NCBI GenBank assembly: GCA_003167555.1
Contig: PMSN01000011.1
Span: 62,001 to 126,000 of the forward strand
DNA: 64,000 nucleotides
Direction: 5' to 3'
Source of the DNA: Spartobacteria bacterium
GTDB taxonomy: Bacteria; Verrucomicrobiota; Verrucomicrobiia; Chthoniobacterales; UBA10450
Position 1 is the first letter of the stretch, and every line of letters begins with the position of its first letter. The notes beneath the pieces were generated by a model. That model made no database searches. It saw only the letters and a program-made list of their open reading frames with translations, and was not told where the DNA came from. This document shows, piece after piece, positions 1-64,000 of the stretch. The translations under genes and the position numbers were made by a program.

Positions 1-512
1 AGCTTGCCTACCCGGTTCACGGGCTGACCTGTATCATCCTCATCCGCTCGCTGTGTAATGTCGGCGATCTCAGCCGGCGTAACGCCAGCAATACCTTCCG
101 CCGCCGCAATCGGGGGCATTTCGGCGAAGGCATATTTGGCGGCGGAATTTTTGCTGAGGGACTCAAGGCGAAAGGCGAACGGATAGAAGCCGGTGTTAAC
201 CGGAAACTCGTCTCGGGCGAGGCTCAGGGGCGCGCCCAAGGATCGGAGGAGATTCTGAATTGTAACCAGATGTCCCATCTCCTCTCGGGCGACTGTCGCA
301 ATCGCGTCACGCCACGCTCGGACCAAGGCCCCCTTGTCGTCGGGAAATTGGCTCGGGTCCCGAAGCGAATAAGCGGCGAACAGGTACTGCACCATTAGCG
401 CGTGCTCCACCTCTGCCGCGATGTTCAGTAGAAACACTGCTTCATCGTGAGGAGCGAGAGGCGGATCATGCACAGGCACCGCGTCGCCTGCGGCTGTCTG
501 CGCGGTGAGCAT
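1..512 (-). CDS. Ferritin-like protein (VioB-type ferritin-like domain), 3' end outside window
   Basis: The minus strand is open from 512 to the window edge, so the C-terminus is missing. About 20 residues in, the helix NIAAEVEHALMVQYLFAAYS carries the E-x-E-H pattern of ferritin-like four-helix bundles. A second helix with REEMGHLVTIQNLL follows about 45 residues later. This matches the ferritin-like domain found in iminophenylpyruvate synthase (VioB)-type proteins, which bind metals and act in oxidative chemistry. I chose the ATG at 510-512. An in-frame ATG at 567-569 would add 19 residues, and neither has a strong ribosome binding site. It lies about 100 bp downstream of the heme peroxidase on the same strand, so the two are probably co-transcribed. 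The fold is fairly secure; the substrate is unknown. Confidence 0.75.
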   Translation of the reverse strand, partial: MLTAQTAAGDAVPVHDPPLAPHDEAVFLLNIAAEVEHALMVQYLFAAYSLRDPSQFPDDKGALVRAWRDAIATVAREEMGHLVTIQNLLRSLGAPLSLARDEFPVNTGFYPFAFRLESLSKNSAAKYAFAEMPPIAAAEGIAGVTPAEIADITQRADEDDTGQPVNRVGK

Positions 513-614
513 CTTATCAGTCGAAGGCGATCGGAACAGAAGATGTCTGCTTCTCCTAGACTCCCTCATGGGCAAGCGCGTTATCTGAGATGGGGATGCC
601 ACGACGTCGCTCCT

Positions 615-2153
615 TTATCCGGCGAGGGCTGCCTTGAGAATATCCGCTAGTCCGAAGGACAGCACGGCCCCCTGCATCGGCTTCCAATCCGGGTTATTTA
701 CGATCGAATCGGGATCCTGCTTCAGCAGCCCAAGGAAGACCTCTCCAACGATCCGGCCTCCCACGTCTCCCAGACATGCGCGGCCCTTCAGGTAGAAGTT
801 TCTTCGGGACTCGGCCAGAATGTAAACCCACAACGGGCACTTTCCCACGAACGATTGGCTGATATCTACGATAGTTCGCGCTTTGGCGCCGTCGTCTCCG
901 TCCGTTTCTGCCGATCCGTCGTTGGCCGCGTGGAGGATGATCTTGTCGTCCGGTAGTGGAACCACCCCCATGCTTACGGCAACGTCCTGTCCGGTAGGCA
1001 GCAGAAGCTTCTGGCCCCGTAGGAGGTTTCTGAAACCAAGGTTGAACTTATGCGGGTCGGCGGTCGCCTCGCTACCCGCCACAGACTTTGGAAGGTGGCC
1101 AAGCGGCAAGACGACTGAGGTATCGATCTTATAGGCGCGCTGCACACGGTCGGTATCCGTCTCGGGGGTGCTTCGGAGCCCCAGATCGATAAACCGCTGC
1201 CAGTCTATCCCCCAGCTCTTGGGGAAATCGCCAAATGCATTCAGTCCATTGGTCGGGTTTTGAGCATCGAAGATAAGCAGCGGCGGCGTGAACTCATTCA
1301 CCCGGTAGCCCGGACGAATCATGGAGTGGCCCAATCGGTACGCGGCTACGGAAAACTCCACGGGCATGATCGGCGTCGAAAATTTATATATCTTCAGGTG
1401 CGGAGGATTAGGTTTGAACGACTTCGTCGCGTCAGCGATAGCAGGTGAGATGGCATTGAGCACATCACCATGGACGATCTTCGGGAGAAAATCGTGAACC
1501 GCCGCCCATTGATAATGCCTCCTGACCTCGAGATTAACCTCACTGAAGGACATTCCCGGATTGACGTCCACCAGGTGATTGTGGAAACGCTGCATCATGC
1601 CCTGCAGTTGAGAAACGATGACGTTCTCGTCGTTCCTCGGGTCCCCAATGATCGCCCGCCGGGTGCCGTCAAAGGCCGTCGCTGATCGCGCTAGGTCTCG
1701 TGCCTTCGGATTACGCTCTATCAGGAAGAGTTTGTCCCCTAGAAGGAACTTGATGCCATCGTACAGGTATGGCTGGTCGCCGGGTCCGCGACCATACAGA
1801 TTGTCCAGATCGAACCGCGGTGTGCGAAAATCCGTGATCCCGTCCGGGTCGCTCTGTTGCTCCTGGAACGAGGATGGATCGAAAGTCAGATCGTGATCAA
1901 TGAACTGTCCGAAATAGGTGTAGGCGGAGCCAAAATCGCTCTCTTCAGGGTCAGCGCCGTCCTTCGGCCCATCGGCCCCTGTCATAGCATCCCCAAGCTT
2001 GAAGAGATCTTCTTCGGGAAAGTGCGTGGGGTTAAAGCCCTTAAACAATCGGCCGAATTTCCCATCGAGGTCACGGGAGCTGTCAATGTTTCTGAGACTG
2101 TTTAGTCCGCGAATGCCGGACCCATGAGGTTGGTGTGTCGTGTGACCTGCCAT
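615..2153 (-). CDS. Animal-type heme peroxidase
   Basis: This 512-aa protein has the hallmarks of the animal heme peroxidase (An_peroxidase) superfamily. FGQFIDHDLTFD at residues 81-92 carries the distal pair D86-H87. TPRFDLDNLYGRGP follows at about 111-124. A helix ending QRFHNHLVD is near 188-196, and the proximal histidine H276 lies in AYRLGHSMIRPGYR. These enzymes use peroxide to oxidise halides, phenols or lipids; the superfamily also includes fatty-acid dioxygenases. No signal peptide is visible, which is unusual for the group but seen in bacterial members. A ferritin-like gene follows it. The family call is strong, but substrate and localisation cannot be read from the sequence. Confidence 0.92.
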   Translation of the reverse strand: MAGHTTHQPHGSGIRGLNSLRNIDSSRDLDGKFGRLFKGFNPTHFPEEDLFKLGDAMTGADGPKDGADPEESDFGSAYTYFGQFIDHDLTFDPSSFQEQQSDPDGITDFRTPRFDLDNLYGRGPGDQPYLYDGIKFLLGDKLFLIERNPKARDLARSATAFDGTRRAIIGDPRNDENVIVSQLQGMMQRFHNHLVDVNPGMSFSEVNLEVRRHYQWAAVHDFLPKIVHGDVLNAISPAIADATKSFKPNPPHLKIYKFSTPIMPVEFSVAAYRLGHSMIRPGYRVNEFTPPLLIFDAQNPTNGLNAFGDFPKSWGIDWQRFIDLGLRSTPETDTDRVQRAYKIDTSVVLPLGHLPKSVAGSEATADPHKFNLGFRNLLRGQKLLLPTGQDVAVSMGVVPLPDDKIILHAANDGSAETDGDDGAKARTIVDISQSFVGKCPLWVYILAESRRNFYLKGRACLGDVGGRIVGEVFLGLLKQDPDSIVNNPDWKPMQGAVLSFGLADILKAALAG

Positions 2154-2171
2154 AATGATCGTTGTTTCTAG

Positions 2172-2636
2172 TTAAGGGACGCCGCTGAGACTAATCTGCG
2201 TGATAAAATATGGGTTATGACGTCGGATCTTCGAGGCTGTTCTAGCCGGGTTGGAATCGATCAACTGAATCGCCGTGCCTCCCGTCACCAACGGGACCTC
2301 CCGGAATACCCTCTGAAGCGGATTCGCCTCGAAGACAAGGAAATCGCCGATCTTCTCGTCGCTGGTCCGAGTTCCAGCCGATGAAGTTGAGGCTCCGCGT
2401 GCGGATCGCGGCCTCGACGTCCGGTTCGGTTCGCGCCTCCTGAATCTCGTGCCCAAGCTACGGACGACGAAGGTGGTGGTAGGAGGGAGTGCTGAAAGAG
2501 ATGTGCTTTCAGACATCGGAGGAGAACTGCGCGCCGCGCAGCGCCACCGGAAGCTACGATAGGTGTTGGGGGACATTTGGGGACGTCTAAACTGCTCTTG
2601 GTGGCGAGTCTGACAGTTGGCCAGTTGTCGAGGCAA
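2172..2636 (-). pseudogene. Frameshifted unknown CDS upstream of the peroxidase
   Basis: No single frame looks protein-like throughout. The frame ending at 2172 reads naturally over its last 60 residues (KIGDFLVFEANPLQRVFREV onward, ending ITQISLSGVP). Between about 2365 and 2455 the neighbouring frame reads naturally instead (GHEIQEARTEPDVEAAIRTR, then LNFIGWNSD). Upstream the first frame resumes (TTTFVVRSLG). Two compensating single-base indels would join these into one protein. It lies 18 bp upstream of the peroxidase start on the same strand, so it was probably in that operon. I do not recognise the family. Either the gene is decayed or the assembly carries indels here. Confidence 0.4.
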
Positions 2637-2808
2637 GAATAAAAATCGAAATTCTTATAATCGGCGAACCCCTCGATTAGATTCATTGTTTCCCGAAGAC
2701 CATTTCGATCGAGTCAGTCGCGAGTGGCCGGCCTAACGAATCCACCGAATCCACGCGACGGCTCCAAGATGACGGGACTCTTCCAACAGCGAGACGTTGG
2801 GTCGTTTT

Positions 2809-2839
2809 AGGTGGTGGTACAGTTACTGTACCACCACCT
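2809..2839. promoter_or_regulatory. Perfect 15-bp inverted repeat, candidate operator
   Basis: The arm AGGTGGTGGTACAGT (2809-2823) and its exact complement ACTGTACCACCACCT (2825-2839) are separated by one base. The repeat lies 51 bp before the chosen start of the DUF4331-like gene, in the gap between divergent transcription units. The very short loop, lack of a T-tract and position favour a dimeric regulator site over a terminator. No regulator gene lies next to it. Confidence 0.55.
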
Positions 2840-2890
2840 CGGTTTGCGAGTGCTTGACACGGGATGCGAAAAAGAATCAGATCGAGCGAT

Positions 2891-4756
2891 ATGAAACAGC
2901 TGCTTCCCCCGGGCAGGGCTATCCTGGGTTTTCTGCCCATCTTCCTCCTTCTCTCTCCGGTCTCTTTCGCGGCCGACCACAACGATCCAAATGCGATCAA
3001 CTCCATCTTTTCAGACATCGACGCCAACGCAGCGGATCTTTACGACCTGTATGGATTTCCGAGCGACGATGTGGTGGGCGGAGAGAAAGTGGTGGTCGCT
3101 CTGACGTTCGCTTCTGTCCCCGCAACCGGCGCATTCGACCCCGACCTGCTTTATCGGATTCTAATTGCGCCTAATCCGAGGATTGCGCCGCCTCTCAAGG
3201 ACGATGCCAGCCTGGAAGGAATCTTGAAATACTTCGCGGCGATCAAGGACAAATACCTCCGGCTCAAACCGTCGGAAGTCCGGGTAACCGTTGGGAAGAA
3301 TAACCAGGCGAAGGTCGAGCTGCTGCGTTTTCCCGGCGGAAACTTTTCGGCCTCGGTCGCGACGAATAAGAGCGAGACCATCGAGGCGGGGGGAAGTACG
3401 ATTAAGGTGTTCATCGGTGGCCGGGACGACGCTTTCTTTAACGATCTGCCGGGCTTCTTCCGCTCCATCAACTACGCGCCCCAGTTCTATAACATTCCAC
3501 TATCCATGGCGAACGCGCGGGAGCTTCCCATCCCGAAGACCCTCCTCGAGCTGGAAGGCAACGACCTTTTCAATTTCGATCCGGCCAACCCGGAACTGGG
3601 ATACAGCCTGAAGAAGGATCTCCCTCCCGGGCCGTGGACGTGGAAGGGAAACAAGTTCAAGAAGGATGAGAAAGGCAATTACCGCTTCGTTTACAGCGGC
3701 AAAGATAATCGGGCGGGAAAAAACGTTAATGCGATCATTCTCGAAATCCCGCTGGCGTTCCTGACGAAAACTCCCGAGGCGGACCGAATCGTGAACGCAT
3801 GGGGTGAAAGCTGGGTGCTCAAGGCTTCGGGCAAGATCGCAACGATTCCGAATGAGCGCACCGATGGGAGCGGGATTTTCGGAAAGCATCCCTGGGCGTC
3901 GACCAGTGCCGCGGTTGCGCTGGGTTTGTTGCTTCTTGTCCTGGGGATCAGAGCTGCCGCGAAACATGCCCGGCGCAGCCCGGTGGAAGAGAAAGCAGTG
4001 CGCTGGTGGGCGAGACCCAAGCCGTTGATCATCCTCGGAATTCTTGTCCTTGCCGCAGGCGCCTCCCTGGGAGTGGTGGCGAAGCTTCGGGCCCAAGAGC
4101 TGGCCGACCTGGTGCCGGCCGCTTGGGACGAAGAACTCAAACAATACAAGCTCGTCGATACGGATGGCCAGCCGTTTGCGGATGCGGCTTTGAATGAGCG
4201 CGAGGACAACAAACAGGTAGGCGCAAATAATTTCTGGCTGGGGCCTTCGCTGGTCACGCGGCTGGCTCATCTCGGTTGGGGCTTCGGGCCGTCCATTTCC
4301 GCGCTAGGTCTCCGCACTTCCTTCGACCATGATAATTCGCCCATCTCCGTGCACAAGACCTATGACGCCGCTCATATCCTGGAGGCTTTCCGCCGGGTAA
4401 AGAAGACCCTGTTTCAGGAACTGAACATGCCCGATGACAAGTGGAACAAGAAGCGCTTGCCCATTCCGCTGAAACGGTCCTTCGAGATTTTTGTCCCGAA
4501 CGTTTGTCCCATCGACATGGACACCACCGGCACCTGGCCTTACGGGCGTCGACTGGAAGATCAGGTGGCCACCAGATTCCTCTCCCTTTTTCTCGACATG
4601 AGCCCGGATGCCAACGGCCGGAAATACAATATCGAGACCTTGAGCGATCAAGCTTTATGGGACGCGGCGCCGATCGAACCGAAGATACCGCCTAATCCAT
4701 TGAAGAACGACAAACCTTTCCTCGACCAATTCCCCTACCTCGCCGATCCCTGGTGA
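2891..4756 (+). CDS. DUF4331-like secreted/membrane protein
   Basis: This 621-aa protein starts with a clear signal peptide (MKQLLPPGRAILGFLPIFLL ending in SFAA). I therefore prefer the ATG at 2891 to the in-frame ATG at 2864, which would put charged residues before it. The mature N-terminus, DHNDPNAINSIFSDIDANAA then DLYDLYGFP, fits the DUF4331 family, whose proteins begin with a similar DHxD...TDLYxF stretch. Two hydrophobic segments near residues 337-356 and 380-400 are followed by a second domain, in which YGRRLEDQVATRFLSLFL resembles the end of DUF4331 domains. DUF4331 has no established function. A second member lies at 17036, after the cytochrome and GMC-patatin genes, which suggests both belong to one system. 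Confidence 0.7.
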   Translation: MKQLLPPGRAILGFLPIFLLLSPVSFAADHNDPNAINSIFSDIDANAADLYDLYGFPSDDVVGGEKVVVALTFASVPATGAFDPDLLYRILIAPNPRIAPPLKDDASLEGILKYFAAIKDKYLRLKPSEVRVTVGKNNQAKVELLRFPGGNFSASVATNKSETIEAGGSTIKVFIGGRDDAFFNDLPGFFRSINYAPQFYNIPLSMANARELPIPKTLLELEGNDLFNFDPANPELGYSLKKDLPPGPWTWKGNKFKKDEKGNYRFVYSGKDNRAGKNVNAIILEIPLAFLTKTPEADRIVNAWGESWVLKASGKIATIPNERTDGSGIFGKHPWASTSAAVALGLLLLVLGIRAAAKHARRSPVEEKAVRWWARPKPLIILGILVLAAGASLGVVAKLRAQELADLVPAAWDEELKQYKLVDTDGQPFADAALNEREDNKQVGANNFWLGPSLVTRLAHLGWGFGPSISALGLRTSFDHDNSPISVHKTYDAAHILEAFRRVKKTLFQELNMPDDKWNKKRLPIPLKRSFEIFVPNVCPIDMDTTGTWPYGRRLEDQVATRFLSLFLDMSPDANGRKYNIETLSDQALWDAAPIEPKIPPNPLKNDKPFLDQFPYLADPW

Positions 4757-4806
4757 TCTGTGACCAGGAGGGCAGCACACCTGTTAATTCCACCTCAAGG
4801 ACTCTT

Positions 4807-5154
4807 ATGAAACAGCTCGCCAAAGTTCTCCTCCTCATCGGATTGCTTCTCGCCCTTCTCTTCGGATGCCTTCGCGCCACAGGCAGCACGGCCTGGCCGG
4901 TGCCATGGCTCCTGGTTGGAGGGGTGGGAATCCTCTGCGGGATATTTGAGTTTCCCCCGAGGGAAGTACCGATAGCCTTTCTGAGCTTGATCGGCCTCGT
5001 GGTAGCCTTGAGTGCCATCCTCCTTCAGGATTTCAACCCAGGGTGGTTGAATGCCATTGTCTTCTATGTGCGAGTATTTTTTGCGCACTTCCTTCTCTCC
5101 TTTGCTTTCCTTCAACTTTTGAGGCCCGGCCGGAAGTATTCCGAAACTCTCTGA
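4807..5154 (+). CDS. Small integral membrane protein, unknown
   Basis: This 115-aa protein is almost all hydrophobic, with about four membrane helices (LAKVLLLIGLLLALLFGCL, then PWLLVGGVGILCGIFEF, a helix around SLIGLVVALSAILL, and FFAHFLLSFAFLQLL). The ATG at 4807 is chosen over the upstream frame opening because AAGGA lies eight bases before it and the first helix begins at once. It follows the DUF4331-like gene by 50 bp and precedes the TPR gene by 25 bp, so the three are probably one operon. I do not recognise the family. Confidence 0.6.
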   Translation: MKQLAKVLLLIGLLLALLFGCLRATGSTAWPVPWLLVGGVGILCGIFEFPPREVPIAFLSLIGLVVALSAILLQDFNPGWLNAIVFYVRVFFAHFLLSFAFLQLLRPGRKYSETL

Positions 5155-5179
5155 CTGGTTCCGCGTTCCACGGGGGCAA

Positions 5180-6412
5180 ATGCGAAGAGTTCTCGTCCTT
5201 CTTCCACTCATCGTTACGCTGGCGGTGGTGCGTGCGGGAACGCAGGCCGCGCGCACACGAGAGACTCTTGAGTCGCTGGAGTCGCGCGTAAAGGCAGTTC
5301 CCGACGACTTCATTGCCTGGAACAAGATCGCCGACGCGCACCTGCGTTTGCTCAGCAGCACAGGGCTACTCTTGCATCTCACCATCGCGTCAGAAGCAGT
5401 GGAGAAATCGCTCAAGCTCGCTAACCCCGAGTTTAACCGCGGAGGGCTCGCCATGCGAACGCGGATAGAACTGGGGTCGCATCGCTTCGCCGAGGCCCGC
5501 CAGAGTGCGGAACAATTGCGCCGGCTTATGCAGGACGAGACCTATGCCCTGCAACTCCTGGGCGACGCACTTTTCAATCTGGGCGACTACGCGGACGCAG
5601 AGCGAGCCTGGAGCCAAGTGCCGCCAGCCGGGAATGAGCTTGCGATAGAGCCACGACTTTCGCAGCTCGATTGGGTCCAGGGAAACGCCCCGCGGGCGCG
5701 GCAACACCTGGAAAACGCCCTGCAATCCGCGGAGAAAAATGCCCCGGAATTTCCCGAGGTCGCGGCCTGGTGCCACGTCCAGATCGGAGAGCTGGCTTTC
5801 AAGTTGGGCGATTGGGAAGCGGCGGAGTCGCATTACAAGGATGCCCTTGTGAAGCAACCGGATTACTATGCGGGCCTTGACCACCTGGCTGAGTTAAAAG
5901 GCGCTGAAGGTAAGATCGACGAAGCCATTGCGCTTTACACTCACCTGATCGAGCGAGTCGAAAGGCCCGAGTTCTGGCAAGCGCTGGGTGATCTCTACCT
6001 CTTTGCTGGAAAGGCCGATGAAGCGAGGCCGTGGCATGATCGCGCGCTCGCCGGCTACCTTGCCTCGGTCAAGCGCGGCGAAATTCTTTACTTGCATCAC
6101 CTGGCCGGTTTTTATTCTGACTCGATCAATCAACCGGAAGAGGCGATCCCGTTGGCGCGGCGTGATCTCACGTTGCGTCACGGCATTCAAGCATACGACG
6201 CGCTGGCATGGGCGCTCTACAAGGCCGGGAAAAAAGAGGAAGCGCTGGAGCTGACCGCAAAGGCGCTCGCGACCGGAGCGCCGGAAGCACACATTCTTTA
6301 CCACGCCGGGATGATTCGCATGGGATGCGGAGACGTCCCCGGAGGCAGAGCTACCTTGCAACGGGCGCTCGAAGCGAATCCACGTTATAACACCTTTCAC
6401 GTCCACCGTTAA
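5180..6412 (+). CDS. Secreted tetratricopeptide-repeat protein
   Basis: This 410-aa protein has an N-terminal signal sequence (RRVLVLLPLIVTLAVVRAGT) followed by repeated helix pairs of TPR type. Typical repeats read LGDALFNLGDYADAERAWSQ, then LAFKLGDWEAAESHYKDAL, LAELKGAEGKIDEAIALYTH and LAWALYKAGKKEEALELTAK. About eight to nine repeats span the protein. TPR solenoids act as protein-binding scaffolds. Its TAA stop overlaps the ATG of the HupE/UreJ-like gene (TAATG), a sign of translational coupling, so the two products probably act together in the envelope. A GGGGG stretch before the start could serve as ribosome binding site. Confidence 0.85.
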   Translation: MRRVLVLLPLIVTLAVVRAGTQAARTRETLESLESRVKAVPDDFIAWNKIADAHLRLLSSTGLLLHLTIASEAVEKSLKLANPEFNRGGLAMRTRIELGSHRFAEARQSAEQLRRLMQDETYALQLLGDALFNLGDYADAERAWSQVPPAGNELAIEPRLSQLDWVQGNAPRARQHLENALQSAEKNAPEFPEVAAWCHVQIGELAFKLGDWEAAESHYKDALVKQPDYYAGLDHLAELKGAEGKIDEAIALYTHLIERVERPEFWQALGDLYLFAGKADEARPWHDRALAGYLASVKRGEILYLHHLAGFYSDSINQPEEAIPLARRDLTLRHGIQAYDALAWALYKAGKKEEALELTAKALATGAPEAHILYHAGMIRMGCGDVPGGRATLQRALEANPRYNTFHVHR

Positions 6413-7563
6413 TGATCCGCCGGCTGCTCTGGTTATTCTGTGCACTAACCCTGGGCGCATTGGAGACCCAGGCCCATCCAGTGGCGCAGGGGGCAATGGA
6501 TATTATTATCCGGGCCGACCAAATCGAAGTAAGAGCTCGGGTTTCCAGTGAAGAGGCTTTTGTCGCCGAAGCTTTTGACAGGAATGCCCAGACTGATGCG
6601 ACGCTGGAACGGGTGTGGCAACGACACGCCCAATATTTGCTGGCCCATTTTCAGCTCAGCGCGGACGGCCTTTCGCTTACGGGACGGCTCGCTGAGATCA
6701 CGCCGCCGGAGAACACGAAAACGCAAGACCTTATCGGCTACGTTTTCAAGTTCGATCTGCCACCCGAACGGCGGCCGCCCGCCCAGATTCGCCTTACCGA
6801 AGATGTCCTGAACGAGTTCGTTTTTGCGCCCGGCAACCGCTGGGAAGCGAGCTACATCGTGCGGATCTCCGGGCCTGATCACGTCATCCAGGAGGGATTG
6901 CTCCTTACTTCGCGGCAACCACTTTCGTTTAGCCTGGAAGCGGCTGGGGCTAACAACAAATCCGGCCCTCGCCTCGATCAACGGGCCATGGCAATTGCGT
7001 TTTTGCGTCACGGCATCGCCCATATTCTGAGCGGTTACGATCATTTGCTCTTCGTCGCCGGGCTTGTGCTCGCGGTCGCCACGATGTGGGACCTGCTCAA
7101 GGTGGTCACTGCATTTACCCTCGCGCACACGATCACCCTCACGCTCGCGGTTTTCGACGTGGTGCGGCTTTCCAACCGGATCGTGGAACCGATGATAGCG
7201 GCCAGCATCGTTTTCGTTGCGGCGCAAAATCTCTTTGCTCCCGCGCATAGCCGCGGTCTGACAAGACTTGGCGTCGCCTTCGGCTTCGGGCTTTTTCACG
7301 GTCTTGGATTTGCCGGCGGCTTGCTCCAGGCCATGGAGGGAATGCAGGGAGTGGCTGTCGCGACGGCGATCGCTGCCTTCAGCGTGGGAGTCGAGGTCGG
7401 ACACCAAGTCGTGGCGCTGCCACTTTTTACCGCCATGAAACTAACGCGTGCCTATAGCCAGCGAACGACCCATCCGGGACGAATGCCGCGCTGGTTGTCA
7501 CGCACTGCCTCGAGCGCGATCTGCGTCGCGGGAGTAATCTATCTTATCGCGGCGTTGCGCTAA
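6412..7563 (+). CDS. HupE/UreJ_2 family membrane protein
   Basis: This 383-aa protein has a signal peptide, an extracytoplasmic domain of about 170 residues, then a six-helix membrane domain. The first helix holds the family hallmark HGIAHILSGYDHLLFVAGL, and the next carries FTLAHTITLTLAVFDV. Later helices carry FGFGLFHGLGFAGGLL and a conserved EVGHQ. The histidine-rich helices suggest metal (nickel or cobalt) handling, as proposed for HupE and UreJ, but no hydrogenase or urease gene is in the window. Start and stop overlap with the TPR gene imply a joint role. The 3' end overlaps the convergent catalase-like gene by four bases. Confidence 0.85.
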   Translation: MIRRLLWLFCALTLGALETQAHPVAQGAMDIIIRADQIEVRARVSSEEAFVAEAFDRNAQTDATLERVWQRHAQYLLAHFQLSADGLSLTGRLAEITPPENTKTQDLIGYVFKFDLPPERRPPAQIRLTEDVLNEFVFAPGNRWEASYIVRISGPDHVIQEGLLLTSRQPLSFSLEAAGANNKSGPRLDQRAMAIAFLRHGIAHILSGYDHLLFVAGLVLAVATMWDLLKVVTAFTLAHTITLTLAVFDVVRLSNRIVEPMIAASIVFVAAQNLFAPAHSRGLTRLGVAFGFGLFHGLGFAGGLLQAMEGMQGVAVATAIAAFSVGVEVGHQVVALPLFTAMKLTRAYSQRTTHPGRMPRWLSRTASSAICVAGVIYLIAALR

Positions 7564-8633
7564 CGAACCCGCTTCTCGTTCACGCGCAGGACCGTGGAGG
7601 CGTCGTTGCGATTTCCCCGCCACTTCGGATGATGGAAATGGATCACGTGGTCGCCATTGTAAGAAGCCGCCGCGCGGTCAAACGTAATCCGGCCGATATG
7701 TTTCCAGTTGTTGAATGTCCGCCGTTCAAATAACGGCAATCCTTTCTGGGTTCCTTCGTCCGTCACATCGATGTCAAAAGTTAGATTGCCTTTCGGAACG
7801 GGATCGCCCTTCTTGTAGATATGCGCCATGATTTCATCCCGAAAATCGAGCCCATCTCCCTCGATCCTTTCCTGGCCCGGCGTTACGCGCAGGCGCATGA
7901 ATTTCGGAGTGCGCGTCGGCTCCCACTTTGGCTTGCCCAGTTCGGATATCTCGTAGAGCTCGCGAATAGTGGCTTCCTTGTCGATAAGCTTCAAAACCAC
8001 TCCTGTGATAATCAGGATGGGAAAACCCCAGCCGCGCCGCCACGAACGAGTATCGGGAGCGTTGCTGGTTACCGCATCGTTAATGTAGTCGGTATGCTCG
8101 CCGCCGAAGTCTTGCTGCGTGATAAAATTGGCGGTGCGCAACGGCTCGGGATGGTCCGGATCTGTCGTGGGAAAAAGCTTGCCGACAAGTGAGAGGGATC
8201 TCGTATAACCCCGGCGCGGCTCGGTGCAACAAATCGAATAGCGTCCCACGATCAGGGCGCGGCTGCCTTTCCTAAAGTAGCCGGAATAGCCGGTTTCCTC
8301 CGTGATTTCCCACAAGCCAGTCAGGCAAATTCCATTCGGATGGACCAATCTCCGAAATCCTTTTCCATCAGTCCCCCAGCGTAGATCAGCAAAGGAATCG
8401 ACCGTGCGGGCGGCGGCCTGCCAAAAGCGAAAGGGCTTATCAAAGGGCAGGATACCTTGAGCAAACCGGCGCAGATTCACCTTATATCGCGGCATCCCGG
8501 GCTGGCCGGGTGCGCCCCAAGGCGATTGATAAGGTTGGTGGAGGACCGCATCGCGAACCTCGGAGAAGAGCGACCCGCGATAACGCCGATCGTCATTCGT
8601 AATTTCTTCGTTCTGGTCGTCTACGCTGGACAT
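7560..8633 (-). CDS. Catalase-fold (catalase-like) protein
   Basis: This 357-aa protein resembles the compact catalase-like heme proteins rather than full catalases. RLVHPNGICLTGLWEITEET matches the distal-histidine strand of catalases (HxxG...G.FEVT). It is followed by RALIVGRYS and by GYTRSLSLVGKLFPT, the counterpart of the RGFAVKFYT segment. A late NNWKHIGRITFDRAAASYNG matches the catalase end region. This group includes catalase-related allene oxide synthases and hydroperoxide lyases, which act on fatty-acid hydroperoxides. I start at the ATG 8631-8633; the open frame runs 62 residues further upstream but through unlikely Lys/Cys-rich sequence. The proximal Tyr heme ligand could not be placed, so heme binding is inferred. 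Confidence 0.6.
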   Translation of the reverse strand: MSSVDDQNEEITNDDRRYRGSLFSEVRDAVLHQPYQSPWGAPGQPGMPRYKVNLRRFAQGILPFDKPFRFWQAAARTVDSFADLRWGTDGKGFRRLVHPNGICLTGLWEITEETGYSGYFRKGSRALIVGRYSICCTEPRRGYTRSLSLVGKLFPTTDPDHPEPLRTANFITQQDFGGEHTDYINDAVTSNAPDTRSWRRGWGFPILIITGVVLKLIDKEATIRELYEISELGKPKWEPTRTPKFMRLRVTPGQERIEGDGLDFRDEIMAHIYKKGDPVPKGNLTFDIDVTDEGTQKGLPLFERRTFNNWKHIGRITFDRAAASYNGDHVIHFHHPKWRGNRNDASTVLRVNEKRVR

Positions 8634-8887
8634 AATAAAGGGGAATCTAAGGGTTGCCTGACTCTGCCGGACGACCCATGACTCTCCGGCGCGATTGAAT
8701 CTTATTAAATTTTCGACGCCTTTGTCGAGAGATAGTTTAGGGCCGCAACGACGCCCTTGCGCTGAGACGCAAAAGTAAACTTTATTTTTTTTAAAAGATC
8801 GCATTTTTTTTCTTGCCACGTCTGCGGATCTTTTGACAAACTCTTGCGAAATCGCGGCTGGTATAAAGATATCGGCCGTCCCCAGAG
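8634..8887. promoter_or_regulatory. Divergent promoter region
   Basis: This AT-rich gap separates the catalase-like gene (minus) from the cytochrome gene (plus). Toward the cytochrome it holds TTGACA at 8833-8838 and TATAAA at 8862-8867, 21 bp before the start. Their 23-bp spacing is too wide for a standard sigma-70 pair, so they may not work together. T- and A-rich runs at about 8780-8815 fit an open, regulated region. No gene is supported inside it. Confidence 0.35.
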
Positions 8888-11800
8888 ATGAAACCTCCCG
8901 AGACTCCGCGCCTCCGCCGGCCCCAAGATTTCTCGAACGAGGAACGATGCGGCGTTTCGTTTTGGCCTTATCTCCCCGCTCTGTTGCTTGCGTTAAACGT
9001 GCTTTTGCTAGGCACGGCCTGCCAGCGCGCCGAAGAAGGCACGGTGCCTAACGATGAAGCGAAGCAGGCTGGGCTATCCGCGCAGGATTTTCGCTACCCG
9101 ATCACGGACAAACAAAATTTTTTCCGCGGCATGGACGTGGTCGCAGCTTCCCGGGCGAGGCCCGATCAACTTCTCGATCGAGAGGATCTGAAGGCCGGAG
9201 ACCAGCCCGGTCCGAGACCGCTGGCCGATGTCGTTCGCAGCAAAAACGAAATCCTGGGCCGCAACACCTGGATGATCTGGTGTGCCGGGAACGAACAATT
9301 CTGGGACTGGCTGGCCGGGCATAGTTACGGATTTACCGATCTGCTCAAGTTAGTCGATAGCCGGACGCGTCCTAATCGATTCAAGAACGCGGGCCTGATC
9401 AATGAGCCGGGAATGCGGGAAGCGGCGAAGCCTGATGAGAATGGACTCTGGATCGATGTCCCCACCGTCGATGAAGCGCGTCCTCCCGCGCCGCCTGTGA
9501 ATATCTACGGCAAATCGAGCGGCGTTATCGGCTTGCGACTGTTTCCCAATCCCAAGTTCGAGCAGGCAAAGGCAAAATGGGATCCGAAGCGTTACTACGA
9601 GGACCCAAGCTATTTCAACGATCCCAATCTACAGCGTCCCTACCGCGTCGGAATGAGTTGCGCGTTTTGTCATGCCTCGTTTCACCCGCTTAATCCGCCG
9701 ACTAATGTAGCCGAGCCTCGCTGGGAAAACATCTCGGGCAACATTGGTGCGCAGTATCTCCGGATCCGAGCGGTCTTCGGAAATCTCCTGCAAAAGGATA
9801 ACTTCGTCTACCACCTCCTGGACGCCCAGCCGCCCGGCACAACTGATACTTCGCTCATTCCTTCGGATAACTTGAATAATCCGAATGCGATGAACGCAAT
9901 CTTCCAGCTGCCCCAGCGCGTGGTCCGCTCATTCGTAAATCCTCCCGAAGAACTGCGGGGCGACAGCCTCACGCAACCTACGGTTTGGGCTCACCCCACG
10001 GAGGCATTGCCACCATTGCCGGGCGGCGAGGACGCGGGGTTCGTCTGGCAAGCCAATCCGCAAACGGGCAAGCTCGACTATCGCGGATATGAAGTAGACA
10101 AGGTCCCTTCTGCTCTGTGGGACGCCTTTGAGAAAAGCGGCCTCCTTGAGCGCGTCAAGAATTCCAATAATAACGAGAATAATTTCGACAAGCACCGTTA
10201 CGTGCCTCGCGTCCTTTTCGATGGCGCGGACTCCATAGGCGCGTGGGGAGCGCTCGCCCGGGTCTTCCTTAACATCGGCTGCTTCGGCAACCAGTGGGTG
10301 CGACTGCATACTGCGCTCATTGGCTTTACGCCGCAAAAAGCCTTTCGATTGGAAGACCTGGTCCAGCACTCCACCTCGTGGGCGGCCACTCAGGAACGCG
10401 TCGCTCCTTTGCGGGATTATTTCCTGAAGATCACGCCACCGATGCCACTTCTCGCCGCAAAAGGCGCGGACGCGAAAACCAAGCCGATCGACGTAGTGAA
10501 GATCAAAGCGAATTTGAAGAAAGAGGATATTGACGGCGCTAACACGGCTTTGACCATCAATGCGAAGGAGTGGGAACGAGTCAGCGGAACCGAGCGCGAG
10601 CGAGCGAGCAAGGACCTGGAAAGCGAACGAGCCAAGAGGATCGATGTTAGCCAGCTAAAGAGGGGTCGGAAGGTATTCGCGAATAACTGTATCGTTTGTC
10701 ACTCCAGCATCCAGCCGGAAAACGATTCCACGCTGCCCACTGAGGATGAATTGAGCAACCGGCGCAAGCAACTCTTTGCGGAATGGGCTAAGGCCGGCGA
10801 GTTCTGGGATCACGATCCTGGCCGTTGGTTGCAGGATGATGCTTATAGAAAATGGGCGGAAGCGACTGTGGAAAGTCCCGACTTCTGGAAGAATAATTTT
10901 CTCTCCTCGGACTACCGGATACCCATTACGATTGTGGGAACCAATCCCGCCCGCTCTCTGGGCACCAATGGCCTGGACGGCCATATGTGGTCGGACTTCA
11001 CTTCCCTCAGTTACAAACAACTGCCGTCGGTCGGGTCGATAAAGTATTTCAATCCTTATGCGGGAGCTCATGGTGAAGAACAGACATTTATGCCGCGGCA
11101 CCAGGCGCCCAAAGGCTCACCCGAAGGAGGAGGAGGCGTAGGGTTCTATCGCCCGGCTTCGCTCGTATCGGTCTGGACAAGCGCGCCGCTGCTTCACAAT
11201 AACAGTCTGGGCCTCTTCAATAACGATCCATCGGTCGATGGCCGTCTGATCGCGTTTGATGATGCTATTCGCAAACTACTGTGGCCGGCCAAGCGGCTCG
11301 AAAGCTCCAGTTATAACGAAGCCACGCCCGAACGCCTGAAGGAAGATCACGGCCTGATCTGGCGCACCACTGAGGTTACCTACATAACTCTTCCGGGACA
11401 GTATGTGCCTTCGTTTCTGGTAAAGATTCCTGCTATCCAGAACATCGAGAAATGGTATGCCGGCTGGGCGCCAGAACATCCGCTGGCGCAAAGGGTTTTT
11501 TCCATTCCATGGCTCCCTGGTGCAATCCTTTTTGTGATCGCCTATCTCTGCTTCGTCCTGGTGGGACGTAAGCGAAGCACTGATCCCGCGGTTGTCCTCC
11601 GCCGAAGGTGGTGGGCGCGGGGTCTGGGATACGCCGCCATCATTCTCGGATTACTCATCAGCGCGTTTCTTTATCTCTTGAGCGGGCGCCTGGGCGATGT
11701 CCGCCTTGGACCCGTACCAAAGGGCACGCCAGTCAGCCTCCTGGCTAACACTAATCCTGATGCCGATCCGACCGAATTGAAGAAGGCGGTCCTTGGCTCA

Positions 11801-12004
11801 CTGGAAGTACTGGCCGATATAGAATCGCGGCACCTTCCCCCGGATGAAGCACGCAAGCTCATGCGAGATAAAGTAGCTCCTGCCTTAATGAAGGTGAGTA
11901 AGTGCCCCGATTTCGTGATGGACGAAGGGCATTACTTCAAATGGTTCGAAGCGATGAGCGATGAAGACAAGAATGCATTAATCGAGCTCTTGAAGACCTT
12001 TTAA
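8888..12004 (+). CDS. Large two-heme cytochrome c with C-terminal membrane anchor
   Basis: This 1038-aa protein has an N-terminal hydrophobic export segment (LPALLLALNVLLLGTAC) and two heme c sites, CAFCH at 258-262 and CIVCH at 601-605. Near residue 120, GRNTWMIWCAGNEQFWDWLA, and the region before the first heme (GMSCAFCH...LNPP...WENI) recall the RoxA/cytochrome-c-peroxidase-like di-heme group that includes rubber oxygenase. That resemblance is from memory and is moderate. Two membrane helices lie near residues 875-895 and 915-935, with a short periplasmic tail. It sits 20 bp before the GMC-patatin fusion gene. A c-type cytochrome accepting electrons from a GMC flavoenzyme is a known arrangement, so the two probably form an electron-transfer pair. 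Confidence 0.8.
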   Translation: MKPPETPRLRRPQDFSNEERCGVSFWPYLPALLLALNVLLLGTACQRAEEGTVPNDEAKQAGLSAQDFRYPITDKQNFFRGMDVVAASRARPDQLLDREDLKAGDQPGPRPLADVVRSKNEILGRNTWMIWCAGNEQFWDWLAGHSYGFTDLLKLVDSRTRPNRFKNAGLINEPGMREAAKPDENGLWIDVPTVDEARPPAPPVNIYGKSSGVIGLRLFPNPKFEQAKAKWDPKRYYEDPSYFNDPNLQRPYRVGMSCAFCHASFHPLNPPTNVAEPRWENISGNIGAQYLRIRAVFGNLLQKDNFVYHLLDAQPPGTTDTSLIPSDNLNNPNAMNAIFQLPQRVVRSFVNPPEELRGDSLTQPTVWAHPTEALPPLPGGEDAGFVWQANPQTGKLDYRGYEVDKVPSALWDAFEKSGLLERVKNSNNNENNFDKHRYVPRVLFDGADSIGAWGALARVFLNIGCFGNQWVRLHTALIGFTPQKAFRLEDLVQHSTSWAATQERVAPLRDYFLKITPPMPLLAAKGADAKTKPIDVVKIKANLKKEDIDGANTALTINAKEWERVSGTERERASKDLESERAKRIDVSQLKRGRKVFANNCIVCHSSIQPENDSTLPTEDELSNRRKQLFAEWAKAGEFWDHDPGRWLQDDAYRKWAEATVESPDFWKNNFLSSDYRIPITIVGTNPARSLGTNGLDGHMWSDFTSLSYKQLPSVGSIKYFNPYAGAHGEEQTFMPRHQAPKGSPEGGGGVGFYRPASLVSVWTSAPLLHNNSLGLFNNDPSVDGRLIAFDDAIRKLLWPAKRLESSSYNEATPERLKEDHGLIWRTTEVTYITLPGQYVPSFLVKIPAIQNIEKWYAGWAPEHPLAQRVFSIPWLPGAILFVIAYLCFVLVGRKRSTDPAVVLRRRWWARGLGYAAIILGLLISAFLYLLSGRLGDVRLGPVPKGTPVSLLANTNPDADPTELKKAVLGSLEVLADIESRHLPPDEARKLMRDKVAPALMKVSKCPDFVMDEGHYFKWFEAMSDEDKNALIELLKTF

Positions 12005-12023
12005 TTACCTAGCCAGTTAACCT

Positions 12024-15000
12024 ATGAGAGCTGATGCCTCCCGCGAAGAAGTGGAATTCGATTACATCGTGGTCGGTTCGGGCGCGGGCGGCGGACCGCT
12101 CGCGGCCCGTCTCGCCCAGGGAGGCAAACGTGTTCTTGTTATCGAAGCGGGCTCGAATCCAGCCGACCTTCCGCCCACGGCCGGTCCTCGTGAAGTAAGC
12201 GCGGCTCCTTCCTTCAACGGTCTCGCGTCCGAACATCCGGACCTTAGCTGGGAGTTCTTTGTAAAACACTACACCAATCCGCCGCCTAACCCTAACGGTT
12301 CGCCCTCTGATCCCAAAGAGAATATTGACCCGGACGACGAGGAGCGGACGGGCATTTTTTATCCGCGCGCGGCGGCCCTGGGAGGTTGCACGATTCACAA
12401 CGCGATGATCACCATCTGCGGACCTGATTCCGACTGGGATGACCTGGCTGACTTTGTCCGTGATGACTCCTGGCGCGCGGAAACGATGCGGCCTTATTTT
12501 GAACGCCTCGAGCGCAACCAATACTTCAAGCAATCCAAGCCACCGCGCACCCGCTGGGGCCGGATCTGGGCTAACATTTGCTGGCTCTTTTGGCGCGAGC
12601 CCGACTATACCAACGGCCGCCATGGTTATGAAGGGTGGCTGCGAACAAGTGTCACCGATCTAAGTATCGGCTTGAAGGATATTCAGTTGATAAAAATGCT
12701 CAAGGCTGCCCTTTGGCAGGCCAATCAGGCGGGTATTGATCGTTTTGCTACTTTCGTTCGCCACTTTCTGCGCGGCGGGGTAAGACGCACAAGGGAAACT
12801 CTCGATCCGAACCACGCCCGGACCCAGGCTGAAACCCCCGAGGGTCTCGCGCTCATTCCGTTAGCCGTCTGTGGCGAGAATGGGCTGCCCGACGACGATG
12901 GCAATCCATCGTTAAGCAGGCGAGGACATCGCTCGAGTCCGCGGGAGTTTCTCCTCGAGATCCAGGCACAATACCCGGAAAGACTTGTGATCGAGACTAA
13001 GTGCTTTGTAACTGAGATCCTCTTTGAAGAAGATCCACCGCTTCGGGCTATTGGAGTCAGGTTTCTGCGAGGCGAGAAGCTTTACCACGCCCATCCTACC
13101 TATAACTCTCCTCCCACCGGGACCGAGGAGTACCGCGTGAGAAAAGGTGGTGAGGTTATCCTCTGCGGCGGTTCCTTCAATACACCTCAACTGCTCATGC
13201 TCTCCGGCATCGGCGATCGAGAACATCTCGAGGAGCAGGGAATTGAGTGCCGGGTCCATTCTCCGGGAGTGGGCCGCAACCTGCATGATCGCTACGAGGT
13301 CACAGTAGTGAGCGAGATGGAAGAGAACTTTGAGCTCCTGGCCGGCGCCAAATTCCAACTGCCAATCGGCAGCGCGCAGCCAGACCCGTTTTTGGAACAG
13401 TGGCGCCAGCAAGGCGACGGACTCTATTCCAGCAATGGTTCGGTTGTTGGCATTCTGAAGCGTTCGCGGCCTGATCTGGCCCAGCCGGATTTGTTTATCT
13501 TCGGACTCCCATTGTCCTTCAAGGGCTATGAGCTCGGTTACTCGAAGGACCCGAAGCATAACTTTTTCACCTGGGCGATCCTGAAGGCGCGCACTCGCAA
13601 TCGCGATGGAACCGTAAGGTTGCGCAGCGATAATCCGCTCGTTACTCCAGACATTAACTTTCACTACTTTGAAGAAGAGTCTGGCCAGGTGGATAACGAT
13701 CAGGCTGATGATCTTCTCGCGATTGTGGATGGGGTGAAATTCGTGCGAAGCATTGCGAAGCACGCCCATCTCGTCGTCAAGCGCGAAGCTCACCCAGCCG
13801 TCATTGCTCCCGAGGACGACGACCTGGCGATCAAGGATTGGATCCGCCGCGAATCCTGGGGACACCATGCCTGCGGCACGTGCCGCATGGGACCGCCGGA
13901 AGACGAGAACGCCGTCCTGGATAGTAACTTTCGAGTGCTGGGCGAAGCGCCGAAGGAGGACGAAAAGCGTTCCAACCAGCCGGAAGGGGACGAAAAGCGC
14001 CCCTTCATTCCGGGACTAAGAGTCGTGGATGCCTCTATCTTCCCGAAAATCCCGGGCTACTTTATTGTGACCAATGTCTATATGGCGAGCGAGAAGGCCG
14101 CCGATGTGATTTTGGAGGAGGCGCGTTTCTCGTCGGTCCTCACGGATTCCGAGACCTATCCCGATGAATTTCGCAAACACGAGGCCAAAGCGATCCGTAC
14201 ACGCAGGTCAGAAGTAGACAAAGACCCGTCGAACCCGGACGCGGTCTCAATAGATCCGCTGTCCGGCGATCGATGGTCCGAGGATGTCACCGGGCTGGCG
14301 ATTTCAGGCGGGGGGATTCGCAGCGCGACGTTTAATCTTGGTCTCCTCCAAGCCCTGGCCAGAGTCCATTGCCTTCGCCGGATTGATTTTCTTTCCACGG
14401 TTTCCGGCGGCAGTTACATAGGTTCCTTCCTCGGTCGATTTTTTGATCGTCTGCGCTCGGAGCCCTTTGCCACGGGACAGCGTAACTCCGTTCATCCGGC
14501 GGCTGATCGCGTCGAACACGAACTGGTCGCGCCCGATTCGCTCGAGGTAAGATGGCTGCGCAAGAATGGCAATTACATAGCGCCGTCCAGCAAGGGGGAC
14601 GTGCAATTCGATCTCGCCGTTCTCGTTCGCAATCTTCTCAGTGCGCATTTCGTCGTCGGCACGCTGATCTTCGCGCTCTTCGGTCTTGCTAATGCCGTTC
14701 GTTACGGGCTCTTCGATAAGATCCTGGCGGTGCAAGGGCTCGTGCTGGCTAAGTCGGAGCTACCCATCGGACACCTGATCGAGGCGGGGCTTGGCGTTTT
14801 TTGGAGTCCCTGGTTTGTTCTGTGTGAGTTAATCCTGCTTTTTGCAGTGCTGCCCAGGATCATCGGTTACTGGATGGCATCCGAGGATATTCACGAGCGC
14901 TACAAATGGCCTCCTCTCCTTCTTGTCTTCATCTTTCTGGCCGCGCTGTTCTATCTCGGTCTCTACAACGGAACTCACTGGGAACCACTCTTTCTCGCCT

Positions 15001-17009
15001 TTTCTCTCTTGACCGCTTTTATCTGTGTTGAGCTGGCGTGGCGGCGAGGTCGCTATCAGGAGGACGCAACGGGGACTGGCGGCGAGGACACGCAAAAATC
15101 GCGCACTCGCAACTATCTCACCGTGGATTTGGGTCTTGCCCTGACCCTGGCCACCATGGCTTTGGCTTTTACATTAATCGACACCGCCGGGCATGCATTG
15201 CAGCAGTGGGTTGCCGGGAGCACCAGCTACACCGCGGCCTTTGCTAAATTCGGCGCATTACTTGTTGCTCTCATTCCGATCGCGCGAGGTGCGGCTTCTT
15301 TTTTAAGTAAAGGGCAGAAGGCGGGGCAGCCACCGTCAACCCTGGGTCGTATTTTCAAGACGGAGCTTACCGCCTTTCTTCTCGCCCTGGTGCTTCTGGC
15401 CGTGCCTTTAATTTTCTATTCCTTCGCCGCCCATGCCGCTTATCGCGGCGGTCTGGCCGTTTGGATCGGCGTCGTGACGACTTTTTTCGCGGTTGTTGTT
15501 TCCTTCATTCTTTCCCGTCCCGCAGCTCTGGCTTTTGTAAACCGCTCCTCGCTTGCGCAAACCTACGCCTCGCGTCTGGCCCGCACATTCCTCGGCGCTT
15601 CAAATCCACTTCGCCACCATCCGTTAGGCGCAAATATTAACGAGGTCACCGCCGGCGACGATGTGTCTAGTATTAGTGACTACCGTCCGCACCAAACGGG
15701 CGGTCCCTTGCATCTCATCAATGTAACACTTAACCAAACGGTCGACTTCAACTCTCAGCGAGGCAATCGCGACCGGAAAAGCGAGAGCATGGCTGTGAGC
15801 AGCCTGGGTCTGAGCATTGGCCGGAGATGGCACAGCCTGTGGACTCCTCCAACCGAACCGGCCTTGCGCGCGGACGGACCCGGGATCGTCGCCCAAGTCA
15901 ATGCCGAACAAATTATCATCACGCGGGACGGAAAAGCTCCCCGGGATGGTCAGGGACCCCAACAGGGAGTCTACCGCTATCGCCTCGCCGATTATGGCCT
16001 GCCATCCTCTCCCAACAGGTTGCCGGAGCCCTTTGTTGAGCTAGGCCAACTGGTGAAAGCAGACGACATCCTGGCGACGCGCTGGCAGTGCCACAAGCCG
16101 CATCGCGCGCGCATGCAACCGGTAGGCTGGCCCCGAGGAACCGAACACCCATTGCTCGATCAGAATGGCAGCCCGGCTCAATGCGCTGAGACTCTTTCTC
16201 TCCGCCAATGGATGGCTATCTCCGGCGCAGCCATAGCGCCCGGCCGCGGTCATGAGACGCGATTGGGCACCGCCCTCCTCTTCGGCTTGGCTAACCTACG
16301 GACCGGCTACTGGTGGGACAGTAGTGTCACCGACACGTCCCGAGCCGGTTTTCCCAGATTTACCTTTCTTCGCCGGCTCCTTTACCTCTTGCCGAGGGTC
16401 TTCCGCACCCAGTCTCTTCTTATTTCTGAGTGGATCGCGCGCTACCCCGGTCCTTGGGAACGCTATTGGTATCTCACTGATGGCGGATTTTTTGAAAACC
16501 TCGGCGCCTATGAGTTAATCCGACGCCGGGTTCCCCGCATTATCGTGAGCGATGCCGGAGAAGACCAAGCGTTTGAGTTCGCTTCGCTGGCAAATCTGGT
16601 CCGGAAGGCCCGAATCGATTTTTGCGCGGAGATCACCCCTTTCAAGCAGGATGAAATCCCTCTTTCGGTGCGGGATCTCATCGGTTCGATCGAGCAGTTA
16701 AAGCCAATACCCGGTCCGGGTGGCGATGGAGGTATTACTCCTACTCCCCAGCAAGGGGCGCTCTTCTGGGTAGACTATAAAAACCACCCCGGGACAAGAT
16801 CCGTCTTACTTTATCTCAAGGCCAAGCTTACCGGCAATGAATCGGCGGATGTCGCTAATTATCACGCTACCCATCCGGAGTTTCCTAATGAATCTACGGT
16901 AGATCAGTTCTTCAATGAAGACCAATGGGAGAGCTATCGGCAGCTAGGGGAACAGCTCGCTTCGGGATCTTTTGCCGATCCGGATTGGTTCTGGAATATC
17001 CCGGTTTGA
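12024..17009 (+). CDS. GMC oxidoreductase-patatin phospholipase fusion, membrane-embedded
   Basis: This 1661-aa protein joins two enzymes. Residues 1-700 are a GMC flavoprotein oxidoreductase: FAD loop VGSGAGGGP (17-25), GMC signature YPRAAALGGCTIHNA (113-127), a second signature GGSFNTPQLLMLSGIG, and the catalytic-type HH pair at 614-615 in WGHHACGTCRMG. From about 755 a patatin domain begins: oxyanion loop SGGGIRSA (761-768), nucleophile S794 in STVSGGSYIGS, and catalytic aspartate D1486 in DGGFFENLG. Between them, residues 865-1170 hold about eight membrane helices. The frame is continuous and both catalytic sets look intact, so this is a true fusion. It could hydrolyse a membrane lipid and oxidise an alcohol, passing electrons to the adjacent cytochrome c; that link is inference. 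Confidence 0.9.
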   Translation: MRADASREEVEFDYIVVGSGAGGGPLAARLAQGGKRVLVIEAGSNPADLPPTAGPREVSAAPSFNGLASEHPDLSWEFFVKHYTNPPPNPNGSPSDPKENIDPDDEERTGIFYPRAAALGGCTIHNAMITICGPDSDWDDLADFVRDDSWRAETMRPYFERLERNQYFKQSKPPRTRWGRIWANICWLFWREPDYTNGRHGYEGWLRTSVTDLSIGLKDIQLIKMLKAALWQANQAGIDRFATFVRHFLRGGVRRTRETLDPNHARTQAETPEGLALIPLAVCGENGLPDDDGNPSLSRRGHRSSPREFLLEIQAQYPERLVIETKCFVTEILFEEDPPLRAIGVRFLRGEKLYHAHPTYNSPPTGTEEYRVRKGGEVILCGGSFNTPQLLMLSGIGDREHLEEQGIECRVHSPGVGRNLHDRYEVTVVSEMEENFELLAGAKFQLPIGSAQPDPFLEQWRQQGDGLYSSNGSVVGILKRSRPDLAQPDLFIFGLPLSFKGYELGYSKDPKHNFFTWAILKARTRNRDGTVRLRSDNPLVTPDINFHYFEEESGQVDNDQADDLLAIVDGVKFVRSIAKHAHLVVKREAHPAVIAPEDDDLAIKDWIRRESWGHHACGTCRMGPPEDENAVLDSNFRVLGEAPKEDEKRSNQPEGDEKRPFIPGLRVVDASIFPKIPGYFIVTNVYMASEKAADVILEEARFSSVLTDSETYPDEFRKHEAKAIRTRRSEVDKDPSNPDAVSIDPLSGDRWSEDVTGLAISGGGIRSATFNLGLLQALARVHCLRRIDFLSTVSGGSYIGSFLGRFFDRLRSEPFATGQRNSVHPAADRVEHELVAPDSLEVRWLRKNGNYIAPSSKGDVQFDLAVLVRNLLSAHFVVGTLIFALFGLANAVRYGLFDKILAVQGLVLAKSELPIGHLIEAGLGVFWSPWFVLCELILLFAVLPRIIGYWMASEDIHERYKWPPLLLVFIFLAALFYLGLYNGTHWEPLFLAFSLLTAFICVELAWRRGRYQEDATGTGGEDTQKSRTRNYLTVDLGLALTLATMALAFTLIDTAGHALQQWVAGSTSYTAAFAKFGALLVALIPIARGAASFLSKGQKAGQPPSTLGRIFKTELTAFLLALVLLAVPLIFYSFAAHAAYRGGLAVWIGVVTTFFAVVVSFILSRPAALAFVNRSSLAQTYASRLARTFLGASNPLRHHPLGANINEVTAGDDVSSISDYRPHQTGGPLHLINVTLNQTVDFNSQRGNRDRKSESMAVSSLGLSIGRRWHSLWTPPTEPALRADGPGIVAQVNAEQIIITRDGKAPRDGQGPQQGVYRYRLADYGLPSSPNRLPEPFVELGQLVKADDILATRWQCHKPHRARMQPVGWPRGTEHPLLDQNGSPAQCAETLSLRQWMAISGAAIAPGRGHETRLGTALLFGLANLRTGYWWDSSVTDTSRAGFPRFTFLRRLLYLLPRVFRTQSLLISEWIARYPGPWERYWYLTDGGFFENLGAYELIRRRVPRIIVSDAGEDQAFEFASLANLVRKARIDFCAEITPFKQDEIPLSVRDLIGSIEQLKPIPGPGGDGGITPTPQQGALFWVDYKNHPGTRSVLLYLKAKLTGNESADVANYHATHPEFPNESTVDQFFNEDQWESYRQLGEQLASGSFADPDWFWNIPV

Positions 17010-17035
17010 GATAGGAGCTGCCGCAGACTTTCATC

Positions 17036-18409
17036 ATGCCCCCAGAGAACCGCCAACCGACCCCGACCATGACACTACTAACTCCTCATGCCTGCCGAAT
17101 ATCGTTAGGATCTCGCTTCCACCGGGCTTTCCTTGCCTTGGCGTTCCTTTTTCTCCCGCTTTCTCTCCGAGCATCGGACCATGCCGATCCGATCCATTTG
17201 CCTCAAGGTTTCGAGATTTTCGATGACGGCAAGCCTAACGCAGCTGCCACGGCTCGAGCGGCTGGCAATACGACGGACCTATTCGTCTTCCCAGTCGGGG
17301 CCGACGGCAAACTCGTCAATCTCCCTGGCAAGGACGCCAACGTTGACCTGGAGCCGGCTGAAGTGGCTCAAATCAAGGCGCTCGCCATTGTTTTTTGCGT
17401 CCGGCCCGGTCTAAGAAAGGCGCCTCCCCTGGACTTGTCGGAGTACACCTACTTCATTCACATAGATTTGCGCAGCCGCATTCTATTCGACAAGAAAGAC
17501 GAGCTCGCGCGTCACGGTGGCAGCATTCCGGAGCCGGAGAAAATCAGCCCCGATGTCACTGTTGAGATTCAACTCAACAATGACACGACTGTTAAGAAGC
17601 AAACGATTACCAGTCCTAGCAACATCTTCCACAATGCCGACAAAGTTCATATCTATAATGCGAAGACCTTAACACTGGAGGCAATTGCGAAAAGCCCGAA
17701 CGACATTCAGCTCTATACCGGGTATAATGCCAACCCCTTCATTTTCCCGAAATTTTTCGGCACGAATATTGTCTCGATGGTTCTGTTAATTCCCATCTCT
17801 TGTTTTCCAGAGGGTCAGCGAGATTGGCTTTTCTGGGGCGCAACAATCGGGAAAGACGGCAAGCAATTCGACCATGTGGGGCGCTCGCTCCGAACCCAGA
17901 ACCCCCGCTTTGATTTGCTCAACACTTATCCGCCCAAAGATCACGTCAGGGTGCTCAAAGCCGAAAGCGAGAATCCGAGTTTGATGCGAGACCTCTCTGT
18001 AAAGTTCGGTTTCGACTCGTTCTTCGCTTACCGGCCTTGGGACTTCACTCCTGACGTGATGATCTATAGCAACCGCTTCAATGTTGGCTATCCCAACGGG
18101 AGGCGGTTGGACGACGACGTCGCCGCGTTGCTCGCTCGTTATGGAGATACGCTCCTTTACGAGCTTTCCTACACCTCACCCAAGTTCCCGCGCGACACGA
18201 CCATTGATAAACCGTTTCTCCCGGATTTTCCTTACTTGGCTGCTCCCTGGCCTGACTCGCCAGTAAAGGCCGGACCAGCACTAAGTCCCAGGAACAAGGT
18301 CATCGTCGGAGCCATCGTTGGCGGCCTTCTTATTCTCGTGCTGTTCGCCGCGGTCGGATTCTGGTCTGTCATCAAGTCGCTTTTCCGCAAGCGTCCCGTC
18401 CCCGGTTAG
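17036..18409 (+). CDS. DUF4331-like protein with C-terminal membrane anchor
   Basis: This 457-aa protein has a signal sequence (HRAFLALAFLFLPLSLRA) followed by SDHADPIHL and, 35 residues later, TDLFVFPVGADGKLVNLPG. This is the DUF4331 opening also seen in the protein at 2891. Near the end PNGRRLDDDVAALLARYGD matches YGRRLEDQV in that protein. One membrane helix (VIVGAIVGGLLILVLFAAVG) lies close to the C-terminus. It starts 26 bp after the GMC-patatin gene and is probably in its operon. AGGAG at 17012-17016 is far from the ATG, and an alternative ATG lies at 17069. Function is unknown. Confidence 0.7.
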   Translation: MPPENRQPTPTMTLLTPHACRISLGSRFHRAFLALAFLFLPLSLRASDHADPIHLPQGFEIFDDGKPNAAATARAAGNTTDLFVFPVGADGKLVNLPGKDANVDLEPAEVAQIKALAIVFCVRPGLRKAPPLDLSEYTYFIHIDLRSRILFDKKDELARHGGSIPEPEKISPDVTVEIQLNNDTTVKKQTITSPSNIFHNADKVHIYNAKTLTLEAIAKSPNDIQLYTGYNANPFIFPKFFGTNIVSMVLLIPISCFPEGQRDWLFWGATIGKDGKQFDHVGRSLRTQNPRFDLLNTYPPKDHVRVLKAESENPSLMRDLSVKFGFDSFFAYRPWDFTPDVMIYSNRFNVGYPNGRRLDDDVAALLARYGDTLLYELSYTSPKFPRDTTIDKPFLPDFPYLAAPWPDSPVKAGPALSPRNKVIVGAIVGGLLILVLFAAVGFWSVIKSLFRKRPVPG

Positions 18410-18680
18410 TTTGACGATCCGATGCGTAGGCGCAAACGCAAGATCCGACGTGGAACCCTTCATTAAACTTGTTCGCGTTTTTGTGAAACGACCGATTGGG
18501 CTTAGACGGCGCAGACACTTTCATTGATGCGTTCCTTGGAAACAAACTAGACACCTATGCAGGCTTACTCGAGTTTCGAATCCCCGCGGGGCGAATCAAC
18601 AGACCGAACTCTACCAGAAAGAAAAGGTGTTACAGGGCCGAGATATCTGGCATCCTTTCCTCAACGGAAGGCAACAACGT
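18410..18680. other. Intergenic, no gene seen
   Basis: About 270 bp follow the DUF4331-like gene. Short open frames here look random. I see no strong hairpin with a T-tract and no convincing promoter. Confidence 0.4.
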
Positions 18681-19239
18681 ATGGATAATAGTGCATACAT
18701 CATATTCGCGATCGCATCTTTATCAATCATCCTTGGTTTTGTAGCGTTATTGAGTCAAAGGATATACCTGGATGCGACGACCAGAGAGGCCACTGAAGTG
18801 GAGGTTCCGTTTTTTGGAAAAATAAAGAGTAATTACCCCGCGCTCGTTTTTGCCTTCCTCGGCATTGCGCTGGCTGGCTACGCATTTCAGAAAGCATACC
18901 CGCCGCCAATCGAGTCGTGGACCCTAAAAGGGCGATTTGCGCAACCGGAGGGCAAAGACGTGGATGTCACAGGCACCTTGACCTTGGCTCAAGATCCTAT
19001 TGTTGGTATCAAATAATATTAACACTGATGGTCGCTTCGAAATCGTTGTTAACCTCCCGAAAGGGAAATCCATCGAAGAGGCCTTTGAGACACTCAATTA
19101 CACATACGCGCATGCGGGGGCGTACATCGACCTAAAAAAGGAATATGATGCCTACGTCAATGGACAGGCGTCCAAGATTCTGACTGCCACGTCGCACCAG
19201 CGAATCTTCAAAGATGTGCCTATCGACGTGTATCAATGA
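18681..19239 (+). pseudogene. Small membrane-anchored protein with a +1 frameshift
   Basis: The first frame begins MDNSAYIIFAIASLSIILGF and has a second helix (ALVFAFLGIALAGYAFQKA), then VDVTGTLTLAQDPIVG. It stops at 19016. The frame one base on continues naturally from there (NNINTDGRFEIVVNLPKGKS, then IEEAFETLNYTYAHAGAYI) to 19239. A single base change at 18990-19005 would give one protein of about 185 residues with two helices and an extracytoplasmic tail. The second part ends in an ATGA overlap with a frame leading into the next gene, as in a coupled operon. The break may be a sequencing indel. Family unknown. Confidence 0.5.
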
Positions 19240-19256
19240 CTAGGGAAACAATTCAT

Positions 19257-19556
19257 ATGAGCAAACTGATTCGAATCCTTATCGTCCTGAGCCTCACCGT
19301 TTGTGCAGCCCGCGCTGACCAATTCCAACTCAAGGAGTCGGCGACAACGGCTGGATTTAACATTTCCTATGCGAGGGTCAACATTACTGGCGAGCATGGT
19401 TTCAGTGGAGTCACTGATAAGCTCGGGCGCATTACCATCAACGGTTTGCCGAATGGCACGTACACGGCGAACGTCGTCGACGCCCGAAGGCAAAATAAAT
19501 CCGCGAGCTTTACTATCGACGGCAAGTCGGGCCTGAAAGACGTTCACTTGCAGTGA
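19257..19556 (+). CDS. Small secreted beta-sandwich protein
   Basis: This 99-aa protein has a signal peptide (SKLIRILIVLSLTVCAARA) and a mature domain of about 80 residues. The motif GFSGVTDKLGRITINGLPNG then TYTANVVDAR fits a carboxypeptidase-regulatory-like or prealbumin-like beta-sandwich, in which a G-rich turn precedes GLPxGTYT. I start at 19257 because AGGGAAA lies about ten bases upstream; the frame also has an ATG at 19236 overlapping the preceding stop. Such domains are structural or adhesive. A partner for the preceding membrane protein is possible. Confidence 0.65.
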   Translation: MSKLIRILIVLSLTVCAARADQFQLKESATTAGFNISYARVNITGEHGFSGVTDKLGRITINGLPNGTYTANVVDARRQNKSASFTIDGKSGLKDVHLQ

Positions 19557-19575
19557 CAGTTGTCTCCGACTCTAA

Positions 19576-21063
19576 TCACTGTCCTTTCTTGGTCGCTCCC
19601 GGGTCCGCCAGGCGCATCGTGCGCGGCGCAGTGGTCATGACTCCAGGCTCGGACTGAGGGTTGGAAACCCGAAACAGTCTTGCCATCATGGCCAGCGCAT
19701 TTTCGTTAAAGATATCGCTATGGTCGCGGATGATTTCCTTCGGTACCTGGATTATCCAGTAAGGAGTCTGCAGCCGATCCGCTATTTTTGGCCTTAACTC
19801 CCATTGCGTTTCCTCGCCTGTAGGCGCCAGCGTTAAAAACCGGACCTCTCCTTTGGGTCCGGTAAGGGGTTCGCGAAGATTTCGCCGAAACGCGGCTAGC
19901 ATTTCCGCACTGCACACATCACTGTCCTGGTAAGTTGGCGTCCGGGCCGTGCCTTCAGCCACCTTGGCCTCATAACTGATCAGTCTGTTATTGTGGCCGG
20001 GCGTGCGCGTGAAATACTCCTTCTGCGAGACATCGTGGCTGCTATCGCCAAACTTTGTGTCCCATTCGTATTTCCGGAAGGTTCCCGTCGTATTGGATAA
20101 CTGGGTCCCGACGGGAAACAGAATTCCCGTCGCCCAATCCGCTTTGGAAGTGATCGAGACAATCAGCGGATGTTCCGCGCTGATCTCATTGCCACTCGCG
20201 CCTTTCCGCGAAATGTACCGGCGTCGCAGCATGTCGATCATCTCTTTGGCGTAGATCGATTCCCCTGCGGAATTGAGTAACACCACGAAGTCCGCCGGCG
20301 TGGTGAAGGTTCCTCCATCGCCGGGCGCCTCCGAGATCACCTTGGCGGCCAGGGCCTGGGCCATCGCTTTCTCCAGCAGCAACGCGCCAAAGGAATGACC
20401 TATTAGAATCGTCCTTGATTGATGGCCACTTTCCCGCGCCGCCTTGCGCGTCGCAGCGACGGACTGGAAAATCGCTTCTGTGACCGGCAAATCGGCCACG
20501 CGCGCCGCCGCATTTTTTCTGCTATAAAATGATAATTCGTGCGGCACGAAGAAAATCCCTTTTGAGATTGTATCCAGGATCGATCCTTCCCGAAAAACCC
20601 CGTCGCCGCCCGGAACCGATTTCCCCCGCCATCCGACATAGACACCAAAGAAGCGATGCCTGTCCTGATCCGCCTCGGCGAGATGTTCGAGCAGGCAATG
20701 GAATTTCCCGACGTCGTGCCCGCGAATGTTGCTGGCGTCGTTTTGCCAGCCATGCACATAGACGACCAGGACAACATCCCTCGCGCCTGCCGCTCGCTTG
20801 ATCGCCTGCACGGTCCACCCTAGCTGACGCCGATCCCAGTAATCCCCCTTCTCATCGAACTCGATGTAACTGAGGTCGAAGCGATGATTCGGTTTCTCGA
20901 TCGTATAAGGCTCGTATTGGTCTAACTGCACACCTTGCACGAAATCGACTTGCGCCTGCTGGTTAGCCCACGGTCGCGAATCGTGATCGCGATAAGCGCG
21001 ATTTGAGACACACCCTGTGACGATCGCTGCTATGGAACAAAGCACGACCCATGTGTCGCGCAT
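19576..21063 (-). CDS. Lipoprotein alpha/beta hydrolase
   Basis: This 495-aa protein starts with a lipoprotein signal (RDTWVVLCSIAAIVTGC; lipobox VTGC). GGGGAG lies just before the ATG at 21061-21063, so the 24 extra residues upstream are left out. VVLVVYVHGWQND near residue 100 gives the oxyanion strand and HG motif, and ILIGHSFGALLLEKA gives the nucleophile elbow GHSFG. A later histidine in a loop completes the usual Ser-Asp-His triad, but I did not assign it. This is an outer-membrane-anchored or periplasmic esterase/lipase-like enzyme. It lies convergent to the small secreted gene, and with the patatin fusion it adds a second lipase-type enzyme to the cluster. Confidence 0.75.
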   Translation of the reverse strand: MRDTWVVLCSIAAIVTGCVSNRAYRDHDSRPWANQQAQVDFVQGVQLDQYEPYTIEKPNHRFDLSYIEFDEKGDYWDRRQLGWTVQAIKRAAGARDVVLVVYVHGWQNDASNIRGHDVGKFHCLLEHLAEADQDRHRFFGVYVGWRGKSVPGGDGVFREGSILDTISKGIFFVPHELSFYSRKNAAARVADLPVTEAIFQSVAATRKAARESGHQSRTILIGHSFGALLLEKAMAQALAAKVISEAPGDGGTFTTPADFVVLLNSAGESIYAKEMIDMLRRRYISRKGASGNEISAEHPLIVSITSKADWATGILFPVGTQLSNTTGTFRKYEWDTKFGDSSHDVSQKEYFTRTPGHNNRLISYEAKVAEGTARTPTYQDSDVCSAEMLAAFRRNLREPLTGPKGEVRFLTLAPTGEETQWELRPKIADRLQTPYWIIQVPKEIIRDHSDIFNENALAMMARLFRVSNPQSEPGVMTTAPRTMRLADPGATKKGQ

Positions 21064-21135
21064 TGTCGCTCCCCGATTTTGGATCGGAGCTTCATGCGGC
21101 CTCTGGGCCGGTGTTTTTTGGGTAGGGAGGATCAT

Positions 21136-21551
21136 TTTTTTATCACTAGGTTCGCAGGGGGGTAACTAGGACGAATGGCCGTGAGTGAAGGCCCGGTCGC
21201 TTCTCCGAGAAGCCGGGTGAAACTGTTTCCTCGCGGTGCATGGTTGAATTTGTAGCGGCAACGAGAGGTTGATGGCAAGCATAACTGCGCGGAATGGGCA
21301 CCCAGCCGAGTGAACGGATCCGGCTCCGGATCAAGATGCTGCGGGGGCACGTGCGCTGTGGTACGAGATGGGCAAGCGAAGCGTCATCGTTAAAGCGCAA
21401 TCGGTGTTGCCACGACCTGTCGGGAGTCACCCGACCTGCGCGTCCGATGGAAACGCAGAGCGGGCTAAGTTTCCTCCGAACGCGCTGAGTCTGCCGGAAT
21501 TATTTTGTCGCGCAACGAAAATCACACGAGTTTGTCATCGCACCGCGCAGA
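21136..21551. other. Intergenic, no gene seen
   Basis: About 415 bp separate the lipoprotein hydrolase from the membrane protein gene. Short frames on both strands lack natural composition. I see no tRNA, strong terminator or repeat. Confidence 0.4.
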
Positions 21552-21974
21552 TTAAGCAACACTCGGCCACAACAGGTGGAAGGCGAAGACGACCGAAAGG
21601 AAACAGAATACCCACAGAACGATTGGGCCGGACGCGCCCCGAAACCTAAAGCCAAACGCTTCGAACTCAATTGGACCGCTCGTAACCTTTAAAAGCGACA
21701 CGATGCAGAAGGCGGTTACTGCTGACATCGGTGTGCCGACCAACGCTGCGTAATGAATTTTCGTGAGCTTGGCCAGCCAATTACTTGGATCTGGCTCGCC
21801 CCAGATAGTTTGATAGATCATGAACCCGAAAAAATAGATCCCCAGCAAACCTGTGCCTGCCACGCCGACCCACGTGACCAACCGGCGCAAACCCGGGTCG
21901 GATGGAATCGCCATATGCTTTTGATGCGTTTCTGCCGTCGGTTCTAGGACTGTATGCGCGTTTTCGTCGTTCAT
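21552..21974 (-). CDS. Small polytopic membrane protein at the end of the NTPase operon
   Basis: This 140-aa protein has a polar N-terminus of about 30 residues and three to four helices (WVGVAGTGLLGIYFFGFMIY, then VGTPMSAVTAFCIVSLL and VLWVFCFLSVVFAFHLLW). It ends near a PIEFEAFGFRFRGASG stretch before the last helix, a pattern seen in small membrane proteins of unknown role. Its ATG overlaps the TGA of the upstream frame (ATGA at 21971-21974), consistent with translational coupling to the NTPase gene. It may be the membrane effector or anchor of that system, which is inference. Confidence 0.65.
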   Translation of the reverse strand: MNDENAHTVLEPTAETHQKHMAIPSDPGLRRLVTWVGVAGTGLLGIYFFGFMIYQTIWGEPDPSNWLAKLTKIHYAALVGTPMSAVTAFCIVSLLKVTSGPIEFEAFGFRFRGASGPIVLWVFCFLSVVFAFHLLWPSVA

Positions 21975-23577
21975 TGGTTTATTGCGTTACCCGTCACGTT
22001 GCGTGCTATGTTTGCCGGGAGTAGGCTCGGACACCCACCTTCGCCTGCGTGGCGCCAGCACGGCAGCGGCGGACAGCAGGAGAAAAACCAGCAAAAATCG
22101 GGAGGGATTATTTTCATCGCCTGCAAGGGGAATCTTCCTTGTATAAGAAAGGCTGCAGAGAAGAAAGTGAAATACTGGAGAATTATCGCGGATCGTTTGA
22201 GCAAATCAGGCTGGAGCTGGGGGTGCCAAAGCCTCTCGAACTCATCGACCCCGCTGTCCTGGTCGAGGCCGATAAGATGGAACATTCTTCGACGCTCGAA
22301 TGACTCTTTTTCATCGACTTGCGCCGCGCGCGCCCTTTGGGTGAAAAACTCGACGAGGCGTGCGCTGATGGCTGCAAACTCGTTTCGGCGCCCTGGCTTG
22401 AGCCATTGCTGAAAAAGCTGTCTCCGCGACTGGTCGTGTATCATTAAGAAGTCCGGCGAAGGTGTGATGATGGCCAGCCGCGCGAACTCCTCCTAATAAG
22501 TACGCACCATTTCTTCGCTCAACTCGGGCGCGAGCAGGCCAAGTGTCACCACACTAAACTGGTGTGGAATGGCGCAGCGCTGGAGCAGTTCCACATCAGC
22601 CGGTTCCATCCCTAACATCAATAGCTCAGTTGAGCCGACGCCGGCCTCGTCGGTTGTCGTGGCCATCAATTGCTCAAACTCAGCTAGGATATCAGGTGCT
22701 GCCACGTTCGCGCTTCTGTTTGAGTTTGAGATAGTCATCCACCCCATGCCAAGATTAATGGGTTTGCCTTCTGTTGGACCCAGAAGCATGTCCGCCAGGT
22801 CGGGACGAAGTTTTTCCTCAACGCCACGCAATGCCAAATATTCAACGATGTCAGCGTGTCCGAGAGGTGCGAGCTTCGCCTCGTCGATAATCCGATCCAT
22901 GTCGCGATCGAGTGGGGGATGGCTGATGCCGCAGAGGACGAAACGCACGTTTGTCAGTCGACCATTGAGCACCGCCTTGAGCAGTTCGCCCCACACCCAA
23001 GCGCGCGTGCCTTCGCTCATCTTTTCCACCGTATCAAAAAAACGACGAGTGGTTCCTTCGTGAGTGCGGTGGCGAAAACGTCGAGGAAACGTTCGGTAAG
23101 CTGAACGAGGCGTTCCGCCTCCGGCACAGCCATATCGTAGCGTGGCACGACGAACATTGAGTCTTTGATAACGACACCGGCCACATCCCCGACTGTAGAG
23201 TCCTTGACTTGCAGGCCTTCTCCCACCCGCACCGAGCCTTGCAGGTCGATCTTTAGATTATATTGCGGGACGGTGAAGTAATTGATTAGATCGGTAAAGG
23301 GCTTGAATAAGTCCGGTCCGAAGTCGTCCCGGATTTTCCGCATGACCGCCATGTAGTCATGCGGCCGTGTGTCGCTCCAGACTACCTCGGCTTTTTTGCG
23401 GCTGCGCAGGCCGCACTCGTGGACCATCCGGGCAAAGAGCGACGATTTGCCGAGGCCGCTGTCGCCCGAGATAAGCATGATGAGCTTGTCCTCGCCATCG
23501 AGCATGTCGCAGAACCGCTGCATCTCTGCCTTGCGATCGACAAACTCAGCCAGCCGCCGCTCCATCTCGGTCTTCAT
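21971..23577 (-). pseudogene. STAND-like P-loop NTPase with frameshift and in-frame stop
   Basis: From 23577 the frame reads RRLAEFVDRKAEMQRFCDML, then Walker A SGDSGLGKSS at about residues 37-46, and a linker motif KDSTVGDVAGVVIKDS. At the A7 run 23036-23042 the frame is lost just where Walker B is expected. One extra A gives PLVVFFDTVEKMSEG and joins the frame running to 22493. That frame holds helical NTPase sequence to VRTY, then TAG at 22493-22495, and stays open in the same frame (EEFARLAIITPSPDFLMIHD, then QSRRQLFQQWL). The last 40 residues look unnatural; a further shift would give a hydrophobic tail. These are STAND/AAA-type switch ATPases, often sensors in conflict systems. Either the gene is dead or the assembly has two errors. 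Confidence 0.65.
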
Positions 23578-23753
23578 CCCTTTTTCACTTCGTCAGTGCG
23601 CGCGGGGTCCTCCTGTTTAAGGCCGACGATGTCTCGGAGAGACTTACCCATGCCGCTCTTACCATGGATGATCATGATCCGCTTCTCATCGGAACCAAGC
23701 ATCTCCTCCGCGCGATCGACAAACTGGGCCAGTCGACGTTCCAGTTGGCTCAT
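23574..23753 (-). CDS. 59-aa P-loop peptide, probable truncated NTPase copy
   Basis: The frame starts MSQLERRLAQFVDRAEEML, close to the start of the next gene (ERRLAEFVDRKAEM). It carries an intact Walker A, IIHGKSGMGKS, then ends quickly in RDIVGLKQEDPARTDEVKKG. Its ATG overlaps the TGA of the upstream anchor gene, and its TGA overlaps the ATG of the NTPase, so all three are coupled. The tail resembles the end of the anchor protein (GDITGVKQTGGKTG). It looks like an internal deletion that joined an NTPase start to such a tail. Whether it is made or works is unknown. Confidence 0.55.
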   Translation of the reverse strand: MSQLERRLAQFVDRAEEMLGSDEKRIMIIHGKSGMGKSLRDIVGLKQEDPARTDEVKKG

Positions 23754-23947
23754 GTCCCCGTCTTTCCACCGGTTTGCTTGACTCCGGTGATGTCGCCGAT
23801 CTGGCCGCCTTCGATCTTCGCTTGACTCAATACATCAACGTCGCCCGCCTGACTTTCTTCGGCCGATTTCTCGACACCGGTGATGTTTCCGATGCGCGCG
23901 TCTTTGGCCGAAAGGCCGGTGCCGACCTTGGTCGCAGCCGCTGCAGC
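23750..23947 (-). pseudogene. Membrane anchor gene, 3' part (split by transposon)
   Basis: Starting in the target duplication, this frame encodes the last 65 residues of a 129-aa protein. It has two copies of one motif, ARIGNITGVEKSAEES and GGQIGDITGVKQTGG. There is no start codon here; a TAA lies just inside the transposon end. Joined at the 8-bp duplication to 26529-26728 it continues in frame (KEKAAQ|AAAATKVGTG). The TGA at 23750-23752 overlaps the next ATG. Confidence 0.85.
23940..23947. repeat. Target-site duplication, left copy (GCTGCAGC)
   Basis: GCTGCAGC lies directly outside the left terminal repeat and again outside the right one at 26529-26536. Eight bases is the usual duplication for the IS1595 family. 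The sequence is itself a palindrome. Confidence 0.9.
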
Positions 23948-23972
23948 GGTAATTATATACTTGGCGCATTAG
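23948..23972 (+). repeat. Left terminal inverted repeat of the transposon
   Basis: The 25-bp repeat begins GGTAATTATATACTTGG and ends CGCATTAG. It matches the complement of 26504-26528 except for one base (G versus A after CTTG). The TTGGCG within it followed by TATCTC 18 bp on could form a weak promoter for the HEPN gene. Confidence 0.92.
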
Positions 23973-24001
23973 GCGGCAAGCTGGTATCTCTATGGGAAAT
24001 C

Positions 24002-24802
24002 ATGGAGAAACTCGGTCGTTCGGCTTATCACGCAGTCCACCTCATTGAGGAACTCAACGAACTAGAAACAAAGCTCAATGGGGAAATCAAAAAGAAGTGC
24101 AGGGATTGCAAGGTTTCTGCCCTCCGAACGAAAGCTATAATAAATTCCGTTGGCAGACAGTCCATGACTTTGGTGGACGATCTATCATTGCGGGCCTCAA
24201 ACAGGATAGTTTCAAAACTTTATTTCATGCGGGCTGCCAAGCCCGCAAGCGAGGTTGTACGTTTGTTAAGAGATGTCCGTGAAACAATCGTTCATGAATT
24301 ACGCTGGACGTTGTTTTTGCAGGTGACGAATGACATGAGAGTGTACCTAAACAAGTCCCGTCCGTTCGGAGACGCAACCGCCTGCGCATTCGGAGAGTGT
24401 TCCGAAGATATTGATGAAGCATGTAAATGCTTTGCATTCGAGCGTTATACGGCCTGCGTGTTTCATCTTGGGAGGGTAATGGAGCAAGCTACTGCGCGCT
24501 TGGCTAAGCGCATGAAGGTCGGAAAACCCGATGATGATTGGCAGGGAAATCTGAAGGCTATCAACAAGGCATTGGACGCGATGCCCTACGGAACAAAAAC
24601 AGACAGACAGAAACGCGCGCCATATGCAGAGGCAGCCGGGTTTTCATTCCAGTTCAAAGAAGCATGGAGAAACCCCACGGCACATCCAAAGAAAACTTAC
24701 ACCAGGGAAGAAGCCTTAGATGTAATGAATGGCGCGAGAACATTTATGGACGCCATGGCGAGGAAAATCTTCAAAGTGAAGATCGTGCCGGAACGTTTTT
24801 AA
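24002..24802 (+). CDS. HEPN-domain protein, transposon cargo
   Basis: This 266-aa protein begins at the first ATG inside the transposon. The open frame extends upstream to 23774, but that part crosses the terminal repeat and is antisense to the interrupted gene. The N-terminal 120 residues are helical. The C-terminal half (ACKCFAFERYTACVFHLGRV, then FKEAWRNPTAHPKKTYTREE) matches the common HEPN-like family of uncharacterised bacterial proteins. R223 to H228 (RNPTAH) forms the R-x4-H signature of HEPN ribonucleases. Many HEPN proteins are RNA-cleaving toxins or abortive-infection effectors. Here it converges on a small gene with a four-base overlap. RNase activity is inferred. Confidence 0.75.
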   Translation: MEKLGRSAYHAVHLIEELNELETKLNGEIKKKCRDCKVSALRTKAIINSVGRQSMTLVDDLSLRASNRIVSKLYFMRAAKPASEVVRLLRDVRETIVHELRWTLFLQVTNDMRVYLNKSRPFGDATACAFGECSEDIDEACKCFAFERYTACVFHLGRVMEQATARLAKRMKVGKPDDDWQGNLKAINKALDAMPYGTKTDRQKRAPYAEAAGFSFQFKEAWRNPTAHPKKTYTREEALDVMNGARTFMDAMARKIFKVKIVPERF

Positions 24803-24990
24803 CGATGTCGCTTTCGATTTTTAATCTTTCGTTCGGCCTGATACGCGACCTCTCTTCGATCCAGTTCGGACTTCGGGACCGAAAGGATCTTCCGCATGGC
24901 GTCTTTGAAACGATCCGATGGTTTTTCGGCTCGGCTCGGCTTGGATGGTTCCACGGAATATATACTAATCGATGAAGCGTGCTGATTCAA
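24799..24990 (-). CDS. 63-aa basic protein, transposon cargo
   Basis: The frame encodes SDRFKDAMRKILSVPKSELD followed by RREVAYQAERKIKNRKRH. It matches a widespread type of tiny protein with an RFxxAMRKILSVPKxEL core, often seen in mobile elements; the function is unknown to me. The listed start is TTG at 24988-24990, overlapping the TGA of the zinc-ribbon gene. An internal ATG at 24895-24897 would give a 32-residue form. Its stop overlaps the HEPN stop region by four bases on the opposite strand. A role as antidote to the HEPN protein is conceivable but has no direct support. Confidence 0.6.
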   Translation of the reverse strand: MNQHASSISIYSVEPSKPSRAEKPSDRFKDAMRKILSVPKSELDRREVAYQAERKIKNRKRHR

Positions 24991-25478
24991 TATTCAGGTT
25001 CGTACGTGGCAGTCAAGTCGTTCCCGCTAGGGAAAGAAACCGGCTTAGTGACTATGTCGAATTGGCAGCGGTGACAATGGTGATTCAGATAATCTACTCG
25101 GGGCTTTTGCAATATAGATTTCTTGCCTTCTTGAAAGCAGTTGGGACAAAGCCAGTGAACTGGGTCGCCCGCGGCGTGATCGTCCTTCAAGACATAAACA
25201 AAAATTCCGCTAACAATTTCTTTAAGATCATAGCGCGCTGCTTCGGAATCCCACTTTTTATATGCTACGAGTTTTTCTTCTACGTCTCGTTTAGCTTCGG
25301 CCAGTGCCTCGTATTGGGCTTGAGCGGAAAACAGCTTGGACTGGAGATCAATTACGTCATCCAAGATTGCAGAGATAGCCTGCTTGGCTTCAACATCCTT
25401 GATAGCCTTAAGCGCAGCCGTGAGTCCTTTGACAACTGCGGTTGTAGCCGTCCAAGCGGTAGCGATTTCAGGAAGCAT
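24987..25478 (-). CDS. Coiled-coil zinc-ribbon protein, transposon cargo
   Basis: This 163-aa protein has a helical, Ala-rich N-terminal half (VVKGLTAALKAIKDVEAKQA, then a coiled-coil-like stretch up to EEKLVAYKKWDSEAARYDL) and a C-terminal zinc ribbon with cysteine pairs CPNC and CHRC about 32 residues apart. It resembles a family of uncharacterised proteins frequent in phage and mobile-element regions. It starts seven bases after the transposase stop, so both are on one transcript. A role in nucleic-acid binding or in transposition is possible; none is established. Confidence 0.7.
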   Translation of the reverse strand: MLPEIATAWTATTAVVKGLTAALKAIKDVEAKQAISAILDDVIDLQSKLFSAQAQYEALAEAKRDVEEKLVAYKKWDSEAARYDLKEIVSGIFVYVLKDDHAAGDPVHWLCPNCFQEGKKSILQKPRVDYLNHHCHRCQFDIVTKPVSFPSGNDLTATYEPEY

Positions 25479-25485
25479 AATTCAT

Positions 25486-26481
25486 CTACGCCGTTTGCCA
25501 CGTCCCTGCCGGGGACGGTGGAATTGGAAGAGAATCACTCCCATCCAGATCGATGAGCTTCGCATACGTCAACCGCTTGCCCGCCAGTCTCCGCATGATG
25601 TCCATGAATCGGCCTCTGTCGCCGTTCTCATGTTTGCGCTCGTTGAATCGGTACGCCTGCTCATCGCAATATCGGAACAGATGAAAAGGCTCGACGTTTA
25701 CGTAAGTCCCTTTGAGGCATCGCTTGAACAGCGACCAGAAGTTTTCCAGTCCGTTTGTATGGACGTTGCCCTTCGCGTAGCTCTCCAGATGATCTATGAT
25801 TTGCCGGTCGTAATCCTTCGACAAATCGTCATAGGACATAAGCGCGTCCGTGTGAACGGTCGAACCTTTCAAGACATACTCGCGCACGTTGCCGCAAAGC
25901 TCAGGGCGTCGGGTTGTCTTTACCACTTTCAGAACCACGCGAGACGCTTTGTTGCCCTTGGTTCGCTCAAGGATGCCCTGCACAGCGGTTTTCTTAATTC
26001 CGGCATCGCCAACGCCAGTCCTGCGGTTCTTGTGCATGTATCGGGCCTTTGCACCGATATAAGTTTCGTCGGCTTCCACGTTGCCCTTGAACTTCCAAAG
26101 CGCGTTATTCTGCATCGCCAAGCGAATCCGATGCAACATGAACCAAGCGGTTTTTTGTGTGACTCCCAAAGCCCGGTGAAGCTCGCAAGAGCTAATGCCG
26201 TTCTTGGCGTTCACAATCAGCCATGTTGCGGGCAACCACTTCGTGAGGCTCAAGGGCGAATCTTCGAAGATCGTTCCAACCTTGGCGCTAAACTGTCTCT
26301 TGCAGCCTTTGCAGTTCCATACGCGGCGCGTCTCAACAAACTTGCCGATCTCTTTCGAGCCGCATCTAGGACACTCAACGTCGTTAGGCCAGCGCATCTC
26401 TGTCATGAACTCGTGACAGCGCTTTTCGTCCGAGAAATATCCGGTCGCTTCAATCAAACCCTCGGGCAATTCGTCTTTCAT
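25486..26481 (-). CDS. IS1595-family (ISXO2-like) transposase
   Basis: This 331-aa protein has an N-terminal zinc ribbon (CPRCGSKEIG and CKGCKRQFS, residues about 37-60) and a DDE-type catalytic core. The acidic residues are in NVEADETYIGAKARYMHKN, VHTDALMSYDDL and HTNGLENFWSLFKRCLKGTY. This is the IS1595 layout and a normal length. The ATG lies 23 bases inside the right terminal repeat. TTGACG in that repeat, followed by TACTGT 16 bp on, could drive transcription, so the element may supply its own promoter. All three catalytic positions are present, so it is probably active. Confidence 0.93.
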   Translation of the reverse strand: MKDELPEGLIEATGYFSDEKRCHEFMTEMRWPNDVECPRCGSKEIGKFVETRRVWNCKGCKRQFSAKVGTIFEDSPLSLTKWLPATWLIVNAKNGISSCELHRALGVTQKTAWFMLHRIRLAMQNNALWKFKGNVEADETYIGAKARYMHKNRRTGVGDAGIKKTAVQGILERTKGNKASRVVLKVVKTTRRPELCGNVREYVLKGSTVHTDALMSYDDLSKDYDRQIIDHLESYAKGNVHTNGLENFWSLFKRCLKGTYVNVEPFHLFRYCDEQAYRFNERKHENGDRGRFMDIMRRLAGKRLTYAKLIDLDGSDSLPIPPSPAGTWQTA

Positions 26482-26503
26482 GCCCTCACAGTATCAGAAT
26501 AAT

Positions 26504-26528
26504 CTAATGCGTCAAGTATATAATTACC
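26504..26528 (-). repeat. Right terminal inverted repeat of the transposon
   Basis: On the minus strand this reads GGTAATTATATACTTGA and then CGCATTAG, matching the left end with one mismatch. It also encodes the last codons and TAG stop of the truncated host frame. Confidence 0.92.
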
Positions 26529-26536
26529 GCTGCAGC
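26529..26536. repeat. Target-site duplication, right copy (GCTGCAGC)
   Basis: This is the second copy of the 8-bp duplication, directly outside the right terminal repeat. Confidence 0.9.
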
Positions 26537-26728
26537 CTGCGCCGCCTTTTCCTTAGTTTCGATCGTGAAGCCATTCTTGTCCTTCTTGATTGTCAGCCCG
26601 CGCCCCAACCAGAGCGACAAGGCCACGACCACACCGATGACCACCGTGATCGTGACACAAACGTATGGATTATTCATAAGCGCATCGGTGACTACCGCGA
26701 TCGTGACCCAAACAACTAGCTCATTCAT
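26529..26728 (-). pseudogene. Membrane anchor gene, 5' part (split by transposon)
   Basis: This part encodes the first 66 residues of the interrupted 129-aa protein: a hydrophobic start (MNELVVWVTIAVVTDAL), a second helix (CVTITVVIGVVVALSLWL) and a charged stretch LTIKKDKNGFTIETKEKAAQ. As it stands the frame runs eight residues into the transposon and stops at TAG 26504-26506. AGAGGAG lies shortly before the ATG. Rejoined to 23750-23947 it gives an N-terminal membrane anchor with a cytoplasmic tail of repeated IGxITGV motifs. It is the first gene of the coupled NTPase operon. Confidence 0.85.
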
Positions 26729-26756
26729 AAGTGAACTCCTCTTGTTTCGTAACCTT

Positions 26757-26821
26757 TCAGCGTCGTAAATCCTGTCCTAGCATCGCCAGATCGTAGCCTT
26801 CGGACCTCGCGCGTAGCTCAT
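26757..26821 (-). pseudogene. C-terminal remnant truncated by the IS1016-type element
   Basis: Outside the insertion sequence the minus strand reads ELRARSEGYDLAMLGQDLRR and then stops. The composition is protein-like and the frame ends 28 bp before the anchor gene start, as in an operon. The rest of the gene is not found directly beyond the element, so the piece is probably a leftover. Support is limited to one short stretch. Confidence 0.3.
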
Positions 26822-27576
26822 AATAAAGCAGGGTCTTGCCCAGATTAGACGTTGCCAAGGCGTCTATGATACTGGGAATCAATGACAAACAGATACATTT
26901 GCGATGCAAGGATTTCAGAGCGTAAATTCAAGGAGTTATTGAAGATGTTTTGCACCGACATATCGGCGCTGGCCGCCAGCAAGCTGGCGGTGGTCAACCG
27001 CAAGACCAGCCAGCGGATCTATGAGTTGTTGAGGCGCAGAGTGCTGGAGCTGGCGATGGAAGAAGCCAGACCCTTTACCGGTGAAGTCGAGATCGACGAA
27101 TCTTATTTTGGACCGCGTCGTGTGCGAGGAGGCAGAGGCCGTGGAGCCGGCGCCAAAACGCCCGTTATTGGACTGCTCAAACGTGGCGGCAAAGTTTTTA
27201 CCGGCGTGGTTAAAAACTGCTCCAGGGCAGAGCTGGAGCCGATCATCAAAGGACAAGTGCTTTCCCGAACTACCGTCTACACCGACGGCTGGCTCGGTTA
27301 TGATGGCCTGCTCTTGAGCGGTTACAAGCACCGGCGCATTCACCACCACGAAAACGAGTTTGTCCGCGGTAAAAACCATGTCAATGGGATCGAGAGCTTT
27401 TGGAGTTACGCCAAGTTTCGCTTCATCAAGCTGCGCGGTGTTCGTCGGGAGTTCTTTTTTCTTAACCTCAAGGAATCGGAGTGGCGCTGGAACCATCGAG
27501 CGGATAACCTCTACTTTATTTCACTCAAAAACCTCCGCTTAAAACCTCTCTAATCTGGGCAAGACCCTAGTTTATT
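26822..27576 (+). mobile_element. IS1016-type insertion sequence (755 bp)
   Basis: A 20-bp perfect inverted repeat, AGGGTCTTGCCCAGATTAGA (26830-26849) and its complement (27549-27568), extends outward to 28 bp with two mismatches (AATAAAGC versus AATAAACT). It encloses one transposase gene of the IS1016 group. I find no matching 8-bp duplication outside (TAGCTCAT versus CGCGACAT), so the flanks have been rearranged or the insertion is old. Confidence 0.85.
26882..27553 (+). CDS. IS1016-group transposase
   Basis: This 223-aa protein is full length for the compact IS1016 branch of the IS1595 family, which lacks the N-terminal zinc ribbon. The catalytic acidic residues lie in EVEIDESYFGPRRVRGGRGR, TTVYTDGWLGYDGL and HVNGIESFWSYAKFRFIKLR. 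The first 20 residues (TNRYICDARISERKFKELLK) are a helical DNA-binding start. The gene nearly fills the element, and its TAA lies inside the right repeat. It shows no frameshift, so it may be active. Confidence 0.92.
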   Translation: MTNRYICDARISERKFKELLKMFCTDISALAASKLAVVNRKTSQRIYELLRRRVLELAMEEARPFTGEVEIDESYFGPRRVRGGRGRGAGAKTPVIGLLKRGGKVFTGVVKNCSRAELEPIIKGQVLSRTTVYTDGWLGYDGLLLSGYKHRRIHHHENEFVRGKNHVNGIESFWSYAKFRFIKLRGVRREFFFLNLKESEWRWNHRADNLYFISLKNLRLKPL

Positions 27577-28072
27577 CGCGACATAATCTCCTCAAAAAGA
27601 GTGGCCTTAGATCGGTGGCTCGTCCCGTTCCAACCCGCGTGGCCTCGAGGCGATCCGCCATGAAGGTCCGAGGCCACATCACCATCGTTATCCGCTTCCA
27701 GCTTCAGTCTCAAAAGGCCCAGTACTTGATCACGCCGCAACGACGAAATAAAAATGCTCCAGAGCTTTCCAATGTTCGCATTCATGAGACTCTTCCGTTA
27801 CAAGTTACTGCGAGATACGCTCTGGGAAGTTGGCAAAAAACTTTCCATTAGTCTGCAGACGACCTTTTTCTTTACCCGAACTCGTGGAGCCTTTATCCGC
27901 CGCTGTCCTTTAGATTCGGATCCAAACACGGAAATATGACCACATAGGTATGTCGCCCTCGATCTTCCCGGCGTTTTCCTCTGATGACGTAGAGCGAGGG
28001 TTGTGCGTTACATCGCTGGTTTACTTCTGATTAAGAATCGACTTAGGAGAAATGCGGCCGTAATACCTTTTG
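27577..28072. other. Intergenic, no certain gene
   Basis: About 500 bp lie between the insertion sequence and the regulator. A minus-strand frame ending at the element (27567-27785) and a plus frame at 27754-27939 have partly natural composition, but I recognise neither. They may be leftovers of genes broken by the insertion. Confidence 0.35.
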
Positions 28073-29191
28073 TTAAAGGCCCTCAGGCATACTCGCTATC
28101 GGTGTCTGCAAATGAGATTCTGCTTCGAAAATCGTTGTTTCGGACTGGACGAAGGCGTCTCCGCTCAGAATGTCTTGGGCGATTCGTTTGCCGATGCGTT
28201 TCCAGTTTACGGTCACGAAATCAACCGTGATTTCAGGGTGCGCTTTGCAGAAGGGTGCATCTAGCGGCCCATCGATCAAAGCCACCCGGCAGGTCTTGAA
28301 AACTTCGGCGACGGTATCGGGGGCGCGCGATCCCAGCATCGCGGCGGCGTGCGCCGGCAGTAAGACATCGTTTTCCTTTGCACAAAGAGATTTCAAAAAC
28401 CTGCTGATACGTCCCTCCGGCACCGTATCGACCCGGCAGGTGATCCCCTCCGTGGAAATCGCTCCACGCAACCGCGCGATCCTTTCCATTTCTGCTGCTG
28501 TTTCCTGACCACCGAGGACGATTATAGTTGCCCTTGTATCCGCGGCGGCCCGCCAATGATTCAATATCGTGAAGATGGCCTGCCGGCGCCGGACTTCGTA
28601 CCGGCAAAATGCATTGGAAATCCCGCCGATATTCACGCCAATGAAGCGAAGTCCCAGATCGCGCAGACGCAATGCGGTTTGACGAACAGCCCCTTCGGGC
28701 AAGAGCCAAATCACGGTGTCGACATGTTCTTCCTTGGCCCGCCTCACGACGTGTTCCGGATCGATGGCTCTTTCCTCGAAATGAAACGGTATGATGGAAA
28801 ATCCGCGCGCGTGCAATTCGTCGCGCAGGCTGAGATAGGATTCCCGGTAATCGCGCAAGGTATCGAGACGCGGCGCTGACACCGGCATCCCGATCACGCC
28901 ACTTACCCTAAGATTGCGGCTGCTCTTGCGGCCCCGCAGAATCGTGCGCGAAGAGCGGACACTGCTCAAGATCCCTTCGTCGAATAATCGGCGGTAGATA
29001 AATGCCATCGCTGAAAGCGGGACATCGAAACGCTGTGCCGCCTGCCGCAGCGAGAGGAATAGCTGAGGCGCATCTTTCTGTTGTTGCAGGGCCAGCCGCC
29101 GGACGGTTTTGAAAAGGCGATCCGATTTGTGCCTGCCCTCTCGGATCAGAGAATCCGTTTCGAGTCGCGGCTTTGTAATCTTTTTCGCCAT
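28073..29191 (-). CDS. Winged-helix transcription regulator with periplasmic-binding-like sensor domain
   Basis: This 372-aa protein has a GntR-like winged helix at about residues 40-90 (LSLRQAAQRFDVPLSAMAFI, then YRRLFDEGILSSVRSSRTI). From about 95 a LacI-type effector-binding domain follows (SGVIGMPVSAPRLDTL; DTVIWLLPEGAVRQTALRL; LRFIGVNIGG; late VDFVTVNWKRIGKRIAQDIL). This architecture is common in Verrucomicrobiota and in sugar-responsive regulators. It is divergent from the subtilase gene with a gap of 125 bp, so it may control that gene or itself. The DNA-binding helix is less conserved than in GntR proteins, and the ligand is unknown. Confidence 0.78.
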   Translation of the reverse strand: MAKKITKPRLETDSLIREGRHKSDRLFKTVRRLALQQQKDAPQLFLSLRQAAQRFDVPLSAMAFIYRRLFDEGILSSVRSSRTILRGRKSSRNLRVSGVIGMPVSAPRLDTLRDYRESYLSLRDELHARGFSIIPFHFEERAIDPEHVVRRAKEEHVDTVIWLLPEGAVRQTALRLRDLGLRFIGVNIGGISNAFCRYEVRRRQAIFTILNHWRAAADTRATIIVLGGQETAAEMERIARLRGAISTEGITCRVDTVPEGRISRFLKSLCAKENDVLLPAHAAAMLGSRAPDTVAEVFKTCRVALIDGPLDAPFCKAHPEITVDFVTVNWKRIGKRIAQDILSGDAFVQSETTIFEAESHLQTPIASMPEGL

Positions 29192-29316
29192 AGCTGCCGA
29201 CGCCGCTTTGCGGGCAAAACGTCGGGGGGTTTGCAGGATAAGTGTTTGCTTTCTGTTTATTCTGTTTGGGCGCTGTTTGTCTAGGATCTTTTTGAGCGGT
29301 CTCCCATTCTGCGCTC

Positions 29317-31785
29317 ATGAAATTCAGAAAATGTTTGCTTCTCCTCATCACAGTAAGTTCCTTCCTACCCTATTCCGCGCCTGCCCTCCTCATGCGCGAG
29401 AGCGGTCCGGAGCCAATCATCGTTCAGATCAAGGAATCGGTCCGGCAGTCGGACGATCTTGATTCAGAGCTGGCGAAACTGGCCTCCGTTGAGCGCGAGT
29501 CCTCGGTCGCCGTGGAAAAACGCTGGGCGGGCGTCAAGTATCTCGAGCTGGTTTCCTTCTCGAAAAATTTCACGGAAGCACAGGCCCTGGCCGTCGTGGC
29601 AAAGCTGCAACAGCTTCCATCGGTCGAGAAAGTCGTGGCCTTCTCCGCGTTCAACCTCGAATTCCGCTCCGGGGATTTTTCGCGCGAGTTCAAAGCCAAT
29701 CAAGCGATCCCGGATGTGGCTCGGCGCGGTTTCGACGCCGACCGGCTCTCTCGTGGCTCCCATGTGGCCTCCGACATCGCTACCGCACTAAAAGCGGAGC
29801 ATGTCCCCAACCGGATCATTGTCCGGTGGAAAGATGAATACGTGTGGAAAGCGGATAAGACAGGCTTCTCGCAGCAGGTGGCCAATTTTCACGCGCAAGC
29901 AGGCGCACGCGTGACCGACGAGCGCAAAAGCGGTGCGCCCAATCTACTTATCCAGACCTTGGAATTCGATAGATCGAAGGCCTCAGTCTCTTCCATGCTC
30001 GCCCGATACCAGGCTTCCCAATGGGTGGATTATGCGCAGCCGGATTATGTCTACTCGATGAGTCTTACGCCCAACGACCCATTCTACGCACCTTACCAGC
30101 AGAACCTGCCGCAAATAAAGGCGGACATTGCCTGGAACACAACACAAGGCACCCAATCGCTAGTGGTCGCCGTTGGCGACACCGGCGCCAATATCAACCA
30201 TCCTGAATTCGCTCCAAACCTCGCGTCGGGATCCTACAACTTCGTTTCAAATAACACGAATGTGGCCGACGATAATGGACACGGCAGTAACGTAGCCGCC
30301 ATCATCGGCGCTAAAGGCAATAACAATTACGGTATGACCGGAGTCGACTGGAACGTTTCATTACTCCACCTCAAGGTTCTAAACGCGCAAGGCTCCGGAG
30401 CTTCTTCTACCGTAGCTGCCGGCATCGACTATGCCTATCAGCACGGCGCGATTGCGATCAACTTGAGTCTTGGCAACAGCGCCTCGGGTTCGCTCGATCT
30501 GACCCTTCGCGATGCCGTCCGGCGGGCGCAGGCTAATAACATGGTGGTCGTATGCGCGGCCGGCAATGGCGATGCAAACGGCACCGGCTTGAATAGCGAT
30601 CTCTCGGGTAACTTGATCAGCCCGGCCTCGATTCCGACCGACAATAACATCGCGGTGGGAGCAGTTGATTCAACTGATACGAAAACTGGTTTTTCGAATT
30701 ACGGGGCCTATCGCGTCGAGCTCGCTGCGCCGGGAGTCATGATTCTCGGGCTAAATCAGACCGTGGGCGCGTATTACCAGTATACCGGCACCTCTCAAGC
30801 AACTCCGCACGTGACCGGAGCGCTCGAGCTCGTGAAAAGTGTTTATCCATGGGAAGGTTATTCTGGAATTCGCGATCGCGTCTTGATGGGCGTTGATAGC
30901 GTCCCCTCTCTCAATGGCGTGTTTCGCACTGGTGGGCGATTGAACGTCGCTACCTCGCTCATGAAACGTAACATGATGCGCAACCTGAGCACTCGCGCCC
31001 GGGTGGAAAACGGCGACCGGAGAATGATTGGTGGCTTTTACATCGCCGGAACAGGCACGCTGAAAGTGGCCATCCGCGGACTGGGTCCAAGCCTGCCTCC
31101 ATTAGGTGTGGCCAGACTGAATAATCCGATGATCACATTGAACAACGGCGCGGGCCAGCAGGTCTTTTTCAACGATGATTGGAACAACCTGCCGCAAGAT
31201 CAGAAGAATGATCTGGCCAGCGCGGGGCTGACTCCCACCGACGGCCGTGAGGCGGCGATGGTGCAGACACTAAGTGCGGGCGCATACACTGTGTTCGTGG
31301 ACAGCCAGGATGGACAGTTTGGCGTAGGATCGTTCGAGATCTATGAGATGGAAGGCAATACTAACGAGCAGACCCGGCTGGTTAACGTTTCTACGCGCTG
31401 CATCGTCGGCACCGGAGACGAAGTCGCGATCGCCGGAACAATCCTCGGCGATCCAGGCTGGGCAGACCCTGTGCCAAAGCGCCGCGTTCTCTCGTTTGGG
31501 AAGGGACCGAGCCTGGCGCTGAGCGGTCTGTCGGGGACTTTGCCCAATCCTTACCTCGAGCTTCACGATGGGTCGGGAGCGATAGTCGTCGCGAACGATC
31601 AATGGCAGGATATCGATGGTTCGAGCACCGGTTTGGAAGATAAGTTGAATGAATCTGGCTTCGCTCCCGCGAACGGTAATGAAAGCGCGGTTTGGCCCAC
31701 TCTTCGACCCGGATTCTATACCTCCATCTTGAGAGACGCCAATGGCGCCAGCGGTCTTGGATTGGTGGAATTCTACGAGTATTAA
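29317..31785 (+). CDS. Secreted subtilisin-like serine protease (S8) with C-terminal beta repeats
   Basis: This 822-aa protein has a signal peptide (KFRKCLLLLITVSSFLPYSA), a propeptide of about 200 residues and an S8 catalytic domain. The triad is D288 (VVAVGDTGANINHPEF), H322 (DDNGHGSNVAAIIGA) and S493 (YTGTSQATPHVTGA). GHGS replaces the more usual GHGT and GTSQ the usual GTSM. From about residue 553 two beta domains of some 135 residues follow. Each starts STRxxV..GD, carries a GPSL core (VAIRGLGPSLPPLG; SFGKGPSLALSG), and ends in an FGVGSFEIYEM or GLGLVEFYEY strand. These repeats recur in secreted proteins of soil bacteria. A terminator follows at 31850. Confidence 0.92.
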   Translation: MKFRKCLLLLITVSSFLPYSAPALLMRESGPEPIIVQIKESVRQSDDLDSELAKLASVERESSVAVEKRWAGVKYLELVSFSKNFTEAQALAVVAKLQQLPSVEKVVAFSAFNLEFRSGDFSREFKANQAIPDVARRGFDADRLSRGSHVASDIATALKAEHVPNRIIVRWKDEYVWKADKTGFSQQVANFHAQAGARVTDERKSGAPNLLIQTLEFDRSKASVSSMLARYQASQWVDYAQPDYVYSMSLTPNDPFYAPYQQNLPQIKADIAWNTTQGTQSLVVAVGDTGANINHPEFAPNLASGSYNFVSNNTNVADDNGHGSNVAAIIGAKGNNNYGMTGVDWNVSLLHLKVLNAQGSGASSTVAAGIDYAYQHGAIAINLSLGNSASGSLDLTLRDAVRRAQANNMVVVCAAGNGDANGTGLNSDLSGNLISPASIPTDNNIAVGAVDSTDTKTGFSNYGAYRVELAAPGVMILGLNQTVGAYYQYTGTSQATPHVTGALELVKSVYPWEGYSGIRDRVLMGVDSVPSLNGVFRTGGRLNVATSLMKRNMMRNLSTRARVENGDRRMIGGFYIAGTGTLKVAIRGLGPSLPPLGVARLNNPMITLNNGAGQQVFFNDDWNNLPQDQKNDLASAGLTPTDGREAAMVQTLSAGAYTVFVDSQDGQFGVGSFEIYEMEGNTNEQTRLVNVSTRCIVGTGDEVAIAGTILGDPGWADPVPKRRVLSFGKGPSLALSGLSGTLPNPYLELHDGSGAIVVANDQWQDIDGSSTGLEDKLNESGFAPANGNESAVWPTLRPGFYTSILRDANGASGLGLVEFYEY

Positions 31786-31849
31786 ACTACCGCTGGGCTT
31801 AGAAACTTCTAACCTGATCGTAGTCCGCCAATAGTGTCACAACAGCTTA

Positions 31850-31894
31850 GTCCCGACCCTTGCCATCCGGTGAGGGTCGGGACGGCTTTTTCGG
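31850..31894 (+). terminator. Rho-independent terminator after the subtilase gene
   Basis: An 11-bp perfect stem, GTCCCGACCCT (31850-31860) with AGGGTCGGGAC (31873-31883), has a 12-base loop and is followed by GGCTTTTTC. It lies 64 bp after the protease stop codon. Confidence 0.85.
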
Positions 31895-32027
31895 CCGGCA
31901 CTGTTTTTTTTGGTAACGCGAATGCGACTTGGACTTCGGGCTAGCGTTTCGGTCCCCATGGCCGATCTTTTTCATGGGCAGTTTGTGCCGCCAAAGGATT
32001 GAGCATAAACTTAGGGCAAGGAAAAAT

Positions 32028-35000
32028 ATGAACCTCCGGATTCCGCTTTTCGCAGTTGCGTTTGCACTCGGCCTCGGCGTCACGCAAGCCTTGGCCGGCT
32101 CAGCCACATGGCTTTCGGTTCCCCGGAGCGGCGATTGGAACATGGTCGCGAATTGGACGCCAGGCGGCCCGCCCAACGGAGGCACGGATAACGCGAGGTT
32201 TGAATTCTCGACCATCAACGCGCTCTGGATCTCAGCCAACACACAGGTTAGCAGCATCGAGTTTTCTCCGAGCGCCCCGGCCTATACCATCACATCCAAT
32301 CCCGCTTTTGTGCTGACCATTAGCGGCGCGGGCATCATCAATAACTCAGGACTAACCCAGAATTTTGTCACTTCCGTCGATGCAGGCGAAAAAATTGGAG
32401 TCCTCAGATTCACCAACAGTGCGACCGCGGGCACCTTGACTTCTCTCACCAACAATGGCGGCACCACGACCGCTGGATTCGGCGCCATTACGGATTTTCT
32501 CGACAGCTCGAGCGCAGCCAGTTCTACCGTGACTAATAATGGTGGCACCGTTTCCGCCGCCCAAAGCGGATCGACAAGATTCTTCGACCGTTCGAGTGCC
32601 GGAGGTGCAAGTGTGATAAACAAGGGAGGCGCTGCCGGCGGTGCATTCGGCGGGGCAACACTCTTCTTTGGGACTTCGACTGCGGGTAATGCCAGCTTTA
32701 CCAACGAAGGCGGCACCGTTAGTGGCGCGGGCGGCGGCTTTATCCGATTCGAAAGCCGCTCTACCGCCGGCGCCAGCAATTTTGCTAACAACGCCGGGCA
32801 GGCGCTTGGCGCCGGCGTTGGCTTTATCGATTTCTTTGGGACATCGAGCGCCAGCAAGAGCACCTTCACTAATTATGGGGCCACCGTAGAGGGGGACGTC
32901 GGGAGCGTTACCGCGTTCCATGACAACTCGACCGCAGCTGATGGCACTTTTAACAACAGAGGCGCGCTGAATTTCGAATCATACGGCGGCGTCACATTAT
33001 TCTACAATAACGCCACGGCCGGCAACGCGGTTTTCCTCAACTATGGAGGCGAACATGGAGGCGCATTTGGCGGCGGTGAAACGAATTTCTTCGACAATTC
33101 ATCCGCGGGCAACGCCGCGTTTACAAACAGGTGCGGCGAAGTCGTTGCCTCACCTGGCGGCTCAACCCAATTCTTCAACACTTCAACTGCGGCTAGTGGC
33201 ATCTTTACCACCGAGGGTGGCGCTGAAAATAACCGTGGTCCTGGATTTATTAATTTCTTTGACAGTTCAACCGCGGCACACGGCACGTTTGTTACCAATG
33301 GAGGCGCGCTAGCTGGCACAGTTGGCGGCAATCTATTCTTCCAGAATAATTCATCCGCAGGCAATGGCACCTTTACGACCAACGGCGCCCTGGCCGTTGG
33401 CGCAGGCGGCGGCAAGACTTACTTTGGCGACAACGCGACGGCTGCCAATGGGACCTTTACCACCAATGGAGGCCTGGGCGTCGCTGCGCTGGGAGGCGAG
33501 ACGGACTTCTTCCTCAACGCCACGGCCGCAACCGGCACTTTTACCATCAATGGCAGCCTGTTCGGCGGCGCATCGGGCGGCCACATGAATTTCTTTACTA
33601 ACTCGACCGCGGCGGATGGAACTTTCACGATCAACGGCGGCGCTGCCCCCGGCGCCTCCGGCGGCTTAATTAAGTTCTGGGACGACTCAACGGCCGGCGA
33701 AGCGTTTTTCGTCGTCAATGGCGGAACAGTACCGAAAATTGTCACACCCACAGCGGCGGGTAACGGCGGCACAATACAATTCATAGCTAACTCCAGCCCT
33801 GGCAACAGTACCTTCATTAACAACGGCGGCGCGGTCAGTGGTGCTTCGGGCGGTCTCATTAGTTTTGCTTCCACTGGCAGCCTGGGCAACAGCACCTTCA
33901 TCAATAACGGCGGCACAGTTAGTGGAGCCGAGGGTGCTTCGTTTCAGTTTCTCGGACACGACGCTGGCACTGCCACCCTAATCGCCAACAGCGGCACAAA
34001 CGGAGGCCTTGGAAGTTCGATAACTTTCTTTGGCGACTCCGATGGAGGCGTGGCGGCGGTGAAAGTTTTTGGCAACGGTAGGTTTGACATCAGCCCGCAC
34101 AACACACCCGGCGTGACCATCGGCTCAATCGAAGGAAGCGGCCTTGTTTTCCTTGGAGCCAACAATCTGAGCGTGGGTAGAAACAATCGGGATATGCTTT
34201 TCTCGGGAGTCATTCAAGATCGTGGATTGGGAGGCGGCACGAGCGGCTCGCTTATTAAGGTCGGTCTGGGAACTCTGATACTATCCGGTAGCAACGCTTA
34301 CTCCGGCGACACGCATGTCGATGGTGGCTCTTTGATAGTCGATGGCTCTATCGCCAGTCCTAATTCATTTGTTAGTCCGATGGGATTGCTGGGAGGCACC
34401 GGCGCCATTGGCGGTAACGTGGCTAATTCAGGCATCGTTAGTCCGGGTGATTCCGGGCCGGGAAGATTAACACTTAACGGCAGCTACACGCAGAGCAACA
34501 GTGGCACGCTCCAAATCGAGATAGCGGGCCTTACCTCGGTGCAGCACGATCTGTTGCGGGCGAATGGAACTGCGCAGCTCAACGGCGCCCTGCAACTCGC
34601 GCGGCTGAATAACTTCCATTTTCTTCCGGGCGACAAAGTAACTTTCCTGACGGCTGGCGGCGGTGTGGCCGGATCCTTCTCCACGGTCACTAATCCTTTC
34701 AATGACACGATCGTTCTTACGGACGTAGCCTATGAGGCGAACCAGGTCTCGTTGGAAGCTTCCCAAGGATCCTTCGCCAGTCTGTCCGGTCTTACTCGCA
34801 ACCAACGAGCAGTGGCAAATAATCTCGACTCGATCGTGGCCGACCCCCGCGAAAGCGAGCTGATCGCGTTCCTCGATACCGAGCTGCTCGGCAAGTTGCC
34901 GCATGATTACGATTTGATCGCGCCCGAAGAACTGACCTCAATCTATGAGATCGGCTTCTCGCAGGCCATGATCCAGAATCTCAATCTGCAACGGCGCATG

Positions 35001-35963
35001 GATGAAATCAGAGCCGGCTCGACGGGCTTTTCCGCGAGCGGATTCAACGTGTCTGGGAATAGGAAAGATTACAGCGACGGAAAGACCTCCATTTACAGCG
35101 CCTCGCCGGATAAGCTGGCGCCAATATTCAACCCATCGGCCGATAATCGATGGGGCATGTTCGTGACTGGCGCAGGCGAGTTTGTAACCACTGGCAATGA
35201 GGACGGGAACTCGCGCGGCTATGACATCACCACGGGCGGTGTTACGCTCGGTCTCGATTTCCGGCCTGCTCCCAACTTCGCCCTGGGAGTCAATGCCGGC
35301 TATGCCCATAGCTCTGCCGACCTGGTCGATAAGGGACGAGTCACCGTAGAGGGAGCCAAGGCTGGCGCCTATGCGACATATTTCTCGGGCGGGTTCTACC
35401 TCGACTCAGCGGTGGGCGCCGGCTGGAATAGTTACGATATGCGACGTACCACGCTCGGGGGCGATGCCAGCGGGAAGACGAACGGCGCCGAGTTCAACGC
35501 GCTAATCGGCACGGGTTATGATTGGAAAAAAGGAAACTGGAGCTTCGGCCCCACCGCGACGTTCCAATACTCCGACGTCGGCATCAACGCATTCACTGAG
35601 GGACGTTCGCTGGGATCGCTCGAGATCCAGGAGCAGAACGAAGATTTATTTCGCAGCACGCTGGGAGTGAAAGCCTCCTACGATTGGAAAACGTGTGGCG
35701 TAATTGTGAGGCCGGACATGCGCGTCGGCTGGCAGCATGAGTATGGCGACCAAAGCTATCCGATCGATGCGCGATTCGCTTCTGGGGCAGGAAATGTTTT
35801 CACCGTTCGGGGTCCAGCGGTAAGTCGGGACAAGGCAGTTTTCGGAGTCGGGCTTGCGGTCCAATGGAGCTCGCGTGTCTTAACCGACCTTTATTATCAG
35901 GGAGAAGCCGGCAGTAACTATACCGCCCACAGCGTCGGCGGCGGAGTTAGCGTCAACTTTTGA
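32028..35963 (+). CDS. Autotransporter with glycine-rich passenger repeats
   Basis: The 1311-aa protein starts at the ATG 32028, where AAGGAAAAAT precedes a signal peptide (NLRIPLFAVAFALGLGVTQA). The passenger holds about fifteen repeats of roughly 33-37 residues between 32400 and 33950. Each contains F(F/W)(D/N)(N/S)S(T/S)A followed by TFTNNGG and a GA-rich turn. They should stack as a beta helix. A pertactin-type strand repeat (GTLILSGSNAYSGDTHVDGG) follows. The last 270 residues form the outer-membrane beta barrel, from WGMFVTGAGEF to HSVGGGVSVNF. It is a type V secreted surface protein, probably an adhesin. Repeats share the same turn sequence in DNA, so copy number may vary between strains. 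Confidence 0.92.
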   Translation: MNLRIPLFAVAFALGLGVTQALAGSATWLSVPRSGDWNMVANWTPGGPPNGGTDNARFEFSTINALWISANTQVSSIEFSPSAPAYTITSNPAFVLTISGAGIINNSGLTQNFVTSVDAGEKIGVLRFTNSATAGTLTSLTNNGGTTTAGFGAITDFLDSSSAASSTVTNNGGTVSAAQSGSTRFFDRSSAGGASVINKGGAAGGAFGGATLFFGTSTAGNASFTNEGGTVSGAGGGFIRFESRSTAGASNFANNAGQALGAGVGFIDFFGTSSASKSTFTNYGATVEGDVGSVTAFHDNSTAADGTFNNRGALNFESYGGVTLFYNNATAGNAVFLNYGGEHGGAFGGGETNFFDNSSAGNAAFTNRCGEVVASPGGSTQFFNTSTAASGIFTTEGGAENNRGPGFINFFDSSTAAHGTFVTNGGALAGTVGGNLFFQNNSSAGNGTFTTNGALAVGAGGGKTYFGDNATAANGTFTTNGGLGVAALGGETDFFLNATAATGTFTINGSLFGGASGGHMNFFTNSTAADGTFTINGGAAPGASGGLIKFWDDSTAGEAFFVVNGGTVPKIVTPTAAGNGGTIQFIANSSPGNSTFINNGGAVSGASGGLISFASTGSLGNSTFINNGGTVSGAEGASFQFLGHDAGTATLIANSGTNGGLGSSITFFGDSDGGVAAVKVFGNGRFDISPHNTPGVTIGSIEGSGLVFLGANNLSVGRNNRDMLFSGVIQDRGLGGGTSGSLIKVGLGTLILSGSNAYSGDTHVDGGSLIVDGSIASPNSFVSPMGLLGGTGAIGGNVANSGIVSPGDSGPGRLTLNGSYTQSNSGTLQIEIAGLTSVQHDLLRANGTAQLNGALQLARLNNFHFLPGDKVTFLTAGGGVAGSFSTVTNPFNDTIVLTDVAYEANQVSLEASQGSFASLSGLTRNQRAVANNLDSIVADPRESELIAFLDTELLGKLPHDYDLIAPEELTSIYEIGFSQAMIQNLNLQRRMDEIRAGSTGFSASGFNVSGNRKDYSDGKTSIYSASPDKLAPIFNPSADNRWGMFVTGAGEFVTTGNEDGNSRGYDITTGGVTLGLDFRPAPNFALGVNAGYAHSSADLVDKGRVTVEGAKAGAYATYFSGGFYLDSAVGAGWNSYDMRRTTLGGDASGKTNGAEFNALIGTGYDWKKGNWSFGPTATFQYSDVGINAFTEGRSLGSLEIQEQNEDLFRSTLGVKASYDWKTCGVIVRPDMRVGWQHEYGDQSYPIDARFASGAGNVFTVRGPAVSRDKAVFGVGLAVQWSSRVLTDLYYQGEAGSNYTAHSVGGGVSVNF

Positions 35964-36485
35964 GTTGTTAATGCAAGGGGATGAAGATAGGAAGCCAAAT
36001 CACATGCGCGAATTATTCGATAAGTCGGAGAATCGGGCAATCTCGACGCCTTTGGACATGCATTCTGGAAGTTTCCACGGGGAAAAAGTTTGCCCACGAG
36101 AACTCCAGGCCTCTTAACGGCCAAACGCGTTTTCAGGAGATGATTCTCGAAAAATGGCAGGTTCTGAAATCGAAGCAAACTCTCTGACACGCCCTATTCA
36201 GTTTACCGCAAATCTCCCGCTGGAGAAGACCGGATTTGCGAAAGCAAATTTAGAAGCTCTCTGGATCGATCCCGCTGAATGCGAGACGGAGCTTTGAGAA
36301 GCCGTCGAAAAGTTTCGAAACGCCCCTATTCCTGTGATGATTTACAATCTCAGCTATGCCTTCTCAGCAAAGATCTGTGGCCGATCGCCCGCAAGTCAAT
36401 TTCCGATTGGAAAAAACGTTTACATTCCGGACTGTAGGCCGTGCCGTATGAAAGACCAGTGCGGAGGCTCCCCGGTACGGCTTGG
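35964..36485. other. Intergenic, no certain gene
   Basis: About 520 bp follow the autotransporter. Frames on both strands (35918-36190 minus; 35981-36187 plus) show no recognisable domain. No clear hairpin terminator was found after the autotransporter. Confidence 0.35.
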
Positions 36486-36756
36486 CTACAGTAAACATAT
36501 CATCCCCTTCGAAAAAGTGGCGATGGCATAACGCCCGCCTAATTCCCTCGGCTGGGTCGCGACTCGAAAAGGCCAGCCGACGTAGTAATTCATGATATGA
36601 ATGCGGCCGACAATCGGGATCGCGCTCTCCCCTTTCGCGGTGTCGTTCTCGCGGAAATAATTGACCTTGCCCTCCAGCGGCTCGCCTCCTTCGACGGCGG
36701 CCTTCACACTTTAACTGACCAGCTTCATCCGCATGACTGCGCCACCGCTTTCCCAT
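36486..36756 (-). pseudogene. Remnant of a DUF7948/SBBP-type secreted protein
   Basis: On the minus strand MRMKLVS, a TAA, then VKAAVEGGEPLEGKVNYFRE and NDTAKGESAIPIVGRIHI resemble the N-terminal domain that precedes SBBP beta-propeller repeats, typically MRLVGA...[22 protein letters not shown]...IP. The frame has a TAA inside the conserved stretch and the YPGIDLVYYG segment is lost, so it is a decayed piece. The match is from memory and covers only about 50 residues. Confidence 0.4.
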
Positions 36757-36955
36757 TTGCGTGGCGCGACATGGCCATTACCGCATCAGTATGAGTGAGT
36801 GAGAGTAATCCGGGACGCGCGTCAAAAAATTAGCCTGCGTAGCGGTTTGCCCGCGGTTAGCTCAAAACTCGGAGGAGCTCCGGGCGGAGTCGGGGCGGGA
36901 TTGGAGGTCGGTGAAATCATAATGGGGTGGGGTTGGTGGTATCAGTACAGGTTGG

Positions 36956-37474
36956 TTAAACAGAAATGGGCCGCTCGAGTGGAATACTCCAAAACCAGGC
37001 CGGCTCAGCGGGATCAGCGGGATTGGCGAAGAGGGTCGAACCCATGTGTTCGCCGAGTTTGCGGTAGCTCTCCCATTGCTCCTCGTTGAAAAATTGGTCT
37101 CCGGTGCTTTCATGCGGAAATTCCGGATGGGTCGCATAATAGTTAAGGACATCGGCTGTCTCGTTACCCGTGATGCTGGCTTTGAAGTAAAGCAGCAGTG
37201 ATGGGCGCATCGGCTCCGTTTCGTATCGAACCCAAAACAACGCGGCGTGTTTCTCCGACTTTATGTTGCCATCCTTATCCATCTCAGCCTTCAACTCATC
37301 GAGTGTGCCCAAGTATTTCCGAATGTCTCCAGGTATCCTCGAATCCTCGCCGCCCTTCCCAAGTGTGTTGAACTCGAAAGGCACGATTTCAGCGTCGAAG
37401 TCGCAGGCCGGGTGTGTCGCATCGCCCCGGTTGTCACGCCCAAAACCGATGCACATATGGATCGGATGCCACTA
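36956..37474 (-). pseudogene. C-terminal fragment of a patatin-domain protein (paralogue of the 12024 gene)
   Basis: The minus strand encodes CDFDAEIVPFEFNTLGKGG..., KHAALFWVRYETEP, LLLYFKASITGNETADVLNY, then HPEFPHESTGDQFFNEEQWE and WFWSIP. This follows the last 165 residues of the GMC-patatin fusion almost position for position (LLYLKAKLTGNESADVANYH; HPEFPNESTVDQFFNEDQWE; WFWNIPV). A TAG lies just upstream of the frame, and the oxyanion and nucleophile motifs are absent, so only the C-terminus remains. It is a relic of a second, diverged copy. Confidence 0.85.
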
Positions 37475-37637
37475 GTCGACGACCGCAGATTCTTTGTAAG
37501 CGCAACTGCTTTGATGGTGCTTACGAAAAGAACAACTGAACCTCGCTTCGGTGCAAGCCCAAGTGAGCCGTGAAAGCGGGCGGTGTTTATGTTCGTTTCA
37601 AGAGACTTTCGAACACGGACCCCAATTGCATAACACC

Positions 37638-38666
37638 TTGGAAACCGATCTTGCCATCATCGGTGCAGGCCCGGCGGGATGTGCCGCGGCTATCTCGGCG
37701 GCACAGACGGGTCTTCGCGTTGTGCTCATCGAACGACTGAGCTTTCCCCGGCACAGGCCTGGGGGAGACGCTGCCGCCGGGTGTCGAGCCACTTTTTAAG
37801 CAACTCGGTGTTTGGGAGGAGATCGAAAGTGCGGGGTTCATCCGGCATCCTGGGCGGCGGGTGGCTTGGGAAGGGGAGTCGAAGTCTTCGGGATTTGGCG
37901 GAACGACAGATGAACCCTGGCTTGGATTTCAGGCGTGGCGTCCGCTGTTGGATGCGATACTGCTGCGGCACGCTGTAGCGGTTGGGGTCGAATTGTGGCA
38001 GCCGTGCCGGGCGGTATCGCCGGTGGTGCGAGATGGGCGGGTGCTCGGAGTCGTGTCTAATCGGGGGGAGGTCGGGGCTCGATATGTGGTTGATGCGACG
38101 GGCGGTAGAGGCTGGCTGGCGCGGAAGCTGGGATGGAAGGAAGAGCAGCGCAGTCCGCAGCTCATCGCGAGCTATGGCTACGTTGAGACGGACCACGGCG
38201 GCGGAGTGGTTCTTGCCGGAATTGCAATCAACGGCGGGAGGCTGGATGTGGATGGCGCAGGTCTTGCCGCGAGTGGTCGCGTGGACGCGGCTTTCGCTCG
38301 ATGGCCAGCTCGCGGCGGCGGCACCGTCGCGGCTCGCGAGTTTGCCCGGTGGGCGGGGCCTCGGCGGATGTGACATGGCGGCTCGCGAGCAATGCCGCCG
38401 GGCTGGGCTATTTCCTCGCAGGCGACGCAGCGCTGGTGCTTGATCCGGCTTCTTCACACGGGGTGTTGAGGGCGCTGATGTCGGGGATGATGGCCGCGCA
38501 TCTCTGCACACAAGTTTGCCGCGACGGACTAGCGGAGGAATCCGCAGCGGCAGCTTACGCAAGCTGGGTGCATGCGTGGTTTGAGCACGATGCGGAAAAG
38601 CTCGGGGGCATTTATGGGAATCTAGTAACTCCGCCGGAATGGCTCGCATGGCGTCGGTGGGCGTGA
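37638..38666 (+). pseudogene. FAD-dependent oxidoreductase with three frameshifts
   Basis: A likely TTG start at 37638 opens LETDLAIIGAGPAGCAAAIS with the FAD dinucleotide motif GAGPAG. At the G5 run 37761-37765 the frame moves; one G fewer gives RPGETLPPGVEPLFKQLGVW, the expected continuation. A second shift near 38205 leads to GGWMWMAQVLPRVVAWTRLS. A third near 38350 leads to VGGASADVTWRLASNAAG, then YFLAGDAALVLDPASSHGVL and ALMSGMMAAHL. Order and motifs match flavin oxidoreductases of the halogenase-like/geranylgeranyl-reductase-like group. Three breaks in 1 kb point to a dead gene, though G-run errors in sequencing could explain some. Confidence 0.8.
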
Positions 38667-38689
38667 TTTACATTTAGCAGTCAGACGTC

Positions 38690-39235
38690 AGCAACAAAGG
38701 AGAAGAATTATGCCATTTCCCGCGAGGCTTTCCGAATTTGCCGCTCTATGCTCATCTTTTCCTGCTGGAGAATGGGCGGGTGTTTTTCGATGGCGGTCAC
38801 ATGGATGACGTCTTGTCGCTGGAACCGTGCGTCATTGATTTGACACATGAGCCGCTCCAGACCACGCCCGTTTTTGGCATTAACGCGCGTGACATGCGCA
38901 ACCAATCCACGAGCGTGATTTTGCCTCCCGCACAGGGTCAACGCATCATGCTGATGGGCGGCGGGCCGGATGGAAAGCAGAACAAAACGGACGCGGTGGA
39001 TAACGTGGACATCGTGGATTTCAAAGCCGCTCAACCGCGCTTCGCCGCCGCAGCGCCGCTAAACCTGCCGCGTCTGCACTTAAACGCAGTGCTCCTGCTC
39101 GACCGCACCGTTTTCGTGACGGGCGGTTCGTTGAAACAGGAAGACGTGCCGCTGGCACGGCTGCAATCGGAAATCTATGATCCGGTGAAAGATGAGTGGA
39201 CGCTCACGGCAAGGTGCACCGTGCCGCAGCTGTAG
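38690..39235 (+). pseudogene. Galactose-oxidase/kelch-like fragment
   Basis: The plus strand reads FPRGFPNLPLYAHLFLLENG, RVFFDGGHMDD, then SVILPPAQGQRIMLMGGGPD and FVTGGSLKQEDVPLARLQSE, ending IYDPVKDEWTLTA. These are blades of a beta propeller like those in radical-copper oxidases of the galactose oxidase type. There is no start codon before FPRG in this frame, and the stop cuts off the catalytic C-terminal part. It is an internal fragment of a protein that is normally several hundred residues longer. Confidence 0.7.
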
Positions 39236-39465
39236 CTTGAAATACGTTCCTCACCTCGGCCGCTGAAACACCCATTGCTTCCGCGTAGTGCGCGAAAGTA
39301 ATCCACAGCCAAGCTTGTTGGGGCGAGCGCGGCATCTTTGCTGGTTCTACCTTCCACGGGGACCTCCAACTGAACTTTTTTCATCGCCCAATGGTATCGA
39401 AACCAACCTCCGCCGAGAAGCCCAAGCGTGAAGCAGAGCGCAAAACCGAACAATGCTACCCTCAA
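39175..39465 (-). CDS. Possible small exported protein, uncertain
   Basis: The first 60 residues look natural: a membrane or signal helix (RVALFGFALCFTLGLLGGGW) and a charged tail (WAMKKVQLEVPVEGRTSKDA). The last 30 residues run antisense to the propeller fragment and look random. It may be a real short gene whose end was lost in rearrangement, or chance. A similar hydrophobic frame at 39503-39703 (minus) is weaker and is left out. Confidence 0.3.
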   Translation of the reverse strand: MRVALFGFALCFTLGLLGGGWFRYHWAMKKVQLEVPVEGRTSKDAALAPTSLAVDYFRALRGSNGCFSGRGEERISSYSCGTVHLAVSVHSSFTGS

Positions 39466-40150
39466 GATTAGAGGATCTCCGCCATTTCACATCCTAGCAA
39501 TGTTATTCATCCTGTTTCGGTCCTCGGGACATCGATAGAAAACCTCCGATTACTCCAAGCGCCCAAATACGAAGCGGACTATTGCTGATGATGATGACTA
39601 CCGGGATGAACTGGGCCGAACATCGTGAGCGCGGCAGCAGAACTCGGCCTTCGAGTCGTCGGCTACGCAACGGGAGGGGATCGATGCGGTACCGTGTTCT
39701 CAAGCTTCGGAGGCCCTAGGATCAAGTTCATTGTATCCCCTGATTGTACCCGCTAGCTTGAAAAAGCAGCAAAATACAGCTAATCATAGCTAAAGCGTAG
39801 TTATCTTAAGTGACTGATTACGTGCTTATAGCTAACAAAAGCCAACGATGGCAAACACCCATTTCTTGATTACGAATCAGCTGCTCTATCACTTGAGCTA
39901 CGCTGGCGAAAATGCGCGTCAAAGTAGCGCATCAGGATCACCCGAACAAGCGCGCTCACGTTACAGCCGCGAACCCGACTTAATTAAAAGCAGTTCAGTT
40001 GTCTCCAGTTTTGGATGACGGTGATGAGATGAACTGATTGGGGATGGCGAGCGGAAAGGAGGGAGCAAAAAATCTACGCTGCCCATGTGGAAAAGAAATG
40101 CACAAACACCGCCAATAAGCGATTGATGTTTCACAAAGGCTTCTCGCGGA
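39466..40150. other. Intergenic stretch holding a tRNA remnant
   Basis: This 685-bp stretch is comparatively AT-rich. Apart from the tRNA-Thr fragment at 39867-39907 I see no gene. It separates the decayed left side from the housekeeping genes on the right. Confidence 0.45.
39867..39907 (-). pseudogene. 5' fragment of tRNA-Thr (CGT)
   Basis: The minus strand reads GCCAGCGTAGCTCAAGTGAT, then AGAGCAGCTGATTCGTAATC: acceptor 5' strand, D arm and anticodon arm with CGT anticodon, as in bacterial tRNA-Thr. The sequence departs within the 3' side of the anticodon stem, and no T arm or acceptor 3' strand follows. The gene is cut in half. tRNA genes are common integration targets, so this may mark an old island boundary. 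Confidence 0.75.
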
Positions 40151-41704
40151 ATGAATGCACGACTGCTATCGAATGAAACCGAACGACTCCGCGAAGTCCG
40201 CCGTTATGCTGTTCTCGACACTCCGCACGAAGAAGCATTCGACCGAATCACTCGAATGGCCGCGCGTCTCCTCAACGTGCCGATAGCCACCGTCACGCTG
40301 ATTGACGAGACGCGGCAATGGTTTAAATCGGCTGTTGGTTTAGAGAATCGCGAGACCAGCCGCGATGTTTCGTTTTGCGCTCACGCCATCCTTGATGATG
40401 CCATGATGACGGTGCCCGACGCGCAACGCGATCCACGTTTCAGCGACAACGTGCTCGTAACGGGTGAGCCACATATTCGTGCCTACGCTGGAGTGCCGCT
40501 CAAAAGCTCCAATGGTTTCAATCTCGGAACCTTGTGTGCCATTGATACCGTCGCGCGGACGTTCTCAGCGGATGAACAGAAGATATTGCAGGATTTGGCC
40601 GCAATGGTTACAGACGAACTCGAATTGCGTTTGGCGCTTCGCGAGCGGGCTCAACAAGCCGCCGCCATTAATAACCTGCACTCCGGCGTATTGGCGACCG
40701 ATCCCAATCAACCAGATAATCCGATCGTTTTTTGTAACCCGGCATTTAGCGCAATGACGGGTTACGAATTCAACGAGATTGTTGGAAGAAATTGCCGGTT
40801 CCTGCAAGGACCCGACACAGACAAGGCTGTGGTGAAGGAAATCCGCGAGGCCATCGTAGAGCGCCGAACGTCGCAATCCGTCCTTCTAAACTACCGCAAA
40901 GACCGGACTCGATTCTGGAACGAATTGACCATTACTCCGGTCTTCGATGACCAAGGTCAGCTAATCAGCTTAGTCGGTTTGCAGACCGACGTTACAGAGC
41001 GACTCAATCTCGAGTCTCTCCGTGAGAATCTTAGTCATATGATCATCCACGATCTGCGCGGACCTCTCACGACGATAATGGGTTTCCTCGACGTGCTTAA
41101 GCAGCGATTGACCAACAAGCTCGGCAAAAGCGAGAGCCGCTTTTTCGAAATGGCACAAGGAAGCGCGTCAGCCCTCAACGAAATGATTACGTCACTGCTT
41201 GATGTTAATCGGCTAGAGGCCGGTGAGATGCCACTCAATCTTGAAGAGTGCGATCTTTATGAGCTGGCAACGAATTCGACCGTTGCCGTGCGTGCACTTG
41301 TTGGAAAACAAAAATTGACGGTGACGGAACCGAGTTTGCCGGTCGTGGCTCTCTGCGACCGGACGGTGATTGGTCGAGTCATTACAAACCTGGTCAGCAA
41401 TGCCCTAAAGTTCACTCCGGGCGACGGGGAGGTGCGTGTAGTTGTCGAGAAAGCAGAATCGACGAGCCGCGTTTCCGTCATTGATACGGGCTTCGGGATT
41501 CCGGCCGAGTACCACGCGAGGATTTTCGAAAAGTTCGGCCAAGTAAAAGGTGGGAGTCATGTCCACTCAACAGGACTCGGATTGACTTTTTGCAAACTCG
41601 CTGTCGAGGCGCACGGCGGCACGATTGGAGTACAAAGTGAGCCAGACAAAGGAAGCACGTTTTCGTTTACGTTGCCTCCCACTGCAGTTGAGAGCGCTCA
41701 CTGA
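40151..41704 (+). CDS. GAF-LOV sensor histidine kinase (blue-light candidate)
   Basis: This 517-aa protein has a GAF domain (residues 20-160), then a PAS domain of the LOV type with the flavin-adduct motif GRNCRFLQG at 212-220, placing the photoactive cysteine at 215. NPAFSAMTGY before it and YRKDRTRFWNELTITPV after it are also LOV-typical. A phosphoacceptor helix with H300 (HMIIHDLRGPLTTIMGFLDV) and an HATPase domain follow (N box NLVSNALKFTPG; DTGFGIP; STGLGLTFCK). There is no membrane segment, so it acts in the cytoplasm. It should sense blue light through FMN and phosphorylate a response regulator; no partner lies next to it on the same strand. Confidence 0.92.
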   Translation: MNARLLSNETERLREVRRYAVLDTPHEEAFDRITRMAARLLNVPIATVTLIDETRQWFKSAVGLENRETSRDVSFCAHAILDDAMMTVPDAQRDPRFSDNVLVTGEPHIRAYAGVPLKSSNGFNLGTLCAIDTVARTFSADEQKILQDLAAMVTDELELRLALRERAQQAAAINNLHSGVLATDPNQPDNPIVFCNPAFSAMTGYEFNEIVGRNCRFLQGPDTDKAVVKEIREAIVERRTSQSVLLNYRKDRTRFWNELTITPVFDDQGQLISLVGLQTDVTERLNLESLRENLSHMIIHDLRGPLTTIMGFLDVLKQRLTNKLGKSESRFFEMAQGSASALNEMITSLLDVNRLEAGEMPLNLEECDLYELATNSTVAVRALVGKQKLTVTEPSLPVVALCDRTVIGRVITNLVSNALKFTPGDGEVRVVVEKAESTSRVSVIDTGFGIPAEYHARIFEKFGQVKGGSHVHSTGLGLTFCKLAVEAHGGTIGVQSEPDKGSTFSFTLPPTAVESAH

Positions 41705-41803
41705 GATTGCCGATAACGCAAAAGTGTTACAGTAAAGTGTTACAATCGAGTTTTCGGCTGTTCGACGAAAATGCATAAATCACTGGCGTGCAAAGGAGAA
41801 AGG

Positions 41804-41878
<75 letters not shown>

Positions 41879-42023
41879 GCGAAAACCAGTGACAAGGGAC
41901 AAGTGACGAGTGACGAGTGAAGAGTCAAGCGAGGAGTCGCTGGTTGCGATAACGCAACCGTGACGGAATCTGGAGGGACAGGCGGAAGCATGCCCCTTCG
42001 AAAATGCGGGGCGAGCGCGAAAT

Positions 42024-42575
42024 TTACGCCGCGAGCTTGGCGGCGTCTTTGTGGCCGAGAATGCGGACGGTCTGTTGCAGCTGCTCCACCCGGAGCGGTT
42101 TCTTCAGCACGGTAATCGGACCTTTCGAGAGAATGCGGTCGAGCATCTCGCTATCCGGGTAACCGGTGATGACGACGATCGGCAATTCCGGGTCGACCTC
42201 TTTCGCGGTGTCGTAGACATCGTCGGCCGGGCCATCGGGCAATTTCAAATCGAGAAATAGAAGATCGAATTTCTGTTTCTCGAGCGCCGCGATCGCTTCC
42301 TTCACGGTGCCGACCACGACGCGGCTGAATCCGATTTTCTTGAGGAAAACCTTAAACAAACTCTGGAGGCTCTCGTCGTCATCGACCACGAGCACGGTCG
42401 GTTGCCCCGACTTGTCTTCCTTGAGAATATCCTTGTCGAGCGACGCCTTTTTGATCCGCCAACGGCCGCCGATTTGGATGGCCGGCAACTGCCCGCGCTG
42501 CACAAGATAGTAAACGGTCGGCAACGGAATGCGGAGGTATTTGGCCGTTTCCTTGACCGTCAAGAGGTTGTGCAT
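42024..42575 (-). CDS. Excisionase-type HTH fused to a response-regulator receiver domain
   Basis: This 183-aa protein joins an N-terminal MerR/excisionase-type helix-turn-helix (LLTVKETAKYLRIPLPTVYY, then GGRWRIKKASLDKDI, residues 4-50) to a receiver domain (about 60-175). The receiver has the acidic cluster at 65-67, phosphoacceptor D109 (LLFLDLKLPDG) and the lysine in TVLKKPL. Usually the DNA-binding domain follows the receiver, so the order is reversed. It probably binds DNA and is controlled by phosphorylation. The LOV kinase 320 bp away on the other strand is a possible partner, which is inference. Confidence 0.88.
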   Translation of the reverse strand: MHNLLTVKETAKYLRIPLPTVYYLVQRGQLPAIQIGGRWRIKKASLDKDILKEDKSGQPTVLVVDDDESLQSLFKVFLKKIGFSRVVVGTVKEAIAALEKQKFDLLFLDLKLPDGPADDVYDTAKEVDPELPIVVITGYPDSEMLDRILSKGPITVLKKPLRVEQLQQTVRILGHKDAAKLAA

Positions 42576-42806
42576 TGGAGAAAAACAGCAACTTGCGCGT
42601 CAATCGGCAAGCCTTTTCGCTAAGCCCAAGCATTATAGCATTTATAGTCGGTGTCAATCCTTACTTCTGGGGCAGTGTCTCCGCCGATCCGCGGCGCGCC
42701 CGCGATCGGGGCGATTTTGGTCTTGCGCTGAGGCGCGCACCGGCACGCCGGCAGCTCTTTTCGTGACTGGACAAGGCCGGGGTCGGGGTTGACTATTCCC
42801 ACCTTC

Positions 42807-43430
42807 ATGAGCGCTCTCTTCTTCAAGCGGTTTTTACAACGCCCATTTCAAATCGCTTCCATTGTGCCGAGCTCGAAGGCGCTCGTGAAACGGGTCGCAC
42901 GCAAGATGGATTTCAGCGAACCGCGCGTCATCGCGGAGTACGGGCCGGGCGAAGGCGTCCACTCCCGGGAGATCGCGCGCCGGATGTCGCCCGATTCGCA
43001 ATTGCTCCTCTTCGAGCTGGACGCGGCTTTTTCGCGCGACCTCCAGCGCCAGTTTGCGGGCGATCCGCGCGTCCACGTCATCAACGGCGACGCCGCCCGC
43101 CTGCCGGAAGAACTCGAGCGCCGCGGCATCCCGCGGTGCGATTACATCCTTTCCGGAATCCCTTTCAGCATTCTCGAAATAAAAAAGAAACGCGCTCTGC
43201 TGGAGAAAACCTACGAAGCGCTGGCTGACGGCGGCAGCTTCATCATCTACCAGGTCACGAACGAACTCCGGCAGCACGCCACCTTGTTCGATCGCGCCGA
43301 GTCGGAGTACGTTCTGCAAAATATTCCGCCGATGTTCATCACGGTTTTCCATAAGACGCACCGGCGAAATGGGCACCGGCGTCCGTTGCGCCACGCGGTC
43401 GAGCTTTCGGCCAATCATCATTCGGCATGA
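42807..43430 (+). CDS. SAM-dependent methyltransferase, PmtA-like
   Basis: This 207-aa protein starts at the ATG 42807; a TTG at 42789 is also in frame. It begins FFKRFLQRPFQIASIVPSSK, the usual entry of phospholipid N-methyltransferases and rRNA-dimethylase-like enzymes. The SAM loop is VIAEYGPGEGVHSREIARRM. A later stretch (YILSGIPFSILEIKKKRALL; FIIYQVTNELRQHATLF; IPPMFITVF) matches PmtA-like proteins, which methylate phosphatidylethanolamine. Substrate is not proven. Its stop overlaps the fumarase start (ATGA), so the two are coupled. Confidence 0.8.
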   Translation: MSALFFKRFLQRPFQIASIVPSSKALVKRVARKMDFSEPRVIAEYGPGEGVHSREIARRMSPDSQLLLFELDAAFSRDLQRQFAGDPRVHVINGDAARLPEELERRGIPRCDYILSGIPFSILEIKKKRALLEKTYEALADGGSFIIYQVTNELRQHATLFDRAESEYVLQNIPPMFITVFHKTHRRNGHRRPLRHAVELSANHHSA

Positions 43431-44848
43431 CGACCGGGGCCACCCGAGTCGAGAAGGATTCGATGGGCGAGATGTCGGTTCCCGCCGCGGCGCTCTATGG
43501 CGCGTCCACGCAACGCGCCGTCCTGAATTTTCCCATCAGCGGCCAGCGTTTTTCGCGGCCGTTCATTCGCGCGCTCGGCTTGATCAAGTGGGCCGCAGCT
43601 CAGGCGAACGCCGACCTCGGTTTGCTCGATACGCACCGCTCCGCCTACATCGTCCAGGCCGCGGAAGAAGTGGTCGAGGGCAAACTCGACGAGCATTTCC
43701 CGCTCGATATTTTCCAGACCGGTTCCGGCACGAGCACGAACACGAACGCGAACGAAGTGATCGCGAACCGTTCCCGCCAGCTCGCCGAAAAAGCGATCGG
43801 CACGAAGGATCATCCGATCCATCCGAACGATCACGTCAACATGGGGCAATCGAGCAACGACGTGATCCCGTCGGCGATTCACATCAGCGGCGCGGAGCAG
43901 TTGAAGAATTGTCTGGTGCCGGCGCTGGAGAAACTGCACGGCGCACTCGAGGCGAAGGCGAAGGAATTCTGGGACATCATCAAAATCGGACGGACGCATT
44001 TGATGGACGCGACGCCGGTCCGGCTCGGCCAGGAATTTTCCGGTTACGCGCAGCAGGTCGCGCGGGCGAAGGAGCGCGCGGAAAAAGCGATTGAAGTGTT
44101 GCGCGAGCTGGCACTTGGCGGCACCGCGGTCGGCACTGGCTTGAACCGGCACCTGGAATTTCCGGGCAAAGTAATGCGCCACCTCGAACAGCGCACCGGG
44201 ATCAAGTTTCGCGAAGCCGAAAATCATTTCGAAGCGCAAGGCGGCAAGGACGCGGTCGTGGAAGCGAGCGGCCAACTAAAAACGATCGCGGTGAGCCTGT
44301 TCAAAATCGCGAACGACATTCGCTGGCTCGGGAGCGGCCCGCGCTGCGGCATCGGCGAAATCCGATTGCCCGCGACGCAACCGGGCAGCTCGATCATGCC
44401 CGGCAAAGTGAACCCGGTCATGTGCGAGTCGCTCATGATGGTTTGCGCGCAGGTCATTGGCAACGACGGCTGCATCACCTGGTCGGGCGCGAACGGGAAC
44501 TTCGAGCTGAACGTGATGATGCCGGTGATGGCGCACAATCTTCTCGAGAGCATCCGCCTGCTCGGCAACGTCGTGGACGCGTTCTGCGAGAAGTGCGTGA
44601 TCGGGATCGAGGCGAACGAAAAGCGTTGCCGCGAGCTGGTCGAGCTTTCGATGGCGATGGTCACCAGTCTCGCGCCGCTGATCGGGTACGATCGCGCGGC
44701 GGAGATCGCGAAGGAAAGCGCGAAGACGGGCAAGACGGTGCGCGAGATTTGTCTCGAACGGAAAGTGTTGCCGCCCGCGGCACTGGCGCGCGCTCTCGAT
44801 CCGGTCGCGATGACGGAGCCGGGCGTTGAAGGCGCGGCCGGCGGATAA
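43427..44848 (+). CDS. fumC: Class II fumarate hydratase
   Basis: This 473-aa protein is full length for the iron-independent fumarase, which converts fumarate to malate in the TCA cycle. It shows QTGSGTSTNTNANEVIANRS, PNDHVNMGQSSNDVIPSAIH, the substrate-site histidine in GRTHLMDATPV, and the family signature GSSIMPGKVNPVMCES. The N-terminus EKDSMGEMSVPAAALYGAST is also characteristic. The gene overlaps the methyltransferase stop by four bases and is followed by a small secreted-protein gene. Aspartase and argininosuccinate lyase are relatives, but the signature set fits FumC. Confidence 0.97.
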   Translation: MTTGATRVEKDSMGEMSVPAAALYGASTQRAVLNFPISGQRFSRPFIRALGLIKWAAAQANADLGLLDTHRSAYIVQAAEEVVEGKLDEHFPLDIFQTGSGTSTNTNANEVIANRSRQLAEKAIGTKDHPIHPNDHVNMGQSSNDVIPSAIHISGAEQLKNCLVPALEKLHGALEAKAKEFWDIIKIGRTHLMDATPVRLGQEFSGYAQQVARAKERAEKAIEVLRELALGGTAVGTGLNRHLEFPGKVMRHLEQRTGIKFREAENHFEAQGGKDAVVEASGQLKTIAVSLFKIANDIRWLGSGPRCGIGEIRLPATQPGSSIMPGKVNPVMCESLMMVCAQVIGNDGCITWSGANGNFELNVMMPVMAHNLLESIRLLGNVVDAFCEKCVIGIEANEKRCRELVELSMAMVTSLAPLIGYDRAAEIAKESAKTGKTVREICLERKVLPPAALARALDPVAMTEPGVEGAAGG

Positions 44849-44852
44849 GGCG

Positions 44853-45341
44853 ATGCGCAAACTCACCGCCGCGGCGGCGCTCGCCACATTTGTTTGCACC
44901 ATCACCAATCTTTCAGCCGCGACTGAAAAGCAGATCGACCTCGCGACGATCGTGACCAAGGCCGACGCCGCGTCCATTCTGGGCGAGACGGTCAAAGACG
45001 CGCAGGCGCGGAACGGCGATGGCGCGGACGGTTACTATTCCCGCTGCAATTATTACAGCCAGAACCCCGGCAAATCGCTCGTGCTGCGCGTGCGCCAGGC
45101 GGCGCCGGGCCAGTTGGAGCCGGCGAAACAATTGGAGGAATTGAGCGCGGGCAAGACTCAGCTCAAAGCGCTCACCGGCCTCGGCGAAAAAGCAGCCGTG
45201 CTGAGCGAGCCCCCCATGCTACTGCTTTACGCCGTGAAGGGGAACGCGTTCGTCACGGTGGCGATCGGCGGCTTCGACGACGCGAAAATCGCGACCGAAA
45301 AAGCGAAGACGCTCGCCAAGAAAATTCTGACGCAGCTCTAG
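44853..45341 (+). CDS. Secreted protein of unknown function
   Basis: This 162-aa protein begins with a signal peptide (MRKLTAAAALATFVCTITNL ending SAA), so I use the ATG at 44853 and not 44826, which lies inside fumC. The mature part starts with DLATIVTKADAASILGETVK, followed by a YYSRCNYYSQN segment and a VTVAIGGFDDAKIATEKAKT end. This pattern, an initial 'KADAAxILG' helix and a central strand with a cysteine, is found in DUF3558-like lipoproteins and secreted proteins. Function is unknown. The gene is close behind fumC and before the VOC gene. Confidence 0.65.
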   Translation: MRKLTAAAALATFVCTITNLSAATEKQIDLATIVTKADAASILGETVKDAQARNGDGADGYYSRCNYYSQNPGKSLVLRVRQAAPGQLEPAKQLEELSAGKTQLKALTGLGEKAAVLSEPPMLLLYAVKGNAFVTVAIGGFDDAKIATEKAKTLAKKILTQL

Positions 45342-45350
45342 GACAAGATC

Positions 45351-45725
45351 ATGGTCGCCAACGTTCACGGTCCACAATTTTCCGGCGGCGCGAACATCGC
45401 GATCAAATGTCCGAGCCACACCTACGATCAGATGCTCGCCTTTTATCGCGACACCCTCGGCCTGCCGCTGATCGAGGAAGAAGAAGAGGGCTGCATTTTC
45501 CAGTTCGGCCCGAACCGGCTTTGGATCGATCGCGTGCCGAACCTGAGTCATCCCGATATCTGGCTGGAGCTGGAAACGAACGACACCGAAGCGGCCGCGT
45601 CGTATTTGAAAATCAACGGCGTCCCGCGCCGCGACGAAGTGGAACAGCTCCGGGAAGATTTCGACGGCTTCTGGATCTCCGATCCCGCCGGCGTGATCCA
45701 TCTCGTCGTCGGCGACGAAGAGTAA
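45351..45725 (+). CDS. VOC (glyoxalase/bleomycin-resistance fold) protein
   Basis: This 124-aa protein has the paired beta-alpha-beta-beta-beta modules of the vicinal oxygen chelate fold. The first module opens GANIAIKCPSHTYDQMLAFY with RDTLGLPLIEEE, and the second holds DIWLELETNDTEAAASYLKI and FWISDPAGVIHLVVGDE. Such proteins are metal-dependent isomerases, dioxygenases or binding proteins. The specific reaction cannot be assigned. The gene lies 9 bp behind the secreted-protein gene in the same direction. Confidence 0.82.
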   Translation: MVANVHGPQFSGGANIAIKCPSHTYDQMLAFYRDTLGLPLIEEEEEGCIFQFGPNRLWIDRVPNLSHPDIWLELETNDTEAAASYLKINGVPRRDEVEQLREDFDGFWISDPAGVIHLVVGDEE

Positions 45726-45751
45726 CGCGAGTTTAGGTCGCGTTGCGTTGT

Positions 45752-45909
45752 TGTCATCCTGAGCCGCGCAGACGGCGAAGGACCTCACAAGCGGTCTAGC
45801 GCTTTCGCGTTCGAACAAGCGCATACGTCAGGCCACGCGTGATCTTTCGAAGTAACGCAGTTTGCATTGGCGAGGTCCCTCGGCGCGCTGCGCCAGCCTC
45901 GGGATGACA
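45752..45909. repeat. Intergenic palindromic repeat, family A, copy 1
   Basis: The stretch opens TGTCATCCTGAGCCGCGCAG with ACGGCGAAGGACCTCAC and closes with the inverted partner GCGAGGTCCCTCGGCGCG ... CTCGGGATGACA. The same layout recurs at 47409-47567. It lies between convergent genes. Confidence 0.8.
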
Positions 45910-45916
45910 GCACTCG

Positions 45917-46417
45917 TTAGGCCTGCACGGAAACGTGGAGGCCCACCATTACCAGATCACGCTCGACTTCATCCACGTCGGCGATGCGCGGGAGAAAACC
46001 CCAACGTTCGAATCCCATTCGCTCGAACAGGCGCAAGCTCGATGCGTTGTGCCCGAAAACGCATCCGACCAATGCGTTGATCTTCAGATTCGGCGCGCGC
46101 GCGCTCGCTTCTTCCAGGAGCGCTCGCCCCAATCCGGCGCGCCGGAATTTTTCATGCACATAAATGCTGATCTCCGCCGTGCCGCGATAAGCTTGTCGCC
46201 TGATGAACGGATGAAAGCTCAGCCAACCCGCGATCTGCCCATCAATCTCCGCGACCCAAAGCGGATACGATTCCGGCGAATGTTCGTGAAACCATGGCAA
46301 CCGTTGATCGACTGAGACTTCCTCCAGCCGCGCGGTCGAAATTCTTCCGCGGATCGCCGCGTTGTAGATCCCGACGATGGCCGGCAGGTCCGCTTCGACT
46401 GCATCACGAATGATCAC
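45917..46417 (-). CDS. GNAT N-acetyltransferase
   Basis: This 166-aa protein is a GNAT enzyme of the phosphinothricin-acetyltransferase-like group: VIIRDAVEADLPAIVGIYNA at the start, WVAEIDGQIAGWLSFHPF, the acetyl-CoA loop KFRRAGLGRALLEEA, and the end NASSLRLFERMGFERWGFLP. I start at the GTG 46415-46417. The open frame extends 20 residues further upstream to 46477, but those codons lie inside a palindromic repeat. It acetylates a small amine or amino-acid analogue; the substrate is unknown. Confidence 0.85.
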   Translation of the reverse strand: MIIRDAVEADLPAIVGIYNAAIRGRISTARLEEVSVDQRLPWFHEHSPESYPLWVAEIDGQIAGWLSFHPFIRRQAYRGTAEISIYVHEKFRRAGLGRALLEEASARAPNLKINALVGCVFGHNASSLRLFERMGFERWGFLPRIADVDEVERDLVMVGLHVSVQA

Positions 46418-46421
46418 GCCC

Positions 46422-46491
46422 TGTAGCGGCGGTCTCTGACCGTCGACCTTGTTTTCCTTTGCGACAACGGCGGTCATAGACCGCCGCTACA
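46422..46491. repeat. Intergenic palindrome, family B
   Basis: TGTAGCGGCGGTCTCTGACC (46422-46441) and its complement with one mismatch (46472-46491) bracket 30 bases. The right arm holds the TAG stop of the MBL gene, and the left arm lies 4 bp from the GTG start of the acetyltransferase. Confidence 0.8.
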
Positions 46492-47341
46492 CCGCGACCG
46501 CTTCGGTCTGGAAAAAAATGCTGTCGAACGTCGGCTGGAAAATGCGGCCAGTCGTTTCTCCGATTCGGAACCGGACACTGATCTCGCTCTGCGACGCGCA
46601 ATGCACTTCCACTTCGCTTCGCCCTTGTTGCCCGAGCATGGCGCGGATCGCGCCCGTGGCCAGCTCCGGCCGATTGCAATCGCGGCTCAGATGTCCGAGG
46701 ACGACGCGCTCGAGTTTTCCGCCCAGCAATTGCTCGATCACCGCCGCCGCCGCCGCGTTCGAAAGATGGCCGTGCCGCGATTGGATCCGCTGCTTCACCG
46801 GCCACGGCCGATGCGGATCGTCCTGCAAAAGTTTTTCGTCGTGATTGGTCTCGATCACGAGCGTGTGCACCCGGCGCAATCGTTCCACCACCATCTTCGT
46901 CGCGTAACCGAGATCGGTGATGAACCCAAGCGCGCTCGTGCCCGAGTGAAACGCGTAGCCGACCGGATCGACCGCGTCATGCGGCACCGGGAACGTCTGC
47001 ACATTGATATCGCAGATGGAAAAATCCGCGCCGGTCCGGAACAAGCGCCAGTTCCGGTGGCCCGACAACATCCCGCAGCGGATCGCTTCCGCCGTGAGCG
47101 AGTTGCAATAAATCGGGACCTGAAATTTCCGGCAGAGCACTTCGAGCCCGCAAACGTGATCGCCGTGCTCATGCGTGAGCAGCACGCCATCGAGTTGTGC
47201 CGGAGTGATTCCGCATTGGGCCAGGCGCAGAAAAATCTGGCGCGCGCTCAACCCGCCGTCGATAAGGAGCCGGCAATGATCGGTCGCGACGAGCGCGCTA
47301 TTTCCCGCGCTCCCGCTGCCGAGCATCGTCAGACTGAACAT
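46487..47341 (-). CDS. MBL-fold metallo-hydrolase (YycJ/WalJ-like)
   Basis: This 284-aa protein shows the metallo-beta-lactamase metal site LLTHEHGDHVCGLEVLCRKF (HxHxDH), the opening MFSLTMLGSGSAGNSALVAT, and later metal ligands in FITDLGYATKM and VVLGHLSRDCNRPELA. The opening and GHLSRDCNRP are typical of YycJ/WalJ-type proteins, which are thought to act as exonucleases or in cell-wall/DNA maintenance. Its last codon and TAG lie in a palindromic repeat. It probably forms a transcript with the acetyltransferase downstream. Confidence 0.88.
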   Translation of the reverse strand: MFSLTMLGSGSAGNSALVATDHCRLLIDGGLSARQIFLRLAQCGITPAQLDGVLLTHEHGDHVCGLEVLCRKFQVPIYCNSLTAEAIRCGMLSGHRNWRLFRTGADFSICDINVQTFPVPHDAVDPVGYAFHSGTSALGFITDLGYATKMVVERLRRVHTLVIETNHDEKLLQDDPHRPWPVKQRIQSRHGHLSNAAAAAVIEQLLGGKLERVVLGHLSRDCNRPELATGAIRAMLGQQGRSEVEVHCASQSEISVRFRIGETTGRIFQPTFDSIFFQTEAVAV

Positions 47342-47408
47342 AACCGATTAGTAGCGGACGCGCTTCAGTTTCACAAATTAGAAATGCGTAAACGCGCGAA
47401 ATAGCGCG

Positions 47409-47567
47409 TGTCATCCCGAGCCGCGCAGACGGCGAGGGACCTCACAGTTGCCATACGGGTCAGCTTGCGCCCTCCAACGCCGAAGACACGAGCGGTGAGA
47501 TGTATCGCGGAAGCGCGCGTGTGAGCAGTTGTGAGGTCCCTCGCCGTCTAACGCGGCTCGGGATGAC
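47409..47567. repeat. Intergenic palindromic repeat, family A, copy 2
   Basis: It opens TGTCATCCCGAGCCGCGCAG with ACGGCGAGGGACCTCAC and closes GTGAGGTCCCTCGCCG ... GCGGCTCGGGATGACA. The arms match copy 1 at 45752-45909 while the centre differs. It could fold into one long cruciform. Confidence 0.85.
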
Positions 47568-47577
47568 AACAACTGCG

Positions 47578-48282
47578 CTAGCTCTTTGTCGTTTCTGCAT
47601 CCATCAACGCGAGAATGCGTTCCTTCTTCGCGCCGTAATCGAGCGAACGAAACATCCGGATCTCATCGAGCCGCCGCATCCCGTTGAGCGTATCGAGAAA
47701 CTGCGTGTAGCTCGCGGCCAGCTCCGTGGCCTCGAGATAACGTCCGCGCAAATTCTCCGCCTGGAACGCGCGCGGATTTTCCGACGCGAACAAATGAAAC
47801 CGGAGCCAGCGCCGATCCGTCCGCGAAACCTTTTGCGTCTTCCGAAAAAACGCCACGAAGAGCAGCAGCACCAGGTAAGTATCGACGCGCGCCTGGAGCT
47901 CGAGGTTCCGCGCGAAATCTTCCGAAGCGATCTGGCGTTCGCCTTTCTTGAACTGCAACGCCGCGTGCAAGGCGTGATTGATTTCCTCCACGAACGCGAT
48001 GAGCGACCGGATATTGCGATCGCTCAACCCGGCCCGCGGATCGTGCCGCTCGAGTTGCTCGATCAACCAGCGCGAATAATAAATGCCGACGTAAAGCTGG
48101 TCGTCCGCGCGCCGGAGAAAAGTGCGGGCCAGCTCGCTCAATTCCCGGGCCGACGCGCCCGCCAGCCGCGAGAGTTGCGCGCAGCGATTGCGATCGATCA
48201 GGCAATCCTCGAGGTTGATCCCGACCTGCGCGTAGGTCCGCTCGAAGAGCCGCTGGATCTGACTGAAGAGCGTCTCGTTCAC
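47578..48282 (-). CDS. Conserved hypothetical helical protein
   Basis: This 234-aa protein is mostly alpha helical and charged. Recognisable stretches are INLEDCLIDRNRCAQLSRLA and IYYSRWLIEQLERHDPRAGL, with a single hydrophobic helix (VDTYLVLLLFVAFFRKT). I do not recognise a domain. Its start overlaps the stop of the 48279 gene by four bases (ATGA), so both proteins are made together and probably interact. Confidence 0.65.
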   Translation of the reverse strand: MNETLFSQIQRLFERTYAQVGINLEDCLIDRNRCAQLSRLAGASARELSELARTFLRRADDQLYVGIYYSRWLIEQLERHDPRAGLSDRNIRSLIAFVEEINHALHAALQFKKGERQIASEDFARNLELQARVDTYLVLLLFVAFFRKTQKVSRTDRRWLRFHLFASENPRAFQAENLRGRYLEATELAASYTQFLDTLNGMRRLDEIRMFRSLDYGAKKERILALMDAETTKS

Positions 48283-48971
48283 AAAAAGAGCGACGTATTT
48301 ACTTCCTCATCGAGGTTGAGCAATTGATCCGAGAGCCGGTTGAGCGCGAGGCGCACTTCGTGGAAACGATCCGCCAGCTCTTCATAGATGCCGCTCAATT
48401 CGCACCGGCGCGCCGTCGCGTGTGAAGCCACGAGCTGATAGTTCGTCCGCCCGATCTGCTCGTAGAACGCGAGATCGGGCGCGCCGCGCAGACTGCGGCG
48501 TTGCGTGTTCTCGTGGAAGATCCCGGTGATAAAGAGAGAGTAATTGCCAACGTGCGCCCGGAGCAGGAACGCCTGTTCCGGCGTCGCGCGGGTCAGCGCG
48601 ATCAGCATGTCGGAAACATATTGGCGCCCGCGCTCGTCGCCCAGATGCGGCGCGTGCAACCCGTTGACGCGGGAAAAAGTTTCGAGAAGCGACGCGACGT
48701 AATCGCACAACTTCCGATCGACGACACCCACGTCCCGCAGGACGTGACGCGCGAGCACGTAGAAATAAAAATGCGACGAGATGCAAAGATGGCCCGCATT
48801 GGAAAGGATCGCGTCGATCAGCCGCGGCGAATCGAGGATGGAATCGCGCGTCTCCGCGTCGCTCAGCAGATCGGCGAGGGAAACATGATCGGTGCGCGAG
48901 CGCGCGAGGGTACGCACGACAAAGTCGAAATCCGCGGCCGTGAACCGCTCCCGACAATTCGCCCGAATCAT
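48279..48971 (-). CDS. Conserved hypothetical helical protein, coupled partner
   Basis: This 230-aa protein starts at the ATG 48969-48971 (MIRANCRERFTAADFDFVVR); a GTG 18 codons upstream is also in frame. Helical stretches include DHVSLADLLSDAETRDSILD and AHVGNYSLFITGIFHENTQR. The four-base overlap with the next gene shows coupling. I do not recognise the family and see no enzyme motif or membrane segment. Confidence 0.65.
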   Translation of the reverse strand: MIRANCRERFTAADFDFVVRTLARSRTDHVSLADLLSDAETRDSILDSPRLIDAILSNAGHLCISSHFYFYVLARHVLRDVGVVDRKLCDYVASLLETFSRVNGLHAPHLGDERGRQYVSDMLIALTRATPEQAFLLRAHVGNYSLFITGIFHENTQRRSLRGAPDLAFYEQIGRTNYQLVASHATARRCELSGIYEELADRFHEVRLALNRLSDQLLNLDEEVNTSLFL

Positions 48972-49103
48972 CGAGATCGGAGTATTAGCATCGCCCGTGC
49001 CGGTGACAAGCGCGATCACCTGCACGCGTAGAGGTAATTGTAACCCGCGGCCGCCATTGACCGATGCGCGCGGTTTTCCGCGGATGGCCGAAGCGGAGGT
49101 CGA

Positions 49104-50249
49104 TCAGCCGCGAGGGAAAAATCCCGCCACGGCGGGCGCAGTTTTTTCGCGCAACCGGGTGCAGGGCGCTTCGAAAAAACGGTAGAGGAAGGCGCTTAGC
49201 GCGATCGCGCCGCCGATCTGGAGCGCGAACGAAGAGAGTGCCTGCCCGAGGGAAAGTTTTTCGCCGTGGAAAAGCGTGTGCGTCACGATTTGGAAGACCG
49301 GGAGATGGACGAGATAAATTCCGTAAGACCAGAGCGCGATGCGCCGGACCGCAGTGCTGCCAAAGTTTTCGGTGACCAGTTTCCAGGTTGAAGCCCAGGG
49401 CAGAAGCAACGCGAATCCGAGCGAGACGAGGTTGAAGCGAAAGGTGCGCGCGAAAAAGTCGTCGTCGCCGAACGCGAGATGATGGTTCTCGATTTTCCAG
49501 AGCGTGGCGTACATCGCGAGGAGCAAGGCGGCGCCGGCGAGCGCGCATAGAAGCCGGTGTTTCCTCCAGGGAACTGCAGACCGCGCGGCGATCCAGGCGG
49601 CGAACATGCCGATCATGAGCGCGTCGAAGCGATAGATCACGACCATCCGCAGATCTTGCGACCAGGTCGCGGCCGGATCGGGCGCGGCGAACATGCGCGC
49701 GATCGTGGAGAAGGCGAAGAAGGCAAACGCGGCGGAGAGGAAGACGCCGTCGAACCGTTTCGATATTTTCAGGCCGAGCCAGAGCGCGGCCGGGAACAAG
49801 AGATAAAACCATTCCTCGATGGCGAGGCTCCAGGATTCTCCGAAGAACGACATGTGAAAGCCGGTCAGGTTGCGCAGGAAAAAACCGTGCGAGAGCGCTT
49901 CGGTGAGGCCGACGCGGTGCGCGCGAAATTGGAGCTCGATCCAGATGTTGATGCCGAGAAAAAGAAAGAAAAGCGGCAGCGTTCGAAACCAGCGGCGCAC
50001 ATAAAAGAGAGCAATGTTCCCGGCGCGGCCCAGGGAGAGACCTTGCCGGATCAGAATCTGCCCGATGAGAAATCCGCTCAGGACGAAGAACAATTCGACG
50101 CCGTAGAAGCCGCCGTGTCCGAAGAGGCCGAGCGCGTCGCCGAAGTGCGGATAAAGCACGACGAATCCGTGCGCGCAGATCACCATCATGATGGCCGCGG
50201 CCCGGAGAAGATCGAGACCGAAGACGCGGTCGGTGGGACGGGGCGTCAT
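49104..50249 (-). CDS. Acyltransferase 3 (OafA/YrhL-like) membrane protein
   Basis: This 381-aa protein has about ten membrane helices and the acyltransferase-3 features: GLDLLRAAAIMMVICAHGFV with the essential histidine in the first helix, GVELFFVLSGFLIGQI, and WSLAIEEWFYLLFPAALW. Such enzymes acetylate or succinylate sugars of surface polysaccharides. I use the ATG at 50247-50249; the open frame reads 62 codons further upstream, into a palindromic repeat, and is not natural there. The glycosyltransferases at 58-64 kb could provide substrates, but they are not adjacent. Confidence 0.9.
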   Translation of the reverse strand: MTPRPTDRVFGLDLLRAAAIMMVICAHGFVVLYPHFGDALGLFGHGGFYGVELFFVLSGFLIGQILIRQGLSLGRAGNIALFYVRRWFRTLPLFFLFLGINIWIELQFRAHRVGLTEALSHGFFLRNLTGFHMSFFGESWSLAIEEWFYLLFPAALWLGLKISKRFDGVFLSAAFAFFAFSTIARMFAAPDPAATWSQDLRMVVIYRFDALMIGMFAAWIAARSAVPWRKHRLLCALAGAALLLAMYATLWKIENHHLAFGDDDFFARTFRFNLVSLGFALLLPWASTWKLVTENFGSTAVRRIALWSYGIYLVHLPVFQIVTHTLFHGEKLSLGQALSSFALQIGGAIALSAFLYRFFEAPCTRLREKTAPAVAGFFPRG

Positions 50250-50337
50250 AGGTGGATCGAGCGCTCCGCGCTCGATGGCGGATAGTCGCGGCGAAGCCGG
50301 CAAATAAGCATCGCGCGGCGGAGCGCGCGATCCACCT
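50250..50337. repeat. Intergenic palindrome, family C
   Basis: AGGTGGATCGAGCGCTCCGC (50250-50269) pairs with its complement at 50318-50337 with one mismatch. The repeat begins directly at the acyltransferase start codon. Confidence 0.8.
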
Positions 50338-50382
50338 GCGGAGCATGTCCTTCGAATGGCTTTTTGAAATCCACGATGTTGG

Positions 50383-51036
50383 TCAGAGCGTCTTTTTGCG
50401 ATGGCCCACCATCTCGCTCGCCATTGTGCGCGCATCGACGCGCGTGAGATTTTTTTCCAGACCGCGCTTCAGCAACCGGAAGTGCGGGATGTCGCAGAGG
50501 TGTTCGGCGACGAACCAGATTGGTTTTTCGGAGGTCATCCAGTTGAGTCGATCGAACCGCGCCAGATTCACCGGCCGCGAGTAACGCCGGAGTGTGCGTT
50601 CGCCGCGGAGATTGAAGTAGATGGGGAAATAGCTCAAAGCCAGCTCGCGCAGCGTCCGGTAAACCGGCTCACGATAACGGCACCCAGCGAAGTTGGACTT
50701 GGCGACCGCGCCCCAGTGCCCGCGCGATTTAAAAACTGCGATGACGTGGTCGGTGTCGCGATCTGCTTCCAGATCGAGAAGGAGCGGCGGAAATCCGATG
50801 GCGCGCAACGCGGCGGCGGCGAAGGTGGCGCCTTCGAGGCAATGCGCGGTTTTTTCGCGGAGGACAACGCGCGGCGACCACGCAGTGCCGGCGAGATGAT
50901 ACGGCATGTTATCGAGAAAGCGCTGGATGCCCGCCGGCGTTTTGAGCGCGCGCAAGGTGCGCAGCTCCGATGCGGTGAAGGCGAAGGGAGCGTTGTTATT
51001 TGAAGCCTTCCGAATCTGAATGCGTGAAGCGTGCAT
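50383..51036 (-). CDS. Hypothetical protein with transglutaminase-like Cys-His pattern
   Basis: In this 217-aa protein, EKTAHCLEGATFAAAALRAI is followed about 25 residues later by DTDHVIAVFKSRGHWGAVAK. The Cys-helix and the strand carrying His fit the transglutaminase-like/papain-fold arrangement, in which Asp completes the triad. No signal peptide is visible. The rest (SYFPIYFNLRGERTLRRYSR; LTRVDARTMASEMVGHR) is unfamiliar. Peptidase or transferase activity is possible. It stands alone between the acyltransferase and a tRNA gene. Confidence 0.55.
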   Translation of the reverse strand: MHASRIQIRKASNNNAPFAFTASELRTLRALKTPAGIQRFLDNMPYHLAGTAWSPRVVLREKTAHCLEGATFAAAALRAIGFPPLLLDLEADRDTDHVIAVFKSRGHWGAVAKSNFAGCRYREPVYRTLRELALSYFPIYFNLRGERTLRRYSRPVNLARFDRLNWMTSEKPIWFVAEHLCDIPHFRLLKRGLEKNLTRVDARTMASEMVGHRKKTL

Positions 51037-51090
51037 AGCTCGTCAGGCCAAAGAAGAACGGGAAACGTCCAACGTCCAATGAAGACGCGG

Positions 51091-51179
51091 CGGAAGGGGT
51101 GGGATTCGAACCCACGGTGAGTTTAACCCCACGCTCGATTTCGAGTCGAGTGCCTTAAACCGGACTCAGCCACCCTTCC
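51091..51179 (-). tRNA. tRNA-Ser (CGA)
   Basis: The minus strand folds with acceptor GGAAGGG/CCCTTCC, anticodon arm with CGA, a long variable arm typical of serine tRNAs (CGTGGGGTTAAACTCACC region) and T arm GTGGGTTCGAATCCCAC. Discriminator base is G. Confidence 0.93.
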
Positions 51180-51349
51180 TGCGATAATCCGTTGCGAATC
51201 GCGCCGTAACTATGAGATGTGAGGCGATGATTGCAACCGTCCGAACGGCTCCTGGTTCGAAAATGGGTCAAAAAAATTGGGCCAAACGGACTGCGGGCCG
51301 CTCTTAACGCGCGGCACAACAGCCAGTTCCACCTCGGTAAAATTTGTGC

Positions 51350-51416
51350 TTGACGGACATGCACCCCCCTACTGCATCTTGTGTTCCGCCTGCTGCGAGT
51401 CCACTGCATCTTGTTT
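51350..51416 (+). promoter_or_regulatory. Probable promoter with two NrdR boxes upstream of the ribonucleotide reductase
   Basis: TTGACG at 51350-51355 is a likely -35. Two near-identical sites, CTACTGCATCTTGTGT and CCACTGCATCTTGTTT, have cores starting at 51371 and 51403, 32 bp apart, which is three helical turns. NrdR binds paired 16-bp boxes with this spacing, and the first box overlaps the expected -10. NrdR represses reductase genes when dATP is plentiful. The boxes deviate from the AT-rich consensus, so this needs a motif search. Confidence 0.6.
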
Positions 51417-51507
51417 GTAGCTGTTCGCTAGCTACTCACAAGTTATGCCCCGACGCGCATCCTAGGGAAAACGCCACTTATTCACAAAAAGCCTCGTCGG
51501 ACCCGCC

Positions 51508-54500
51508 ATGATTCAACTCAAACCTGGAATTCGATCCTCTTCACTTCAACAATCCCGGAAATCGTCCGTTCGCACAAAAAATCGCGCGAGTAAGAAGAAA
51601 AACACTGGGCTGCGCTTTGAGCGCGTTTTCAGCGACGCGGATGTCACGCCCTTCGACCAAATCGATTGGGAACGGCGCACCGCGGAGATCACCGACGATG
51701 GCGGGAAGGTGATTTTCAAGCAGGAGAACATCGAGGTGCCGAAGAGCTGGAGCGCCCTCGCGACGAAGATCGCGGTCTCGAAATATTTTTATGGCGACAT
51801 CGCGAACGGGACCGATCCGCATAAGGGCGGACGGGAGACTTCGGTGCGTCAGCTGGTGCATCGCGTCACGCGGACCATCGCCGACTGGGGCATCGCGGAC
51901 GGATATTTCGCGAATGCCGAGGAAGCGGAAATCTTTTACGATGAGCTGACCTGGCTCTGCGTGAACCAGCATGGCGCGTTCAATTCGCCGGTCTGGTTCA
52001 ATGTCGGTTTGCATCATCAATACGGCATCGGGCGGGACGGCGGACTCGGAAATTATTTCTACAATCGCGAGACGGGCCGGGCCGAGCGCGCGTCGACCCA
52101 ATACGAGTACCCGCAGGGCAGCGCGTGCTTCATCCAGAGCGTCGGCGACACGATGGAAGACATCATGCGGCTGGCCACGAGCGAAGCGATGCTCTTCAAG
52201 TACGGCAGCGGGACGGGGAGCGATCTTTCTTCGCTCCGGAGCACGCGCGAGAAATTGAGCGGGGGCGGGAAACCGAGCGGGCCGCTCTCGTTCCTGAAAG
52301 TTTACGATCAGGTGGCGAACGTGGTGAAGAGCGGCGGGAAAACGCGGCGCGCCGCGAAGATGAACACGCTCAAAGACTGGCATCCGGACATCGAAGAGTT
52401 CATCGACGCGAAGCAGAAGGAAGAGAAAAAAGCGTGGGCGCTGATCGAGCAGGGATACGACGGCAGTTATAACGGCGACGCCTACGGCTCGGTCATGTAT
52501 CAGAATGAAAATCTGAGCGTGCGCGTGAGCGACGAGTTCATGGACGCGGCCGTGGAAGGGCGCGAATGGTGGACGCGGATGGTGCGCGACGGCAAACCGT
52601 GCGATCGCAAAGAGGCGCGGACGTTGCTGCGCAAAATCGCGGAAGGCACGCACGTCTGCGGCGATCCCGGGATGCAGTTCGATTCCACCATTCACAAATG
52701 GCACACGTGCAAAGGCACCGACCGGCAGCACTCCACGAATCCGTGCTCGGAATATCTTTTTCTCGATAACACCGCCTGCAACCTCGCGTCGCTGAATCTG
52801 ATGAAGTTCAAGGGCGAAGACGGCGTCTTCGACGTGGAACGTTTCAAGGCCGCCGCGCGGATCTACATTACGGCGCAGGAAATCCTGGTCGATAACGCGA
52901 GTTACCCGATCAAGGAAATCGCCGAGAACTCACACATCTTTCGCACGCTCGGACTCGGCTACGCGAACCTCGGCTCGCTCATCATGAGTTACGGTTACGG
53001 TTACGACAGCGTGGAAGGCCGCGCCATTTGCGGCGCGATCACTTCGATCATGACCGGAGAGGCCTACGAGCAGAGCGCCCGGATCGCGCGAGCGATGGGA
53101 CCGTTCCCAGGCTATCGCGATGCGCATTGCAGCGGAGTGCCGAAGCCGGTGGCGAAGAATAACATCGCCTCGATGCACGAAGTGATCGAGCTGCATCGCT
53201 CTGCGGTGAGTGAGATCGCGGCGAATGAAGAGTTCGCCTATTTGAAAGAAGAAGCGGCGCGAGTTTGGGAGAGCGCGGCGGAACTTGGGAAGCGTTACGG
53301 TTATCGCAACGCGCAGGTCACCGTCCTCGCGCCCACGGGCACGATCAGTTTCCTGATGGATTGCGACACGACCGGGATCGAGCCCGACATCGCGCTGGTG
53401 AAATACAAGCTGCTCGCGGGCGGCGGCATGTTGAAAATCGTGAACCAGACGGTGACGCCGGCGCTGGAAAAACTCGGCTACAATTCCGAAGAAATCGAAC
53501 GCATCATCGCGCATATCGACGCGTTCGACACGATCGAGGACGTTCCCGATTCCGACGGCTCGACGATTTCCTCCGGGCTGAAGCCGGAGCACATCGCGAT
53601 CTTCGATTGCGCGTTCAAGGCCTACAAAGGCGAGCGGAGCCTCGGCTACATGGCGCATCTGCGAATGATGGCCGCGGCGCAACCGTTCCTGAGCGGCGCC
53701 ATTTCGAAGACGGTCAACATGCCGGAAACGGCGACGGTCGATGAAATCATGAACACCTATATCGAGGGATGGCGACTCGGCTTGAAAGCGATCGCCATTT
53801 ACCGCGACGGTTCGAAGCGGTCCGCGCCGTTGAATACGCGCAAGACAAAGGACATGGGCGCGACGGACTACGAACCGGTGGCCAATCTGGGTCGCGGGGA
53901 ATTGGAAAGCCGCATCGTCGAACTCGACGAGGAGGTCGCGTCGTTGCGCCGTCGTCTCGACCAGCCGATGCGGCATCGCATGCCGGACACGCGCATGTCG
54001 TTGACGCACCGGTTCGAGATCGCGGGCCACGAAGGTTACATCACGGTCGGTTTGTATGAGGATGGCCAGCCGGGCGAGCTCTTCATCACGATGTCGAAGG
54101 AAGGCAGCACGATCGGCGGGTTAATGGATACGGTCGGCACGCTCACCTCCATGGCGCTTCAGTACGGCGTGCCGTTGCCGGGTTTGGTGAAAAAATTTGC
54201 TTATCAACGTTTCGAGCCGAGCGGCTTCACGAAGAATCCCGATATCCGGAACGCGACCAGCATTACCGATTACGTCTTCCGCTGGCTCGGTTGCCAGTTC
54301 ATTCAAGGCTACAAGGAAGCGACTTCGCCTAACCGCGGCCAGAGCGAGTTGCCGATGAAGGAAATTCCGGAGATGGAAAAGAAGGCGATCAATCGTCCGG
54401 TCTCGGATCTTCCGCGCACGGCGGAGAAGGAATTGATCGATGTCATCACGAGCCATGCCCCGAACGAAGGCGAGCCGCACGTAAGCGGCAATGGGCATAC

Positions 54501-54639
54501 CCACGCGGATCGCGTGCAGGAAGTGCTCGGCAACATGTTCATGGACATCATCTGCTCGCATTGCGGGAGCGACAAGGTGGTGCGCGCGGGCGCGTGCGGC
54601 GTCTGCACGGAATGCGGAACGAGCCAGGGATGTAGCTAA
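51508..54639 (+). CDS. nrdJ: Adenosylcobalamin-dependent (class II) ribonucleoside-diphosphate reductase
   Basis: This 1043-aa protein reduces ribonucleotides to deoxyribonucleotides without oxygen dependence. It shows LTWLCVNQHGAFNSPVWFNV, SGTGSDLSSLRSTREKLSG, the radical-site cysteine in STNPCSEYLFLDNTACNLAS and APTGTISFLMDCDTTGIEPD. A C-terminal TSCPD-type domain (LFITMSKEGSTIGGLMDTVG) and a zinc-ribbon tail with CSHCGSDK and CGVCTECGTSQGCS complete it. Length and order match the long NrdJ form. No B12 riboswitch was seen upstream, but two probable NrdR boxes are. The gene ends 17 bp before a repeat-bearing gene. Confidence 0.96.
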   Translation: MIQLKPGIRSSSLQQSRKSSVRTKNRASKKKNTGLRFERVFSDADVTPFDQIDWERRTAEITDDGGKVIFKQENIEVPKSWSALATKIAVSKYFYGDIANGTDPHKGGRETSVRQLVHRVTRTIADWGIADGYFANAEEAEIFYDELTWLCVNQHGAFNSPVWFNVGLHHQYGIGRDGGLGNYFYNRETGRAERASTQYEYPQGSACFIQSVGDTMEDIMRLATSEAMLFKYGSGTGSDLSSLRSTREKLSGGGKPSGPLSFLKVYDQVANVVKSGGKTRRAAKMNTLKDWHPDIEEFIDAKQKEEKKAWALIEQGYDGSYNGDAYGSVMYQNENLSVRVSDEFMDAAVEGREWWTRMVRDGKPCDRKEARTLLRKIAEGTHVCGDPGMQFDSTIHKWHTCKGTDRQHSTNPCSEYLFLDNTACNLASLNLMKFKGEDGVFDVERFKAAARIYITAQEILVDNASYPIKEIAENSHIFRTLGLGYANLGSLIMSYGYGYDSVEGRAICGAITSIMTGEAYEQSARIARAMGPFPGYRDAHCSGVPKPVAKNNIASMHEVIELHRSAVSEIAANEEFAYLKEEAARVWESAAELGKRYGYRNAQVTVLAPTGTISFLMDCDTTGIEPDIALVKYKLLAGGGMLKIVNQTVTPALEKLGYNSEEIERIIAHIDAFDTIEDVPDSDGSTISSGLKPEHIAIFDCAFKAYKGERSLGYMAHLRMMAAAQPFLSGAISKTVNMPETATVDEIMNTYIEGWRLGLKAIAIYRDGSKRSAPLNTRKTKDMGATDYEPVANLGRGELESRIVELDEEVASLRRRLDQPMRHRMPDTRMSLTHRFEIAGHEGYITVGLYEDGQPGELFITMSKEGSTIGGLMDTVGTLTSMALQYGVPLPGLVKKFAYQRFEPSGFTKNPDIRNATSITDYVFRWLGCQFIQGYKEATSPNRGQSELPMKEIPEMEKKAINRPVSDLPRTAEKELIDVITSHAPNEGEPHVSGNGHTHADRVQEVLGNMFMDIICSHCGSDKVVRAGACGVCTECGTSQGCS

Positions 54640-54656
54640 GGAGAATCTTAAGTAGC

Positions 54657-55772
54657 ATGCCATTCGATCGGCTAAATCCTTTCGGCGAAGTCGGCAAATC
54701 GATCGAGTCGTCCGCATTAGCCGTGGCGTCTTACGCGAGGCCTCTTCCATCGACGGGCATGTTGTCTAGCATCGGAGTTACCGCATCAGCGCGCTCGTCC
54801 GTTGAATTGTTGGGGTCGAGCCGGCCAGTGTTGGTGGGAACGTTGCCGGGTCTAGCGAACTCACTGGAATTATCGCGCTCGTCGATCGAGTCGTTGGCGT
54901 TGGGCGCGACGTGTTACGCGGGGCCTCTTTCATTGACGGGCGTGTTGTCTAGCATCGGCGCTGCGTCCTCGCGCTCGTCCGTTGAATTATTGGGGTCGAG
55001 CCGGCCAGTGTCGGTGGGAACATTGCCGGGTCTAGCGAGTTCACTGGAATTATCGCGCTCGTCGATCGAGTCGTTGGCGTTGGGCGCGACGTGTTACGCG
55101 GGGCCTCTTTCTTTGCCGGGAATGTTATCGAGCATTGGTACTGCCGAGCCATCGCGCTGGCCAATCGGATCGCTGACGTTGGTACGAGATTTTTGTAACG
55201 GATCGTTGCAAGCACCGACCTTGGGTTTCCGGGATAGTCCGTCGAAACGTCTGCGATCTGAACCTGAGTGCCTAGTTCGGTCGCATTTCCCAAAAGCGCC
55301 CGCGACCGCACGTCGCGACGGCCAACCGTGCGCACGAAGCAAATTGGAGTTTCTCCTGAAGAAGATAGATCCTCGATTTTGCACGTTGTGGCAGGGAGCG
55401 CACTTGGCGGCGGCTTCAAGCAACCCGGATCGGGTTCGTCATGCGTGCGTTTCGATTCGTGAGTTGTTCACTCACGTTCTTCACTTTCTGGCTCCAGATG
55501 AACAAATCTGTAAATGGACATCCGATCCATGCCGCTTCCACAACGGTAGGCCAACTCGCAAATCTCGGTTTCTTTATTTGTTTCGGCCGGCAACTTCAGG
55601 GGCGCTTTCCGATTATTTATTTGCGGAAATCACCTCGCTGGTCGCGCTAGCGAACGTCTTACAGGAAGGCACGCACGGAATTGGCGTTCACCTTTCGCCT
55701 CTTGAATTGAAGTTAATTTTCGATCGCATCGAAGGGGCGCTTTGCACCTTAATAGAGATGGGAACGGCGTGA
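54657..55772 (+). CDS. Protein with 60-residue N-terminal repeats and a conserved C-terminal domain
   Basis: The first 165 residues are a Ser/Leu-rich stretch of nearly three 60-residue units (SRSSIESLALGATCYAGPLS; SSVELLGSSRPVSVGTLPGL), copied as 180-bp DNA repeats. The C-terminal 145 residues look like a folded domain: LAAASSNPDRVRHACVSIRE, LFTHVLHFLAPDEQICKW and DYLFAEITSLVALANVLQEG. From memory the NPDRxRHxxxSLREL...VLHxLAPD pattern occurs in uncharacterised proteins annotated as pPIWI-associating nuclease-like, but I am not certain. The repeats may have grown inside an ordinary gene. AAGGAG lies 18 bp upstream. Confidence 0.6.
   Translation: MPFDRLNPFGEVGKSIESSALAVASYARPLPSTGMLSSIGVTASARSSVELLGSSRPVLVGTLPGLANSLELSRSSIESLALGATCYAGPLSLTGVLSSIGAASSRSSVELLGSSRPVSVGTLPGLASSLELSRSSIESLALGATCYAGPLSLPGMLSSIGTAEPSRWPIGSLTLVRDFCNGSLQAPTLGFRDSPSKRLRSEPECLVRSHFPKAPATARRDGQPCARSKLEFLLKKIDPRFCTLWQGAHLAAASSNPDRVRHACVSIRELFTHVLHFLAPDEQICKWTSDPCRFHNGRPTRKSRFLYLFRPATSGALSDYLFAEITSLVALANVLQEGTHGIGVHLSPLELKLIFDRIEGALCTLIEMGTA
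54690..55150 (+). repeat. In-frame tandem repeat, unit about 180 bp
   Basis: GATCGAGTCG recurs at 54701, 54884 and 55064 (spacings 183 and 180). The second and third units are nearly identical over their whole length. Because 180 is divisible by three, the reading frame is kept. Confidence 0.85.
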
Positions 55773-55833
55773 AAGCCCTCCATGACCGTGGCGTCAAGAG
55801 TGGCTCATAAGCAGTGAGGATTGCGAGCCGCTC

Positions 55834-56235
55834 ATGCAATTAGAAATTTTCACCCTTTGCGACGCGGCCACGGAGCACGCGGGCAAGCTGAATATCATCG
55901 GGACATTCGATGCTTTGCGCTCGCTCGAAGCGCCGATCGCGCACCCGCAGTGCGCCATCGCGGGCCGGCTCCGGTTCGAGCAAATCGAGGAGGGCGATCA
56001 TCGGGTCAGTCTCACCTTCGCGGATGAAGACGGGAAAATCGTGATGCCGAAGTTCGACTCGACCCTGGCGGTGAAGTTCGCGCCGGGTCTGCGCACGGTC
56101 ACATCGCATTTCGTCATGGTCATCCAGCAACTGCGGCTGCCGAAGTTCGGCGAGTACACCATCGATCTGGCGGTGGACGGACGGCAGCTGGGTTCGATCC
56201 CGCTCTACGTTTCGAAAGTCGAGCCGGTGGCGTGA
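55834..56235 (+). CDS. DUF6941-like conserved hypothetical
   Basis: This 133-aa protein begins MQLEIFTLCDAATEHAGKLN then IIGTFDALRS, and continues as a beta-rich domain (LTFADEDGKIVMPKFDST; QQLRLPKFGEYTIDLAVDGR; SIPLYVSKVE). The opening 'CDxAxxxxGKLNIIGxFD' matches my memory of the DUF6941 family, which is widespread but uncharacterised. It has no signal peptide. It stands between the repeat-bearing gene and the acyl-CoA dehydrogenase. Confidence 0.7.
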   Translation: MQLEIFTLCDAATEHAGKLNIIGTFDALRSLEAPIAHPQCAIAGRLRFEQIEEGDHRVSLTFADEDGKIVMPKFDSTLAVKFAPGLRTVTSHFVMVIQQLRLPKFGEYTIDLAVDGRQLGSIPLYVSKVEPVA

Positions 56236-56381
56236 TTCGGTTCCTCGCCAAAATTATCGGTTGTCAGTCGCGGTAGAATCCACGATCTAGTTCCGCGCAC
56301 TCGCGCAATTTGCAGTCCTGATTTTGGCAAAGCCGGCTTTGCGCGAAGCCAGAACTGACTTTAGAGCGTATTTTAGCATTT

Positions 56382-58178
56382 ATGAACGAAGCGGAAATCC
56401 AGCGGCAAAAAGAAATCAAGGAAGCGGAGGAGCTGCTTTTTACCGGGCCGCAGGCGCTCGGGTTTGCCAAGGGGCTTTTTCTCGGGCGCTTCGTGGCGGA
56501 CTGGGCGATGCCCTATCCGCGTTCGCCCGCCGCGCAACAGGCCGAGCTGGACAAGTCCATCGTGGAGGTCCGCGAATTTCTCGATCAACATCTCGACGCC
56601 GTGGCGATCGATCGCGCGGCGGACATCCCGCGTCATCTCATCGACGGCCTGGCGAATCTGGGCGTACTCGGGATGACGGCGCCGAAGGAATATGGCGGCC
56701 GCGGATTTTCCCAGATGGCCTATTGCAAGGTGCTGGAGGAAATCGGGGCGCGTTGCGCTGCGACGTCCGTTTTCACAAACGCGCACCATTCGATTGGCAT
56801 TCGCGCGTTGCTTTTGTTTGGCACGCGCGAGCAAAAACAAAAATGGCTCCCGCCGCTCGTGACGGGCCAGCAGTTGGCTGCGTTCGCCTTGACGGAAGAG
56901 CAGGCGGGTTCGGACGCCGCGAACGTGCAGACGCAGGCGCAACCGAACGCCGACGGCACACATTATATTTTGAATGGCGAGAAACGTTACATCACGAACG
57001 CGGCGATCGCGCAGGTGCTGACCGTGATGGCGCGCACGCCCGTGCCCGACTCGGATAAGACGGCCATTACCGCATTTTTGGTCACGCCCGACATGCCGGG
57101 ATTCACCATGCTCGAGCCGCGGATGGAAAAGCTCGGCATTCGCGGAACGGCGACCGGCCGCTTTGCCATGCGCGACATGCCAGTGCCGAAAGAAAATATT
57201 CTCGGGCCGCTCGGCAAAGGATTGAAGGTGGCGCTGACGGTCCTCGATTTCGGACGCACGACTTTCGGCGCGTGTTGCACGGGCGCGGCGAAGACATGTC
57301 TCCGGCTCGCGGTCGAACACGCCAACACGCGGCGGCAATTCAAAAAGACGCTGGGCGATTTCGATCTCGTGAAAAAGAAGATCGGGCGCATGGCCGCCGA
57401 TGTTTACGCGATGGAAGCGATGACGGCGGTGACCGCGTCGCTCATCGATCGCGGGCTCGAAGATTACATGATCGAGACGGCGATGCTGAAGGTGTTCACG
57501 ACAGATCGCCTGTGGGAAGCGGTCAACGACGCGTTCCAGATTCACGGCGGCTCGGCCTATTTTAACGACTCGCCGCTCGAGCGGATGCTGCGGGATGCGC
57601 GGATCAACCAGATCGGCGAGGGGAGCAACGAAGTGCTCACGTCCTTCATCGCGCTGGTAGGCATGCGCGGGCCCGGCATGGAGTTCAAAGAGATTTACGA
57701 CACGATCTTCAAGCCCTCACGCGGGTTGGGTAAAGCGTGGACCGCGGGAATGAATCGGCTCGGTGCGGCGGTGCGGATCCCGAGTGTGCCGGTGAAAAGC
57801 GAAAGCCTGCGTTCCTACGCTTCGCAGTTGGGCCGGTTGATCTGGCGTTTCAATCTGAGTGTGAACCGCGCGCTGATTAAATATCGCGAGCCGGTCATGG
57901 ATATGCAGTTGATCCAGGAACGGATCGCGGGCGCGGCCACGGAGATGTTCGCTTGCGCGTGCGTGATCAGCCGGATGGACTCTGAGTTGCAAGGGCTCGG
58001 ACGAAACGGGAAAACGGCGACGGGCACGCAGGGCGCGGCGGAACTTTTCCTGCGCCAATCGTTCCACCGAATCCGACGACACTTGAGCGAGCTGACGGAC
58101 AACGACGACGAAGCTTTGCTCTCAGCCGCGAACGTGGCGCTGGGGAAAAACGACCCGAGCGGCTTGAACGGGCGCTGA
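56382..58178 (+). CDS. Acyl-CoA dehydrogenase
   Basis: This 598-aa protein is of the large acyl-CoA dehydrogenase type, with a C-terminal extension of about 180 residues like the very-long-chain group. Motifs are LGMTAPKEYGGRGFSQMAYC, FALTEEQAGSDAANVQTQAQ (FAD and substrate contacts), KLGIRGTATGRFAMRDMPVP and the end of the core with FQIHGGSAYFNDSPLERMLR and RDARINQIGEGSNEVL (catalytic-loop region E in INQIGEG). It oxidises an acyl-CoA in beta-oxidation, passing electrons to ETF. No other beta-oxidation gene is adjacent. Confidence 0.93.
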   Translation: MNEAEIQRQKEIKEAEELLFTGPQALGFAKGLFLGRFVADWAMPYPRSPAAQQAELDKSIVEVREFLDQHLDAVAIDRAADIPRHLIDGLANLGVLGMTAPKEYGGRGFSQMAYCKVLEEIGARCAATSVFTNAHHSIGIRALLLFGTREQKQKWLPPLVTGQQLAAFALTEEQAGSDAANVQTQAQPNADGTHYILNGEKRYITNAAIAQVLTVMARTPVPDSDKTAITAFLVTPDMPGFTMLEPRMEKLGIRGTATGRFAMRDMPVPKENILGPLGKGLKVALTVLDFGRTTFGACCTGAAKTCLRLAVEHANTRRQFKKTLGDFDLVKKKIGRMAADVYAMEAMTAVTASLIDRGLEDYMIETAMLKVFTTDRLWEAVNDAFQIHGGSAYFNDSPLERMLRDARINQIGEGSNEVLTSFIALVGMRGPGMEFKEIYDTIFKPSRGLGKAWTAGMNRLGAAVRIPSVPVKSESLRSYASQLGRLIWRFNLSVNRALIKYREPVMDMQLIQERIAGAATEMFACACVISRMDSELQGLGRNGKTATGTQGAAELFLRQSFHRIRRHLSELTDNDDEALLSAANVALGKNDPSGLNGR

Positions 58179-58243
58179 TTTTCAATCGGACAGCGGTTAG
58201 TTCCGCTGGATTTTCTGGCGTAATTCTAGCTCTGAAGTGAGGC

Positions 58244-59776
58244 ATGCGTCTCGCGGAGCTGGAACCTGCCGCGCCGGATCGAATCGATCTCGGCGGCAAG
58301 CGGCTGCTTATTTTCATCGTTGCTTACAATGCCGCGACGACGATTGAGGAAGTCCTCAATCGAATTCCGCGCACTCTGCAAACCCAGGACGTCGAAATCC
58401 TGATCATCGACGATTCTTCGAAGGACGACACCTTCGTCAATGGTCTGCGTTATCAGCAGCGAAACTCCGCCTTCAAGATCACTGTCCTGCGCACTCCACT
58501 AAACCAGGGTTACGGCGGCAATCAGAAACTCGGCTACCGCTACGCAATCGACAGCGGTTTCGACATCGTCGCGCTTGTGCATGGCGACGGACAATATGCG
58601 CCGGAGAAATTGCCCGAGCTGCTCGCGCCTTTCGCGCGCAACGAAACGGATGCGGTGTTCGGCTCGCGCATGATCGACAAACGGGCAGCGCGCCGCGGAG
58701 GAATGCCGGTCTACAAGTGGATCGGCAATCAGGTCCTGACCGCCTTCCAAAACCGGATGCTCGGCACGAAGCTGTCCGAGTTTCACTCCGGTTACCGGCT
58801 CTATTCCACCGCGGCCCTCGCGCAAGTTCCGTTCGAGAAAAACACGAACAATTTCCATTTCGACACGGAGATCATCATTCAATTTCTCCTCAAGAAACTG
58901 CGGATCGTGGAATTGGCGATCCCGACCTTTTACGGGGACGAAGTCTGCCACGTGAACGGGCTGCGGTACGCGTGGGACGTTTTCAAATCCACGGTCAAGG
59001 CGCGCTTGTGCGGCATCCATCTTTTCTACGATCGCAAGTTCGACGTGGACCCGGAGAGCGTCAGCCACAGCGACAAGCTCGCATTTCTTTCTTCGCAAAC
59101 TTTCGCCGTTGAATCCTGCGGCGCAGGGAAAAACGTCCTTCAACTCGGCATCGGCCACGCGAATGTCGCGGCGGAACTGGAGAGGCGGGAGTGCCGCGTC
59201 ACGGCAATCGATTTTTCCGCGAGCGAGTTGGGTTCGAACGCGACTCGTTTCGCGGTGAACCCGAGTCTGCCGGCGGATCTTCCGGCCTACGATCAAATCC
59301 TGCTCATGGACCTCATCGAGCATCTGCACGATCCGGAAAATTTCATGGACACGCTCCGGAAACAAACGGCCGGGCGCCGGCCGGAAGTGATCATCACTTC
59401 AGCGAACGTCGCTTTCTTCGTCACGCGACTCATGCTCGCGTTCGGCCAGTTCAACTACAGCCGGAAAGGCATTCTTGGCATCGGGCATCGGCGCTTGTTT
59501 ACGTTCAAGTCGCTCCGCGCGCTGCTCGAACAAGCGGGTTACGAGATTCTGGAAGCGCGCGGAGTGCCGGCGCCGTTCCCGCTCGCCATCGGCACGAATT
59601 TCTGGAGCAAGGCGCTGCTGCGAATCAATAGGATGTTAATCAAAGTTTCGAAGAGCCTGTTTGCTTATCAGGTTTGTATTCGGGCGCGGGCGCTGCCGGA
59701 TTCGCGTCACTTGCTCACCGAAACTATTTCCGGGAGCGCGGCGCTGCGGTTGCAGTTCCTCGATCGCGTCGCGTGA
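58244..59776 (+). CDS. Family 2 glycosyltransferase fused to a SAM methyltransferase
   Basis: The N-terminal 250 residues of this 510-aa protein are a GT2 domain of the dolichyl-phosphate-mannose-synthase kind: LLIFIVAYNAATTIEEVLNR, EILIIDDSSKDDT, NQGYGGNQKLGYRYAID, ALVHGDGQYAPEKL and FHSGYRLYST. From about 285 a Rossmann methyltransferase follows: NVLQLGIGHANVAAELERRE (SAM loop), VTAIDFSASEL and QILLMDLIEHLHDPENFMDT. The two halves are joined without a gap. It probably attaches a sugar to a lipid carrier and methylates the product or a related molecule. The neighbouring convergent genes are polytopic glycosyltransferases. Confidence 0.9.
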   Translation: MRLAELEPAAPDRIDLGGKRLLIFIVAYNAATTIEEVLNRIPRTLQTQDVEILIIDDSSKDDTFVNGLRYQQRNSAFKITVLRTPLNQGYGGNQKLGYRYAIDSGFDIVALVHGDGQYAPEKLPELLAPFARNETDAVFGSRMIDKRAARRGGMPVYKWIGNQVLTAFQNRMLGTKLSEFHSGYRLYSTAALAQVPFEKNTNNFHFDTEIIIQFLLKKLRIVELAIPTFYGDEVCHVNGLRYAWDVFKSTVKARLCGIHLFYDRKFDVDPESVSHSDKLAFLSSQTFAVESCGAGKNVLQLGIGHANVAAELERRECRVTAIDFSASELGSNATRFAVNPSLPADLPAYDQILLMDLIEHLHDPENFMDTLRKQTAGRRPEVIITSANVAFFVTRLMLAFGQFNYSRKGILGIGHRRLFTFKSLRALLEQAGYEILEARGVPAPFPLAIGTNFWSKALLRINRMLIKVSKSLFAYQVCIRARALPDSRHLLTETISGSAALRLQFLDRVA

Positions 59777-59791
59777 TTTTCCGCGCGGCTC

Positions 59792-61087
59792 TTACGGAGT
59801 CGGTGCGGACTTGAGGATGTGCAAGGCCCGGAGCAAACCTTCGGGGACCAATTCGTAGAGCGGGTATTGGACGAACAGAATGATGTATTGCCGGAACTCG
59901 ACCGCGCAAACTAGGGCGACCGCGCTGCAAAGAATCAGCGTGCGATAACGCTGCAAAGGCGCGCAGAAAGCGACGAGCTGGCCAAAAGCCAGAACGCGCA
60001 GCGGCATGTCCCACATGTTGGCGTAACGCAGGTTCATTCCGTATTTGATGTTACACATGACGAGGTAGCTCGAAGCGATGAAGAGGAAGAGAAAAAGTTC
60101 CGGTTTCTGGGCGCGATCGAGCCGAAAAGCGGAACCAAGAGCTAGCAGTAAGACGAGCGGGCTTACCAGCAGCAGATCGACCAGGTAACGATGCCAGGGT
60201 CCGTCCCCGGTCAGAATCGCGTAGGTGAGCTGGTAATTTTTGCTGATGGAAAGCTGATAGGTCGCCTGCAAAGTTTCCAGGCCGCCCGCGAGAAACACGA
60301 GGACGACCAAACCGAGCAGCGGTCCGGCGATGCTACAGAGCAGTAGCTCGCGCGTGACTGTGCCGAACTGGAGCCAGCGATTGAGCGTGACGATGACCAT
60401 GAGTGCCACGAAAACAAAGAACGCGTTTTCTTTTGTTAGAACCAGCAGAGCAAGGCCCAGAGTGTAAGCGACCAGGAGCGGCCATTTCCGCGGAGCGTGC
60501 AGATTTTCCCAGAGTAACCAAAGGCAAAAAAGCGCCCAGAAGGTAAAGAACCCGTCCACGAGCGCGTGCTGCGACATGTGGATCTGGGTCGGTGCGATAC
60601 TCATCAACGCCGCGATCGCCAGCGCGCACGCGGGACCTTTCAGCCGCCACGCGAAGAATGTCGCGAGTAACAGCGTCAGGATGCTGAAGAACGCCGCGAC
60701 TGCGTGGAGGGCGGAGAGCGCTTCCGTGCCGAAGAGTTGGTGCCAGAGATACGCCGCGAAGATGTAGAGAAAGCGAACGGGTGGCAGAATGGAACCGGGC
60801 AGCGTTTTTTGAACTTCGATGTAGTGATCGACGATCTCCGGATAGGAAGTCAGACCTGTGGCGATGAGCTGGTTGACGTAGGTGCGGTAGAGACCTTCAT
60901 CGAATCCGATCTGGTTGAACTTCGCGGCCGGATGAATCGCCGCGAGTGAGCGAAGCGGCGCGTCGTTGCCGGAAAAAATCGGGCCTGGCAGCCGGAGAAA
61001 CGCACCCACCGCAAGGATGGCGCACAATCCCGTCAGGTATAATTTGCGATTGCCTGAAGTTGGGAAGGCCATGGCCGGAGAATCCAA
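59792..61087 (-). CDS. Glycosyltransferase, GT39/ArnT-like membrane protein
   Basis: This 431-aa protein has about eleven membrane helices. The first loop has FDEGLYRTYVNQLIATGLTS, the acidic residues expected for the catalytic site of GT-C enzymes that use polyprenyl-phosphate sugars. Helices include ILTLLLATFFAWRLKGPACA and LLCSIAGPLLGLVVLVFLAG. ATG at 61085-61087 is used; a second ATG at 61072 is also possible. It lies 42 bp after the next GT-like gene on the same strand, and its stop is 16 bp from the stop of the GT2-methyltransferase gene. Confidence 0.8.
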   Translation of the reverse strand: MDSPAMAFPTSGNRKLYLTGLCAILAVGAFLRLPGPIFSGNDAPLRSLAAIHPAAKFNQIGFDEGLYRTYVNQLIATGLTSYPEIVDHYIEVQKTLPGSILPPVRFLYIFAAYLWHQLFGTEALSALHAVAAFFSILTLLLATFFAWRLKGPACALAIAALMSIAPTQIHMSQHALVDGFFTFWALFCLWLLWENLHAPRKWPLLVAYTLGLALLVLTKENAFFVFVALMVIVTLNRWLQFGTVTRELLLCSIAGPLLGLVVLVFLAGGLETLQATYQLSISKNYQLTYAILTGDGPWHRYLVDLLLVSPLVLLLALGSAFRLDRAQKPELFLFLFIASSYLVMCNIKYGMNLRYANMWDMPLRVLAFGQLVAFCAPLQRYRTLILCSAVALVCAVEFRQYIILFVQYPLYELVPEGLLRALHILKSAPTP

Positions 61088-61129
61088 TAGTTCTGCGATA
61101 AAGACAATCCGCGTTACCAGTCCCCGCCG

Positions 61130-62755
61130 CTACTTGAACCGAAGAACATAATATTTCTCCGCCGGAACGGCGCCGAACGCGAAGGGAAGGGGCCCAAGAA
61201 TATCCATGTAGAAACCAGCGCCCAAGGGACGGCTCATGGTGGCGACCCACCGGGATACCGGCAGCTCAATCGTGCTGACGCGCTCGACGGTCTCCTTCGG
61301 GATCGACACGAGGTTGGTGTTATTGAATGGCAGGACAATGAGGTCGCCGGGGTGGAAACGCTGATGAGCCGAATCGAAGGTGAGCAAGCCATTTACTTCG
61401 GCGTAATACTGGAAACCCCAGTGGCCTTGGAACCAAATCGTGGTCGCGGCAGAACCACCGAACTCGTTCTTGATCTGAGCCGCGGCGGCACGGGCGGAAT
61501 TTGCCAGCTGATAATCGGCCCGCGCAACGAACAATGACAACACTGCCGCGAGACCGAGAAACCAGTGGAAACGAAGCGGTTTGGGTTCGCCGATCGTTTC
61601 GATGCGCCGGAGGAGAAGGATCGCGACGGCCGGGACCATCGGGAGGATCGATCGCCCGTTGATGGTCCAGTTAAGCACGCAGAAGGCGATCGTGCCGAAC
61701 ACCCAAAGGGCAAGCAGGAGCGACTCCGCGTTTTTGTGACGGTGCCAATCAAGCACAACAAGCGTCAATACGATTAGACCGCCAAGAACGCAGAGGCCGT
61801 ACTGAAAAGTGATCTCAAATCGTTGGGCGTTCAAAAAACAGATCATCACCAAAAAAAGGGCCGCGGCGATTCCCACTCGAAATCCAAGTATCGAGCGCCC
61901 CAGCAGCGGTGCAACAACCAGGACGATTGCACAGCAGCCACCGGTAAAGCTGATCGCGGTCAATGTTTTGAGCCAAAAACCGTCGAGGTTATGTGCATTC
62001 TGCTTCGCATAACCAAAGGCATCCAGTAGTAATCCATGTCCGTACAAGGCATGGCTCGCCCATTCATAGAGTCCCATTATGACGACAGGTATGGCGAGGT
62101 AAACTAACCACGCACCGGCTTTGCGGGTGCGCACTAGAGAATACGCCAGGAGTAAGGGAACGAGGGCGATACCGAAGTATTTCGCCAGGGCACAAGCGCC
62201 GATGAGAATGCCGGCCGTTGCCAGGCTGAGGGGGTGCTTGTTCGCCAGGCCACGTATCCAAAACACAACAGCCCAGACCCACAGCGCCACCATCAACATG
62301 TCGCACATCAGAGTAGTGCTCGAAACCAGGAACACGGGAGTGAAGAGCGCCGCCAAAGCCGCCCGCAGAGGATAACTGCAAAGGCGGCGAGCCAGGGCAT
62401 AAGTTCCTAATAGAGCTGCAATGGTTTGTGCCAGGAAACCGAGATGAAACGCGACCTCATTTTCGCCGAACACGGACATGATCAACGCGAGATAACCAGA
62501 AGCCAGCGGCGGATTCTTGGCTACCTCGTGCATCGGCATCACGGTGCCATACCAGTTCACGTCAAATGCGTATGGGTTCCACCATTGAGTCTGCATATGG
62601 CGAGCGGCCCAGACAAAAAGTGGATCGTCGATGTGAATGGCTTTGTCGGCAAAAGGCAGAAGACACGCAAGCGTCACGAGGATGAGAATAGTCCGGGGAA
62701 AACGCTGCACCCATCGGGTTGTCCCGAACGCTGCTTTAGTCGTGCTCTCTTCCAC
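61130..62755 (-). CDS. Glycosyltransferase, GT39-like membrane protein
   Basis: This 541-aa protein has around eleven helices. The first extracytoplasmic loop contains HIDDPLFVWAARHMQTQW, with the aspartate pair of GT39-type enzymes, and later AKNPPLASGYLALIMSVFGE. A C-terminal soluble domain of about 130 residues (FQGHWGFQYYAEVNGLLTFD) is typical. It likely transfers a sugar from a polyprenyl carrier in the periplasm. The first gene of this minus-strand trio begins beyond the window edge; spacings are about 40 bp, so they form an operon. Confidence 0.82.
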   Translation of the reverse strand: MEESTTKAAFGTTRWVQRFPRTILILVTLACLLPFADKAIHIDDPLFVWAARHMQTQWWNPYAFDVNWYGTVMPMHEVAKNPPLASGYLALIMSVFGENEVAFHLGFLAQTIAALLGTYALARRLCSYPLRAALAALFTPVFLVSSTTLMCDMLMVALWVWAVVFWIRGLANKHPLSLATAGILIGACALAKYFGIALVPLLLAYSLVRTRKAGAWLVYLAIPVVIMGLYEWASHALYGHGLLLDAFGYAKQNAHNLDGFWLKTLTAISFTGGCCAIVLVVAPLLGRSILGFRVGIAAALFLVMICFLNAQRFEITFQYGLCVLGGLIVLTLVVLDWHRHKNAESLLLALWVFGTIAFCVLNWTINGRSILPMVPAVAILLLRRIETIGEPKPLRFHWFLGLAAVLSLFVARADYQLANSARAAAAQIKNEFGGSAATTIWFQGHWGFQYYAEVNGLLTFDSAHQRFHPGDLIVLPFNNTNLVSIPKETVERVSTIELPVSRWVATMSRPLGAGFYMDILGPLPFAFGAVPAEKYYVLRFK

Positions 62756-62796
62756 GTTGATGTAGTAGCCGGGCGAAAAAGGATTAGCGGGTCAGC

Positions 62797-64000
62797 TCAC
62801 TTCTGTTCTACATGAACCAGATCAGGCGTCTGTCGCAAAATACTGAAGTCATTGTCTATGACGCGATACGCGTATCCCATATTGCGCAAGGCAAAGTCAG
62901 GTTTGGTTCGAACGCGGTAAACCATTTCGTAATGAGCGGCGGTGTCGGGGAATCTGCGGACGAAGTCGCGGCGCTCGTTAGGCCGCAGAACCGCATAGGT
63001 GGGCCGCAAGGCGTCGACTAAGTCAGCTATTTTCGGGTGCGGCAGATCTTTCATTGTCCGGACAGCGATCTTCGAACCCAGACCCGGGTAGTCATAGATA
63101 GTCTTGTTGAAAGCAGCCCAGCCCATGAATCCGAGTGGTTCCAAGACGGCGGTGTCTGCCGGGTTCGTCATCATGGTCGACAGAGTGTATCCCGTGCGTT
63201 CGCGGACATCTACGTCGATCGCGCTCTGCACCTCCTTATCCAGCGGCATCGAGAACGGAAGGTGAAGCGCATAGCAGAAGGCGACGCTGACTCCGAGGAC
63301 AGTGGCCGGCCAAGGCAGTCGTTCGGAGAGTTGGGACAAGCCGTAGCCCGCGACAATAAACAACAAGGCGACGAAAGGTGGCAGATACCACATGTAATAG
63401 GAGTTCAGGATGGTCGTGTTCCGGTAGAACACGAAACCGCAGACCGCTGCCGCCGGCAGAAGGAGAGCAAGCTTGCGAATGGCAGCGGCTACTACCCCGC
63501 CCAGAAAGAGAAGGATAACAACACTTACGACAGCCTTGAGCAATATGTCCGGCATCGGCGCGTGGTAGGAGAGCCAAAACTCCTTGAAAGGGGCGTAATC
63601 ACGCCAGGACTTGGTCGTAAACGCCCATACGTCTGCCCATGGCGCGGTGAAAGGATGGATCTGGTAGGACCACGACTTGGCGACAATGGTATTGGGAACC
63701 GGTGAGCCGTAGTAGAACGTGGCAAAGCCATACCAGGACGCTGTGATTGGGAGCGCCGAGACGATCACTCGCAAGATCGCGCGGCGGTGAAAGAGAAGAA
63801 GCGCGAGGCCGATGGGAGGCAGGAGGAACATGATGAATTCCGGCCGTGAAATGCTGGCTAGGCCGCACGTTACGCCCAGTGCTATCCAGCTACCGCTTAG
63901 ATAAAAGAAGATGGCTGCCACCGCGACTGCGGTAGCGACCTGGGTCTCCATGCCGCCCATTCCGAAGAAAATCTGCAGCTGATCGCAGGCAAGGTAGGTG
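62797..64000 (-). CDS. Polytopic glycosyltransferase-like protein, 5' end outside window
   Basis: The frame is open to the window end (TYLACDQLQIFFGMGGMETQ), so the ATG at 63958-63960 is probably internal. At least eight helices follow, such as TAVAVAAIFFYLSGSWIAL and EFIMFLLPPIGLALLLF. The motif FFGMGGMETQ in the second loop region is common in glycosyltransferase-like integral membrane proteins of bacterial surface-polysaccharide loci. The C-terminal 130 residues are soluble. The full length is unknown. Confidence 0.75.
   Translation of the reverse strand, partial: TYLACDQLQIFFGMGGMETQVATAVAVAAIFFYLSGSWIALGVTCGLASISRPEFIMFLLPPIGLALLLFHRRAILRVIVSALPITASWYGFATFYYGSPVPNTIVAKSWSYQIHPFTAPWADVWAFTTKSWRDYAPFKEFWLSYHAPMPDILLKAVVSVVILLFLGGVVAAAIRKLALLLPAAAVCGFVFYRNTTILNSYYMWYLPPFVALLFIVAGYGLSQLSERLPWPATVLGVSVAFCYALHLPFSMPLDKEVQSAIDVDVRERTGYTLSTMMTNPADTAVLEPLGFMGWAAFNKTIYDYPGLGSKIAVRTMKDLPHPKIADLVDALRPTYAVLRPNERRDFVRRFPDTAAHYEMVYRVRTKPDFALRNMGYAYRVIDNDFSILRQTPDLVHVEQK

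Follow-up and report, generated by a model that had tools for sequence, protein, structure and literature searches.

Integration of a mobile element into a tRNA gene nearly always keeps the tRNA on its own promoter. The locus described here, where the 5' half of a tRNA-Thr gene lies in accessory DNA, raises the question of what such a half gene records: the attachment site of a mobile element, a decayed gene, or a chance truncation. We analysed a window, i.e. the whole stretch of 64,000 nucleotides at G000:C23:62001-126000, from a Spartobacteria genome (G000; 4.2 Mb in 29 contigs); positions given without a contig refer to this window. Very probably, the half gene is the left attachment site (attL) of a mobile element inserted in a tRNA-Thr gene, and this scar is now located within an island in a tRNA-Val gene.

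The half gene and its conserved tail

The features of the locus are, from left to right:

39726..39866, minus strand: conserved tail past the tRNA break, very probably the left arm of the integrated element; matches G003, G017 and G036
39731..39751, minus strand: direct repeats GGGTACAAT / GGATACAAT, 13 bp apart; probable arm-type integrase binding sites
39907..39867, minus strand: 5' part of tRNA-Thr, anticodon CGT, position 39 at 39869; very probably the displaced half and thus the left attachment junction
39908..39931, minus strand: 5' flank of the half, resembling (by sequence similarity) the native promoter region of tRNA-Thr(TGT) loci
39959..40045, minus strand: 3'-end scrap of a gene found ahead of tRNA-Thr(TGT) in relatives; match to L032
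40151..41704, plus strand: GAF-PAS histidine kinase (Pfam), cargo of the island, located between scar and tRNA-Val arm
41719..41803, minus strand: arm of the tRNA-Val island with TGTAACACTTT direct repeats; match in G006
41804..41878, minus strand: intact tRNA-Val(GAC), border between island and core, with an exact second copy of its 3' 45 nt at G000:C18:14810-14854

On the minus strand, 39907..39867 reads GCCAGCG-TA-GCTC..GAGC-A-GCTGA-TTCGTAA-TCA, i.e. the 7 nt of the 5' acceptor strand, the D arm and the anticodon CGT, followed by TCA of the 3' anticodon stem. The sequence-only reading had recognised acceptor strand, D arm and anticodon correctly. Its two intact tRNA genes to the right were found as well: Val (41804-41878) and Ser (51089-51179) are the only tRNAs detected in the window by ARAGORN and by the Rfam model at its cut-off, and ARAGORN calls none at 39907..39867. 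The further statement that everything 3' of the anticodon stem is gone holds roughly, but a defined, conserved tail follows the break, and 39907..39840 (the half and the start of the tail) reaches 27.1 bits with the Rfam tRNA model, just below the cut-off of 29.

The half with its two flanks, a query of 450 nt, was compared with 58 genomes including G000 and matched in 39 of them, mostly through the tRNA part alone. Outside G000, four matches extend through the tail of ~140 nt, namely those in G003:C4 (9021-9196, E 2.4e-23, 75%), G017:C14 (E 2.5e-21, 73%), G036:C73 (E 2.5e-16, 70%) and G022:C47 (E 2.4e-6). Shorter tail matches occur in G011 and G028; additional halves that have a tail were observed in G001, in G016 and at G003:C4:334 kb. 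All halves with tails break directly after GTAAT, and the identical breakpoint with a related tail is present at no fewer than nine further loci in eight genomes. Because the same break and the same ~140-nt tail recur in relatives, we do not regard the half as a product of decay. The recurring breakpoint, which the complete elements described below share, likewise refutes an origin without site-specific recombination, in which a tRNA-Thr gene was duplicated by chance or truncated at random; the divergence of half and flank (about 80% to G000:C8) and the lack of both integrase and intact partner in G000 would suit such an event, to which we assign next to no probability.

The better-preserved tails share the motifs TTTTGC, a CACTTACG-like sequence and TTAGCT, and terminate in two direct repeats. 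Direct repeats with a 13-bp period are usual in both arms of complete elements, about 65 nt from the rebuilt tRNA in one arm and about 115-135 nt past the break in the other, and the GGGTACAAT/GGATACAAT pair of the window sits at offset 115. In seven of ten two-ended elements the repeats of one arm match those of the other (15-18 of 18 positions), and in three there is no matching pair; among mismatched arm pairs, 15 of 18 positions are reached by 8/90. These repeats probably bind the integrase.

It is improbable, in our view, that the gene is whole but degenerate, the tail being its own decayed 3' half with a shortened T arm and an acceptor strand, CGTTGGC, that pairs with GCCAGCG. This 7-bp pairing and the 27.1 bits would be in keeping with such a gene, and the Rfam model was also applied to eight loci with a homologous half: six score 21.2-35.9 bits across half and tail, two of them (L046 and L049) above the cut-off, and at L012 the match is to the intact tRNA of that locus only. 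At some left ends the tRNA 3' half is even complete, element-like and provided with a T arm (L040 2645-2717, L048 11971-12043, L051 6610-6682), so that an intact tRNA-Thr is found at both ends of these elements. Against this stand the tRNA-Thr(CGT) half of G028 (L025), which gives no tRNA match at all, the conserved repeat-bearing arm, which runs ~100 nt past the tRNA-like part, and elements with the same break in tRNA-Arg and tRNA-Met genes, in the tails of which no sequence complementary to the acceptor of the element's own tRNA was seen (by eye; six elements). A full-length degenerate tRNA was set aside on the latter two grounds, and the near-tRNA scores are read as an acceptor-like GCYGGC within the tails of tRNA-Thr elements.

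Complete elements, empty sites and their integrases

Upstream of the half, the 5' flank shows 80% similarity over 65 nt to G000:C8:22871-22934, and the gene scrap beyond it matches L032 2894-2981 (77% over 88 nt, E 9e-13; the same gene is found at L009). The tRNA-Thr(TGT) of G000 is located at C8:22894(+). An intact tRNA-Thr(CGT), for which the sequence-only reading had advised a search, exists at C23:167014-167089(+), 65 kb to the right of the half and on the opposite strand, but it was rejected as the partner of the half; its acceptor and D loop differ, and it is therefore not the remainder of the half gene. As the half differs from both the CGT and the TGT copy, neither is its in-place parent. 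The right-end motif ATTTTCCCTCGTAAAT recurs exactly, over 16 nt, at G000:C24:31426-31441 (L161, minus strand), with no tRNA adjoining.

Relatives possess elements with both ends. In G001, an intact tRNA-Thr (12389-12462) stands 9.5 kb beyond the half (L046, 2873); 14.5 kb separate the two in G016, where the integrase adjoins the intact copy; and the elements of G003 and G017 measure 62 and 109 kb. The tRNA-Thr genes of G000 itself provide the empty sites for comparison. The left flank of the G001 element matches the tRNA-Thr(TGT) locus on G000:C8 up to tRNA position 40 and its right flank matches past the intact tRNA, the loci of G003, G017 and G036 follow G000:C8 as far as position 39/40 and lose similarity beyond it, and a tRNA-Thr(CGT) half of G003 matches the intact locus C23:167014. 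Entry thus displaces the native 5' half together with its promoter, and a 5' half borne by the element rebuilds the gene. The pairing of the tRNA-Thr(CGT) scar on G003 C4 with a right end on G003 C11 was rejected, as their repeats differ.

Homologous scars, complete two-ended elements and empty sites together support the earlier suggestion of an attachment-site scar with the element on its left. The missing 3' half had been expected at the other end of the island; with the native 5' half displaced and the gene rebuilt at the far end, that end is expected to hold an intact tRNA, and the tRNA-Thr elements of relatives carry a rebuilt, intact gene there instead. As these comparisons show, elements of one tyrosine-integrase clade recombine with tRNA genes at the anticodon loop. 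The crossover leaves the native 5' half (39 nt) and its promoter at one end of the element and, at the other, joins the host 3' half to the 5' half supplied by the element, giving an intact tRNA beside a divergent tyrosine-integrase gene. The rebuilt tRNA would be transcribed from a promoter of the element.

Several tRNA-Thr elements show additional arrangements. Three carry an extra, divergent and intact tRNA-Thr(TGT) just inside the left arm, beside the first backbone gene (L031 9904-9977, L033 1449-1523, L049 1994-2065). A tandem array of two elements (L049, L040 and L041; G003:C4:334-416 kb) has the order half tRNA, 62 kb, intact tRNA-Thr, 18.5 kb, intact tRNA-Thr. At L052 (G027:C222), two intact tRNA-Thr(CGT) genes (430-504 and 2040-2113) lie in opposite orientation 1.5 kb apart, with right-end-like sequence upstream of both.

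The integrase of L039, searched against the 58 genomes at a threshold of 1e-40, yielded 26 matches in 16 genomes and none in G000. ARAGORN places a tRNA beside 23 of the 26 integrases, and in all 23 cases the two are divergent, the 5' end of the tRNA pointing toward the integrase start; the targets are Thr (11), Met (5), Arg (3), Ser (2), Phe (1) and Ala (1). A second set of 36 loci from a genome-contig collection, which overlaps partly with the 58 genomes, showed a divergent tRNA 79-297 nt away at 28 loci, a reversed one at L147 and no tRNA at seven, i.e. 28 of 29 loci with a tRNA are divergent. Four of these seven have less than 130 nt of upstream DNA, and at L128 there is a tRNA-Thr with two unread bases. 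By record title, the hosts of the clade are mostly Verrucomicrobiota (Chthoniobacterales/Spartobacteria and others), with a few Acidobacteria or Proteobacteria MAGs.

Displacement of 5' halves also occurs at targets other than Thr. Ten non-Thr right ends were followed up to the contig end or for about 60 kb; five of them have a displaced 5' half of 39-40 nt, two at tRNA-Arg (matching 40/40 and 39/39) and three at tRNA-Met (39/39, 39/39 and 37/39), with the break after position 39 or 40, and within these distances no half was found for the other five. A further Arg element, L139, has a displaced half matching 39/39. Our literature search returned no paper on this integrase clade, which is weak evidence that none exists, the results returned not naming the taxon.

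The scar within a tRNA-Val island

The half gene had been placed at the border between accessory and core regions; the true border lies 1.9 kb further right, at the 3' end of tRNA-Val (41804). When window 39910-42600 was compared within the genus (G000 and seven other genomes), all seven relatives matched right of 41793, at the tRNA-Val 3' end, and only G006 extended further left, to 41719; arm and tRNA together are 80% identical over 163 nt to G006 L071 2239-2399. No relative matches 39910-41718, and the histidine kinase has no match at the equivalent place in the seven genomes. Nor does any of the seven have the scar at this place: most are without the whole left region, and the tRNA-Val island of G006 showed no scar.

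In G001, G002, G003, G004, G005 and G007, core DNA homologous to C18 from 15 kb onward sits to the left of tRNA-Val, with extra DNA intervening in G007 and some others. In G000, the same core DNA is preceded instead by the 45 nt at C18:14810-14854 that duplicate the tRNA-Val 3' end exactly. The left 41.8 kb of the window are therefore inside a tRNA-Val island, which would extend from 41803 leftward through C23:1 and into C18:1-14809, at least 118 kb in all, if C23 and C18 are joined as synteny suggests. This order, C23 and then C18, is supported by a tRNA-Thr element of G031, parts of which match C23:51.1-41.7 kb and then C18:3.7-7.1 kb. An intact tRNA and a 3' fragment thus bracket DNA that is absent from relatives, given the probable join, and C18 provides an integrase near the fragment (12796-13818) and a MobF/TrwC relaxase (3959-6805), as in integrative elements (ICE/IME) of the tRNA 3' type. 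The stretches of C23 that were read hold no tandem copy of the tRNA-Val fragment.

Some smaller observations concern this island and its counterparts. G006 has a related island in the same tRNA-Val, and G007 a tRNA-Val-like fragment 9.3 kb from its own tRNA-Val. The ORF at 38738-39235 (165 aa) is probably a gene fragment, with a partial match to the radical copper oxidase GlxA (NCBIfam, E 7e-21, far below cut-off). ARAGORN calls a 71-nt tRNA-Arg(GCG) within the island (L075 17626-17696, G000:C23) that is absent from the Rfam tRNA search and is probably no real tRNA.

The scar lies 1.9 kb inside the tRNA-Val island, half and arm together occupying C23:101.9-101.7 kb. A backbone on G000 C23 is common to five tRNA-Thr elements (G003, G017, G022, G025 and G031), in all of which its edge falls at C23:51126-51131; the edge is at 51128 in the tRNA-Val island of G006. 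The MobF relaxase is also common to the tRNA-Val island of G000 and the tRNA-Thr elements of relatives. In G006 the backbone comes almost directly after the tRNA-Val arm, whereas in G000 52.6 kb lie between arm and backbone edge, holding the histidine kinase, the gene scrap, the half tRNA with its arm, and a second tRNA-Thr arm. This second arm (C23:55.81-55.65 kb, E 1.8e-30 to L030) is located 46 kb to the left of the scar on the same strand, retains about 20 nt of tRNA and has no integrase beside it.

C23 has no tRNA-Thr left of the scar, no rebuilt tRNA-Thr end was found in G000, and the island stretches that were read contain distant integrases only. With no integrase of the clade in the genome, the scar belongs to a remnant and not to a complete island, and with neither this integrase nor a rebuilt end, the element itself is not demonstrated in G000. 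The scar would be inert because both have been lost. We infer that the two arms are the remains of a tandem pair of tRNA-Thr elements, and that recombination between islands with a common backbone carried this pair, together with a scrap of chromosomal flank, into the tRNA-Val island.

For this last step, and for this step alone, a nested insertion competes: the tRNA-Val island might have captured a spare tRNA-Thr gene, which was later entered in place by a tRNA-Thr element. The scar does retain a promoter region and an upstream gene scrap within the tRNA-Val island, and such elements can carry a tRNA-Thr of their own (as at L031, L033 and L049). The second arm and the common backbone, however, suggest that a whole tRNA-Thr array joined the island, and not a single cargo gene, and we consider the nested insertion unlikely, with perhaps a modest chance of being correct. 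The attachment-scar reading is the same under either course of events.

Relation to known systems

Islands with a 5' tRNA fragment are known but uncommon: the available text on Islander counts 159 of them, compared with 3760 islands that have a 3' fragment (Hudson, Lau and Williams 2014, PMC4383910), and the available text of a review (PMC8371274) describes 5'-half targets as unique to pTN3-like integrases among archaea and as seldom seen in bacteria. Our locus resembles the 5'-fragment islands of Islander, as far as the available text describes them, in its tRNA target, in the crossover in the anticodon loop (after position 39-41, as in relatives) and in the fragment at one border (39867-39907), which in such islands is accompanied by a rebuilt gene at the other end. 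It differs in that the window holds the fragment end only. An intact cognate tRNA in the same orientation at the other border is found in the complete relatives and not in G000, and G000 has no tyrosine integrase of the clade inside. The complete relatives are further distinguished from the Islander set described in that text by belonging to one integrase clade, mostly of Verrucomicrobiota, that enters Thr, Met, Arg, Ser, Phe, Ala and Lys tRNAs from the 5' side.

The archaeal pTN3-like integrases likewise target the tRNA 5' half and leave a rebuilt gene behind element DNA, according to the available text of the review (PMC8371274). The same text has their integrase genes split on integration, whereas here the gene stays intact and is separated from the tRNA by 79-297 nt, outside the attachment site; in none of the relatives is the attachment site within the integrase gene, as it is in these suicidal integrases. 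The common kind of ICEs and IMEs, integrated in the tRNA 3' half, is represented by the tRNA-Val island of G000 with its intact tRNA, 45-nt 3' fragment, integrase near the fragment and MobF relaxase. The tRNA-Thr scar is of the opposite kind, with the 5' half displaced, despite the common backbone.

A broader picture, which we regard as about evenly balanced between right and wrong, is that of a tyrosine-integrase clade, dominated by Verrucomicrobiota, whose specialty is the displacement of 5' halves at many tRNA genes (Thr, Met, Arg, Phe, Ser, Lys and Ala), whereby host tRNAs would be put behind element DNA. The same conjugative backbone would also occur with a conventional module for the tRNA-Val 3' half, and the scar in our window would record the recombination of both island kinds.

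A 5' part supplied by the element is called rare for bacteria in the available text of the review (PMC8371274). Since one clade swaps 5' parts repeatedly at several kinds of tRNA, the change of targets by a single integrase lineage can be tested by comparison, and the fate of an essential tRNA with swapped upstream DNA is likewise open to a comparative test. The 39-nt halves and the pairs of repeats with a 13-bp period offer a means to find and delimit such islands even after loss of the integrase, as in G000.
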